Shown here: piece by piece, positions 1-46,990 of the stretch
Layout: every line of letters starts with the position of its first letter
How positions within the stretch are numbered: the stretch's first letter is position 1
DNA from: Candidatus Delongbacteria bacterium
GTDB taxonomy: Bacteria > UBA4055
DNA length: 46,990 bases
NCBI GenBank assembly: GCA_016937995.1
Contig: JAFGVM010000034.1
Span: 1-46,990 of the forward strand
Direction of reading: 5' to 3'
Program-made: the position numbers and the translations under genes
Notes under the pieces: model-generated
Told to the model about the DNA's origin: nothing
The model's database searches: none
What the model saw: only the letters and a program-made list of their open reading frames with translations

Positions 1-102
1 ACTTTCTTTAAAACTCCGATCTTTATTGATCGTGAATACTCCATTTGTCCCTCCAACTTGAGGCGACATCTTTATTGGCACATAGTGGTCACCTGTTGTC
101 AT
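1..102 (-). CDS. Possible 5' end of a gene leaving the left edge
   Basis: An open frame begins at an ATG at 102-100 inside the 3' end of truB (14-base overlap) and stays open for 34 codons to the window edge. The translation starts MTTGDHYVPIKM and continues with a Gly-Gly-Thr-Asn-Gly stretch. I do not recognise the family. It does not look like RibF, the usual neighbour after truB. No strong ribosome binding site precedes the ATG, so expression would depend on coupling to truB. An alternative in-frame ATG lies at 69-67. The frame could be chance, since only about 100 bases are visible. Confidence 0.35.
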   Translation of the reverse strand, partial: MTTGDHYVPIKMSPQVGGTNGVFTINKDRSFKES

Positions 103-823
103 AATTTGAAATATCTCGGTTATCCCTGATCCTGTCAAGCAGCTCTGACACAGTAAAAGCATCCTCAATTCTAAAATCACCCGATCTGATCCTTCTCAAT
201 TCCTGCAGATGTGCAAAACAACCGAGCTTCTCACCAATATCATTCGCGAGTGACCTGATATAGGTCCCTTTTGAACAATCAACTTCCATCTCAACAGTAT
301 CACCATTAACAGAATAGATCACAATAGAATTTATCGTTATCTGCCTTGTCTTTCTTTCAACTTCGATACCTTCCCTTGCAGACTTATAAAGCCTCTTACC
401 ATTAACTTTAACAGCAGAGAACATAGGAGGCAGCTGTTCCTGATGACCGATAAAAGAATTTATCGCATCAATAACAGTATTTACATCCGGGATATTTTCT
501 GAAGTATTTGTAACAGAACCTGTTCTGTCAAATGAGTCAGTGCTTGATCCAAGTTTAACGATACAATGATAGACTTTATTCTGAGAAGAATAATTATCAG
601 CTGTCTTGGTAGCTTTTCCAAAGAGAATAACAAGCAATCCCGTAGCAAAAGGATCCAGAGTCCCTGCATGACCGACTTTTTTAACTTTAGTAAAATACCT
701 TAATTTCTTAACAACATCAAAACTTGACCATTCATCTTCTTTATCTATCAGAATAATGAACCCTTCCCTTGAAGAAAGATCACTAAGATCTGAATCTATA
801 TTTAAAACAGGATATTCTTTCAT
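89..823 (-). CDS. truB: tRNA pseudouridine(55) synthase TruB
   Basis: TruB converts U55 in the T-loop of tRNAs to pseudouridine. The catalytic motif GHAGTLDP (residues 51-58, catalytic Asp57) followed by ATGLL is intact, and the later conserved stretch with GTYIRSLANDIG is present. At 244 residues it is shorter than the E. coli enzyme (314) and appears to lack most of the C-terminal PUA-like region, as in many short bacterial TruB proteins. About 20 residues precede the catalytic core, slightly more than usual. It is the last complete gene of the minus-strand rimP-nusA-infB operon and is separated from nrnA by 160 bases that hold a palindromic element. Confidence 0.95.
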   Translation of the reverse strand: MKEYPVLNIDSDLSDLSSREGFIILIDKEDEWSSFDVVKKLRYFTKVKKVGHAGTLDPFATGLLVILFGKATKTADNYSSQNKVYHCIVKLGSSTDSFDRTGSVTNTSENIPDVNTVIDAINSFIGHQEQLPPMFSAVKVNGKRLYKSAREGIEVERKTRQITINSIVIYSVNGDTVEMEVDCSKGTYIRSLANDIGEKLGCFAHLQELRRIRSGDFRIEDAFTVSELLDRIRDNRDISNYDNR

Positions 824-844
824 TTACTTTTCTTTAATTTATTT

Positions 845-920
845 TTTTGTCATCCTCGTGCTCCGATACCGGGATTCACTTCTTTTATGGATTATCGGAT
901 CAAGTCCGATAATGACAAAA
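845..920. repeat. REP/MITE-like palindromic element
   Basis: The element is bounded by perfect 9-bp terminal inverted repeats, TTTTGTCAT (845-853) and ATGACAAAA (912-920). Inside is a second hairpin, ATTATCGGA (891-899) and TCCGATAAT (905-913) with a 5-nt loop; an imperfect stem-loop around 853-875 contains ACCGGGAT. The layout, a gtcat...gggatt...atgac double hairpin, resembles the short non-coding REP-like repeats dispersed between genes in many bacteria. I found no second full copy in this window. It lies inside the operon between nrnA and truB, so it would be transcribed. Confidence 0.55.
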
Positions 921-983
921 CACAATTGAACAGATTCAATATTTTGAAACTTTTGTGTTTTCCGGGCACAAGATATTGTACCC

Positions 984-1961
984 CTACAACTTATCCATTA
1001 CCACTTTTCTCAACTTATCCAGTACATCTGCATTAAAATCTTCAAATGTACCTTTATAACGCATCCCTGCAGCATTCTTATGTCCACCTCCACCCCACTT
1101 AGCTGCAAAATCAGAAACATTAAATTCAGACTTGGATCTTAAACTGATCTTTAACTTATTCTCATCAGCTCTTCGAACAAATAATGTAACTTCAGCCTCT
1201 TCAATAGAATTAAGTATCATCAAAACAGGCTCATTTTCGATCAAAGGATTATTCTGCTGATCATTATATGCAACAGCTATTCTCTCTTCCCCGTAAAGTT
1301 TGATCTCAGAAGCTATCTTATTTACTTTCATACTTTCTTCGTAACTTATAGAAGAAAACAACCTTTCGGTAATATCAGGAAGAACAGAACCTAAGCTCAT
1401 CAGCTCTTTAACATCTGAGATCACTTCAATATTTGTATTTTGAAACTTCAATCCGCCGGTATCAGATAAAATGCCCGTTAAAATAGCATCAGATATATCT
1501 TTTGTGATATTGTAATTACAACCCTTAAATATTTCAAGGACCAGCTGTGATGCTGAAGAAACATAACCGTCAACTAAGTTTATCGTACCGAAATTCGTAT
1601 TAGTAAAATGATGATCAATATTAACAACAGTCACATCCTTTGAGAATAATTCAGACACTTTCCCTATTCTGTCAAATGTAGCAGTATCCAGTACGATGAC
1701 ATTTTCAAATTCCGTCTTTTCTGTAATATCTGAGTACTGAATATAACTCTCTGATTTATCTCTAAACAGAAAATCGTACTTATCTATTATCTTATCCTCA
1801 TTAACTATCAATGATTTTTTTCCTAAATCGGTCAACATTAAATGGAATGCAATGCATGAACCTATATTGTCACCATCAGGAGCAAAATGCGAAGTTATTA
1901 AAAAATCATCATTCTCAGATATAAAAGTACCGATCTGCTTAATTAATTTATCCCTGTTCAT
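984..1961 (-). CDS. nrnA: DHH/DHHA1 phosphoesterase, NrnA-like (oligoribonuclease / pAp phosphatase)
   Basis: This 325-residue protein carries the DHH-family metal-binding motifs in order: APDGDNIGS (27-35), a conserved Asp92 in VLDTA, and NIDHHFTN with DHH at 116-118. The C-terminal DHHA1 glycine motif GGGGHKNAAG lies at 290-299. Length and motif order match NrnA/YtqI proteins, which degrade nanoRNA and dephosphorylate 3'-phosphoadenosine 5'-phosphate in the cytoplasm. The place between rbfA and truB is the classical position for this gene. Whether nanoRNase or pAp phosphatase activity dominates cannot be read from the sequence. Confidence 0.9.
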   Translation of the reverse strand: MNRDKLIKQIGTFISENDDFLITSHFAPDGDNIGSCIAFHLMLTDLGKKSLIVNEDKIIDKYDFLFRDKSESYIQYSDITEKTEFENVIVLDTATFDRIGKVSELFSKDVTVVNIDHHFTNTNFGTINLVDGYVSSASQLVLEIFKGCNYNITKDISDAILTGILSDTGGLKFQNTNIEVISDVKELMSLGSVLPDITERLFSSISYEESMKVNKIASEIKLYGEERIAVAYNDQQNNPLIENEPVLMILNSIEEAEVTLFVRRADENKLKISLRSKSEFNVSDFAAKWGGGGHKNAAGMRYKGTFEDFNADVLDKLRKVVMDKL

Positions 1962-1987
1962 AAATAGATCCTTATTAAAAAAAGCGA

Positions 1988-2365
1988 CTACTCGTCGCTT
2001 TCATTTTTATCTTTATCATTCTTGATGGTATTCAACAGTTCTTCGATCCTGAAAACACTATCTAAAGTATCATCATAAAAAAATCTCAGGGTAGGTGTTG
2101 TTCTCAAGCTCATATATTTACTGATATTCATCCTGATGGTCTTATTATTCCTTCTGAACAATTTCTCCAGTTCCTCAATATCTTCTTTACTTTTTTTCAA
2201 AGATGAAAAGTATACTGTAGCCACAGAAAGGTCAGGACTAATTTTAACCTTTGAAATTGAGGCATAATTCAACTCAGGAATATTCAGATCATTGAAAATT
2301 ATCTTTGAAATTGTCTTTTGAAGTTCTGAAGTAATTCTGCCTACTCTTTTTGATGAACTGCTCAT
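1988..2365 (-). CDS. rbfA: 30S ribosome-binding factor RbfA
   Basis: RbfA binds the maturing 30S subunit and helps process the 5' end of 16S rRNA. The 125-residue product has the family's usual size and pattern: an N-terminal RVGRITSELQKTISKII helix, the segment with SKVKISPDLSVATVYFS, and a C-terminal stretch with RTTPTLRFFYDDTLD. The start codon overlaps the infB stop by one base (TAATG), indicating translational coupling. The position after infB is conserved across bacteria. The C-terminal tail is short and acidic. Confidence 0.93.
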   Translation of the reverse strand: MSSSSKRVGRITSELQKTISKIIFNDLNIPELNYASISKVKISPDLSVATVYFSSLKKSKEDIEELEKLFRRNNKTIRMNISKYMSLRTTPTLRFFYDDTLDSVFRIEELLNTIKNDKDKNESDE

Positions 2366-5019
2366 TAATCAAGTTTCCTTTGAGTTTCTTTAAGTTCAAA
2401 TACCTCGATAATATCACCTATCTTGAAGTCACTGAATTTTTCAATACCTATACCGCACTCAAAACCAGCCAGAACCTCTTTAGCATCGTCTTTCATTCTT
2501 CTCAATGAAGACAATTTGCCCTGATATATCTCAACGTTATCTCTGATCAATTTAAGCTGGGCATTTCTAATAACTTTTCCATTCGTTACATAACTGCCGG
2601 CGATCGTACCCATTTTCGGAACTTTGAATAATTCACGAACTTCAGCTGTTCCCAATAATTCTTCTGTTATCAGAGGTTTCAACATTCCCTCTAGAGCATT
2701 TTTCATATCTTCTATCAGATTATAAATAATGCTGTATAATCTGATCTCGATTTTCTTAACTGATGCAAGTTCCTTAGCCTTGACATTCGGTCTTACATGA
2801 AATCCTAGGATAATAGCATTTGAAGCTTCCGCCAGAAGAACATCACCTTCAGTGATAGCACCGACCCCTTTTGAAAGAATATTAATAGCTACCTCATTAT
2901 TGGATAATTTCATTACAGAGTCACTTATAGCCTCAAGTGATCCGTCAACATCACCTTTCAATATAACATTAAGGGAATTAACATCACCTAGCTTGATCTG
3001 CTTAGATATCTGGTCAAGAGTTACCACCTCTACTTTGTATTGTGCATGAGCTCTATTGATCTGCTGACGTTTATTTGCAATACTTCTTGCTTCCTGCTCT
3101 GAATCAACAACAATAAATGCATCACCGGAATTAGGAGTACCTGAAAATCCGAGAACAACCACTGGATGTGCCGGACCGGCTTCTTCCACTTTTTCTTTTC
3201 TTTCATTGAGCATAGCCCGTACCTTACCGGAGTATTGTCCACAAACAAAGATGTCACCAACTTTTAATACACCTCTCTGAACCAATATTGTTGATACCGG
3301 ACCTAAACCCTTGTCTAACTTAGATTCAATAACAGTACCTTTAGCTGAAGAGATAAAGTCCGCTTTTAATTCGATCATCTCAGCTTCAAGTAAAATTGCT
3401 GCAAGCAGGTCTTCAACACCGTCACCTGTTTTAGCAGATATCTCAACTGACTGATACTTACCGCCCCAGTCTTCAACTAAAATATTTCTTTGAGACAACT
3501 GTGTCTTTATCTTTTCAGGATCAGCATTAGGTTTATCTATCTTATTTATTGCAAAAACTATCGGGACCTGTGCAAGTAAAGCATGGTCTATAGCTTCATT
3601 GGTCTGCGCGTTGACCTTATCGTCAGCTGCTATTATAATGATCGCAATATCAGTTATTTTTGCACCCCTGGACCTCATAGCTGTAAAAGCTTCATGACCC
3701 GGAGTATCCAAGAAAGTTATATTCTTACCTTTATATGATACTACATATGCACCAATATGCTGAGTGATACCACCGGATTCCCCAGCAGCAACTTTAGTCT
3801 CACGTAAGTAATCTATCAAAGAAGTTTTACCGTGATCCACATGACCCATAACCGTTACTACAGGATGTCTGTCAGTAAGATTCTCCGTAATAACTTCCTG
3901 ATCATTCAGGAATTCTTCTTCGTATTCACTCTCAAATTCAACTTCAAATTCATACTCTGCAGCTATCAGCTCGATTACTTCCTTATCAAGTCTCTGATTT
4001 ATAGTTACCATCATTCCCATAGTGAAACATTTTGAAATAATATCAGAAACATCCACTTCAAGCTTATTTGCCAGTTCAGATGTGGAAATAAATTCAGATA
4101 CTGTCAATACATTGACTTCTACCTCTATCTCCATTCCGTTCTCTTGGGTCTTTCTTTTCTTCTTTTTCTTAAAAGACTTCCCACTTTCAGATTTCATTTT
4201 GCTTAATGTATCTTTGATCGAATCTTTTACTTCCTCTTTATCAACTTTTCCTTTTTTCTTTTTTCTTTTGAACTTGGTTGCTGCAAATTCAGTCTCCTGA
4301 ACAAAGTTTTTCTTGTATTTTTTCCTCTTTAATGATTCTTTTCTCTCTTTCAGCTCTTTTTCTTTCTGCTCCTGAGTCTGAACAGTAGACTTTTGCTTAG
4401 AAGATTTTTTATCTTTCTTTGAGGATTTTTTATCGTCAATTTCAATTTCAATTTTTTCATCGGTTTTAACTACTTTACTTTCACCTGATCTCTTTTGAGG
4501 TTTAGGTTCTTCAATTTTCTCTTTTGACTGAGAAAATGATTTAGGATCTGATCTTTTAACCTTCCTTTTTGAATTATCATCTTTCTTTTCTTCTTCTTCA
4601 GTTTTCTTCAGAACGGGTTCTTTTTCAACTACTTCTTTTTTAACCTCTTCTTCAACTACCTCTTCTTTCTTGATCCTTCTCTTGGATTTTCTTGCTTTTC
4701 TACTAGACTCAATATCCTCATCACTCATTGATAAAATATCATCTAATTCTGAAATCCTAGAAACAACATCAGTTTCTCCTGATTGAACAATATTTATTTT
4801 AGGATCATCATCGTCAGCAGATTTTCTATTGTATTCATTGTACTTGGTTATACTGAATTTTTTTAGAACAGAAACGTATTCGTCTTCCTTGATCTTAGTC
4901 AAAATACCTTTACTGATATCCAAGCCTAATTCTTTACTTAAAAAATCAAGTATCTTATTGGAAGTAAGATTTAATTCTTTAGCTATTTTTATTACCTGTC
5001 TTTTTTTGCCTTCTTTCAT
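2365..5019 (-). CDS. infB: Translation initiation factor IF-2
   Basis: IF-2 is the GTPase that brings initiator tRNA to the ribosome. The 884-residue product has an N-terminal IF2_N-type helical module (about 1-60), a long Lys/Glu-rich linker (about 100-300), a second IF2_N module (about 303-360), and then the G domain with GHVDHGKT (392-399), DTPGHE (438-443) and NKID (492-495). The C-terminal beta-barrel and tRNA-binding domains follow and end in a conserved EVFE segment. The charged linker is low-complexity and is long for the family, though this region is variable. It is coupled to rbfA downstream and lies 5 bases after the L7Ae-family gene. Confidence 0.97.
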   Translation of the reverse strand: MKEGKKRQVIKIAKELNLTSNKILDFLSKELGLDISKGILTKIKEDEYVSVLKKFSITKYNEYNRKSADDDDPKINIVQSGETDVVSRISELDDILSMSDEDIESSRKARKSKRRIKKEEVVEEEVKKEVVEKEPVLKKTEEEEKKDDNSKRKVKRSDPKSFSQSKEKIEEPKPQKRSGESKVVKTDEKIEIEIDDKKSSKKDKKSSKQKSTVQTQEQKEKELKERKESLKRKKYKKNFVQETEFAATKFKRKKKKGKVDKEEVKDSIKDTLSKMKSESGKSFKKKKKRKTQENGMEIEVEVNVLTVSEFISTSELANKLEVDVSDIISKCFTMGMMVTINQRLDKEVIELIAAEYEFEVEFESEYEEEFLNDQEVITENLTDRHPVVTVMGHVDHGKTSLIDYLRETKVAAGESGGITQHIGAYVVSYKGKNITFLDTPGHEAFTAMRSRGAKITDIAIIIIAADDKVNAQTNEAIDHALLAQVPIVFAINKIDKPNADPEKIKTQLSQRNILVEDWGGKYQSVEISAKTGDGVEDLLAAILLEAEMIELKADFISSAKGTVIESKLDKGLGPVSTILVQRGVLKVGDIFVCGQYSGKVRAMLNERKEKVEEAGPAHPVVVLGFSGTPNSGDAFIVVDSEQEARSIANKRQQINRAHAQYKVEVVTLDQISKQIKLGDVNSLNVILKGDVDGSLEAISDSVMKLSNNEVAINILSKGVGAITEGDVLLAEASNAIILGFHVRPNVKAKELASVKKIEIRLYSIIYNLIEDMKNALEGMLKPLITEELLGTAEVRELFKVPKMGTIAGSYVTNGKVIRNAQLKLIRDNVEIYQGKLSSLRRMKDDAKEVLAGFECGIGIEKFSDFKIGDIIEVFELKETQRKLD

Positions 5020-5024
5020 CTAAT

Positions 5025-5339
5025 CTATATCTCCAAAGATTTTAAATGTTTTTTTATCTCTTTATCAAACTCAGATGTTTTTACACCTATGATTTTCACA
5101 CTGCTTTTACTGATAAGATTACCCGGTTCAGCCATGATATTTATTTTAGTATCAGGAAAAGTTTTAATTATTTTTTTTATTGAGTTCTCACTTGTTCCTT
5201 CATCAATTATTATTAAACCCATTTTTTTTGCACTGGAAGCTAACAAAGAATTGTAACCTATAACTGCATTTTTACTTCTTATAGCAAAATGCAGCAGGGA
5301 AGATATTTTTTTCAAGGTCACTTCTTTGCTATTAATCAC
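5025..5339 (-). CDS. L7Ae/L30e-family RNA-binding protein (YlxQ-like)
   Basis: This 104-residue protein matches the small L7Ae/L30e ribosomal-protein family found between nusA and infB in many bacteria (YlxQ in Bacillus). Visible features are the N-terminal helix LLHFAIRSKNAVIGYN, a GLIIIDEGTS strand-turn, and a C-terminal IIGVKTSEFDKEI. Members are K-turn RNA binders; the cellular role is poorly defined. The start is a GTG (5339-5337) that overlaps the nusA stop by 8 bases. The DUF448/YlxR gene that often lies between nusA and ylxQ is absent here. Confidence 0.8.
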   Translation of the reverse strand: MINSKEVTLKKISSLLHFAIRSKNAVIGYNSLLASSAKKMGLIIIDEGTSENSIKKIIKTFPDTKINIMAEPGNLISKSSVKIIGVKTSEFDKEIKKHLKSLEI

Positions 5340-6585
5340 TATAGTAGCTATCCAATGTTGATTTTATGAAATTATATATTTCCTCATCGATCCCTTCAAT
5401 TTCCATTACTTCAGATTTATCTTTTTCGTAGAAATTATCTGCTGTCAATATATCGTGCTGGATCAAACTTGTTCTAAGTTCCTGATTTAACTCTGATACT
5501 TCCTGGATCTTCAATTCATTTGCTTCATTAAATTTACTTTCTGTAGATATATTCAATTTGTAACCTGATATTTCTTCACTCAATTCAACATTAGTGTTCC
5601 TTATACCCATAACGTCTTTTTCAATTGCATCAGGAATTATAATATCAGCTGTTTTTTCTTCTTCGTTTATATCAATAGAATATTCAGTTTTTATACCTAA
5701 CAACCTTGTTATGAACATACGGGGTTCGTCAATCTGTTGAATAATATCGATCTTTTCCTTGTTCAATTCAGAGACAATAGCGGTTATTCTGGCACCACGC
5801 TGACCTACACAAGCACCAACCGGATCGACTCTATTATCCAAAGTTTCCAATATAACCTTTGATCTGATGCCGGGCTGTCTTGCTATCTTAACGATCTGAA
5901 TTATACCATCGCTTATCTCCGGAACTTCCAATTCAAACAGTTTCTTAATAAATTCTTTATCAGATCTTGTGACAATTATCTTCACATCCTGATTCTTAAA
6001 AAATACATCTTTAATTACCGCCTTAACCAGCTCTCCTCTTCTATATCTTTCGTTAAAGATAGATTCTGATTTCGGCATAATTACTTCAACATCATCATAG
6101 TTTATTTTAATTTCTCTTGGTGTTATCTGATGAACTGAACCCATTATAACTTCTCCGATCCTTTGTTCGAAGGCTTCAAAAATATTTGCCTTCTCAACCT
6201 TTTTGATCTTTTGAGCCAGGATCTGTTTAGCAGCTATGATATGTCTTCTTCCAAAAGTATCGAAGTTTATGATCTCAGGAACATCATCTCCTATTTCAGC
6301 ATCTTCATCGATTTTCAGCGCATCTGAAAGTTTCAGCTGACTTACAGGGTCATTAAAATCTTCATCGGCAACAACCACTCTTTCGTGTATTATTTCCACA
6401 TCTCCAGAATCAATATTGAAAGTTACACTAAAATATTCTTCCGCTGATGTTTCCTCATCAATATTGAATTTTTTCTTCAATATGCTTAAAAATATAGATT
6501 TTACAATTTCGCTTAATTTAGATTTATCTATTTTTTTCTCTCTGAGTATGCCTTTCACGGCTAATACAACTTCACTTGCGTCCAT
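5332..6585 (-). CDS. nusA: Transcription termination/antitermination factor NusA
   Basis: NusA binds RNA polymerase and modulates pausing, hairpin-dependent termination and antitermination. The 417 residues comprise the polymerase-binding N-terminal domain (about 1-125), an S1 domain (about 135-205), and two KH domains with the signature GACVGQRGARI (257-267). A short C-terminal helical stretch (about 363-417) resembles a helix-hairpin-helix repeat. The ATG at 6585 is preceded by an AGGGG ribosome binding site at about 6590. It lies 13 bases after rimP. Because NusA acts on hairpins, the hairpin in the leader of this operon is of interest for autoregulation. Confidence 0.97.
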   Translation of the reverse strand: MDASEVVLAVKGILREKKIDKSKLSEIVKSIFLSILKKKFNIDEETSAEEYFSVTFNIDSGDVEIIHERVVVADEDFNDPVSQLKLSDALKIDEDAEIGDDVPEIINFDTFGRRHIIAAKQILAQKIKKVEKANIFEAFEQRIGEVIMGSVHQITPREIKINYDDVEVIMPKSESIFNERYRRGELVKAVIKDVFFKNQDVKIIVTRSDKEFIKKLFELEVPEISDGIIQIVKIARQPGIRSKVILETLDNRVDPVGACVGQRGARITAIVSELNKEKIDIIQQIDEPRMFITRLLGIKTEYSIDINEEEKTADIIIPDAIEKDVMGIRNTNVELSEEISGYKLNISTESKFNEANELKIQEVSELNQELRTSLIQHDILTADNFYEKDKSEVMEIEGIDEEIYNFIKSTLDSYYSD

Positions 6586-6598
6586 GGAAACTGACCCC

Positions 6599-7066
6599 CT
6601 ATTTTCGTTTTCCGATTTTTATTATTAATTTTGATTTAATTATTTTATCAAGATCTATTTTTTTCTCTTTATCACTGCCTGTCTCTATCATAATATGGTT
6701 CTCTAGGACTTCTTTCACAATGCCTGTTTCTTTAACCACAGATCCATTTTCATCTTCATAACTGACCGTAATATCTCTGCCAATATTCCTTTTAAAGTCT
6801 GACGAAGTTGCCAGAGGTCTATCCAAACCGGGAGAACTGACATCCAGTGAAAAATCAAATGGAATGATAAGCTGAGCATCATTCAGTTTATGAAATTCTT
6901 TTGTAATAGCTGTCAGCTCGGTAATACCCGGTCCCTTTAAAGAACCTACTACAACATTCAGTTTCTTGTCTCTGGACTTTTCATCAAAAGATAATTCAAC
7001 CAGTTCCTGTCCATATTTAATGATGATCGGTTCAATTGCTTCTTTTATTTTTGCTATTAACGTCAT
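6599..7066 (-). CDS. rimP: Ribosome maturation factor RimP
   Basis: RimP assists maturation of the 30S subunit. The 155-residue product shows the family pattern: an N-terminal segment with VELSFDEKSRDKKLNVVVG, a central DFSLDVSSPGLDRPL (the conserved SSPGLDRPL motif), and a C-terminal SH3-like barrel with basic end KLIIKIGKRK. The ATG at 7066 has a GAAGGGAA ribosome binding site. It is the first gene of the operon leading to truB, which is its usual place beside nusA. Confidence 0.95.
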   Translation of the reverse strand: MTLIAKIKEAIEPIIIKYGQELVELSFDEKSRDKKLNVVVGSLKGPGITELTAITKEFHKLNDAQLIIPFDFSLDVSSPGLDRPLATSSDFKRNIGRDITVSYEDENGSVVKETGIVKEVLENHIMIETGSDKEKKIDLDKIIKSKLIIKIGKRK

Positions 7067-7094
7067 TTCCCTTCACAATAATTTAATTATTTAA

Positions 7095-7120
7095 CAAAAA
7101 AGTGGGATATTTCCCACTTT
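7095..7120 (-). terminator. Rho-independent terminator between dxs and rimP
   Basis: A perfect 9-bp stem, AAAGTGGGA (7099-7107) and TCCCACTTT (7112-7120), closes a 4-nt loop. On the minus strand it is followed by a T-run formed from the A-tract at 7096-7101. It lies 61 bases beyond the dxs stop and 33 bases before rimP, so it ends the response regulator-kdsB-dxs transcript. It also lies downstream of a possible promoter at 7149-7177, so it could act as an attenuator of the rimP operon. Confidence 0.8.
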
Positions 7121-7148
7121 CTCAAAGCCTCAACTATATTACAAGTCG

Positions 7149-7177
7149 AATATAACACAAAATGTTAAATTATGCAA
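7149..7177 (-). promoter_or_regulatory. Candidate promoter for the rimP-nusA-infB operon
   Basis: On the minus strand TTGCAT (7177-7172) is followed after 17 nt by TATATT (7154-7149). The -10 box matches the sigma70 consensus at 5 of 6 positions, the -35 box only at 3. It starts four bases after the dxs stop codon. If used, the RNA would begin near 7142 and pass through the 7099-7120 hairpin before rimP. AT-rich DNA gives chance matches, so confidence is moderate. Confidence 0.4.
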
Positions 7178-7180
7178 GAG

Positions 7181-9058
7181 CTATTTGTTAATAAAAAAGG
7201 TTTCTGCTGATTTGGCTATTCCTTCCGGATTTAAATTTAAAAGCTCAAATAATTCTTCCATACTGCCGTGTTCAACAAATTCATCCTCAATACCGATCAT
7301 TTTTAATTTTGCATCAAAAATATTCTCTCTATTTAGAACTTCCAGTATCGCACTTCCGAATCCTCCTATCACAGTGTTCTCTTCAACTGTAATAATACAG
7401 TCATGGTCCTTATAAGCTTCTTTTACCATATCAACATCTACAGGTTTTATGAATTTCATATCGTACACAGAACAACTAATATTGTTTTTCTCCAGGATCT
7501 TTGATGCTTCCATAACGCTATTTGTTATGTTTCCTATAGAAAGAAATGCAATATTCGAACCGGTTTTCAACTTTTCACCTTTACCGATATCAATGATCCT
7601 CGGCTCCACATCAATACTTTCACCCACGCTTGTTCCTCTCGGATATCTGACAGCAAAAATTCCGTCACTTACAACTGATGTGTAAAGCATGTCAAGCATT
7701 TCTCTTTCATTTCTCGGAGACATCATGATCAGTCCAGGAATATATCTTAGATATGACATATCAAAAACTCCATGATGTGTCGGTCCGTCTTCCCCGACTA
7801 ATCCTGCTCTGTCCATAGCAAAGACCACGTTTAATTTCTGTAACGCACAGTCATGTATGATCTGATCTATAGATCTTTGGAGAAATGTAGAATAAATTGC
7901 AACTACCGGTTTAAAACCCTCCATGGATAAGGCAGCGGCAAATGTTACAGCGTGTTCTTCAGCGATCCCGACATCAAACAACCTTTCGGGATATTTATCA
8001 CCGAATTCTGAAAGACCTGTTCCTACTTTCATAGCTGCTGTAATTGCTACGATTTTCTCATTTTGCTCTGCAAGTCTGCATAGAACCTTACCAAAAACAT
8101 CCTGATACTTTAATTTAGCAACTTTATTTTCTGAACTACCATTATTCAATATTCCCGGTGCCACACCGTGGTAAGTTCCTTTTTCGTCCTGTTCAGCCGG
8201 TTTAAAACCTTTTCCCTTTTCAGTGATCACATGAAGAAATACAGGTCCGAACACATCATTTTTGATATTTTCAAGCACTTTTATTAACGCATTAAGATCA
8301 TGTCCGTTGATCGGACCGATGTAATTGAAACCTAATTTTTCAAACAATACTCCGGGAGTTAAAAGAGTTTTAACACTTTTTTCAATTCTTGAAAGGCCTT
8401 TTCTTATAGGTCTTCCAAGTTTATACTTTCCTGTAAAGTTCCATATTTCATTTTTTAATTTATTGAAAGTGGGATCAGAAAGTAATGATGCTAAATATTT
8501 TGAAAGAGCACCAACGTTTTTTGATATCGACATCTCGTTATCATTCAAAATAACAAGAAATTTCTTCTGGGATGCACCTGCATTATTTAAACCTTCAAAT
8601 GCCATCCCGCCGGTAATTGAACCATCTCCTATAACCGAGATCACGTGGTTCTTATTTCCCTTTAAAAAAGATGCTTCTACGAAACCGTAACCTGCAGAAA
8701 TTGATGTTGATGCATGTCCAACACCGAAAGAATCAAATTCTGATTCAGAAGGTTTTATAAATCCGCTTATCCCCTTAAACTGTCTGTTTGTATGAAAAAC
8801 ATCTCTTCTTCCAGTAAATATTTTATGTGCGTAAGCCTGATGGCCAACATCCCATACTATTTTATCATCCGGAGCATTAAATACTTTGTGCAGAGCAATG
8901 GTCAGTTCTACAACTCCTAAACTTGGGGCCAGATGACCTCCAGTGATATCAACATTCTTAATTATAAATTCTCTAGTCTCTTCAGCCAGCTTTATTAAAT
9001 CATTATTATCTAATTTTTTAATATCCAATGGTGAATTGATGTTTTTTAATATTTCCAT
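7181..9058 (-). CDS. dxs: 1-deoxy-D-xylulose-5-phosphate synthase
   Basis: DXS condenses pyruvate with glyceraldehyde 3-phosphate, the first step of the MEP isoprenoid pathway, using thiamine diphosphate. The 625-residue product is full length. Visible are His42 in GGHLAPSLG, His73 in DVGHQAYAHKI, the thiamine-diphosphate motif GDGSITGG (144-151), and the catalytic Glu367 in IAEEHAV. I chose the ATG at 9058, which overlaps the kdsB stop by one base (TGATG) and has AAGGGAA at a good distance; a TTG one codon upstream is in frame. It is the last gene of the response regulator-kdsB-dxs operon. Confidence 0.96.
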   Translation of the reverse strand: MEILKNINSPLDIKKLDNNDLIKLAEETREFIIKNVDITGGHLAPSLGVVELTIALHKVFNAPDDKIVWDVGHQAYAHKIFTGRRDVFHTNRQFKGISGFIKPSESEFDSFGVGHASTSISAGYGFVEASFLKGNKNHVISVIGDGSITGGMAFEGLNNAGASQKKFLVILNDNEMSISKNVGALSKYLASLLSDPTFNKLKNEIWNFTGKYKLGRPIRKGLSRIEKSVKTLLTPGVLFEKLGFNYIGPINGHDLNALIKVLENIKNDVFGPVFLHVITEKGKGFKPAEQDEKGTYHGVAPGILNNGSSENKVAKLKYQDVFGKVLCRLAEQNEKIVAITAAMKVGTGLSEFGDKYPERLFDVGIAEEHAVTFAAALSMEGFKPVVAIYSTFLQRSIDQIIHDCALQKLNVVFAMDRAGLVGEDGPTHHGVFDMSYLRYIPGLIMMSPRNEREMLDMLYTSVVSDGIFAVRYPRGTSVGESIDVEPRIIDIGKGEKLKTGSNIAFLSIGNITNSVMEASKILEKNNISCSVYDMKFIKPVDVDMVKEAYKDHDCIITVEENTVIGGFGSAILEVLNRENIFDAKLKMIGIEDEFVEHGSMEELFELLNLNPEGIAKSAETFFINK

Positions 9059-9798
9059 CAATATTCCCTTTTTCTTAATATTGCTTCAACTTTTTCAAGA
9101 TCTTCCTCAGTATCAACTCCAATAGAATCATAATCGACTTCCACACACTTGATCTTATATCCGTTCTCCAATATTCTAAGCTGCTCTAACGATTCAGCTA
9201 TCTCATTGGGAGTTCGATCCATTTCAACATATTTCTTCAGGAATCCGAATTTATAGCAGTATAGACCGATATGCTTATACTTTATATCTGTAGTCACTCT
9301 ATTACTGGGAATCTCAGATCTTGAAAAATACATTGCATTATTATTTTTATCCATCACTGCTTTAACCACATTCATATTATCAAGTTCAGCTCTCTCAGAT
9401 ATTTTCTTTACCGGTGTTGAGCATACCGCATCAGAGGATCTGACCAGTTCCTCAACAGTTTTATCAATTACTGAAGGATCTATCAGTGGCTCATCTCCCT
9501 GAATATTAACAACAATATCGCAATTTAGGTCTTTTACTGCCTCCCAACATCTGTCAGTGCCTGAATTAATATCCTGAGCCGTCATTATTACAGTCTTGTT
9601 ATTTGCTACTAAATGATCAAATATCCTTTTATCATCAGTCGCAACAATAACTTTACTGATCAATTTGCTCTTCTCTACCTGATCGCAAACATGCAATATC
9701 ATACTTCTATCACAGATCTCACGTAACGGTTTACCGGGTAATCGCGTTGAATTATATCTGGCCGGAATAACTCCGATTATTTTGCAGGATCTATCCAT
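9058..9798 (-). CDS. kdsB: 3-deoxy-manno-octulosonate cytidylyltransferase (CMP-KDO synthetase)
   Basis: KdsB activates KDO with CTP for incorporation into the LPS inner core. The 246-residue protein has the diagnostic N-terminal motif IPARYNSTRLPGKPL (about 10-24), NIQGDEPLID in the middle, and the conserved C-terminal segment with IGVDTEEDLE. It is direct evidence that the organism makes KDO-containing LPS, hence an outer membrane. Its ATG overlaps the 3' end of the response regulator gene by 8 bases, and its stop overlaps the dxs start, so the three genes form a tight operon. Confidence 0.96.
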   Translation of the reverse strand: MDRSCKIIGVIPARYNSTRLPGKPLREICDRSMILHVCDQVEKSKLISKVIVATDDKRIFDHLVANNKTVIMTAQDINSGTDRCWEAVKDLNCDIVVNIQGDEPLIDPSVIDKTVEELVRSSDAVCSTPVKKISERAELDNMNVVKAVMDKNNNAMYFSRSEIPSNRVTTDIKYKHIGLYCYKFGFLKKYVEMDRTPNEIAESLEQLRILENGYKIKCVEVDYDSIGVDTEEDLEKVEAILRKREY

Positions 9799-10141
9799 TC
9801 AGTATCTCTTTCAATTCATCCATTTTAAAAGGTTTATCCAATAAACCACTAACTCCGTATTTTTCCATTTTTTCATTTGACAGTACATTGTGATATCCCG
9901 AAACAATATAGACTTTCACATTTGAGTATTTTGATTTTATCATTTCTGCGATTTCATATCCCGTCATATCCGGCATCTGATAGTCTGAAATAACAATATC
10001 TATATCGTGGTCCATAAAAATTTCATCAACTTTAGTTCCTGAAGTAATAGAATACACCTTATGGCCTAATAACTCTATTATCTCCATCAGAAGCTCAAGT
10101 ATTTCAGGTTGATCGTCAATAATTAATATATTTTTTTGCAT
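9791..10141 (-). CDS. Stand-alone receiver-domain response regulator
   Basis: The protein consists of one CheY-like receiver domain (116 residues) with no output domain. Key residues are the acidic pair Asp9-Asp10, phospho-acceptor Asp53 (in ISDYQMPDMTG), Ser81 and Lys103 in LLDKPF. Such proteins act by protein-protein contact or in phosphorelays. No histidine kinase is adjacent; the nearest is the hybrid kinase at 18039-21215. It overlaps kdsB by 8 bases and is transcribed with kdsB and dxs, an unexpected pairing with metabolic genes. A candidate promoter lies just upstream. Confidence 0.9.
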   Translation of the reverse strand: MQKNILIIDDQPEILELLMEIIELLGHKVYSITSGTKVDEIFMDHDIDIVISDYQMPDMTGYEIAEMIKSKYSNVKVYIVSGYHNVLSNEKMEKYGVSGLLDKPFKMDELKEILNG

Positions 10142-10166
10142 TAATCGCCCTAGATTTTTTATATTC

Positions 10167-10183
10167 TTACAGTGTAGCTGTAA
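10167..10183. promoter_or_regulatory. Inverted repeat at the response-regulator promoter
   Basis: TTACAG (10167-10172) and CTGTAA (10178-10183) form a 6-bp inverted repeat with a 5-nt spacer. It sits where the transcript from the candidate promoter at 10183-10211 would begin, so it could be an operator or a hairpin at the 5' end of the mRNA. Confidence 0.35.
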
Positions 10184-10211
10184 TCATAACAATTTATTTT
10201 CATTTATTCAA
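10183..10211 (-). promoter_or_regulatory. Candidate sigma70-type promoter of the response regulator-kdsB-dxs operon
   Basis: On the minus strand TTGAAT (10211-10206) and TATGAT (10188-10183) are 17 nt apart, matching 4 and 5 of 6 consensus positions. It lies about 45 bases before the response-regulator start, after the terminator of the upstream gene. Confidence 0.55.
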
Positions 10212-10235
10212 GAAGTATATGATAATTTTCCTATG

Positions 10236-10261
10236 AAAAAAAGCTACCTAGGTAGCTTTTT
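10236..10261. terminator. Palindromic terminator
   Basis: AAAAAGCTACC and GGTAGCTTTTT form an almost perfect palindrome centred at 10249-10250, flanked by A- and T-runs, so it can terminate on both strands. It lies 20 bases beyond the stop of the charged secreted protein (minus strand), which it most likely terminates. Confidence 0.75.
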
Positions 10262-10280
10262 ATTTCTGAAGCCATATAAG

Positions 10281-10781
10281 TTAATCTTCAAATGTCATAT
10301 TCTTGATCTCTTCAATTCTCTGATCATGCTTGATCAATTCTTTTGCTCTATCTTCCTCAGCCTGTTTTAATATTTTTTTTGCCTTTCTTTCTCTGCTTAA
10401 AATGCTTTTATTCGCATTTTCAAATCTTTTGAGCTCTCTTGTAATTAATTTTTCTCTCTTCTGCTCAGGTGTAAGTTTCTCTTTCGGTTTACGGTATTTC
10501 TTGGTCTTTTTGTTTTTTTTGATATCCTTTATCTTTTTTGTTGATTCCTCCTTGAAAATCTCATCACCGGTATCTTCTTCAATATCAGCATCCGTCTCAA
10601 CATCCATTTCGTCACCAGTATCTTCAAGTTCATCATCGTCAACTTGATCTTCCACTACTTCAGCATTACTGCCACTGTTACCACTTAATCCTCTTTGTGC
10701 AAAAAGAAGTTTGGTACGTGAAAATGTAAGTAATACTGCAACAAAAAGAACAAGTAAAATCCTTTTTTGATAATTCACCAT
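10281..10781 (-). CDS. Secreted, highly charged protein of unknown function
   Basis: I do not recognise this 166-residue protein. It begins with a basic N-terminus and a hydrophobic segment typical of a signal peptide (about residues 5-30), followed by an acidic Asp/Glu-rich stretch (about 45-80), a Lys-rich stretch, and a long charged helix with coiled-coil character. The start at 10781 is chosen because GGGAGG (complement of 10786-10791) lies just upstream; an earlier in-frame ATG at 10793 would place that site inside the gene. It has its own candidate promoter and terminator, so it is probably a monocistronic envelope or periplasmic protein. Confidence 0.65.
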   Translation of the reverse strand: MVNYQKRILLVLFVAVLLTFSRTKLLFAQRGLSGNSGSNAEVVEDQVDDDELEDTGDEMDVETDADIEEDTGDEIFKEESTKKIKDIKKNKKTKKYRKPKEKLTPEQKREKLITRELKRFENANKSILSRERKAKKILKQAEEDRAKELIKHDQRIEEIKNMTFED

Positions 10782-10816
10782 TTTTCCTCCCATGGTTTTT
10801 AACTGTTGTCAGTAAT

Positions 10817-10845
10817 AATATATGACTAAGACCCCGATTTTGCAA
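10817..10845 (-). promoter_or_regulatory. Candidate promoter of the charged secreted protein
   Basis: On the minus strand TTGCAA (10845-10840) is followed after 17 nt by TATATT (10822-10817), matching 4 and 5 of 6 sigma70 consensus positions. It lies about 35 bases before the start codon at 10781, in the gap after the HTH gene. Confidence 0.45.
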
Positions 10846-10868
10846 TATTAAAATTAGGAATTAATAAT

Positions 10869-11231
10869 TCATACTGCTTTCGAGTTCTTATTATTGGTTT
10901 TATTGATCTCATACATCCATCTATTTACAGTTTCTTCTGTTAGTGAAGGTAATAAGGACTGATTCGAGAAAATATTTTTTACGAACCTGTAGAACGGCAC
11001 CCATTTTTCATCGACCTTTTCACCAAAATCAAATTTATCGTTGTAACAGAATGTGTTATCAGTTTTCGCAAAATTGATATTAGCCTTTAATTTATCGTTC
11101 ATATATCTTATATCATCTACCACTGTTTCTTTATCAACATCCATTGATAAAGCTAATTTATCAAGCTTTACTCTATCGTGTTTTTTTAATTCTCTGTTGA
11201 TAAAAAATATTCTTTCCAGTTTTTCCATCAT
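10869..11231 (-). CDS. Small HTH protein, DeoR/WYL-regulator N-terminus-like
   Basis: The 120-residue protein starts with a helical segment resembling the winged-helix N-terminus of DeoR/YafY-type regulators (HTH_11): ERIFFINRELKK, then VKLDKLALSMDVDKETVVDDIRYM at about 20-44 (recognition helix around 33-44). No effector domain such as WYL follows; the rest is short and helical. It may be a minimal DNA-binding protein. The start has AAGGAG upstream and two adjacent ATG codons (11231 and 11228); the second has the better spacing. An inverted repeat covers its own likely -35 region, which fits autoregulation. Confidence 0.55.
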   Translation of the reverse strand: MMEKLERIFFINRELKKHDRVKLDKLALSMDVDKETVVDDIRYMNDKLKANINFAKTDNTFCYNDKFDFGEKVDEKWVPFYRFVKNIFSNQSLLPSLTEETVNRWMYEINKTNNKNSKAV

Positions 11232-11259
11232 TTTCTCCTTATTTTGTTTTCCTGTTTAA

Positions 11260-11294
11260 AATATACTGATCTTACAAGGTCATATAGTGACCTT
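11260..11294 (-). promoter_or_regulatory. Candidate promoter with inverted-repeat operator before the HTH gene
   Basis: On the minus strand TATATT (11265-11260) is a good -10 box. The -35 area is covered by a perfect 7-bp inverted repeat, AAGGTCA (11276-11282) and TGACCTT (11288-11294), with a 5-nt spacer. The repeat would lie at about -23 to -41 relative to a start near 11253. It also lies 118 bases upstream of the divergent BatB-type gene and could control both. Confidence 0.45.
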
Positions 11295-11411
11295 TTGCTC
11301 TTTTTTGGCGAAAAAAATATTTATTCTTCATTTTTTTCTTACATTATCACTTTTCCGTTACGAACTTAAATAAAATTATTTAGTTTAAGATAAAAAATTA
11401 TTTGAGGGAAT

Positions 11412-12419
11412 ATGGATAGAATAAAATTTACATATCCGGAATATATAAACCTGCTCTGGATAAGCCTGTTATTGATAATATTTTATTATTTTACAGTAAA
11501 AAAGAGATTCACTTTTCTTAATAAATTTTTAAGCAATAAAATGCAAACTGTTCTTGCTGATTCTGTTTCAAAAAGAAAAATCATTATAAAAAGACTCATA
11601 CAGGTACTCGGTTTTACAATGATCATCATTGCCTTGATCGGACCTCAGATAGGGATGCAGCTTGTTAATGTTAAAAGACAGGGTATCGATATTGTGGTAG
11701 CTCTTGACCTTTCTAAGTCAATGCTCGCACAGGATATTGTTCCAAGCAGAATAAAAAAAACAAAGCATGAAGTTAAGAACTTTATAAATAAACTTGAAGG
11801 TGACCGTATCGGGTTAGTCGGTTTCACAAGTAAAGCGTTTTTACAATGCCCCCTTACTTCAGATTATGACGCAGCTTTGATGTTCCTTGATATAATGGAT
11901 ACATCTCTCCTGCCTCAGAACGGAACTTCTTTATCTGAAGCGATTTCGGTTTCCTCTTCCGCATTTCTTGAAGAAGATAAAAAACATAAACTGATAATAT
12001 TGATAAGTGACGGTGAGGACCATGAAGAGGGATTCAGTGAAGCAGTTAAAGAAGCGGCAGATAAAGGGATAATCATTTACACTATCGGCATCGGATCATT
12101 GGAGGGAGTACCTATTCCTACCGATAAAGGATTTATAAAAGATGAAGATGGTAAAACTGTAATTTCCAGATTAAATGAGATAGATCTTAAAAAAATTGCG
12201 GCCGAAGGTAATGGTAACTATTATCTTTCTACCTCTTCAGAAGGAGAATTATCCGACATTTTTAAAGATATTTCAAGAATTGAAAAAAAAGAGTTCGGGA
12301 CAAAAGTCTTCAAAGATTTTAAACACCGGTTCCAAATCTTTCTTTTTCTGGGTATTATTCTTTTATTACTGGATTTTTCAATGAACGAACGAAAAAAAAT
12401 CAGGAAGGTTGCTGAATGA
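11412..12419 (+). CDS. BatA/BatB-type von Willebrand factor A membrane protein
   Basis: This is a 335-residue inner-membrane protein with two N-terminal membrane helices (about 12-28 and 64-82), a von Willebrand A domain, and a C-terminal helix (about 308-325). The metal-ion-dependent adhesion motif DLSKS (99-103) is intact, followed by a conserved LISDGEDHEEG segment. This topology is typical of Bat (Bacteroides aerotolerance) proteins, linked to stress tolerance and probably to periplasmic protein interactions. The ATG follows a GAGGGA ribosome binding site. It overlaps the next gene by 4 bases (ATGA). Partners common in full Bat operons (MoxR ATPase, DUF58, BatD, a second vWA protein) are not in this window. 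Confidence 0.85.
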   Translation: MDRIKFTYPEYINLLWISLLLIIFYYFTVKKRFTFLNKFLSNKMQTVLADSVSKRKIIIKRLIQVLGFTMIIIALIGPQIGMQLVNVKRQGIDIVVALDLSKSMLAQDIVPSRIKKTKHEVKNFINKLEGDRIGLVGFTSKAFLQCPLTSDYDAALMFLDIMDTSLLPQNGTSLSEAISVSSSAFLEEDKKHKLIILISDGEDHEEGFSEAVKEAADKGIIIYTIGIGSLEGVPIPTDKGFIKDEDGKTVISRLNEIDLKKIAAEGNGNYYLSTSSEGELSDIFKDISRIEKKEFGTKVFKDFKHRFQIFLFLGIILLLLDFSMNERKKIRKVAE

Positions 12420-13171
12420 AGTTAATTTTGTTTATCACTATCATTTTCACATACAGTCTAAATGCAATAACATACTTTGATGCTAAAAGCGGAGAAAAGG
12501 AATATAATAAAAGAAATTTTCAGATAGCTGAGAAGAAATTCAATTCTGCTACCATTTCTTCCTCAGAACAGGATCCTATCCTTTTTTATGACCACGGTAA
12601 TTCTTTATTTCAACAAAAAAAATATGATGAGGCATTAAGCAGTTATGAAAAAGCTTTATCGGGTAATAACAAGGAATTCAACTCTCAGGTAAAATATAAC
12701 ATTGCCAATACTTTTGTCATGAAACAAAAATATGAAGAAGCATTAAGCTATTATAAAGATGCTCTCAAGCTTGATAATACAAATAAAGATGCTGCTATTA
12801 ATTATGAGATCGTAAAAAAAATGATGCAGCAACAAGAACAGGATCAGCAGAATAAAGACCAGAAGGATAAAAAAGAGGATCAAAAAGATCAGCAGCAGCA
12901 ACAAAATAAGGATCAGAACAAGGATCAGAAAGAACAGGATAAACAGGAACAAGATCAGCAAAAGCAAGATCAGCAGAATAAAGACCAGAAGGACAAACAA
13001 GATCAGCAACAACAAAAACAACAAAAACCTAAAGAAGAAAAAAAGAAAATGTCAAAAGAAGAGGCCGAAAGAATTCTTGAAGCTATGAAAAATGACGAAA
13101 AAGATGTTCAAAAAGATGTTCAAAAAGCATTGATAAATAAAGAGCAGAGTAAAGTAAAAAAGAAATGGTAG
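12416..13171 (+). CDS. BatC-like TPR protein with Gln/Lys/Asp-rich tail
   Basis: The 251-residue protein has an N-terminal signal-like hydrophobic segment (about 1-17) and then TPR units, seen in patterns such as YDEALSSYEKAL and YEEALSYYKDALKLD. From about residue 138 to 210 it is almost entirely Gln, Lys, Asp and Glu, and it ends in a conserved segment with KMSKEEAERILEAMKNDEKD. This architecture is that of BatC, which works with the vWA Bat proteins in the periplasm. The low-complexity tail is encoded by short tandem and duplicated DNA repeats. A strong terminator follows. Confidence 0.8.
   Translation: MKLILFITIIFTYSLNAITYFDAKSGEKEYNKRNFQIAEKKFNSATISSSEQDPILFYDHGNSLFQQKKYDEALSSYEKALSGNNKEFNSQVKYNIANTFVMKQKYEEALSYYKDALKLDNTNKDAAINYEIVKKMMQQQEQDQQNKDQKDKKEDQKDQQQQQNKDQNKDQKEQDKQEQDQQKQDQQNKDQKDKQDQQQQKQQKPKEEKKKMSKEEAERILEAMKNDEKDVQKDVQKALINKEQSKVKKKW
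12842..12998 (+). repeat. Duplicated and tandem short repeats coding the BatC low-complexity tail
   Basis: A 29-base block starting GATCAGCAGAATAAAGACC (12842-12870) recurs almost unchanged at 12968-12996. Between the copies are many variants of GATCAGCAGCAG and AAGGATCAGAA. The repeats are in frame, so changes in copy number would alter tail length without a frameshift if units are multiples of three. Confidence 0.7.
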
Positions 13172-13193
13172 CACCATTTCTTATTATACTGTG

Positions 13194-13219
13194 AGGGCGT
13201 TTCATTAACGCCCTTTTTT
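13194..13219 (+). terminator. Rho-independent terminator after batB-batC
   Basis: AGGGCGTT (13194-13201) pairs perfectly with AACGCCCT (13207-13214) around a 5-nt loop, followed by a run of six T (13214-13219). It lies 23 bases after the BatC stop, at the convergent boundary with the next minus-strand gene. Confidence 0.9.
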
Positions 13220-14108
13220 ATTCAAACGAATAACTGAATCCAAATCCGTGACTGTCCCCTATCTCATCTGAAAAAGGAGAATAGGAATAATTTAAGCTCA
13301 TATTTTTAAATTTAAAACCAAGACCTAATGAAAAAGGCATTCCCTCATTATTAAAACGATAACCGAATCTGGCAAATACTTTATTCTCATAACCAAGTTC
13401 GACACCGGAATATGATTCAAGTTCATCATCATTTAATAAATATTTTTCACTTACAGCAATTGCGGTAGATATACCCAAATCTGTATCAATATTATAACTT
13501 AATCCGAATGTTGCATCCGCTGGAAGATCTGAAATTTCATTATTCATCTTAGTCATCATCCCAAGATTGTTCAATGCTAAGCCAATATCAAGATCTTGAG
13601 TGAAAAGATCTTCCTTATAAAAACCTGCAGAAAAAGCAAAACCCCCAGCATCTTCAAATTCTATTTTTTCATAAATATATTTCGCTGCTACACCAACTTT
13701 AAATGTACTGAACTCATAACCATATACGATATCAGTTATGAAATTCCTTGAATCAAATACATACTGAGGTTCAATTGATGGAATATCCCTACCTTCAAAT
13801 TCATCAACATACAAATATGATACTTTTAATCCTATTAAATGCCTGGACATTCTTTTAGAAATTCCAAAACCTCCGATCTGTCCTTCATCCTGATATTTCC
13901 TGTACGAAAGGAAGGTTTTCAGATCATCCTTATGGAATACTGAAGCCGGATTATAATCTGAATTCTCCAGTTCATTCTTCATCATGTAATATGTTTGAGC
14001 TGTGGAAATATTTGTTGGAGAAACTTCAGTCCTCAAGAAGAACACACCACTGTCAGCAAACAGGATACTGATCACTACCGCTAATAATATTGTTGCAAAT
14101 TTCCTCAT
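13218..14108 (-). CDS. PorV/PorQ-family outer-membrane beta-barrel protein (second copy)
   Basis: The 296-residue protein has a signal peptide (MRKFATILLAVVISILFADS) and then alternating hydrophobic strands with many Gly and aromatic residues, ending in an aromatic-rich strand (FGFSYSFE) as in outer-membrane barrels. An early NPAS motif matches the NPA motif near the N-terminus of PorV/PorQ-family proteins. Family members act with the type IX secretion system or remain uncharacterised. I chose the ATG at 14108 because AAGG lies at good spacing; a TTG 7 codons upstream is also in frame. It is the last gene of a four-gene envelope operon. Confidence 0.7.
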   Translation of the reverse strand: MRKFATILLAVVISILFADSGVFFLRTEVSPTNISTAQTYYMMKNELENSDYNPASVFHKDDLKTFLSYRKYQDEGQIGGFGISKRMSRHLIGLKVSYLYVDEFEGRDIPSIEPQYVFDSRNFITDIVYGYEFSTFKVGVAAKYIYEKIEFEDAGGFAFSAGFYKEDLFTQDLDIGLALNNLGMMTKMNNEISDLPADATFGLSYNIDTDLGISTAIAVSEKYLLNDDELESYSGVELGYENKVFARFGYRFNNEGMPFSLGLGFKFKNMSLNYSYSPFSDEIGDSHGFGFSYSFE

Positions 14109-14149
14109 TTCATACCTTGTTGTTATCAATTATCAAGTTTAAATCACAA

Positions 14150-15109
14150 TTATAAAAAGAATCTCCAGGAAATAGTATGCGGATTAAAATCAGATATTCC
14201 TTCTGCCGTATAAGAATAATCCAGAATACTTCTCATTTTCAGAATTGAAAATTCGAATCCAAGTCCGAATGTCAGGTCGCCTGATATCGTCCCCATTCTG
14301 ACAGAAAAGATTTTTTCAAGATATTTTTTATCCAACTCTATCCCAAGACCATAATTAATATTTAAAAAATCCTCAGATGACAAACTTCCATAGAAACCAA
14401 GGTCCTCGTTGAATGGAGTTATCCATGAAGCACCCAGCGAATAAGTAGCGGGATAATAATCGCTGCTGGCCTGTCCATCGCTCCAGACATCGTTACTGTT
14501 CCATTCATTCTTTCCTTTAAAGTTCCTTGCTGATAGTCCGATCACAAGATCATTCGTTTTGGGAATGATCACAGTAGCACCCACATCAAATGCAAAAGTT
14601 AAAGAAGATACTGTTTCTCCATCCGCACTTCCCTCAGGAAGCCTTGCATAGAGTAATTTAACATTAACTCCGAAAGTTAAAAAGTTTTTTGGTCTCATAC
14701 CGAAAGATACATAGAATAAATTTTCATTGTATGAAAACTCCTGGAACAGATTACCATCCTTGTCCCTTCCCTCAATACCGTCCGTTCCTGTATACAATAT
14801 CCCCAGACCTATCCCAGCATTATTATTTACCGGCATCAAATAAGATAAATATGCGAAATTTCTATCGAATGCCAGAACCTTCATTCCTGTCATTATACTT
14901 TTTTCAGTAACAAAAGCAGCAGTTGCAGGATTGAAATAGGAACTGAAAGTAGATCTTTTATCCGCTATGACCGATCTTCCCAGTGATTCCGAACGTGCAT
15001 CCAACCCGTATCGAAGAAATGAACCTGCCTTCCCCCCAATATCTTCAGAGAACAGATTTATCGTAGAGATAAATAATATTAAAATCATTACATCAAATAA
15101 TCTATTCAT
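14150..15109 (-). CDS. PorV/PorQ-family outer-membrane beta-barrel protein (first copy)
   Basis: This 319-residue protein has a signal peptide (about 1-21), then the PorV-like N-terminal pattern: GSFLRYGLDARSESLG, with FNPATAAF near residue 60. A series of Gly- and aromatic-rich beta strands follows, ending in Phe-Leu (SWRFFL). In Bacteroidota PorV is the shuttle that takes type IX cargo from the translocon to the attachment complex, and PorQ is a relative. The gene follows that of a protein with a type IX sorting tail by 36 bases, so a dedicated cargo/PorV-like pair is plausible. Which paralogue it is cannot be decided here. Confidence 0.75.
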   Translation of the reverse strand: MNRLFDVMILILFISTINLFSEDIGGKAGSFLRYGLDARSESLGRSVIADKRSTFSSYFNPATAAFVTEKSIMTGMKVLAFDRNFAYLSYLMPVNNNAGIGLGILYTGTDGIEGRDKDGNLFQEFSYNENLFYVSFGMRPKNFLTFGVNVKLLYARLPEGSADGETVSSLTFAFDVGATVIIPKTNDLVIGLSARNFKGKNEWNSNDVWSDGQASSDYYPATYSLGASWITPFNEDLGFYGSLSSEDFLNINYGLGIELDKKYLEKIFSVRMGTISGDLTFGLGFEFSILKMRSILDYSYTAEGISDFNPHTISWRFFL

Positions 15110-15145
15110 TAGTTTCTTTTCTCCGTATCTTTAAGAGAGTACAAT

Positions 15146-16624
15146 TTAGTCAAATACGATAATTTTATTCCACAATTTTTTTTCACCGTAGGTAATGATG
15201 TAGAAATAAGCTCCGTTCGCAACTTCATCACCATTATTATCTTTACCGTCCCAACTGATGTAATGTTCTCCTGCATCGTAAGTCTTTGAAAGGATTACAT
15301 CTCTTACTTTTTCCATGGCAAAATTGTATATTTTACAGCTTATAGTTTCTGTGGATTTTAAGCTGAATTGAAATCTCTGCTCCAAAAATCTGTCAGGTGT
15401 GAATGATACAGGATTAGGATATGCATAAGTTTTATTTGAAGAATCACTGGCTTCCTTATAGGCTTCGTAAATATGCCAGCTCTGACCATCATCATTACTA
15501 ACTACAAGTCCATATCCAGTTCCAATGAACATCTTCCCGTTCTGATATTCAAATGAGTAAACCCTTTCAATATTCACAAAACCGTTCCTGGTCTCTGAAA
15601 ATACTGAAATATCGTATTTTTCCCAGTAATTACCAAGATCCGATGATTTCCATAGCCCATTCACACCACAGGCAAAAACATCGTCTCCATTAAATCCTAT
15701 ATTGTATATTTTTTCACCCAATAGGCATTTATTCCACTTCAAACCGTTATTATTTGTAAAAGATACTCCGTTTATCTCATCAGCATTTTCAGCGAACCAC
15801 GAACTGACCCACACATATTCCTTACCATCACTGAATTCATTTGAATTTATCGAAGTGATCCAGTTACCCGAAAGACCGTTCCTGTATGTGTAACGGGTCC
15901 ATGTAAGTAAAGAATCAGTTAGTGTGTAATCATGGCAAAGATTTATTCCCCCTGCTGAACCTGTCCATAATTTTCCGCTTTTTGTGTGATGAACAGAGAA
16001 CATTCTCTGATTCATATATTGGATCGGATTCCATTCAGGTTCTCCGCATATGACTGTTCTCCAGTGCTCTCCGAGATCATCGGATCTTTGTATGGTCTGT
16101 CCAAAGCATGCCATCCAGATACCTCCTAAAGAATCACATGCTATATCGTAAGTCAAACCCTGTATAGGTGTAACTCCCGGAGGAGGAAAATGCGTCCAGG
16201 TCCTTCCCGAATCAGAAGACATGTGTACTCCGGTACCTGTAGGCAGAAATTTTGTATCATCTACCAGAAATGTATCCGTTGCAGTTGTCATCCAGATCCT
16301 GCTGTCTTTATCAATAGCTATAGCACTTGATCCGCCATACCCCACCCTTGCATTATTCCATCTGATATCCTCGATCTCATCTCTTGTATCGTAACCTTTG
16401 GAGAACCCGTCACCTGTTGCAACATATATTACTGAATCGAGAGCAATATCACTGTTAGGATCACTGACAATATCAAGAATAAAGTTTCCGTCAAGTCTCT
16501 CCTCTTCTGTACCCGATTTATCCATATCACCTTTCAAGCTGAAGCTTTCAGGTCTATAGGACTTTGAGAAAAGGAAAGAGTTACTTAGAGTTAAAAGGAT
16601 TACTATAATTAAATGTTTGTACAT
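15146..16624 (-). CDS. Secreted Asp-box beta-propeller-like protein with type IX sorting tail
   Basis: The 492-residue protein has a signal peptide (about 1-20). The central part contains repeated Asp-box-like segments such as SSDSGRTWTHF, RSDDLGEHW, KSSDLGNYWEKY and SNDDGQSWHIY, typical of sialidase-like or two-component-regulator propellers. The C-terminal ~95 residues start with YAYPNPVSF and have a FlgD Ig-like fold pattern (SWDGKDNNGDEVANGAYFY), ending in IIVFD, matching type IX secretion sorting tails. It is therefore likely exported to the cell surface. No catalytic residues can be assigned. Its start overlaps the upstream lipoprotein gene by 44 bases, implying coupled translation. Confidence 0.75.
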   Translation of the reverse strand: MYKHLIIVILLTLSNSFLFSKSYRPESFSLKGDMDKSGTEEERLDGNFILDIVSDPNSDIALDSVIYVATGDGFSKGYDTRDEIEDIRWNNARVGYGGSSAIAIDKDSRIWMTTATDTFLVDDTKFLPTGTGVHMSSDSGRTWTHFPPPGVTPIQGLTYDIACDSLGGIWMACFGQTIQRSDDLGEHWRTVICGEPEWNPIQYMNQRMFSVHHTKSGKLWTGSAGGINLCHDYTLTDSLLTWTRYTYRNGLSGNWITSINSNEFSDGKEYVWVSSWFAENADEINGVSFTNNNGLKWNKCLLGEKIYNIGFNGDDVFACGVNGLWKSSDLGNYWEKYDISVFSETRNGFVNIERVYSFEYQNGKMFIGTGYGLVVSNDDGQSWHIYEAYKEASDSSNKTYAYPNPVSFTPDRFLEQRFQFSLKSTETISCKIYNFAMEKVRDVILSKTYDAGEHYISWDGKDNNGDEVANGAYFYIITYGEKKLWNKIIVFD

Positions 16625-17804
16625 TACTTTCTCTGTTTGTTTTTGATTTTGATACTTTTTTGAAAACTAAATTACCATTTAGCAGGTTGCTTCTATTTCT
16701 CACTTTATCAACTGCTTCAATGACGAATGGAAGTTCTGCTACTGTATCAGGGAAAAAGGAGCTGTTCATAGTATAAGGCATAGTATATATTCCATCATTT
16801 TCATTTTCATCAAGTCCTTCACCATCATCCATCATCAGCCGTGTTGAATTAGTAGTAATGTTTACGCTGTCAATATCTTGATCTTCGGTCATTAAATTAC
16901 CTTGCTGATCATTTACATTCACTGTTACTTTGAAGTCAATAAAAAGTGTACTGTCTATTGGGACAAAAACAGTATCAGGATATATCAAATTGTAAATAAT
17001 TGGAGCCGTATTTTCAAGCCTAATACTTTTAATTTCAAGTGAATCAGATTCTCCATAAGAATCAGTGGCAATGAATGTAAAGTTGTAATTGTCGTTCGTG
17101 GCTAATCCTGAAGCCAGTGTAGAGTCGATCTTAATGATCATAGTACCAAGAGGATCTTCACGTACATACTCCATATCTTTAGGGATATTATCCCTGTTCC
17201 TTATCTCCAGTTTCAATGTTTGATTGTCATTAAATCCTGATGCATCGTTATCAGGGTCAGTAATAGAGATCGCAATATTTTTTGTAGAAAAACCGGAAAA
17301 TAATGTATCTTCATCTGCTATGCCGTTAACGTAATTTATCACCGGTGCGGAATTTTCGTTAACTAAAATATTTTGAAAAACATAATCATAGATCAGAGTT
17401 GAATCAGGGATATATACCTCAATATTAAAATCCCAGTTCCCTTCTTCGGGAAATGTGTTCGAATTTATTCCTCCCGACCAAATGTTATTTGATGCTGCAA
17501 GATCATTTCTCAATGAATCATCTGATATACCATCATCATAAATTTCCATATTTACTGTTGAAGTACCATTTGTAAAAAAGGCAGTTACTCTCAAAGAATC
17601 AGAAGGTAAATAATTTGATCCCAGTGCCACCTTATAATGATATACGCGATCCTTCCCAAATTGCACTTTTGAAGGAACTACTGAAAGATCTTCAATTATT
17701 TTAACAGTTTTATCTTCTGATTCGAGAGTGTTCTCTGAGCAGGAAAAAGAGTTAAGTAGAACAGCAGTGTAGACTATCAACAATATGTATTTTAACTTAT
17801 TCAT
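16581..17804 (-). CDS. Lipoprotein with Ig-like / choice-of-anchor-type domains
   Basis: The 407-residue product has a lipoprotein-type signal with a likely acylated Cys22 (LLNSFSCSE; the lipobox is imperfect). It contains beta-rich Ig-like segments and two acidic turn motifs, YDDGISDD...NNIWSGG and MDDGEGLDENENDGIYT, of the kind seen in extracellular domains near calcium-binding loops. I assign no enzymatic function. It is the first gene of an operon with the sorting-tail protein and two PorV/PorQ-like barrels. The 44-base overlap with the next gene is unusually long for this compact genome. Confidence 0.65.
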   Translation of the reverse strand: MNKLKYILLIVYTAVLLNSFSCSENTLESEDKTVKIIEDLSVVPSKVQFGKDRVYHYKVALGSNYLPSDSLRVTAFFTNGTSTVNMEIYDDGISDDSLRNDLAASNNIWSGGINSNTFPEEGNWDFNIEVYIPDSTLIYDYVFQNILVNENSAPVINYVNGIADEDTLFSGFSTKNIAISITDPDNDASGFNDNQTLKLEIRNRDNIPKDMEYVREDPLGTMIIKIDSTLASGLATNDNYNFTFIATDSYGESDSLEIKSIRLENTAPIIYNLIYPDTVFVPIDSTLFIDFKVTVNVNDQQGNLMTEDQDIDSVNITTNSTRLMMDDGEGLDENENDGIYTMPYTMNSSFFPDTVAELPFVIEAVDKVRNRSNLLNGNLVFKKVSKSKTNRESNVQTFNYSNPFNSK

Positions 17805-18038
17805 CCGTATTACCGGGTCCTTTAATTAAATTTAACTTTGAGAAAATAATCCAATTATGCACTAAAGTCAATTCGAATAAATTATACTTCTGCTCAATAA
17901 GTTAGTTCAATGAGTAAGAAATCTTTTTTATTGATATTTACGATTTATGATATTATTTTATTCCGAATACTGAGAAAAGCATTAGAAGTAAATATCTTTC
18001 ACCAACTGTTTATTCATTTAAATAACTTGGGGATCAAA

Positions 18039-21000
18039 GTGAAAAGACTTTTAAAGATCGATGAAGAGAATATAACCCGTACAAATCTTAGAATATCATC
18101 AGGTATTTTTACTGTCGTTCTTTTGATCTTCATGGGAATTTACATACCAAAATATTTCTCTGAGTATAGAGCACTTCAGGAAAAAACTGAGAGGGATCAT
18201 GTAACGATCTACAAGAATAAAATGAAAAGTGATGTCCTCCAGCTTAAGAACACTTTAAAATACCGGGTAAGAATTAACAAAGAGAATATCAAAGAAAGTA
18301 TAATCGAACAATCCAACATTTATTATTCCGTAGCTAAAAGTAAATATGAGCATTACAAACTTGGAGACGGGTTTAACAATAAAACGATACTGGATCTGCT
18401 GATAAGAGATTTTTCAGAATTATTTTCAAAAGATAAGACCGGATTAAGTTTTATCGGTTATAATAATTTTCTGGAAATATACAAAGACGGTAAAATTTTG
18501 ATCAAATCCGAATTTGACTGGAGTAAAATAAAAGAGGATCATAAGAATGAAATATTGAATAACAAATTACTTACATTAGAAAATTGCTTCGATAAATTAA
18601 TGCCCGGATCCAACGATCAGCATGTTTACATAAATTATCTTAAAGAGCTTAAACTTTTTGTCGGAAAAATATATTGTGATATCCTGACAACAGAACAGAT
18701 AGAAAATGATATTATCGATGAGATAAACTCATCTTATCAGACTACTCAGGAGGATTACATATTCATTTATAAGATCTTAAATATGGACGGTGGAAAAGAT
18801 TTTGCCAGAATGATCGTTAATCCCAACCGTAAGGACCTGCTGGGAAATTTGATCAGCGATGATTACCGAGATCTGAAAGGTAATTATTTCCGCAGAGAAT
18901 TCATGAAGGGGATCAGAGAGAAAGGTGAAGCATTTTCAACTTATTATTACAAAAGTCCAAAGAATTCTTTAATTTACCCTAAAACCGCATATTTTAATTT
19001 TTTTAAAGAGTTCAACTGGGTTATATCCAAAGGGTTCTATTACGATCAGATAAATAAGATCATAGAAGCTGATACAGTTGAACATCGAAAAAGTTTTGTG
19101 AACAGGATCATCCTTCTGATTTCTCTAATGTTCTCGGCACTGGTTTCTAACTATTATATTTTCAAATTTGTCATGAAAAAGCAGGAAAAGAGGCTTTTAG
19201 AATACAAGAACAGTTTCATAACCAAAAACAATGAACTTCTGGAAGAGATTGAAAGATCTGTCAAACGAGAAAAAAATCTTGAAAGCATGAGCCGGTATAT
19301 AACCGACCTCTACGAACTGATCCCTGTCGGTATAGTTTTGATCAAAGCTTCCGATAAGACCATTGCAAGAATAAATCAGTCCGCTTTGAATATGCTTGGT
19401 TTCAAGAAAGAAGATATCATCGGGAAAAAGTGTAATTTATGCTTTTGTCCTGCTTTAGAGGATTCATGCCCTATAATTGATAAAGGACAAATTTTAGACA
19501 ACTCTGAAAGGTCTATAATTAATTCTGAGAATGAGATCATTCCTGTTTTGAAAAACGCTAAGAAGATAAATATAAACGATGAACATTTTATTTTGGAATC
19601 TTTTATTGATATTACCGATATCAAGAAAACTCACGATGAACTTATTGAACTGAGAGAGAAAGCTGAGCAGGCAAATATTTCAAAATCTCGTTTTCTTGCG
19701 AATATGAGCCATGAGATCAGAACACCGATGAATGTTATCATGGGAATGTCCAATCTACTTATCGGAACAGAAACTGACACCGAAAAAAAAGACCTGCTCG
19801 AATCTATAAAAATATCCTCAGAATCTCTGCTTAATATAATAAATGATATACTTGATCTTTCAAAAATTGAATCGGGAAAATACACTATTGAAAATATCCC
19901 GTTTAATTTTTACAAATTATTATCCAGTATTAAAGATATCAGTATATTTAAAGCTAAAGAGAAAAATATCGAATTCAGTATAGAATATGAAAATGATGAT
20001 GTCCCGAATTTTATTATCGGAGACCAGGTTAAGCTAAAACAAATTCTGGTGAATTTGATCGGGAATGCAATAAAATTCACCGGTGATGGTTATGTAAAAC
20101 TACTCCTGGATTCAAAAATTCTTTCAAATAATGAAGTTCGTATTAAATTTTCTGTAATTGATACAGGAATCGGTATTTCCGAAAAAGCATTGAAACATAT
20201 CTTTGAAAGATTCTCTCAGGCGGATATAAGCACAACACGCAAATACGGAGGTACAGGTTTGGGATTAACCATATGCGAAAAACTTTTAAGTATAATGGGA
20301 AGCAAGTTAGATGTTAGGTCAGTGGAGAATAAGGGAAGTGAGTTCTTTTTCGAACTGTCCTTTAAATTAACCGACAGTACCGGTATAACGACAGAAGATG
20401 AAATTTTAAGCTCTGAACTTAAAGATCTGAGAGGCTATAAAATATTGATCGCAGAAGATAATATTCTCAATCAAAAACTTATCGGTGCGATAATGAATCA
20501 GCAGGATCTGGATTATACAATCGTAAATAACGGTAAAGAAGTTATCGAGATGCTGAATAACGAACAGTTTGATGTTATTCTTATGGATGGACAAATGCCG
20601 GTTATGGACGGACTTGAAGCAACGAAAAATATTCGTAATTCAAAAAATGCTTATAACAATATTCCAATTATAGCACTTACTGCCTCTGCTTTGATCGGTG
20701 ACAGGAAGAAATTTCTTGATGCCGGTATGAATGATTATATCTCGAAACCGATCGATACCGTTGAGCTTTTTGAAAAATTGCTTTACTATACATCAGGTAT
20801 ACCTATAGAGAAGGATGTTTTATCCGAAAAAAATAAGGAAATGTGTGGAACTGATACTTCTGGCGATCAGTATACATTGCTCAACCTCAAAGACTTTGAA
20901 GAAAAAAAGAAAATATTCAGCAAAGATACCTATGTTAAGATCTTGAATATTTTGATCGAGGACATTGATAAGAAATTTGACACTATTTCCTCCTCAGTTG

Positions 21001-21215
21001 AAAATGATGATATGAGCACATTAAAACTTAATACACATAGCCTGAAAGGTATCGTTACAAATTTTGATGTTCCACTGATGAATGAACTTTGCATCGAACT
21101 TGATAATTTAGCAATAAATGAAAATATCAAAATGATAAAGCTCCAGCTCGATAAAATTGAAATGTTATTACCTCAGTATAAAACAGAAATATTAAATTTT
21201 ATGGCTACCTTATAA
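18039..21215 (+). CDS. Hybrid sensor histidine kinase (Cache-like sensor, PAS, HisKA, HATPase, REC, Hpt)
   Basis: From a GTG start this is a 1058-residue membrane kinase. It has a first membrane helix (about 20-38), a large periplasmic region with a Cache-like fold ending near residue 345, a second helix (about 355-378), a PAS domain (about 420-530), and a HisKA domain with phospho-acceptor His558 in MSHEIRTPMN. The HATPase follows with DTGIGIS and GGTGLGLTI, then a receiver domain with Asp850 (LMDGQMPVMDG) and an Hpt domain with His1000 (HSLKG). It can thus run a complete phosphorelay. The PAS domain has four Cys (465, 468, 470, 477). I chose GTG at 18039 because GGGGA lies 5 nt upstream; an ATG at 17910 is in frame but has no visible ribosome binding site. 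Confidence 0.88.
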   Translation: MKRLLKIDEENITRTNLRISSGIFTVVLLIFMGIYIPKYFSEYRALQEKTERDHVTIYKNKMKSDVLQLKNTLKYRVRINKENIKESIIEQSNIYYSVAKSKYEHYKLGDGFNNKTILDLLIRDFSELFSKDKTGLSFIGYNNFLEIYKDGKILIKSEFDWSKIKEDHKNEILNNKLLTLENCFDKLMPGSNDQHVYINYLKELKLFVGKIYCDILTTEQIENDIIDEINSSYQTTQEDYIFIYKILNMDGGKDFARMIVNPNRKDLLGNLISDDYRDLKGNYFRREFMKGIREKGEAFSTYYYKSPKNSLIYPKTAYFNFFKEFNWVISKGFYYDQINKIIEADTVEHRKSFVNRIILLISLMFSALVSNYYIFKFVMKKQEKRLLEYKNSFITKNNELLEEIERSVKREKNLESMSRYITDLYELIPVGIVLIKASDKTIARINQSALNMLGFKKEDIIGKKCNLCFCPALEDSCPIIDKGQILDNSERSIINSENEIIPVLKNAKKININDEHFILESFIDITDIKKTHDELIELREKAEQANISKSRFLANMSHEIRTPMNVIMGMSNLLIGTETDTEKKDLLESIKISSESLLNIINDILDLSKIESGKYTIENIPFNFYKLLSSIKDISIFKAKEKNIEFSIEYENDDVPNFIIGDQVKLKQILVNLIGNAIKFTGDGYVKLLLDSKILSNNEVRIKFSVIDTGIGISEKALKHIFERFSQADISTTRKYGGTGLGLTICEKLLSIMGSKLDVRSVENKGSEFFFELSFKLTDSTGITTEDEILSSELKDLRGYKILIAEDNILNQKLIGAIMNQQDLDYTIVNNGKEVIEMLNNEQFDVILMDGQMPVMDGLEATKNIRNSKNAYNNIPIIALTASALIGDRKKFLDAGMNDYISKPIDTVELFEKLLYYTSGIPIEKDVLSEKNKEMCGTDTSGDQYTLLNLKDFEEKKKIFSKDTYVKILNILIEDIDKKFDTISSSVENDDMSTLKLNTHSLKGIVTNFDVPLMNELCIELDNLAINENIKMIKLQLDKIEMLLPQYKTEILNFMATL

Positions 21216-21342
21216 GTATATCATTCCCGGAAAAATAGTTGCATTTGAGATTTATTCTAAATAATTCTCTTGACTTAAAGCATAAAATAAATTTATTTAC
21301 CGAACCGAAAATATTAATTTATTATAAAGAAAAGGAGTTATC

Positions 21343-22344
21343 ATGACTATTAAAGTTGGTATCAACGGTTTTGGAAGGATCGGAAGAGTAGTTTTCAGGA
21401 TCATCGAAAAAAGAGACAATATCGAAGTAGTAGGTATTAATGACATCACTGATGCTAAAACACTGGCTCATCTGCTTAAGTACGATTCTATTCATGGCGG
21501 GTTTGACGGTACTGTCGAACATACTGAAAATTCTATAATCGTTAACGGAAAAGAAATTCCTATTACCGCTGAAAGAAATCCTGCTGATATACCATGGGCA
21601 AAATTTGGTGCAGAATATGTGGTTGAATCAACAGGGATCTTCAGAAAAAAAGAACAATGCGAACTACATTTGAAAGGTGGAGCTAAAAAAGTAATTCTAA
21701 CTGTTCCTTCAAAGGATGAAATTGACAACACTATAGTTCTGGGTGTGAACGATGCAGATCTTAAAGCAGATGATAAGATCGTTTCAAATGCTTCCTGTAC
21801 TACAAACTGCCTTGCTCCAGTAGCTAAAGTCCTTAATGATAAATTCGGTATCGTTAAAGGTTTAATGAACACTATTCATGCCTATACCAACGATCAGAAA
21901 ATATTGGATGCTCCTCACAGCGACCTAAGAAGAGCAAGAAATGCCGCTTCAAATATCATACCTACAACTACAGGCGCTGCTAAAGCTGTAACAAAAGTGA
22001 TACCCGCATTGGTCGGTAAACTTGACGGTCTTGCGATGAGAGTACCTGTCGTTGACGGATCAGTAGTTGATTTTACCGTACTGCTTGATAAAACTGTTAC
22101 AAAAGAAGATATCAATGCGGCTGTTAAAGAAGCTGCTGAAGGAACAATGAAAGGAATTCTGAAATACAATACGGACCCTATTGTATCAAGTGATATCATC
22201 GGGAATTCTCATTCCAGCATATTTGATGCCGATCAGACAATGGTCATCGGTGGTAACCTTGTAAAGATCGTTACCTGGTATGATAACGAAGCAGGTTACT
22301 CGAACAGAGTTGTCGATCTTCTTCTCAAAATAGCATCTATATAA
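21343..22344 (+). CDS. gap: Glyceraldehyde-3-phosphate dehydrogenase, type I
   Basis: The glycolytic enzyme oxidises glyceraldehyde 3-phosphate to 1,3-bisphosphoglycerate. All 333 residues fit the family: the Rossmann motif INGFGRIGR (7-15), Asp34, which favours NAD over NADP, the catalytic Cys152 in SNASCTTNCLAPV, and the C-terminal WYDNEAGYSNRVVDL. The ATG follows AAAGGAG with good spacing. Upstream there is a TTGACT (21270-21275) but no convincing -10 box at the right distance. A strong terminator follows, so it is likely transcribed alone. Confidence 0.98.
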   Translation: MTIKVGINGFGRIGRVVFRIIEKRDNIEVVGINDITDAKTLAHLLKYDSIHGGFDGTVEHTENSIIVNGKEIPITAERNPADIPWAKFGAEYVVESTGIFRKKEQCELHLKGGAKKVILTVPSKDEIDNTIVLGVNDADLKADDKIVSNASCTTNCLAPVAKVLNDKFGIVKGLMNTIHAYTNDQKILDAPHSDLRRARNAASNIIPTTTGAAKAVTKVIPALVGKLDGLAMRVPVVDGSVVDFTVLLDKTVTKEDINAAVKEAAEGTMKGILKYNTDPIVSSDIIGNSHSSIFDADQTMVIGGNLVKIVTWYDNEAGYSNRVVDLLLKIASI

Positions 22345-22360
22345 ATTTCAGAACGTTAAC

Positions 22361-22386
22361 GGGGCGATCGATCGCCCCTTTTTTTT
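22361..22386 (+). terminator. Rho-independent terminator after gap
   Basis: A perfect GC-rich palindrome, GGGGCGATC-GATCGCCCC (22361-22378), is followed by eight T (22379-22386), 16 bases after the gap stop codon. It directly precedes the ribosome binding site of the transporter gene, so that gene needs read-through or its own promoter. Confidence 0.93.
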
Positions 22387-22397
22387 ATAGAGGAAAA

Positions 22398-23324
22398 ATG
22401 AATAGATTCATTGTGTATCTTTTCGCTGTATTACCGATGTTATTCTGGTCTTTAACATTTGTTTGGTACAAAATAGTACTAAAATATCTTGACCCCATTT
22501 CTGTAATATTTTTCAGGCTGGTAATAGCGTCCGTAATTCTTATCGTTGTAACGAAATTTTTCATAAAACAAAAAGAGAAACTTAAATTCAGGGATTATAA
22601 ATACATTTTCATCCTTACTTTATTCGAACCATTTCTGTATTTCCTCGGAGAATCTTATGGAATGCTATACGTTTCTTCAACAATAGCTGCAGTGATCATT
22701 TCAATGATACCGGTAGTGACACCCATTTTCGCATTTAAACTGCTGGATGAAAGACTCAACAAATTCAATATTCTCGGTCTCATTATATCGTTTGTCGGCG
22801 TAGTTGTAATAATCGTAAACCCGGGATCGGCATCTGACTTTACGATGAAAGGAATTTTACTTTTACTCTTAGCTGTTCTTGGAGCAGTGGGCTATGGCAT
22901 AACCGTAAAAAAGATCGCAGGATCATACTCATCTTTAACTATCACAAAATTTCAAAGTATATTCGGTACTTTTTTATTTCTGCCGTTGTTTATACTCCTG
23001 GAGTACAACGATACTGTTGTAAATATTTCAAGCTCTGTGACTGACGGTACTTTTTATGAACTGTTCTCAACTCTTTTTTACATGTCATTCTTTGCATCAG
23101 TTATGTCTTTTGTCTTGATCATAATACCTATAAAAGAGATCGGAATTTCAAAAACCAATGTATTTACGAATTTGATCCCTGTTTTCACAGCGGTATTATC
23201 ATATTTTATGCTTGATGAATTTTTTGATACAAAAAAAATACTTGGTATATTAATTGTTATCACAGGAATTTTTCTATCTCAGATGAAAGGTCTGTTCAAA
23301 AAGAAAACTTTGCAGATCATGTAA
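22398..23324 (+). CDS. EamA/DMT-family transporter
   Basis: This 308-residue protein is hydrophobic throughout and can be divided into two EamA repeats of five membrane helices each (about 1-145 and 150-300), with the typical loop GESYGMLYVSSTIAAVIISMIP in the first repeat and KTNVFTNLIPVFTAVLSY in the second. The drug/metabolite transporter superfamily covers exporters of amino acids, sugars and other metabolites; the substrate cannot be inferred. The ATG follows AGAGGAAAA. It ends with a short basic tail. Confidence 0.88.
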   Translation: MNRFIVYLFAVLPMLFWSLTFVWYKIVLKYLDPISVIFFRLVIASVILIVVTKFFIKQKEKLKFRDYKYIFILTLFEPFLYFLGESYGMLYVSSTIAAVIISMIPVVTPIFAFKLLDERLNKFNILGLIISFVGVVVIIVNPGSASDFTMKGILLLLLAVLGAVGYGITVKKIAGSYSSLTITKFQSIFGTFLFLPLFILLEYNDTVVNISSSVTDGTFYELFSTLFYMSFFASVMSFVLIIIPIKEIGISKTNVFTNLIPVFTAVLSYFMLDEFFDTKKILGILIVITGIFLSQMKGLFKKKTLQIM

Positions 23325-23371
23325 GCTGAAATAAATTCAATGATATTTTTACAACATATTCAATTTTATTA

Positions 23372-23400
23372 TTGATTATCAATTGATAAAAAGTTAATAT
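23372..23400 (+). promoter_or_regulatory. Promoter with embedded palindrome for the zinc-ribbon protein
   Basis: TTGATT (23372-23377) and TAATAT (23395-23400) are separated by exactly 17 nt. The spacer begins with a perfect 12-bp palindrome, TATCAATTGATA (23377-23388), a possible operator. The RNA would start near 23407, leaving a leader of about 55 nt with a strong GGAGG before the start codon. Confidence 0.6.
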
Positions 23401-23464
23401 TGTGTAGGCAGTAAATTAACAGGAATAAAACTAAATTATAGCAAGCAAAGTAGGAGGAAAAGAT

Positions 23465-23689
23465 ATGTCAGGAGCTAAAAAAATTCGTTACATATGCTTT
23501 GCATGTGGCAGTGTGATTTTTGCTGATGAGTTGAAACCTGGTGAAGAATGGACAGATGTTACCGATCTACTCTGTGAAGAATGTGAATTCGAGATCGAGA
23601 ACCTTCCTGTTGATATAGATGAAGTTGATGATGATGACCCTATCGAAGAGGAAGAAGAAGATGATGATGATGATAACGAGTTTTATTAG
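23465..23689 (+). CDS. Small zinc-ribbon protein with acidic tail
   Basis: The 74-residue protein has two CxxC pairs, Cys11/Cys14 and Cys37/Cys40, which should bind one zinc ion in a zinc-ribbon fold. The C-terminal ~25 residues are nearly all Asp and Glu. The strong ribosome binding site (TAGGAGG) and a good promoter suggest high expression. No family function is known to me; small ribbon proteins with acidic tails may bind basic partners such as nucleic-acid-binding proteins. It is monocistronic and convergent with the downstream minus-strand operon. Confidence 0.75.
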   Translation: MSGAKKIRYICFACGSVIFADELKPGEEWTDVTDLLCEECEFEIENLPVDIDEVDDDDPIEEEEEDDDDDNEFY

Positions 23690-23705
23690 AAATACTCAAC
23701 TTTAA

Positions 23706-24656
23706 CTAACATATTCCTGAATTAATACCAAGAGCAGAAGACAGTTCCATGATCTTCGTTATGTTAGTATTAATTTTAGCATTAATACTCTGATCCCCCC
23801 GGACATAAAAATAATACGCATAATTTCCAAGTGCCTGCATCAGCCTTATTACTCCAAATGCCGGTAATGATGTTCTGAATCCGTTCTCATCAATTGAAAT
23901 ATAATTCTTCAACGATCTAAGATAATGGTCAATTAATTCCTGCTCCATACTTTCATATCTGATCGTTCCGGAACTGTAAATAAAAGAAGCCAGATCATAT
24001 TGCAAAGGACCTTTTCGTCCGGATTGAAAATCTATAAAGAACAAATTATTGTCTTTCAACATCATATTCCTGGACTGGAAATCCCTGTACATGAAAAATT
24101 CAGCCGGTTGATCCAGTACTATGCTGATGATCTTATTCTTAAAATTTTCAAATGTATTAACTTCGTATCTTTTATAGAATTTTCTCAGAAAATATTCTTC
24201 AAATCTTGCAATATCTGTGATCATATTTTCTTTGTCAAAGATCTCCCTTTGATAACAATATGAATAATCAATTTTATCATAAAGCAGATTTTGTATCCTG
24301 GGTAGTTCTTCAATTATCTTAAGATAGATCGTTCTAATAGATCCAGTATCATTATTAAAATTACGGTCATCACAATATTTTTTCACAGTAATATCTCCCA
24401 GATCCTCCAGGATATAGGAACTTTTATCTTCTGACATTGCTATTATAGCCGGCACAGCTATACCCTGCTCCTCAAAAGTTCTTCTAAACTCAAAAAAAGC
24501 AATATTCTCTGCAATATTGTTTCCTTCCACTCCGATCAGAGAACCTTCAGAGTGATCTATCCTGTAAATAATGCGTTCAGAATAATCACCTTTCAATCTG
24601 GTGATGATCACATTCTGAAGCAAAATATTTTCACACAATTTCTCGATCTTTATCAT
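23706..24656 (-). CDS. Aminoglycoside phosphotransferase-fold sugar kinase, AmgK-like
   Basis: The 316-residue protein belongs to the APH/choline-kinase fold. It has the catalytic loop YRDFQSRNMM and the metal-binding IDFQSGRKGPLQYDLASF, plus the ILEDLGD segment near the hinge. The combination RDFQSRN...DFQ.G..GPLQYD is typical of the AmgK/COG3178 group, some members of which phosphorylate the anomeric carbon of N-acetylmuramate in peptidoglycan recycling. A MurU-type nucleotidyltransferase, the usual partner, is not present. The gene lies 2 bases after tilS in the uppS-porU-tilS operon. The substrate is inferred only. Confidence 0.75.
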   Translation of the reverse strand: MIKIEKLCENILLQNVIITRLKGDYSERIIYRIDHSEGSLIGVEGNNIAENIAFFEFRRTFEEQGIAVPAIIAMSEDKSSYILEDLGDITVKKYCDDRNFNNDTGSIRTIYLKIIEELPRIQNLLYDKIDYSYCYQREIFDKENMITDIARFEEYFLRKFYKRYEVNTFENFKNKIISIVLDQPAEFFMYRDFQSRNMMLKDNNLFFIDFQSGRKGPLQYDLASFIYSSGTIRYESMEQELIDHYLRSLKNYISIDENGFRTSLPAFGVIRLMQALGNYAYYFYVRGDQSINAKINTNITKIMELSSALGINSGIC

Positions 24657-24658
24657 AT

Positions 24659-25987
24659 CTAAAAGAGAATATCCAGATAGTTGTTCTTAATTGATATATA
24701 TGTCTTTTCTTTTGTTGCTTCATCAGCCTTTATCACTTCAGAAATACCAACTCCCTGAATAAATATTACAATTTCCCCATCCATGATAACTTTAAGTTTA
24801 TCTCTGAACAATTTAGGTATTTTTTTATCTGAAAGGATCTTACGAATTTTCTCGGATTTCGATTTTCCAAAAGGAATAAAAGAATTTTCGATATCAATAC
24901 TTTTAATATCAATACTGTTGTTGATCTTACTTTTATCAAAGTAAAGGTCAGAATTTCTTTCATTGGAAATGATCAGATCTGAGATATCTTTGAGTTTAGT
25001 TGAATTAACGAGCAAAATGTTGTTGCCTGTGATCTCAAGATCAAATTCCTGAACCTGTAATACATTTTTTTTATTATCTGCAATGTGAGCTAAAATCAGA
25101 TCAATATTCTTTGTATCAATGTTATAATAAGCCCCTAAAAGTGATATAGCTCTGTTCAAAATACTTTTTTTAATTACCACATCTTCCTGCAAAAACTTTT
25201 CTTTGTTAATGATGATAATTCCATCGTATTCTGATCTGATATATGAGATATCATCTAATCGTTCATCTACGACCTTATCCAAATATCCTGTAACTTCACT
25301 TATATGGTTCGATAGCCTGTTTATTGAATTTCTTATATTTCTGTTAAGCTCGGATTCTATCAATGGAATGATCTTATTCCGAATTTTATTCCTTGAAAAG
25401 TCATTTTTGAGATTTGATGAATCGGTTACGTAATCAATTTTATTTTTCTCAGCATAATCAAGAATGTCAGATTTGGATACTTCCAGTAACGGTCTGACAT
25501 ATTTTCCTCTGAGTTTTTTTATTCCCTCCAGGCCTTGCAGACCTGAACCTCTGAAAATATTAAAAAGGACTGTTTCAACATTGTCATCGCCATGATGCCC
25601 CAGAAGAATATAGTCATATTGATTCAATATTGTATCGAGATTACGATACCTTAATTCTCTGGCAGCTGATTCAATGCTGATATTCTTTCTTTTTGAATAA
25701 GTTTGAACATCCAGATCAATTGTTCTTAAATTTTTACCAAGATGTTTAAACTTAGATATGATAAATGATTTTTCCTGAGAAGATTCCTTTCCCCTAAGAT
25801 TATGGTTAAAGTAGATAACAGCAGGAACGGGCAACCTCATTTCCTTGCAAATAAATAGAACAATATCAAGCAGAACAGCTGAGTCTACTCCTCCGCTGTA
25901 AGATACTGCAAGTTTCGTTTTACTGTTAAAACTGGGCAGAATTTTTAAATTCTTCTCCACGATTGATTTCAATTCATTACCTGGCAA
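24659..25987 (-). CDS. tilS: tRNA(Ile)-lysidine synthase TilS
   Basis: TilS attaches lysine to C34 of tRNA-Ile(CAU), allowing AUA decoding. The PP-loop SGGVDS (31-36) and the conserved LLGHHGDDNVET with the following FRGSGLQGLEGI are intact; the C-terminal part carries the substrate-binding and TilS C-terminal regions, with total length (442) normal. The start is uncertain: a TTG at 25987 or another TTG at 25972, the latter 7 nt after AGG. Either overlaps or abuts the porU stop at 25977-25979, so translation is coupled to porU. Confidence 0.93.
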   Translation of the reverse strand: MPGNELKSIVEKNLKILPSFNSKTKLAVSYSGGVDSAVLLDIVLFICKEMRLPVPAVIYFNHNLRGKESSQEKSFIISKFKHLGKNLRTIDLDVQTYSKRKNISIESAARELRYRNLDTILNQYDYILLGHHGDDNVETVLFNIFRGSGLQGLEGIKKLRGKYVRPLLEVSKSDILDYAEKNKIDYVTDSSNLKNDFSRNKIRNKIIPLIESELNRNIRNSINRLSNHISEVTGYLDKVVDERLDDISYIRSEYDGIIIINKEKFLQEDVVIKKSILNRAISLLGAYYNIDTKNIDLILAHIADNKKNVLQVQEFDLEITGNNILLVNSTKLKDISDLIISNERNSDLYFDKSKINNSIDIKSIDIENSFIPFGKSKSEKIRKILSDKKIPKLFRDKLKVIMDGEIVIFIQGVGISEVIKADEATKEKTYISIKNNYLDILF

Positions 25988-28900
25988 AGATCAATTTCCC
26001 CTTTTTCATAATTGTCTTTCCACCATGGAACTTTAGCCTTAAAATATAAATATAAACTCCGTTACCGGGAATATCTCCATCATCATCTTTTCCGTCCCAT
26101 TCACAGTACTGGAACGAATCAGAGTAATTTACAGGACAATCTTTTAATGATTTAATTTTTCTTCCGTTGACAGTATAGACAGTTATCGTATACGAATCTA
26201 TACTGGTAGTACCGTAAGTTGTAAATCCAAAAGTAGTGCCATTATTCTTTACCGGATTTGGATAATTTAATAAATTACCTATCCATGCACTTGTCGTATC
26301 TTTGGCATTTGTTACAATAAATTCATCGATGACTTCGTTGTAATTGTTTGATGTATCCCATGCTGAAGCTTTGACCAGATGTTTACCTGCGGATAAGTTA
26401 AATAACTGATATTTAGTATACCCCGACTTATATGTGTCCAGATCGTACTGGAAGAATTCATTCAATTCTATCACATCACCGTCAACTTCCATCATCATTT
26501 TATGCCCGATCCCGCCTGAAGTGTTCACACCGTTCTCGTCACTGATCCTGACATAGAATATCGTATTCGGGTCAATAGGATCACCCGGTACATAATTCAA
26601 GCTGTTATAAAGTACATTCAGTTTTGGAGGTATCGTATCTATCACTGCTTCTGCTGACTCACCGACAATACTGACATTCCCGGTAAATCCTGAGAACTCA
26701 TCCTTATCGGAATTATAAGCATAGTAAAGGATTTTACCTTTGTTTTCACCATATGTGAGATCCTTGGGCAGAATAAATTCTGTATTACTCTGTCCGAAAT
26801 TAATAGATGATAGAGCTGAAAGGATAACCTTGCCCGGTAAAGTATAATTGAGCGTACTGTCAACATCGGAATCCCAGTGCTCTTCGTTAAAATACCTAAT
26901 ATCCCTTTCAGAATCAATTATCATAGTATTAAGAATACCGCTTGTACTCTGTATATCAAGCGAATCAGGAATTATCAAAGTCGTTGAGATAGTGTCCAGT
27001 TTCAGTGTGACAAGTCTCACTGAATCAGGTGCCTGTATCACTTTTTTATCCTTGAATAATTTCAGAGCAGGATCACCCAGTAACATGTATGCGCCTGAAT
27101 TATCACTAATATATTCCAACTTACCTTTCTTCAGAGCTTCTCCGATTGTAAGTTTATTGTTTTGATCTTCAAATGTTTTTTTAAGAATTCTTGAAACCAG
27201 ATTTTCATTACTGCCGATAGTAACAGCAGAGACAGCATTTATAAGTCCTATACTTCCTTTGTTCCTGTCTGTAAGCATTCTTTCTGACAGGGATCTGGTA
27301 TAAGGATCATTAAATACCCCGAAACTGCAGGTTGCACCAATCTGAAAGAAGTATCTGTTATAATTATCCAGCAGTGAGTAATTACTTGAGGTCAATAATT
27401 TTTCATGAGCCATCTGAGTTGGTGCTCCATGTCCTACGTATATAAATAAATTAACTCCTTCATGCAGTTTCCTTAATAATTCATCCGCAGCCCTGGGTTT
27501 AAGATACAAACCTGTTGAAGGGGAAAATTCAAAAGGGAACTCTGTTAAGTATAGTTTATCTGCGAATATATTATCCGGAACCACAGGCACAATAATATCT
27601 TCAGTATTATCTATATGGTCTGTCTCTCGCCAGGTGGAACGGTCAGGATTTCTTTCATCATCAACTGCCAGCAGCATTCTTGTATTCATATTCCCGAGAT
27701 TATTATTGTTGATATGACTAACAGTTTTCTCTATTATATTTTCAAGTTCAGTTAAATTCCTGACTGCAAATCTTCCGATCGATACATTTGGAGTAGAAGG
27801 GGTTAAAGAATTAAGATTGGCATAAAAATCATCAGATCCGGCTGCACGGTTAAAACCACCGGAAGCACCAAATTCAACGTCTGACGGGAATATAAAATTC
27901 TTTTCGCTCAGATTTAAGATTCCTTTAAAATCATAATTTCCGTCTGCACCTATCAGAATAAATTCAGATCCCCAGTTCTCAGACGCATATTTTATAAAAT
28001 TCCTAGTTGCAGAAGGTTCCTGGTATCCCCTTCCGAATTCATTGTTCACATCCTTTATATTAACAACTTTTATTGAGTTTACTTTATCTTTGGCATTAAG
28101 ATGTGCCTGGATCAATCCCCCGTTATCATTGTTGTAATGATCATAAAATTCGTCAGGAGAAATTATCACCATATCAAAATTATCATTGATGGAATGTAAC
28201 GTTGTTCTGCCGTTGCTATAATCCAGAACTTCCAAATTCACAGGTGTCTTATAAATACCGTTCCATAGAAAATAATGATTTAGCTGATCAACTGGAGCTA
28301 AGATACATTGATCACTGTCCAGAGTTGAAACTCTAACGTTCAACGGATCGGTAACATCAAAAAGTTTTTTACCATTCGCCTGACCCAGGTTAAACCGGTA
28401 ATTCTGCCCCAGTATCAAATCTGAAACAAAATATTCATTTTCAGTGTCTGCGGTCACACTTCCATTGTAATGCACTTCGTAACTGTACAAATATTTTTTA
28501 TAATCTTCGGTCAAATTACTCATTTTGAGAGTATTGGTCTGGTCTGCCAGAAACTTATCAGCCGGTAAAGTGTACTGAAAATCAATGGAGGTAGATGAAT
28601 ATTCTGTCGTAGGATCATTGTTAACTGTATACTTCATTGATGCATAACCCGGATAAACATTAGCATGTAATAATTTTACTGTCACAGATCCGCTCGGATC
28701 AATGTTCTTTACCGGGAATTGATATGTGGCAGTTTCAAGAGGGTAAATACATCTGGTATACCAGTGGTGTTTATAATCGGTATAAAGTAACTGGTCTCTG
28801 TTATCAAAAAAATACGGTCTGATAAAACTGTTGATATCGGTATATACCGCTTCATTATTTTTCAACTCCTTAACCCTTTTACCTTCATCCACTTCTCCTG

Positions 28901-29912
28901 TTCCAAGATCGATCCAGTAGTAAGAATGGTCAGAGTATTTATTGTAATAATGCTCCAGCTCATTTCCTCTTTTCCATGAATTAGTACCCAAAGCGTAAAA
29001 CTCGATATAGTCATTTGATTCGAACATACCGTCATTATCAGCATCGTTTATCTCGCATGCAATTTCCAAGGCTCCATGATACATAGAGTCGGCGGGATTA
29101 TTAGAAAGATCTTCACCTGCACTGGAATATACTTTTATCCTAGAAGATAGCGTTGATGATATATCCAGACCTTTGTCAGTTATCATTCTCCCTGTAACTT
29201 TATATATACCTTCTGAACCTATCTTGATCTTGATCCATTCTGTCGGTTTATCAAGAAATACTTCCGTCAGGACTTTATTTTTTTTATAAGGATTGATCTT
29301 TGAAAAACTTAAATTCAATATTTTTTCTTCAAAATCATTTGCAGGAAGAATTTTTTTAGAGGGAGTATTTACGAACGGTGTGTTAAATTTTATATTGACG
29401 TCAATTTCACTTATCATCCTTGCTTTATTTTTAGAAAAGACCAGAGGATAATATGTCAGTTTGTATAAATTATGATCATCGACCCTGCCGATATAATCAA
29501 TTGTAACTGCAGATCTTTCTGCATCCTCTCTTTGTCCGGTTTCTTTGTAGTATGAAGACAATATTCCATCCTGACCTTGTAAAAAACTTTGTGCAGGCAC
29601 AAGATCTTTTTTCATTATATCTTCACTTTGCAAGCTGTTGTATGATAATTCCGGAGAAGAATTCATTGGGGCAGAAAAATAATAACTTGTAGAGTAATAT
29701 TCTGTCTCAGGTACATAACCCTCCAAAATAAATTCATCAGGCAAAATAAATTTCTTATACGTTTTACCGTCAATGTTAACATCTCTTGACTCTAATCTTC
29801 CGGATATATCGAAAGTCAATGACAATCCTTTAGAGTATGTTGATAAATTCACAATCTTCGAATTTAATATCATGGATGTAATTAACAGGGTAAAAAAGAT
29901 TATCTTTTTCAT
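25977..29912 (-). CDS. porU: PorU-like C25 (gingipain-type) peptidase of the type IX secretion system
   Basis: This 1311-residue protein starts with a signal peptide (about 1-18). After a beta-rich N-terminal region comes a C25 caspase-like peptidase domain with the catalytic His828 in YVGHGAP and Cys862 in GATCSFG, followed by GDPALKL. The C-terminus carries a YPNPV start and a FlgD Ig-like sorting tail (WDGKDDDGDIPGNGVYIYIL). Length and order fit PorU, the surface sortase that cleaves sorting tails and attaches cargo to LPS. Being the only C25 protein here, and with PorV-like proteins nearby, PorU is the likely role, but a secreted C25 protease with a sorting tail is also possible. It lies 12 bases after uppS. 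Confidence 0.8.
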   Translation of the reverse strand: MKKIIFFTLLITSMILNSKIVNLSTYSKGLSLTFDISGRLESRDVNIDGKTYKKFILPDEFILEGYVPETEYYSTSYYFSAPMNSSPELSYNSLQSEDIMKKDLVPAQSFLQGQDGILSSYYKETGQREDAERSAVTIDYIGRVDDHNLYKLTYYPLVFSKNKARMISEIDVNIKFNTPFVNTPSKKILPANDFEEKILNLSFSKINPYKKNKVLTEVFLDKPTEWIKIKIGSEGIYKVTGRMITDKGLDISSTLSSRIKVYSSAGEDLSNNPADSMYHGALEIACEINDADNDGMFESNDYIEFYALGTNSWKRGNELEHYYNKYSDHSYYWIDLGTGEVDEGKRVKELKNNEAVYTDINSFIRPYFFDNRDQLLYTDYKHHWYTRCIYPLETATYQFPVKNIDPSGSVTVKLLHANVYPGYASMKYTVNNDPTTEYSSTSIDFQYTLPADKFLADQTNTLKMSNLTEDYKKYLYSYEVHYNGSVTADTENEYFVSDLILGQNYRFNLGQANGKKLFDVTDPLNVRVSTLDSDQCILAPVDQLNHYFLWNGIYKTPVNLEVLDYSNGRTTLHSINDNFDMVIISPDEFYDHYNNDNGGLIQAHLNAKDKVNSIKVVNIKDVNNEFGRGYQEPSATRNFIKYASENWGSEFILIGADGNYDFKGILNLSEKNFIFPSDVEFGASGGFNRAAGSDDFYANLNSLTPSTPNVSIGRFAVRNLTELENIIEKTVSHINNNNLGNMNTRMLLAVDDERNPDRSTWRETDHIDNTEDIIVPVVPDNIFADKLYLTEFPFEFSPSTGLYLKPRAADELLRKLHEGVNLFIYVGHGAPTQMAHEKLLTSSNYSLLDNYNRYFFQIGATCSFGVFNDPYTRSLSERMLTDRNKGSIGLINAVSAVTIGSNENLVSRILKKTFEDQNNKLTIGEALKKGKLEYISDNSGAYMLLGDPALKLFKDKKVIQAPDSVRLVTLKLDTISTTLIIPDSLDIQSTSGILNTMIIDSERDIRYFNEEHWDSDVDSTLNYTLPGKVILSALSSINFGQSNTEFILPKDLTYGENKGKILYYAYNSDKDEFSGFTGNVSIVGESAEAVIDTIPPKLNVLYNSLNYVPGDPIDPNTIFYVRISDENGVNTSGGIGHKMMMEVDGDVIELNEFFQYDLDTYKSGYTKYQLFNLSAGKHLVKASAWDTSNNYNEVIDEFIVTNAKDTTSAWIGNLLNYPNPVKNNGTTFGFTTYGTTSIDSYTITVYTVNGRKIKSLKDCPVNYSDSFQYCEWDGKDDDGDIPGNGVYIYILRLKFHGGKTIMKKGKLIFAR

Positions 29913-29924
29913 AATTTCTCTGAT

Positions 29925-30671
29925 TTAGTTATTGTTACCGATCACCTGGGCAGAAGTTTTACCAAACCTTCTCTCCCTGTTCTGAAATGAATGGATCGCT
30001 TTTAAAAAATCTGTTTTAGTGAATTCAGGCCATAGAATATCTGTGATATAAAACTCTGTGTAAGCGATCTGCCAAAGCAGAAAATTACTTACCCTGAATT
30101 CCCCTCCGGTCCTTATCAATAGCTCAGGATCAGGAAGTTCAGCTGTATAAAGATATTTTGAGAATTCATCTTCTGTAACACTGTCCACTCCGCTGGAGAT
30201 AATACTGTTAACAGCATTAATGATCTCTTCCCTTCCTGAATAACTGATCGCCAACTGAAGTGTCATCCCGGTATTATTCGATGTCTCTGAAATAATATCA
30301 ATTATTGACCTTCTTGCTTTTTCAGGTAAATCTTTTATCTCACCTATAAGACTGACCTTAATATTTCTTTCCATCAATGAATTTATTTCTTTAGCTATAG
30401 TTGACACAAGTAGTGACATTAAAGAATTAACTTCGAATTCAGGTCTTTTCCAGTTTTCTTTTGAAAACACATAGATCGTAAGATGTTCAACACCGATGTC
30501 AGTTGAAATTTCAAGAACATCCCTGACAGAATTAACTCCTTCAACATGACCGTTAACTCTATCCATTCCCTGCTTCATTGCCCATCGCCCGTTCCCGTCC
30601 ATTATAATAGCTACATGCTTTGGTATCTTACCGGAGTCTTCCACTTTCTTCTGTAGATGATCTGTTTCCAT
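29925..30671 (-). CDS. uppS: Undecaprenyl diphosphate synthase
   Basis: UppS extends farnesyl diphosphate with cis-isoprene units to give the C55 lipid carrier for peptidoglycan and LPS. The 248-residue product has the catalytic Asp25 in IIMDGNGRWA, the helix with HVEGVNSVRDVL, the YVFSKENWKRP motif, and RTGGEFRVSNFLLWQIAYTE near the C-terminus. It is the first gene of the uppS-porU-tilS-kinase operon; a candidate promoter with an inverted repeat lies upstream. Grouping it with envelope genes is sensible, since cargo attachment and LPS need this carrier. Confidence 0.96.
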   Translation of the reverse strand: METDHLQKKVEDSGKIPKHVAIIMDGNGRWAMKQGMDRVNGHVEGVNSVRDVLEISTDIGVEHLTIYVFSKENWKRPEFEVNSLMSLLVSTIAKEINSLMERNIKVSLIGEIKDLPEKARRSIIDIISETSNNTGMTLQLAISYSGREEIINAVNSIISSGVDSVTEDEFSKYLYTAELPDPELLIRTGGEFRVSNFLLWQIAYTEFYITDILWPEFTKTDFLKAIHSFQNRERRFGKTSAQVIGNNN

Positions 30672-30725
30672 TCGTAATCCGTTTTTTGTATTAATTTAAT
30701 ATTACGTTATATATTTTTTAATGTT

Positions 30726-30768
30726 AATTTAAATTATAAACACAGCATTGTCAAAGCAATATTTGACA
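30726..30768 (-). promoter_or_regulatory. Candidate promoter and inverted repeat upstream of uppS
   Basis: On the minus strand TTGACA (30754-30749), a perfect -35 box, is followed after 17 nt by TAAATT (30731-30726), a weaker -10 box. The -35 is part of a perfect 7-bp inverted repeat, TGTCAAA (30749-30755) and TTTGACA (30762-30768), with a 6-nt spacer, which could be an operator. The rest of the 30672-30838 gap is AT-rich and shows no further structure to me. Confidence 0.45.
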
Positions 30769-30838
30769 CGAATCATCCTGTTCATTCATTATACTGAGTA
30801 AAACAGAAAAGGTTTGAAGATAAAACTTATGCAAAATA

Positions 30839-30864
30839 AAAAGCAGACATAACTGCCTGCTTTT
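30839..30864 (-). terminator. Terminator after the TPR lipoprotein gene
   Basis: AAAAGCAG (30839-30846) and CTGCTTTT (30857-30864) form an 8-bp stem with a 10-nt loop. On the minus strand the stem runs into TTTTTATTTT. It lies about 110 bases beyond the stop of the TPR lipoprotein. Confidence 0.7.
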
Positions 30865-30883
30865 AAATAATTTTGAATTGAAG

Positions 30884-30916
30884 TAAATAAAGATGCTCAA
30901 GGAAGGTCTTTATTTA
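30884..30916. other. Hairpin in the 3' region of the TPR lipoprotein gene
   Basis: A perfect 10-bp inverted repeat, TAAATAAAGA (30884-30893) and TCTTTATTTA (30907-30916), encloses a 13-nt loop. A second small hairpin with arms AGCTT and AAGCT follows at about 30922-30934. Both lie between the TPR gene stop (30973) and its terminator, within a 301-base stretch without a gene (30672-30972). The hairpins could stabilise the transcript or belong to a small RNA; there is no further evidence. Confidence 0.35.
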
Positions 30917-30972
30917 AATAGAGCTTGGAAAGCTTAAAGACACCAAAATAATACCAGCCTAACGAAGAAAGT

Positions 30973-32064
30973 CTATTTTAAATACTCCATATATTTTTGC
31001 GCTTCCTTAGCTCTTCCAAGTTTAGGTAAAACCCTTGTAAGATAATCAGCAGCATCGATCTTTTCTTTTCCAGTGAATGATTCAAAGTTCACATCAAGTA
31101 TATCTACAACTTTTTGCCATTTTTCAGCTTCAAAGTAAAATCTTCCCAAGAAAATTTTTGCTTCATTATCGTTAGGATTCAATTCAACTATTTTTTCAAA
31201 ATTACTGATAGCATCGTCCAGTCTTTTCATCTTTTTAAAAGCAATCCCCTGATTAAATAATACGTCAGCATTATTTGGATCTATTTCTATCAGTTGGTTA
31301 TACATCTTTAAAGCTTCTTCAAAATTATCTTTATCTCTGTAGTAAGCAGCTATCTTAATGATCGCTTCTTTGTTGACAGGGTCAAATTTTAGAATTTCAT
31401 TAAGATATTCTAGAGTTTTAACTTCATCGTTCCTTTCTGTGTAAATGTTCGCCAGATTTATGTACAGGCCCACAAGATTAGCTTTGTCATTTTCAATATC
31501 TGCAATTTTTATACATTCATTAAAAATCTCGATGGCTTTATCCTTGTAGTTCTTGTGCTCCTCGTCAGCCAACTGGAGGTAGATATTACCTATAATGTAT
31601 TTTGTTATAAAGTCATCATTTTTAATTTTATCAGCCAGTAAAAGATCCTTTAATCCAGCCTGTAATGATGCTTTTGCTTTTTCAGGATTGCTGTTAATGA
31701 TCATAACGGCCGGATTGTACCTGTCGTTTATACCTGATTTTCTTAAATTACCGAAAGCTTTTATTGACATATTATCAATGTTAGCTTTTTCATAATTCGG
31801 ATCCAGACTTTTGACCTTTGCAAAACTTTTTTGCATTTGTTCGTAATTTTCTTCGTCGTTCCAAATGTATCCCATTAAATAATGAGCTTCAACGCTTGTA
31901 GAATCCCTTTCTATCTCTTTTCCCAAGTCTCTTTTTGCAGCCTGGTAATCATTTATCTGAATATTAATTTTAGCCCCTGTAATAAAAGGACTTGCTACTT
32001 TACAACTTTGAACTGCTATTAATGTTGCAATTATCATTGATAAAAACATGATCTTTTTTAACAT
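30973..32064 (-). CDS. TPR-repeat lipoprotein
   Basis: From the ATG at 32064 the product is 363 residues with a lipoprotein signal ending in a Cys (IAVQSCKV, Cys21). The rest is a chain of tetratricopeptide repeats, clear for example in DNFEEALKMYNQLIEIDPNNAD and DDAISNFEKIVELNPND. It likely scaffolds protein complexes on the periplasmic face of a membrane. The start is chosen because GGAGAG lies 5 nt upstream; an in-frame ATG at 32139 would add 25 residues before the signal peptide and has no such site. Function unknown; it has its own promoter and terminator. Confidence 0.8.
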   Translation of the reverse strand: MLKKIMFLSMIIATLIAVQSCKVASPFITGAKINIQINDYQAAKRDLGKEIERDSTSVEAHYLMGYIWNDEENYEQMQKSFAKVKSLDPNYEKANIDNMSIKAFGNLRKSGINDRYNPAVMIINSNPEKAKASLQAGLKDLLLADKIKNDDFITKYIIGNIYLQLADEEHKNYKDKAIEIFNECIKIADIENDKANLVGLYINLANIYTERNDEVKTLEYLNEILKFDPVNKEAIIKIAAYYRDKDNFEEALKMYNQLIEIDPNNADVLFNQGIAFKKMKRLDDAISNFEKIVELNPNDNEAKIFLGRFYFEAEKWQKVVDILDVNFESFTGKEKIDAADYLTRVLPKLGRAKEAQKYMEYLK

Positions 32065-32195
32065 ATTACTCTCCGGATTTATTTTTATTTTTTTTAATTT
32101 CCGCTTTAGGAATATATTATCTGGCATGATTTTAGTCAAGAAAAAAGATATGGTTCTACTACGTTCAAAATCTACCTGACAGATATGACATATAA

Positions 32196-32224
32196 ATTAT
32201 TTTTTGTATGGACTTTATTGACAA
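32196..32224 (-). promoter_or_regulatory. Promoter of the TPR lipoprotein gene
   Basis: On the minus strand TTGTCA (32224-32219) and AATAAT (32201-32196) are 17 nt apart, each matching 5 of 6 consensus positions. It lies about 130 bases before the start codon. The same spot has TTGACA on the plus strand, but no -10 box follows at the right distance there. Confidence 0.6.
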
Positions 32225-32325
32225 TTGTGCTTATTTTATCTCGGAGTTACTTCATAATCTGTAAATGATAAGCGAACTTAAAAATTATTCGATTTGAAAA
32301 ATAACATTCTTTAGCAGGATTGAAC

Positions 32326-33306
32326 ATGGTGACAAGATCTCAAAAAATAAGAGTAGTAGCCTTAATTTCGATAGTATCAATGATCTTTTTGTATGTAATG
32401 TTCTTGCTCGTTGGCAGGAAGATATTTACCAGTGAGGATACATATTACATCAAACTTGAAAAACAGTCTGTTTCGGGATTGAATATTGGTGCTGATGTAA
32501 AATATTACGGTATTAATATCGGAAAAGTTGTTGATATTGCTATAAACAGAGATAATACTTCTGAGATCATCGTAACAATAAACATTAAACAAAACACTCC
32601 TATCAAAGCGGGTTCTGTAGCGAATTTACCTTATCAGAGTATTGCAACAGGTTTAAAGCTGATCGAAATTACAGGCGGTGATAAAGATGCGCCTAATCTT
32701 GAACCTGAGAGTTTTATTAACGTCGGAACTGATATGTTCGATAATATCACAGGTAAAGCTGAAATAATCTCAGAGAAAATTGAAATACTATTAAACAATC
32801 TTATACAAGTTACCTCGAATGAGAACCGTGGTAAATTATTTAACCTGATCTCTCAGATCGAAGTTGATGCTCAAAGGCTGGATACTTTACTTAGTCACAC
32901 ATCAGATTACTTCAATGACAATAAAAACAATATTTCTTCACTGATAAAAAATTCAGATAAAATGGTGAAGGAATTTACTATAACTGCCGGTTCACTAAAT
33001 AAACTCATAATAAAAAGTAACAGCTTAATTGAAGCAGGTAAGCTTGAAGAATCATTAAAGAACATACAGGAGATCACCGAAAAATTAAATACTAAAGAAA
33101 TTGCAAATCTGGTTTATTCGATGAATAAACTGATCGGAACATCACAGGAAACTGTAGAACATTTCGACAAAACATTTTTACTGGGAAGAAGGAACTTGTT
33201 AAAATCTATGGAACTTTTTAAGGAAGCTTTAGAAAATATAAATGAATTCGCAATACTTTTAAAAGACAACCCCGATATCTTAATAAAAGGTAAAGAAAGT
33301 GAATAA
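32326..33306 (+). CDS. MCE-domain lipid transport protein, MlaD family
   Basis: MlaD-type proteins form hexameric rings that carry lipids across the periplasm and bind the MlaE-MlaF inner-membrane transporter. The 326-residue protein has one N-terminal membrane helix (about 8-28) and one MCE domain (about 35-130) with SVSGLNIGADVKYYGINIGKV and NLPYQSIATGLKLIEITGG. A long helical tail follows, probably the central tube or coiled coil. Start: the ATG at 32326 has AGGA 6 nt upstream; a TTG two codons earlier lies on top of that site. It is the first gene of a five-gene operon. Confidence 0.9.
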   Translation: MVTRSQKIRVVALISIVSMIFLYVMFLLVGRKIFTSEDTYYIKLEKQSVSGLNIGADVKYYGINIGKVVDIAINRDNTSEIIVTINIKQNTPIKAGSVANLPYQSIATGLKLIEITGGDKDAPNLEPESFINVGTDMFDNITGKAEIISEKIEILLNNLIQVTSNENRGKLFNLISQIEVDAQRLDTLLSHTSDYFNDNKNNISSLIKNSDKMVKEFTITAGSLNKLIIKSNSLIEAGKLEESLKNIQEITEKLNTKEIANLVYSMNKLIGTSQETVEHFDKTFLLGRRNLLKSMELFKEALENINEFAILLKDNPDILIKGKESE

Positions 33307-33922
33307 TAGAACGAAATTATCATTGATCGCTGCATTTTTCATTCTTATTTCCTGCAGTGTAAAGACATTAAAGGAACATTACGTCCTGTCATATTTACCG
33401 GATCCGGCACAAAATGAAAAATACAAATCCGCAAAAATCCCGTTTGATTTTAGAGTTGAAGTACAGAATTTCGAAATGAACAGGATCTATGATCGTAATT
33501 CTATCGTTATAAGAGAATCCTTACACAAGCTGTCGTATGATAAAACGAACGAGTGGGCTTTGCGACCGGACAAAGGTATTCCTGAGCTGCTGGTCTACCA
33601 CATTAATTCACTCAACTTATTTAAGGAATGTAAAATTGATTTTCTTTCCGATAATCCTGATTTTTACATATCTGGTATGATCAGCAATTTAGAGATATAT
33701 AAAAGTGAAATAGCCACTTTTGCTCATGTGAAAATATTCTTTGAGTTTAGAGATAGCTCAAGAAATATCCTTATCAGACACATAATCGATAAAAAAGCTG
33801 AATTGGTAAAACCTGATATCTCTTTCTTCATTAAGACCGTCAGTGATGTATTAAAGGCTGAAACTGATATGTTCCTTTTAAAGATCGTTGACTACTTGAA
33901 AACTCATGCGGGAGATGACTAA
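33299..33922 (+). CDS. PqiC/YmbA-like ABC-transport auxiliary lipoprotein
   Basis: The 207-residue product has a lipoprotein signal (FILISC, Cys19). The early HYVLSYLPDP, the central EVQNFEMNRIYDRNSIVIRESLHKL and NEWALRPDKGIPELL match the ABC_trans_aux (PF03886, PqiC) family pattern. PqiC is an outer-membrane lipoprotein that forms a ring docking to MCE tunnels, linking them to the outer membrane. The start is GTG at 33299, overlapping the MCE gene by 8 bases, and its stop overlaps the next start by one base (TAATG). Confidence 0.8.
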   Translation: MNNRTKLSLIAAFFILISCSVKTLKEHYVLSYLPDPAQNEKYKSAKIPFDFRVEVQNFEMNRIYDRNSIVIRESLHKLSYDKTNEWALRPDKGIPELLVYHINSLNLFKECKIDFLSDNPDFYISGMISNLEIYKSEIATFAHVKIFFEFRDSSRNILIRHIIDKKAELVKPDISFFIKTVSDVLKAETDMFLLKIVDYLKTHAGDD

Positions 33923-35493
33923 TGCTTACTCGTAGACTACTTTTGGTACTGTTCTTTATATTGATTTTTATGTCCACCGGGTATGCAAAACAATTTGATA
34001 CATGGATGGCTGACCCCTTGGATATGCAACTGAAAACCGAAGCTGTGGATGATCAACTTGGTTTTGGAAGACTGTTCATTCCTGTAATGACAAAGATGGA
34101 ATGGGAACCTGCAATTAAAATTTATTCCGGTGAAGAATTAGTATACGACGGCAAAATTGGAGAGAGTATATTCCTGAAACCGGGAAAATATACATTATTA
34201 TTCGGCTCATCTTCTGAAGATGAAGACCTGATCCAAAAATATTTTACGATCAATGAACAACAAACAACTATTATTCAACCTGACTGGTCAGGACTGCTTG
34301 TAAATGTGATAAATGAAAATCTTGAGAACATTCGTTTCGGATATGAGATCATACATTTTTCCACACGTGTTTCCGTAGGAACAATGTACAGCAGAGAAGA
34401 AAATGAATATGAGAAAGTAATGAACACATGGATCCTCCCTCCCGGAAAGTATAAGCTGATCAAAATAGGAGAACCGTTTAACACCATACAGAATTTTACA
34501 ACATTTGAGTTAAAAGAAGGTGAATTGAATAAGATAAATATCGTTATCAGCAGTTTAACTAATACATTGATCGGAGCGGGAGAATTAAAATTTCTTGAGG
34601 ATAAAAAAACCATTCAAAAGAGCTGGCACAATTATATGTACCTCAAAGGATCATTCAATCTGAACCATAATAATAAACTGGACGAACTGGAACCTCAAAC
34701 CGATCTTACATTTACAGGTAAGGTGGATAACAGATTCATTTATGATAAAAACCCGTACTATTTAAGACTAACTCAATATACCGAAGAACAATGGACAAAA
34801 CCGGCAGATTTTGACAACTTACGGATCAGTTCTGATGAATTAAGTTTAGAAAATACAGCTATTTACTATTTTACTAAGATATTCGGGATTTATTCCGAAA
34901 TAAATCTTGACACAAAGATATTCCCGGGAGAATACATCAATGTGGACCTTGATATAAATGATCAGGTAATCTTGATCACTCAAAGCGGGGACTCAACATA
35001 CTACACAGACAGAGATGTTCAGAGGATCTCAGATTCATTTTCACCACTTTCCGTGAAAGAAGAATTAGGATTGAATTTTTCGATCGTAAAATCTTCAAAT
35101 TCAAATTTTTATATCAGGACCGGTGTAGGTTTGTTTCAATATCTGAACGACAATGTTTATTTTAAAGATGTAGAGAACAGTACAGCGAACACTCATATTT
35201 TTAACGAACTCGAGAATAAATTTTTGACAGGATTAACTTTTTCTGCAGGATTAGATATTCGTTTTTTAAATAATGTCACGTATATATCAAAAGCTGATTT
35301 CACTTATTATTTATCCAATGATAAAAATTATGATCTTGAATGGGATAACAATATTGTGTTTAAACTCTTTAAATATGTTTCCATCGACTATAATTTAAAT
35401 CTTGCTTACAACTATGAAAAGGGATCTGATCTCAATTATCTGATGTATGATAATAAGTTCGCCCTTGAATTCTCTTACTATTTAAACAATTAG
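33922..35493 (+). CDS. Predicted outer-membrane protein in an MCE operon (N-terminal beta-rich domain plus barrel)
   Basis: I do not recognise this 523-residue family. It has a signal peptide (about 1-22, ending in GYA). Residues about 60-215 are beta-rich with repeated carboxypeptidase-regulatory-like modules (IFLKPGKYTLLFG and WILPPGKYKLIKIG). From about 230 to the end, long amphipathic strands of alternating polar and hydrophobic residues suggest a beta-barrel, ending in FALEFSYYLNN. It sits between the PqiC-like lipoprotein and MlaE with a one-base overlap to the former. I infer an outer-membrane partner of the MCE system. Confidence 0.7.
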   Translation: MLTRRLLLVLFFILIFMSTGYAKQFDTWMADPLDMQLKTEAVDDQLGFGRLFIPVMTKMEWEPAIKIYSGEELVYDGKIGESIFLKPGKYTLLFGSSSEDEDLIQKYFTINEQQTTIIQPDWSGLLVNVINENLENIRFGYEIIHFSTRVSVGTMYSREENEYEKVMNTWILPPGKYKLIKIGEPFNTIQNFTTFELKEGELNKINIVISSLTNTLIGAGELKFLEDKKTIQKSWHNYMYLKGSFNLNHNNKLDELEPQTDLTFTGKVDNRFIYDKNPYYLRLTQYTEEQWTKPADFDNLRISSDELSLENTAIYYFTKIFGIYSEINLDTKIFPGEYINVDLDINDQVILITQSGDSTYYTDRDVQRISDSFSPLSVKEELGLNFSIVKSSNSNFYIRTGVGLFQYLNDNVYFKDVENSTANTHIFNELENKFLTGLTFSAGLDIRFLNNVTYISKADFTYYLSNDKNYDLEWDNNIVFKLFKYVSIDYNLNLAYNYEKGSDLNYLMYDNKFALEFSYYLNN

Positions 35494-35499
35494 ACCTAA

Positions 35500-36564
35500 A
35501 TGTACAAGATCAATGAAAATACCATCCGGATCGGGAACTCTTTTTATATTGATGAAATACAGCCTCTGATCACAGATTTGCTTAAATTGGATAAGGATCA
35601 TTCAAAAGTATCATTTGATCTGTCTGGAACAGTGAATTATGATAATGCTGTTCTGGCATTCATCAACTCGCTGACTAAAGAAAATTATCACATATTGCTA
35701 TCTGATAAAATGAAAGATGATATCCTGAAATTTAACAGTTCGATAATGTTCAATGAATCCGAGAAACAATTACTTTCAGGTTTTGAAAAAATTGTTTCGG
35801 TCTTCTATTCTTTCCTGGAGCAAATAAGATCATTCATCATCCTGAGTGCTGATGTATTCTACTACTCGATCCGTTCAGTTTTCAATAAAAACGGCAGAAG
35901 AAAAGGTTCAGTTTATGAGCAGATACTCTTAATTGGAAATAATGCTGTCCCAATAGTCTTCCTGTTGGCATTCCTGATCGGATTCATTTTGTCGCTTCAG
36001 TCAGCAGCTCAGCTAAGACAATTCGGAGCAAATATTTATTTGGTGGATTTAATTGTAATATCTATGATAACTGAGATGGGTCCAATGATAACAGCCATAA
36101 TCGTTGCAGGCAGAAGTGGTTCTGCGATCGCAGCTGAAATTTCAACGATGCAGATCACTGAAGAGCTAGATGCTCTAAAGGTAATAGCTTTGAACCCGTT
36201 AAAATATGTTGTTTCACCAAAGATGATCGCAATGACTGTCAGTTTACCTGTACTTACAATAATGGCAAACTTAGTTGGTATTTTTGGAGGCTTTATTATT
36301 GCTGTGATATATCTGAACCTGAGTCCTATAGTGTTCTTTAACAGAGCCGTAAGTGTAATGACTATATCTTTCTGGTGGCAGAGTGTATTAAAAAGTATCC
36401 TTTTCAGCTGGCTGATAGTACTTATCGGTTCCCATTTTGGATTTAACGTAAAAGGTGGAGCTGAAGGAGTCGGAAAAGCTACGACCGCCTCTGTAGTGGC
36501 AGCTATTTTTGCAGTCATAATTACAGATGCATTATTGAGCATTGTATTTTACTTTGATTTTTAG
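35500..36564 (+). CDS. STAS-MlaE fusion: lipid ABC transporter permease
   Basis: The C-terminal ~240 residues are a MlaE permease with about five or six membrane helices and conserved ELGA/MG-type segments such as MITEMGPMITAIIVAGRSGSAIAAEISTM and EELDALKVIALNP. The N-terminal ~80 residues form a soluble domain with the STAS-like pattern VSFDLSGTVNYDNAVLAFINSL. In E. coli the STAS protein MlaB is a separate subunit; here it is fused to the permease, as in some other bacteria, which explains why no mlaB gene is present. It lies 6 bases after the barrel gene. Confidence 0.88.
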   Translation: MYKINENTIRIGNSFYIDEIQPLITDLLKLDKDHSKVSFDLSGTVNYDNAVLAFINSLTKENYHILLSDKMKDDILKFNSSIMFNESEKQLLSGFEKIVSVFYSFLEQIRSFIILSADVFYYSIRSVFNKNGRRKGSVYEQILLIGNNAVPIVFLLAFLIGFILSLQSAAQLRQFGANIYLVDLIVISMITEMGPMITAIIVAGRSGSAIAAEISTMQITEELDALKVIALNPLKYVVSPKMIAMTVSLPVLTIMANLVGIFGGFIIAVIYLNLSPIVFFNRAVSVMTISFWWQSVLKSILFSWLIVLIGSHFGFNVKGGAEGVGKATTASVVAAIFAVIITDALLSIVFYFDF

Positions 36565-36574
36565 GCGAAACGTT

Positions 36575-37306
36575 ATGAATAATGTGATCGAAATAAATAA
36601 TCTTGTCGCCAAATATGATACTCGGATCATACTTGACAACATTTCTCTTGAAATAAAGAGAAATGAGATATTCATTATACTCGGCAGCAGTGGTGGTGGA
36701 AAGACTACTCTGTTAAAACATATCATAGGTTTGATCAAACCGGTTTCAGGCACGATCAATATATTTGATCAGGAAGTAACTAGGATGGAATCAGATAAAT
36801 TTGACCAAATTTTGACTCAGGTCGGAATGTTATTTCAAGGCGGAGCTTTGATAAACTCAATGAAAGTTTGGGAAAATGTTGCAATTCCCCTTGAACAACA
36901 TACCAAACTCCCGCAGAACATCATTATAGATCTCGTAAAGCAGAAATTATCACTGGTACATCTTGAGCATGCTTTTCATCTTTATCCTTCAGAACTTTCA
37001 GGCGGTATGAAAAAAAGGGTGGCACTTGCCCGTGCAATAGCTATGGACCCGAAGATATTGTTTTTTGACGAACCCTCAGCAGGATTGGATCCTATCACTG
37101 CTCTGGAACTTGATGAATTGATCCTCGAATTAAAAGATAAACTCGGAATAACTTTGGTCATAGTTACTCACGAGCTTGAATCAATAAAAAGAATTGCAGA
37201 CAGGATCATCTACCTTCAAAAAGGAAAAAAATTATTTACAGGTACCCTTGCAGAAGCAAAAGCAGCGGACATTGATGAGATAAACCGTTTTTTCAGCTGG
37301 AAATAA
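36575..37306 (+). CDS. ABC transporter ATP-binding protein, MlaF family
   Basis: The ATPase of the MCE transporter. The 243-residue protein has Walker A GSSGGGKTT (37-45), the Q-loop MLFQGGALI, signature LSGGMKKR (141-148), Walker B ILFFDEP (161-167) and the H-loop His199. QGGALINSMKVWENV is typical of MlaF. The ATG at 36575 has AGG upstream; a TTG at 36542 within mlaE would give 11 extra residues and is unlikely. It completes the operon MlaD-PqiC-barrel-MlaE-MlaF; no MlaC-like periplasmic shuttle is present. Confidence 0.94.
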   Translation: MNNVIEINNLVAKYDTRIILDNISLEIKRNEIFIILGSSGGGKTTLLKHIIGLIKPVSGTINIFDQEVTRMESDKFDQILTQVGMLFQGGALINSMKVWENVAIPLEQHTKLPQNIIIDLVKQKLSLVHLEHAFHLYPSELSGGMKKRVALARAIAMDPKILFFDEPSAGLDPITALELDELILELKDKLGITLVIVTHELESIKRIADRIIYLQKGKKLFTGTLAEAKAADIDEINRFFSWK

Positions 37307-37390
37307 CAAAGCAGATTTTTTAAGAGCACACCTTTGGTCTGCGATCCCACTCCCATAGTATTTTATCGAGAATTTGTTATTAAACATACC

Positions 37391-37419
37391 TTGACTTTAC
37401 CTGAATTTTTTATTATATT
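37391..37419 (+). promoter_or_regulatory. Strong sigma70-type promoter of grpE-dnaJ
   Basis: TTGACT (37391-37396) and TATATT (37414-37419) are 17 nt apart, each with one mismatch to the consensus. A transcript would start near 37426, where an imperfect palindrome, CCTAAATATATAGG (37426-37439), lies. No CIRCE element and no sigma32-type box is visible, so heat-shock control, if any, is of another kind. The rest of the 37307-37476 gap has only a weak long-range stem (GCAGA/TCTGC). Confidence 0.65.
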
Positions 37420-37476
37420 CTTTCCCCTAAATATATAGGTAAATACAAACAAAAAAAACTGTAGGATTATCGAGAA

Positions 37477-38073
37477 ATGACGACTAAATCAAAAAAAGAA
37501 AAATTCGATAAGGAAAGCAATGATGAACAATTGAATATTGCTGGGGAAGAAAAATTAGGAGAGGATGAAATTTCAGAGGAAGTGAATGATACTAAAGGGA
37601 ATTTGCAGGAAACCGCTGAAAATGAAAATGTTTCTTCGAATCTGGAAAAAGAAATTTTTGAGTACAGAGATAAACTGGTGAGAAAAGCGGCAGAATTTGA
37701 AAATTATAAGAAAAGAACTTCCGAAGAGTTTTTAAGACTTATCGAAACTGCAACCGAGAACCTGATCATAAAGCTTCTTCCTGTAATTGATGATATGAAC
37801 CGTTTTCAAGACAACTATAAACCTGAAATGAGATCAGATGACCTGAAGAAAGGTATTGATCTGATATTTGATAAATATATGAGCATTCTAAAAACAAGTG
37901 GTCTTGAAGAAATTGATGCTGTCGGTAAAGAATTCGACCCGGAATTACATGAAGCTCTTTTGCAGGTTGAAAACCCGGATGTAGAATCGAATATAATTGT
38001 TGATCAGCACCAAAAAGGATACACCCTGAAAAACAAAGTTATCAGACATTCTAAAGTTATTGTAGCAAAATAA
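37477..38073 (+). CDS. grpE: Nucleotide exchange factor GrpE
   Basis: GrpE releases ADP from DnaK. The 198-residue product has an acidic, low-complexity N-terminus (about 1-60), a long coiled coil (about 60-115, with the conserved [12 protein letters not shown]), and the C-terminal beta domain with [12 protein letters not shown] and [11 protein letters not shown]. It is followed after 13 bases by dnaJ. dnaK itself is not in the window, and neither is hrcA. Confidence 0.96.
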
Positions 38074-38086
38074 ACCAAAGAGACTT

Positions 38087-39220
38087 ATGGCAAAACAAGA
38101 TTATTACGATATTTTGGGAGTAAGTAAAAACTCTTCAAAAGAGGATATAAAGAAGGCTTATAAAAAGCTGGCATTAAAATACCATCCTGACAAGAACAAA
38201 GGTGATAAAGAATCAGAGGAAAAATTCAAAGAGATCGGTGAGGCTTATTCTGTACTGTCTGACGACAATAAAAGATCCCGATATGATCAATTCGGGCATG
38301 AAGGTTTAAGAGGGGCCTCCGGCGGCGGTGGTTTTGGTGGTTTTGACTTCGGGGATGCTGAATCAATATTTGAACAGTTCTTCGGTGGAGCTTTTGGCGG
38401 TGGTGGTAGAAGTAGGTCAGGCAGACCTTCACGAAGGAAAGGATCTGACCTTCAAATCAAGATAAAACTCACATTAGAAGAAATATCAAAGGAAACTGTA
38501 AAAAAAGTTAAGCTTAAAAAATATGTATCCTGTTCCCACTGCGGTGGTTCCGGTGCAAAAAATCCTTCATCGGTAACTAAATGCGGTACATGTAACGGTT
38601 CAGGTGAGGTTAAATCTGTTCAAAGGTCTATCTTCGGTCAGTTCGTGAATGTTACTTCATGTTCAGCATGCGATGGTCTTGGAGAGATAATCACTGAAAA
38701 ATGCCCTAACTGTTCAGGTGAGGGAAGAACAAGAGATGATAAAACCATATCAATTAAAATTCCTCCCGGAGTTAGTGAAGGACAGTACATTACTTTATCC
38801 GGTGAAGGTAATGCAGGTAAAAGAAAAGGTCCTGCGGGTGATTTAATAGCGATCATTGTTGAAGAAGACCACCGTTATTTTCACAGAGATGGAGAGGATA
38901 TTTATTATGATCTCCAGCTAAGCGTTTCTCAAGCAGCTTTGGGAACTGATCTTGAAGTACCTGTCATCGGTGGTAAGATAAAAGTAAAGATACCATCAGG
39001 AACCCAACCGGGGAAAAAGCTGTTAATTAAGGGTAAAGGGCTTCCTGTGCTTCACGGTTATGGTACCGGGGACATGATAATCAGGATAACTGTTTGGATC
39101 CCAAAGAAACTTTCTAAAAAATCCAGAGAACTTTTTGAAAAAATCGATACCCTAGAAGAAATAAAACCAAAAGCAACTGATAAGGGTTTCTTTGAAAAAG
39201 TAAAAGATATTTTTTTCTAA
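38087..39220 (+). CDS. dnaJ: Chaperone DnaJ
   Basis: The 377-residue protein is a type I J-protein. It has the J domain with the HPD motif (YHPDKNKG, about 32-39), a Gly/Phe-rich linker (about 75-110), four zinc-binding repeats ([32 protein letters not shown]) and the C-terminal substrate-binding domains. It stimulates the ATPase of DnaK and delivers unfolded clients. It forms an operon with grpE. Confidence 0.97.
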
Positions 39221-39245
39221 ACATTTTGCAGGAACATAGCGGTAA

Positions 39246-39731
39246 ATGAGCAGTAAAGAAAATTCAAATATCGTAAATTCGACATACAAAGGCTTGCTGG
39301 CAGTAACTCTAGTATTGTTTTCGGTCTTTATTTTCAAAACATTATTATTCTCGTTCGAAATACATTCTTACGAAGACCATGATAAAAAATTAACCGAGAA
39401 TAAATTGTTTGCTGAAGACGATAATGAAAGTCCTTCATCAGAGGGTGATTCAACTGCCATTGAACGTAAAAAGAACAGCTCTGACAAGCAAAATACAGAA
39501 CAAAAAAATATAATTAAAGATTTGACAGTTAAACAAAAAATAGTTAACATAAATGAGTCTTCGGAGGATGAGTTAAATAAGCTTCCTGGAATAGGTCCAA
39601 AGACCGCAAAAAAGATCATTGATTACAGAAAGGAAAATGGAGCTTTTCAGGATAAGAATGATCTGCTGAAGGTAAAAGGTATAGGACCTTCAAAATTAAA
39701 AAAAATAGAAGATTTAATTAAATTAAAATAA
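39246..39731 (+). CDS. ComEA-like helix-hairpin-helix protein
   Basis: The 161-residue protein has an N-terminal membrane helix (about 14-35), a charged, low-complexity linker, and a C-terminal pair of helix-hairpin-helix motifs: VNINESSEDELNKLPGIGP and LLKVKGIGPSKLKKI (about 103-161). This is the ComEA layout; ComEA binds incoming DNA in the periplasm during natural transformation. Small proteins of this shape also occur outside competence systems. The neighbours with PilM/PilN-like and anchored features support a pilus or DNA-uptake context. Confidence 0.8.
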   Translation: MSSKENSNIVNSTYKGLLAVTLVLFSVFIFKTLLFSFEIHSYEDHDKKLTENKLFAEDDNESPSSEGDSTAIERKKNSSDKQNTEQKNIIKDLTVKQKIVNINESSEDELNKLPGIGPKTAKKIIDYRKENGAFQDKNDLLKVKGIGPSKLKKIEDLIKLK

Positions 39732-39734
39732 AAA

Positions 39735-41237
39735 ATGGAGCGAAAGATGTTTTTAACTTCCAGAAAAGGCAATATTGTACTTAAAGTGCTTTCTGTTATT
39801 GCTTTTATCTTGTTGGTGCTTTCTATTGAAATTCCCAGAAGAGCTTGGAATGATCAAGCAGAGAGACAAGAATTGGCACATAAAAGAATGTTGGACATGA
39901 GTGATCTAGAAGTTGTTTATATGCAGGAAACCGGTCATTTCAGCAAAAATCTTAAGGATGTTTATGATTATGCCGTAAAGAATGATTCCTTACTGGTAAG
40001 TGCTCCTGATATTGAAATTGAAATACTGACTTTGGATACAACCCACATCAGAATATCTTACTCTGATCATAATCACATAGAAGATCTTGATGTAAAAAAT
40101 GCTGTAAAAAAGCAGCTTGATATGATCGAAGATAAAGATAGATTCATTGCTTTTATGAAATCCATCGGATGTCCAACACCTGAAAAAGTTATGAACGCTA
40201 ATGTAGATGAGATCGATGAACTTTTAAAAGGAAATATACACAAGGATTTTTACAGATCACTTAAGGAAAAATACTATCTTGCCAGAGAAAATGAGAACGA
40301 AGTTCTTTATGACGGCGGAAAGGATCTGATAATAACACTGAAGAACAGAAATCCAAAACTTAAACTAAGATCAAATATTGTAAAACTGTCTTCTCCTTCA
40401 AATATTGAACTTGTAGCCAACTACAAGGGAGAGAAGGATGTTTATTGGGATTTTATTTCAAGAGAAAAGATATCATTAAACTATGAAAAAAATGCTGAAC
40501 TGGACAGACAGCATGTCAACATGGCTAAATATTTACTTAAGGATTTTGAAATTGACAAACAACCTTATTTATGTCCAAGCACCCTTGATCCGTTTAAAGT
40601 TGATTTTAATCTTATCGCAAAAGTTGGAATGAATATAGAGTTTTTCAGAGGAGAAAATACCGGTGCATTAAAGGATATTGAGCCTCAAAGACTGCTTGAT
40701 AATGAAAAGATCAAAAATTACTTCCTGAATATTGCAAAACTGAAAAGTGAAAGAACTGTTGCAGACTTTGTAAGAGAGTATGAGATGGATGGTGACTCAA
40801 CTTATTCTAAGCAGGCACAAAAAGATTCTTTATTCAGTAAATTCTTTAGCGAATATTTAAAAGATGTTGCAAAAAAAGCACCTCTTGCAGATGCTGTAAC
40901 GAACTCAATAAGTTCACTTGAAAAAGATCAGGAAAAGAACTTCTCAGAAGATGAAAGATTTGAACTATTATTCAAATCGAACATCGGTGATCATGTGATA
41001 AATGAGATCGCTAAGGAAGCTAATGCAAAAGCTATTGAAAATATTTCATACGCTTACAAAACTGAGATTATTAAAGTTGATACTGTAAGTGTAAAGATCA
41101 GCTCTCCGATCAATGATAAAAGTGAATTTAAGGGATATACAAGAAATCTTTTACAAAAGAAATTTTTGTTCGGTATTGCTGATGATGTAAATGCAGGAAG
41201 TGTCGACAACGGCTCATCCAGCTGGAAAAATGAATAG
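39735..41237 (+). CDS. Membrane-anchored protein of unknown function
   Basis: I do not recognise this 500-residue protein. It has one N-terminal membrane helix (about 14-32), followed by a long soluble region rich in Lys, Asp and Glu. Directly after the helix there is a segment with RMLDMSDLEVVYMQETGHFSK, a pattern resembling uncharacterised Bacteroidota proteins in which a helix plus GHFT/S-type motif follows a membrane anchor, similar to pseudopilins. No enzyme motifs are visible. It begins 3 bases after the ComEA-like gene, so the two are co-transcribed, and a terminator follows. Confidence 0.6.
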   Translation: MERKMFLTSRKGNIVLKVLSVIAFILLVLSIEIPRRAWNDQAERQELAHKRMLDMSDLEVVYMQETGHFSKNLKDVYDYAVKNDSLLVSAPDIEIEILTLDTTHIRISYSDHNHIEDLDVKNAVKKQLDMIEDKDRFIAFMKSIGCPTPEKVMNANVDEIDELLKGNIHKDFYRSLKEKYYLARENENEVLYDGGKDLIITLKNRNPKLKLRSNIVKLSSPSNIELVANYKGEKDVYWDFISREKISLNYEKNAELDRQHVNMAKYLLKDFEIDKQPYLCPSTLDPFKVDFNLIAKVGMNIEFFRGENTGALKDIEPQRLLDNEKIKNYFLNIAKLKSERTVADFVREYEMDGDSTYSKQAQKDSLFSKFFSEYLKDVAKKAPLADAVTNSISSLEKDQEKNFSEDERFELLFKSNIGDHVINEIAKEANAKAIENISYAYKTEIIKVDTVSVKISSPINDKSEFKGYTRNLLQKKFLFGIADDVNAGSVDNGSSSWKNE

Positions 41238-41260
41238 ATCACTTTATTCTAATTAACTTT

Positions 41261-41320
41261 AAGGGCTTGTTCGATGTGTGCTGGATTAAATATAAGTGCA
41301 TTCTAAACAGCCCTTTTTTT
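41261..41320 (+). terminator. Probable terminator with a long loop
   Basis: AAGGGCT-T-GTT (41261-41271, one bulged T) pairs with AACAGCCCTT (41306-41315), followed by a T-run to 41320. The loop is about 34 nt, long for a classical terminator, but the GC-rich base and T-run support it. It separates the anchored protein from the PilM/PilN-like gene. Confidence 0.6.
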
Positions 41321-41342
41321 GTCCTAATTTATTGGTCATAAA

Positions 41343-42644
41343 ATGATACACACCTTGATAATAAGACCGTCCCGTGTAGAATTGGTCCTGAAAACTTTTT
41401 CAGCAGATTACAATAAGATCTCTGAAAAGAAACTCATTTCCAAGGAGTTTTCTTTTAGATTCAACAGAGAAATTATTGACACCGGTGCTTATTACAAGTC
41501 TTTCTTCAGGATCCTTGCGGATGTAATACAACCCTATAAAAAAGATATAAAGAAGCTTCAGATATCCCTTCGTTCATCATTTTTTCAGATCAGATCCACT
41601 GAATGTTCCAGTGACATGTACTCAGATCAGGATTACATTAATTGGGAGGTCGATAAAACTATCAATGATGTGAGCGAACATTTTAAGTACGGAGTCTTTT
41701 ATGAAGAAAATATCAAAATGCTTCACTTATTCATTATCCGGAAAAGTGTTGAATCTTATTTTGATGAGATACTAAGAAAAATTATTTCTGATGATATTGA
41801 CTTCAGTATCGGATACGATTTCATTACAGGTTCAAAAGAGAATATATTTGTAAGTGCGGATAGGGTTATAAACAAACCTTTCAATTCCGAACATTCCTCT
41901 TTAAAAATGTGGAATTTTCCTACTGAAAAAATAAGAGCGGAAGTAAGATTCAAAAGGACCCTGATAGCGACAATTACCCTTTTTATACTGTCATCTGCAT
42001 TCTATTTGACCTATTTCCAATCTGAGAACATGTATAAGCTTTACATTAATCTCTTTGAAAAGAACAATGAGGAAGTTGAAAGCAAAATTATTTCTCCTGA
42101 ATTGACAAAAATGGATACTCCTGTAGTTTCAGATAGTATTGAAAATGAAGATACTGTTCAAAAAACTTCAGAGGCAAAATTTCTTGATAAATTATTTGAG
42201 GATGAACCAGTAATAAAGAATACTCAAATTCGATCACTTAATTTATACGATATACTTGATTCTCTTGTGGCGTATGATCCTGCTTCGATCATTTTTCAAG
42301 ATCATAGAACAATTGTTGCTTTTAGATCCACTAAATCATTGAACAAATTTAAAGATATTTTGAATTTGAATGATGCAGAGATCGTATCTTCAGACGTAAA
42401 GAATAATATTCTCAATTTTCATTATTTGAAAAACAAGGTTGATTATTCCATTTCAACAAAGATAGATTTTTTGAATTTATCAAAAACTTTGAAAGTAAAT
42501 TCCAAGAATCCGTATATTGTTCTTAACACGAAGGATGTATTTTATAAAATGACCGATCTTCTATCGGATAAAGGTCAGATGTTCAATAAATTTGTTTTGT
42601 CAAATAGAGGTAATAAACTTTATCTAGCGGTTTATTTTGATTAA
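41343..42644 (+). CDS. PilM/PilN-like type IV pilus or type II secretion assembly protein (tentative)
   Basis: The 433-residue protein has a soluble N-terminal domain (about 1-200) that weakly resembles actin-like PilM/GspL: an early strand pair, and YINWEVDKTINDVSEHFKY reminiscent of the PilM WE-D/E...YLP segment. A single membrane helix follows (about 205-224), then a periplasmic helix and a small alpha/beta domain, as in PilN/PilO or in GspL. The overall cytoplasm-helix-periplasm layout equals a GspL or a PilM-PilN fusion. The homology is weak; treat the assignment as a hypothesis. It overlaps rsmD by 8 bases. Confidence 0.45.
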   Translation: MIHTLIIRPSRVELVLKTFSADYNKISEKKLISKEFSFRFNREIIDTGAYYKSFFRILADVIQPYKKDIKKLQISLRSSFFQIRSTECSSDMYSDQDYINWEVDKTINDVSEHFKYGVFYEENIKMLHLFIIRKSVESYFDEILRKIISDDIDFSIGYDFITGSKENIFVSADRVINKPFNSEHSSLKMWNFPTEKIRAEVRFKRTLIATITLFILSSAFYLTYFQSENMYKLYINLFEKNNEEVESKIISPELTKMDTPVVSDSIENEDTVQKTSEAKFLDKLFEDEPVIKNTQIRSLNLYDILDSLVAYDPASIIFQDHRTIVAFRSTKSLNKFKDILNLNDAEIVSSDVKNNILNFHYLKNKVDYSISTKIDFLNLSKTLKVNSKNPYIVLNTKDVFYKMTDLLSDKGQMFNKFVLSNRGNKLYLAVYFD

Positions 42645-43203
42645 GATAACAGGTGGGAATTTACGTAGCAGGGTACTAAGATCGGTCTCTGGAGATCAGC
42701 TCAGACCAACAACCTCCTTTTTCAGAGAATGGATATTTAATGTTCTGAATTATTTTTATAATTTGAATAATGTCATTTTACTTGACCTTTTCAGTGGGAC
42801 CGGAATAATATCCTTTGAGTTCGTGAGCAGAAATGCTAAAAAAGCTGTACTGGTCGAGCAAAATATTAAATTTATTAAAAATATTGAAAAGAATATTTCC
42901 GTGTTCAATACCTCAAATATTATTCCATTGAAGAGTGATGCTATTAAATACCTGTCAAATTTGGTCAGATCAAAGTCGAATATAGAATTTAATGTGATCT
43001 TCATGGACCCGCCATACGAAAACTCTGATATCCTTAAAGAAGCTCTCGACCTCATATTCAATAACCTTGAGTATTTCCCCAAAGACCTGCTTGTTATAAC
43101 AGAGTCAAATAAAGATTTTGAACCTGAAATAAACGATAAAATAGATCTTTATAGATCAAAATCCAGCGGAAGAACTAAAATGATGATCTTCAGGAGAATA
43201 TAA
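42637..43203 (+). CDS. rsmD: 16S rRNA (guanine(966)-N2)-methyltransferase RsmD
   Basis: RsmD methylates G966 of 16S rRNA. The 188-residue product has the N-terminal MIKITGGNLRSR and LRPTTSFFREWIFN, the SAM-binding motif DLFSGTG (50-56), and the catalytic DPPY (124-127). The start is a TTG that overlaps the upstream gene by 8 bases; AGCGG lies 6 nt before it. The stop overlaps the next gene by one base (TAATG). Confidence 0.92.
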   Translation: MIKITGGNLRSRVLRSVSGDQLRPTTSFFREWIFNVLNYFYNLNNVILLDLFSGTGIISFEFVSRNAKKAVLVEQNIKFIKNIEKNISVFNTSNIIPLKSDAIKYLSNLVRSKSNIEFNVIFMDPPYENSDILKEALDLIFNNLEYFPKDLLVITESNKDFEPEINDKIDLYRSKSSGRTKMMIFRRI

Positions 43204-44720
43204 TGACCGAAATTAGTAACTTGATCACAAAGAGCGTTGCAGATAATTTCATACCCAGGATCCTGAAAGAATTTATTGAATTGACGAATTCAAAACAAAT
43301 GGATAAAGAAACCTTTATAAATCTGGTCAGGGTTAAATATTCCTATGAAAATCAAATATTACAATATTTTAATAAATGTGAAAAAACAAAAATTACATCT
43401 ATTGAAGCTACTGTTGATAAATTTGGAATTGAATTATGTGCTTTTATCATCTTCAATATCTCTCTGATGGAAAAACTGAACAGTAATTCAATGAGAGACT
43501 GTTTTATTCAAATGTTCGAAAAAGGTATATTCACCGCAGTTGCAAGTTATTATATAGCAAAACAGGCAAATTTAAGATCTCCATGGAAGGCTTATCTGGC
43601 AGGTTTATATTCTAATATAAGCTACTTCTTCCTTTATATGTACTATACAGATGATCTTGAACATATAATGTCTATTGAAATGAACTCGATCAGCAGAATG
43701 AACTATGAATGGGAGAAATTCGGGATGACCCATTCCGATATATCATGGTTGATCCTGGGTAAAACCGGTATCCCCGAAGACATCAGAGGTCCGGTGAAAA
43801 ATCATCATCTAAAAAGAAGTCAGGTTTCATGTGATAATGAAAATATAAAAGAGATCTGTGCATCAGTTTATCTTGGATCAATGCTTACAACAGTATTTTA
43901 CGAAAATTTCTCTTTAGCTATTGAATTTAAAAATGAGATCCAGGAACATTTAAATATTGAAGTAACTGAACTGGACAACCTGATCTCCACAATTTTATAT
44001 GAGTTCAAAATAAAATTGAACTTACTTGATGTTTACGATTTTACAATTCCAGGATATTTTTCTATCATCGAGATCTTTCAGGATAAACTGTCAACTGTTG
44101 AAAATGAACTTGAAAAGATCAGTTCAGAATTGAATAAAGAAAAAAAGCAAAGATTAAAATTTCAAAAAGTACTCGAATCATATAATAAAAAACTTGTTGG
44201 AATCGCCATTAAAGATCCTCTTACAGGAATTTATAACAGAAGATATTTAACTGAAAGATTGAACGATGAATTTATTAAAGCAAAGAAATATAATTCATCT
44301 TTCGTAGTGATTACAGGTGACATAGACCATTTCAAGAACATAAACGATACATATGGTCACGGATATGGAGATGAAGTACTTGTTAAGATAGTTGAACTGA
44401 TGCAGTCAACTATCAGAAAAGCTGATCTGCTCGCCAGAGTGGGAGGAGAAGAGTTCGTAATTCTCTGTAATCAGTCAAATGATTATGACGGTATTCTTAT
44501 AGCTGAAAAAGTTAGAAAAACAATTGAGAAAACCACTTTTACATACGACAGAAATACTATAGTCCCTGTTACAATGAGCTTTGGTGTTGCTAATTTCAGC
44601 AAGAATATCAGTTCAGTTCAGGAATTGCTTGAGTTGTCAGATAACAGACTTTATCTGGCAAAAAAGAATGGAAGGAACAGGGTCGTTTATTCTGACTCGA
44701 CCAACGAAGCACTGATGTAA
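43203..44720 (+). CDS. HDOD-GGDEF diguanylate cyclase
   Basis: The 505-residue protein begins with an HDOD-like helical domain (about 10-230; no HD metal residues evident), followed by a coiled coil (about 300-335) and a GGDEF domain. The active-site motif is GGEEF (414-418), so c-di-GMP synthesis should be possible, and an RxxD inhibitory site (RKAD, 405-408) lies five residues before it, suggesting product feedback. No membrane segments are seen, so it is cytoplasmic. AGGAG lies 7 nt upstream of the ATG. Co-transcription with the PilM-like gene and rsmD hints at control of surface structures. Confidence 0.88.
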   Translation: MTEISNLITKSVADNFIPRILKEFIELTNSKQMDKETFINLVRVKYSYENQILQYFNKCEKTKITSIEATVDKFGIELCAFIIFNISLMEKLNSNSMRDCFIQMFEKGIFTAVASYYIAKQANLRSPWKAYLAGLYSNISYFFLYMYYTDDLEHIMSIEMNSISRMNYEWEKFGMTHSDISWLILGKTGIPEDIRGPVKNHHLKRSQVSCDNENIKEICASVYLGSMLTTVFYENFSLAIEFKNEIQEHLNIEVTELDNLISTILYEFKIKLNLLDVYDFTIPGYFSIIEIFQDKLSTVENELEKISSELNKEKKQRLKFQKVLESYNKKLVGIAIKDPLTGIYNRRYLTERLNDEFIKAKKYNSSFVVITGDIDHFKNINDTYGHGYGDEVLVKIVELMQSTIRKADLLARVGGEEFVILCNQSNDYDGILIAEKVRKTIEKTTFTYDRNTIVPVTMSFGVANFSKNISSVQELLELSDNRLYLAKKNGRNRVVYSDSTNEALM

Positions 44721-44769
44721 AAAGTCACATTGAGTTAATTTCTTATAGTGGTCAGTGATTAGTTGGATC

Positions 44770-45948
44770 CTATAATACCCTTTTGCTTTTCCTACAACGC
44801 ATTTCTTTTTCGAAATATACATCACGAATTTCGTTCAATCTTCTGATCGGCACACTGTCAAAATTAAAATCGTCACTAATTTGAATACCAAGATCTTCCC
44901 TGCTGAAAATAATAAAATTCTGCAGACTGTCACCTTTTTGATAGTATTTTAACACCTGCAGAATCCGTAACCCATCCAGCTTTTCGTGACAGGCTCTTAT
45001 AAAGTTATTCTCTGTCTTGAAATTTTTTCTGAGAGGTGTCCAGATATCATTACCGAAATTTTCAGCTATGAAGCTGTCTATTGGGGTTTCCATATTGTGT
45101 TGGAATAACTCCAGAAGCAGTTCATAGGTCTTCCCTATTTTTTTAAATGCATCAAAATCATAGAACGGATAACTGTCCCAGTTTCCTGCAATCCCTTTTA
45201 TAACTGCGGGTCCGGTACCGAAAGGAACTCTATCAGAACATCTTGAAGAAGGTTTGACCACCTGATCGTTCCATATGAGAACTTGACCTGCTTTCTTCAT
45301 TCTGTTTACAAAGTAAAAATCTTCACCCGCTTCTTTAGGAGTGATGCCGTTGATCTTTCGATATCCTGCTATTTTGAAGGTTATTGCCGATCCAAGTGCT
45401 GAGAATGCGTAGGGTGAACCGATCATCAACAGATTCAAGATATAATAGCGCATATAGAGTTCATATCTGAGAATTGCTCTATCGATCTTATCATCTCTGA
45501 TCAAATCATGATAATACGGGTTAGTAAGTAATAATGATTTCTTATTCTTTTTGAATACATCAACAACTGACTGAATATAATTTTCAGGTATTCTTGTGTC
45601 TGCATCAAGACTGATAATAATGTCGTCAACTGAAGATACTTTATTCACAGCTTCAAACAATTCCTGTCTTGCAAAACCAACACCCCTCTTCTTTCCTGAC
45701 CAACCTTGACTTTTTGATGATCTATCTATAACAATAATATCAATATCAGATATGCGTTCTAAATACTTCAAAGTATTAACATTGTTTTCACAATGACAGA
45801 CTTTTTTATCATCATTCCACCATTCATCCGGGTTATTTACACATACAAATACTTTAAAATCACTCATGGATTGAGATTTTAGGTCATTTATCAGAGACGG
45901 AAGATAATCAAGCTCGTTCAAAGCAGGTATTGCAATATAGATCTTCAT
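44770..45948 (-). CDS. Glycosyltransferase family 2 protein
   Basis: The 392-residue protein has the GT-A fold N-terminus (IYIAIPALNELDYLPSLINDL), a nucleotide-sugar-binding DxD in SLDADTRIP, and a later GEDFYFVNRM segment resembling the acceptor-side ED motif. No membrane helices are obvious, apart from a short hydrophobic stretch (about 180-195). Acceptor and sugar are unknown; with LPS genes elsewhere in the window an envelope role is likely. It is convergent with the HDOD-GGDEF gene and divergent from the recombinase. No clear ribosome binding site precedes the ATG. Confidence 0.8.
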   Translation of the reverse strand: MKIYIAIPALNELDYLPSLINDLKSQSMSDFKVFVCVNNPDEWWNDDKKVCHCENNVNTLKYLERISDIDIIVIDRSSKSQGWSGKKRGVGFARQELFEAVNKVSSVDDIIISLDADTRIPENYIQSVVDVFKKNKKSLLLTNPYYHDLIRDDKIDRAILRYELYMRYYILNLLMIGSPYAFSALGSAITFKIAGYRKINGITPKEAGEDFYFVNRMKKAGQVLIWNDQVVKPSSRCSDRVPFGTGPAVIKGIAGNWDSYPFYDFDAFKKIGKTYELLLELFQHNMETPIDSFIAENFGNDIWTPLRKNFKTENNFIRACHEKLDGLRILQVLKYYQKGDSLQNFIIFSREDLGIQISDDFNFDSVPIRRLNEIRDVYFEKEMRCRKSKRVL

Positions 45949-46012
45949 AGGAATAAACTTAATGTATTTTATTATCTTCTACAAATAATTAACAAAGACT
46001 TCTATTTTAAAT

Positions 46013-46045
46013 TATTCAACTTGCGAAATTATAAGTAGTTGAATA
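46013..46045. promoter_or_regulatory. Inverted repeat upstream of the tyrosine recombinase (possible core recombination site)
   Basis: A perfect 9-bp inverted repeat, TATTCAACT (46013-46021) and AGTTGAATA (46037-46045), flanks a 15-nt centre that includes GCGAAATTATAAG. The total span of 33 bp, with arms and a short AT-rich core, is the size of tyrosine-recombinase core sites such as dif or attI-type sites. It ends 33 bases before the recombinase start codon. It could equally be an operator for the divergent genes. Confidence 0.4.
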
Positions 46046-46078
46046 TATTAATATTTCCAATAACATCTTAAAAGAAAT

Positions 46079-46918
46079 ATGAACAGCGAAGCAAAAGAAA
46101 AATACAATCAGAAATTAAAACTTAAAGGATACAGCTTTAATACTATTAGTTCTTATAATCACTGCTTTGAAAAGTTTCTTGATCATTTCAGGAATAAAGA
46201 TGTTTCAACTCTAACAAAGGAAGAGATCACAGAATTTCTGTATAAAGAACATCTGAAAGGACTTTCATACGGATATCAAAATCAAATAATCAATGCCATA
46301 AAGTTCTACTATGAAAAAGTTCTCGGTAGAAAAAAGGAATACTATGAACTACCCAGGGCAAAAAAACCATTAAAATTGCCTATCGTTTTCAGTGAACAAG
46401 AAATTGTATTACTTCTGGATCAGGTTGATAATATAAAGCATCGGAGTATTTTATATCTTATCTATTCTGCAGGTCTAAGAATAAGTGAAGCAGTTAAAAT
46501 GAAAATAGCTGATATTGATTCAAAAAGAAATGTTATTCATGTGAAAGGTGCTAAAGGAAAAAAAGACAGGACTACACTCCTCTCTCAAAAACTGCTCCAT
46601 CTGCTAAGAGAATATTATAAAGTGTATAAACCAAAAGATTATTTATTCGAAGGTGAAACAGGTAAACAATATTCTATTTCAACGATACAGAAAATATTTA
46701 AAAGAGCTCTTGAAAAATCAGGAATAAGAAAAGACGCAACTGTCCATACATTACGTCATAGTTTTGCAACTCATCTACTAGAAAATGGAACAGATCTAAG
46801 ATATATACAACAACTATTAGGTCATAACAGCTCTAAAACGACTGAAATATATACTCATATAACAAAGAAGGGTATGGACAGAATAACGAGTCCATTAGAT
46901 AATCTTGATATACATTAA
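46079..46918 (+). CDS. Tyrosine recombinase (integron-integrase/XerD-like)
   Basis: The 279-residue protein has the N-terminal SAM-like core-binding domain (about 4-85) and a catalytic domain with the full tyrosine-recombinase set: Arg134 (SAGLRISE), a Lys in GAKGKKDR (159-162), His223 and Arg226 (HTLRH), His249 (LLGHNSS) and nucleophile Tyr258 (EIYTH). It ends with SPLDNL, like IntI proteins, but the spacing between the Lys hairpin and HTLRH is short, so the IntI-specific insertion is lacking. The protein is thus in the IntI-related XerC/D group. It is flanked by an inverted repeat upstream and palindromic repeats right after the stop, suggesting that these are its substrates. Confidence 0.9.
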   Translation: MNSEAKEKYNQKLKLKGYSFNTISSYNHCFEKFLDHFRNKDVSTLTKEEITEFLYKEHLKGLSYGYQNQIINAIKFYYEKVLGRKKEYYELPRAKKPLKLPIVFSEQEIVLLLDQVDNIKHRSILYLIYSAGLRISEAVKMKIADIDSKRNVIHVKGAKGKKDRTTLLSQKLLHLLREYYKVYKPKDYLFEGETGKQYSISTIQKIFKRALEKSGIRKDATVHTLRHSFATHLLENGTDLRYIQQLLGHNSSKTTEIYTHITKKGMDRITSPLDNLDIH

Positions 46919-46920
46919 AA

Positions 46921-46990
46921 AAATACGGTACTCGTACCATATATCCGGAATTTTTACGCACTAACTGGTTGGAAATACGGTACGAGTACC
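46921..46990. repeat. Pair of palindromic repeats after the recombinase, running to the window edge
   Basis: GGTACTCGTACC (46927-46938) and GGTACGAGTACC (46979-46990) are exact reverse complements of each other. Each is itself a palindrome (GGTAC...GTACC) with a 2-nt asymmetric centre (TC or GA). Both are preceded by AAATAC, giving an 11-bp direct repeat AAATACGGTAC at 46921-46931 and 46973-46983. The 40 bases between them contain TCCGGA and an AAC-TG-GTT motif. The window stops at the last base of the second copy, so the extent is unknown. Confidence 0.7.

Follow-up and report, generated by a model that had tools for sequence, protein, structure and literature searches.

Integrons capture genes and spread antibiotic resistance. 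Their cassettes insert at G^TT; the R' box of each junction therefore holds the opening bases of the cassette that follows, and R'' of that cassette's attC has to match it. Integrons are defined by the additional domain of their integrase, IntI, which is taken as the innovation that enabled integrases to use folded single strands. This domain has been found in no other protein, and intermediates are lacking (PMC7790495); mutational work, as far as it is summarized in PMC3053210 and PMC7790495, indicates that it is necessary for activity, and IntegronFinder requires it (PMC9668308). IntegronFinder 2.0 recorded one complete integron in Bacteroidetes proper (PMC9024848). Smyshlyaev et al. 2021 described an 'Integron-like' subgroup of simple tyrosine recombinases in which the CAT-domain insertion is incompletely conserved; the portions of that paper that deal with the subgroup tie neither cassette arrays nor attI and attC to insertion-less members, and treat the insertion as essential for integron function (PMC8138268). 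The literature we searched, with preprints and many subscription journals outside its reach, yielded no description of integrons whose integrase lacks the additional domain. Were a lineage to possess attI, attC and cassettes while lacking the domain, it would represent such an intermediate or else an alternative solution, and the origin of integrons could be tested in the laboratory.

Here we describe a candidate for such a lineage at the end of a 46,990-bp contig (C78, the whole of which is the window) in a Delongbacteria-like metagenome-assembled genome of 99 contigs (G000). Judged from sequence, the repeat that closes the window is very probably the attI of a chromosomal integron, where cassettes would dock, and the adjacent recombinase its integrase, from a lineage that groups with IntI and lacks the additional domain. 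The argument for attI draws on paralogues and relatives, as the window's own attI is incomplete and cassette-free and the contig ends inside it. The features of the locus are as follows.

46079..46918, + strand: integrase gene, encoding a 279-aa simple tyrosine recombinase of a family that is sister to IntI (Pfam PF00589 and PF13495)
46904..46990, no strand assigned: 87-bp segment identical to the end of contig C11, an assembly k-mer overlap that marks the start of the repeat
46919..46990, + strand: putative attI region, truncated by the contig end; two tandem half-units of ~52 bp, each AAATAC plus a palindrome
46927..46938, + strand: palindrome 1, GGTACTCGTACC, exact, with AAATAC in front; present also at C11 and C19
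46956..46965, + strand: spacer motif ACGCACTAAC, between both palindromes; contigs C16 and C39 have GGCAC(A/G)AAC there
46979..46990, + strand: palindrome 2, GGTACGAGTACC, exact, with AAATAC in front; left part of the crossover-proximal hairpin, whose right flank lies past the edge

The recombinase stop codon occupies 46916-46918, AAATAC begins 2 bases past it, and the palindromes lie 8 and 60 bases past it. A preliminary description of this DNA had noticed two 12-bp palindromes with inverted centres behind a tyrosine recombinase, and both are indeed exact and in the place it gave. Palindrome 1 is the reverse complement of palindrome 2, so that the whole unit can fold as one long hairpin, as had been proposed. 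A palindrome search allowing at most one mismatch returned 3 matches against 0.17 expected, a number reached in no shuffle, and the AAATAC/palindrome unit with a TC centre recurs at C19:24265. The repeat is found only in C11, C19 and C78, and no contig of the assembly continues it past 46990. The description's suspicion that the window edge is an assembly break was well founded. The last 87 bp of C78 equal C11:1-87 (minus strand) at every letter, and contigs C43 and C69, both of which end just past the 3' ends of recombinase genes, have exactly 87 bp in common. Two overlaps of equal odd length are expected where a k=87 assembly graph meets a repeat, so the edge reflects a break in the assembly, not biology. 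Contig ends less than 500 bp from the integrase lie downstream in 29/79 relatives and upstream in 1/79, which argues that a repeat array generally follows the integrase gene. The window's genome contains a second full integrase on C16 (74% identical) and a third on C43 (14613-15422; 53% identical); the latter has an N-terminal extension (372-aa frame) and a different downstream repeat (GCATATACCACCATTTTGGACGG..), and its contig end is the one in common with C69.

R134, K159, H223, R226, H249 and Y258 are conserved in the window integrase, and the catalytic residues are invariant across 58 proteins and across phyla, indicating that the gene is maintained. The protein has an IntI-like C-terminus (..THITKKGMDRITSPLDNL), and an SPLD-type motif at this end is common to the family and IntI but occurs in 0/14 Xer rows. 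An AlphaFold2 model of the window integrase (pLDDT 87.8) finds its best PDB match in VchIntIA (2A3V). The integron-integrase profile TIGR02249, which misses the family, scores the window protein at 214.6 bits, below the cut-off of 265, and matches it in two pieces with profile positions 180-239 missing. An alignment with PDB structures places 18 aa of the window integrase where VchIntIA has 61, and the VchIntIA residues that contact extrahelical bases (K209, Y210, W219, P232, H240 and H241; PMC3053210) fall in the missing stretch. Measured between two fixed points, the stretch is 58-60 residues long in 39/39 family members, 99-101 in all 34 canonical IntI compared over it, and 59-76 in Xer; the ~42-residue additional domain of IntI (I2 helix, beta4-5) is absent from all 39 family members compared.

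A maximum-likelihood tree joins the family with IntI (99/94), apart from Xer. Canonical IntI forms a closed clade (100/99) that leaves the window protein outside, and the family is recovered as a single clade with support of 98/83 without the long row L059 and 74/32 with it; the root of IntI and the clade lacking I2 is set by distant Xer rows only. XerA, XerC and XerD resemble the family in integrase size, domain make-up and the lack of an IntI insert. They differ in forming a separate clade (99/94), in having neither cassette arrays nor the SPLD C-terminus, and in using dif instead of attI and attC, and the crossover of the family lies outside the palindrome. The closest named relatives of the recombinase belong to Candidatus Delongbacteria. 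A scan of GTDB genomes returned 80 loci with identities of 52-78%, spread over Delongbacteria, Neomarinimicrobiota, Cloacimonas, Edwardsbacteria and many Bacteroidota, with many of these relatives being metagenome-assembled and some misnamed. A family integrase is present in 64/198 sampled Bacteroidota genomes, about a third, which would make integrons in this phylum much commoner than reported. Searches for canonical IntI above the TIGR02249 cut-off found none in G000 and none in 14/17 array-bearing genomes; 3/17 have one. Canonical IntI above this cut-off also occurs at G005:C68 and G008:C155, in genomes of the same family as the window's genome. G008 has one attC of the G000 type, and the two kinds of integrase may share cassettes.

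The attI region was assigned by alignment with the attI regions of C16, C39 and the related loci L067-L070, L073 and L078. At the place that matches the window repeat, relatives have a palindrome, ~17 nt and G^TTRRRY, followed by co-oriented cassettes and attC sites; the ~17-nt spacing from dyad to GTT is kept in Delongbacteria, and some relatives have three half-units in tandem rather than two. The ends of the paralogous recombinases on C16 and C39 show the same layout with other paired palindromes (CGCCATATGGCG; GAAGTACG(A/T)CG), then GCAC-GTT. Because these differ from the window's palindromes yet stay paired, it is the sequence that changes and the symmetry that is kept. In many relatives' loci, a TATACGC...GCGTATA-type palindrome 75-250 nt past the stop precedes GTTRRRY. 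In 11/21 loci, the first attC has an exact 7/7 GTTNNNN partner no more than 420 nt from the integrase stop, compared with 78/5,400 control windows (1.4%; p about 2e-15); in about half of the 21 loci, no match between attI and first cassette was found. C16, in the window's own genome, provides such a match, with attI reading ..GCAC-GTTAGCT and the first attC AGCTAAC (7/7). A G^TTRRRY crossover beside the integrase gene is present in the relatives and on C16, and that of the window lies past the contig end, where we predict it 11-12 nt beyond the edge: the sequence right after 46990 should be GTATTTCCGCAC-GTT, then cassettes. The right flank, ATTTCCGCAC(G/A)TT, is seen as expected in C19 and L068. 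Across 8 relatives, doubly changed pair cells number 14 in the crossover-proximal hairpin, compared with 6.5 in shuffles (0/500 reached 14), and 89.8% of its cells are paired, against 36-52% when slid. Such compensatory change favours a structural role for the palindromes, although a relaxed palindromic binding site for the integrase would look similar.

G000 also holds many decayed integrase/attI remnants. On C39 and C69 the integrase gene has lost internal sequence but kept both ends, and the fragments on C11, C19 and C65 are integrase 3' remnants with attI; a transposable repeat was dropped as a candidate on these grounds. On C65, the attI is joined straight to a phosphorylase-like gene, the final codons of which resemble the end of the integrase.

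Downstream of the family's integrases lie attC-like sites with the layout xxxxAAC-3nt-L''...L'-6nt-GTTxxxx, many of them 123-127 nt in length and those of Delongbacteria about 60-78 nt. A scan with fixed symmetric box spacing found little; when unequal spacers were allowed, a 2-3/5-6 nt geometry appeared. Canonical arrays offered few uninterrupted stems for a comparison of this geometry. In other phyla, 25 sites have paired L boxes and form the R''-L''...L'-R' hairpin, as do sites in Delongbacteria, where the attC pattern was found in G000 (9), G002 (21) and G003 (10), with 0 in the reversed control. Hits unused in training numbered 19 in 213 kb downstream of the integrase and 7 in 676 kb upstream, a ~9x higher density. 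The finder was home-made with a loose threshold, and our claim rests on a chain test: of 21 consecutive pairs, 18 have an R''(n+1) that complements all four variable bases of R'(n) (mean 1.7 and maximum 8 in 20,000 shuffles), and R'' and R' of the same site are fully complementary in only 1/21. Site finders reward own complementarity or nothing, never the chain, so the result is not circular. We regard this pattern in the sequences as decisive, in that it is the signature of cassettes cut at G^TT that were once circular. Closed or large Bacteroidota contigs outside the training set (L261, L265, L266 and L268) supplied further exact chain links. At L107, six sites bound cassettes whose larger ORFs are mostly co-oriented with the array and the integrase, and whose products include Fic, a TrmO-like protein and two PIN proteins. 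The attC hits around L093 and L145 were weak and are probably false. Several short arrays (L031, L032 and L026-L028, on G000 C32, C39, C19 and C65) have a conserved 25-bp sequence, TGACTTTATCATCTATGGGTCCGAA, behind the last attC half at their far end; it is perhaps a common array end.

Mismatches in attC stems are unevenly distributed between strands. On the array strand there are 38 A.C/C.A and 11 G.T/T.G mismatches; the A.C/C.A mismatches become G.T wobbles on the opposite strand, which folds more stably in 18/25 sites (p 0.06) and in 16/24 Delongbacteria sites (p 0.002), the energy difference being small. This asymmetry points to the bottom strand, as in known integrons, with a modest preference. 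An A.C mismatch also recurs at stem position 12, which is paired in just 4/25 sites. Put together, the integrase would cut attI at the G^TT that follows the dyad of the last palindrome by 17 nt, and join it there to the folded, mainly bottom strand of attC from circular gene cassettes, which would thereby be arrayed downstream, running the same way as the integrase gene. The palindromes would be accessory elements of attI, serving as integrase-binding sites or as a hairpin. As the integrase has no I2 module, attC polarity would have to be read by other features, candidates being the unequal unpaired spacers (3 nt and 6 nt) and the A.C mismatch at position 12.

With canonical-IntI integrons (class 1-3, Vibrio, Xanthomonas, Treponema and archaeal), the family's loci have in common an integrase with adjacent attI and head-to-tail attC cassettes, the RYYYAAC/GTTRRRY boxes, the G^TT crossover, the C-terminal SPLD and the best structural match, 2A3V. 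They differ in that the integrase lacks the ~42-residue domain, the attI palindromes are repeated, attC has 3/6-nt unpaired spacers and the recurrent A.C mismatch, and the integrase gene points along the array. The reverse-orientation integrons of Spirochaetota, which PMC9668308 mentions, are alike in the orientation of the integrase relative to the cassettes and in an attI downstream of the gene; their integrases are treated in the literature as true IntI with the additional domain, unlike the family. At L095, L103, L104 and L110, a single-strand-binding-protein gene lies directly behind the integrase (PF00436 in L110, the others by eye), a striking neighbour for a system that would recombine folded single strands.

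The window repeat could be read in other ways. Two palindromes with inverted centres beside a tyrosine recombinase might be the sites of an invertible switch, as the preliminary description had suggested, or a dif-like site. However, cassette junctions fall at G^TT, outside the palindromes, whose sequence varies among the paralogues of one genome while their symmetry is kept. No inverted partner sites were found around a promoter or gene, cassettes are co-oriented and head to tail, and the attI half-units are direct repeats; the switch is therefore disfavoured, and we consider sites of either kind extremely improbable. Hairpins that form just past a stop codon might be nothing more than a transcription terminator or REP-like element following the recombinase gene, but a T-run after the hairpins is absent, the dyad-to-GTT distance is kept in Delongbacteria, and other phyla show the same combination of palindrome and GTT, all of which makes this reading very improbable. 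The description had also called a non-integron system possible, given that the palindromes do not fit the attC consensus. On our reading they are unlike attC because they belong to the attI side, and the window's genome has attC-like sites in other places (RYYYAAC...GTTRRRY, plus L boxes), as do the regions behind the recombinase's relatives; what survives of that suggestion is that the integrase lacks the IntI-specific domain and the system is not a textbook one. Its two remaining proposals, that the palindromes form part of the neighbouring recombinase's recombination site and that they head a cassette array, agree with the attI anatomy predicted from relatives and with the attI, cassettes and attC found behind relatives and C16.

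The arrays might instead be real but built by a canonical IntI, in trans or formerly, with the short recombinase a bystander or a decayed IntI. The canonical enzymes in G005, G008 and a minority of array-bearing genomes speak for this, as does the attC that G008 and G000 have in common. Yet it is right behind the short integrase gene that the attI crossover is found, and at the 11 loci above this crossover matches the first cassette exactly; most array-bearing genomes have no IntI over the cut-off, and the short integrase keeps its catalytic residues across phyla. We therefore judge this explanation unlikely. Loss of the additional domain from a true IntI ancestor, as opposed to branching before the domain was gained, is the less probable history but one that carries some weight, given a root placed by distant Xer rows and a clade support that depends on L059. 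A lineage that never had the domain needs fewer changes because Xer recombinases are also without it, and canonical IntI is a tight clade nested nowhere inside the short family. We moderately favour a wider proposal: that a large integron sister lineage, spanning Bacteroidota, Marinimicrobia, Cloacimonadota and Delongbacteria, uses folded attC without I2/beta4-5, that integrons predate this module and attC polarity is read another way, and that the lineage supplied the cassette context of tet(X3).

On an Acinetobacter indicus plasmid (NZ_CP041297.1; L273, 6001-8230), tet(X3) has as its neighbour a truncated 'xerD/tpnF' that shares 59% identity with the window integrase across aa 42-278. Between xerD/tpnF and tet(X3) lies GGATATATACGCCATTTGGCGTATAGCCACTTGTTATGT, an attI palindrome plus GTTATGT, and behind tet(X3) is a half attC-like TACTAACAAGCAGTTTTGCAATAG that shows no match to the attI R' box. 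The gene next to tet(X3) in Acinetobacter has been described as a recombinase gene and not as part of an integron (PMC7530245, PMC8635130); it belongs to the same family as the window integrase, yet is N-terminally truncated and moved by ISCR2. The family suggests a source for the xerD-tet(X3) unit, and tet(X3) may formerly have been carried as a cassette in an integron of this kind. A 190-bp segment at xerD/tet(X3) is identical in 50 plasmid records.
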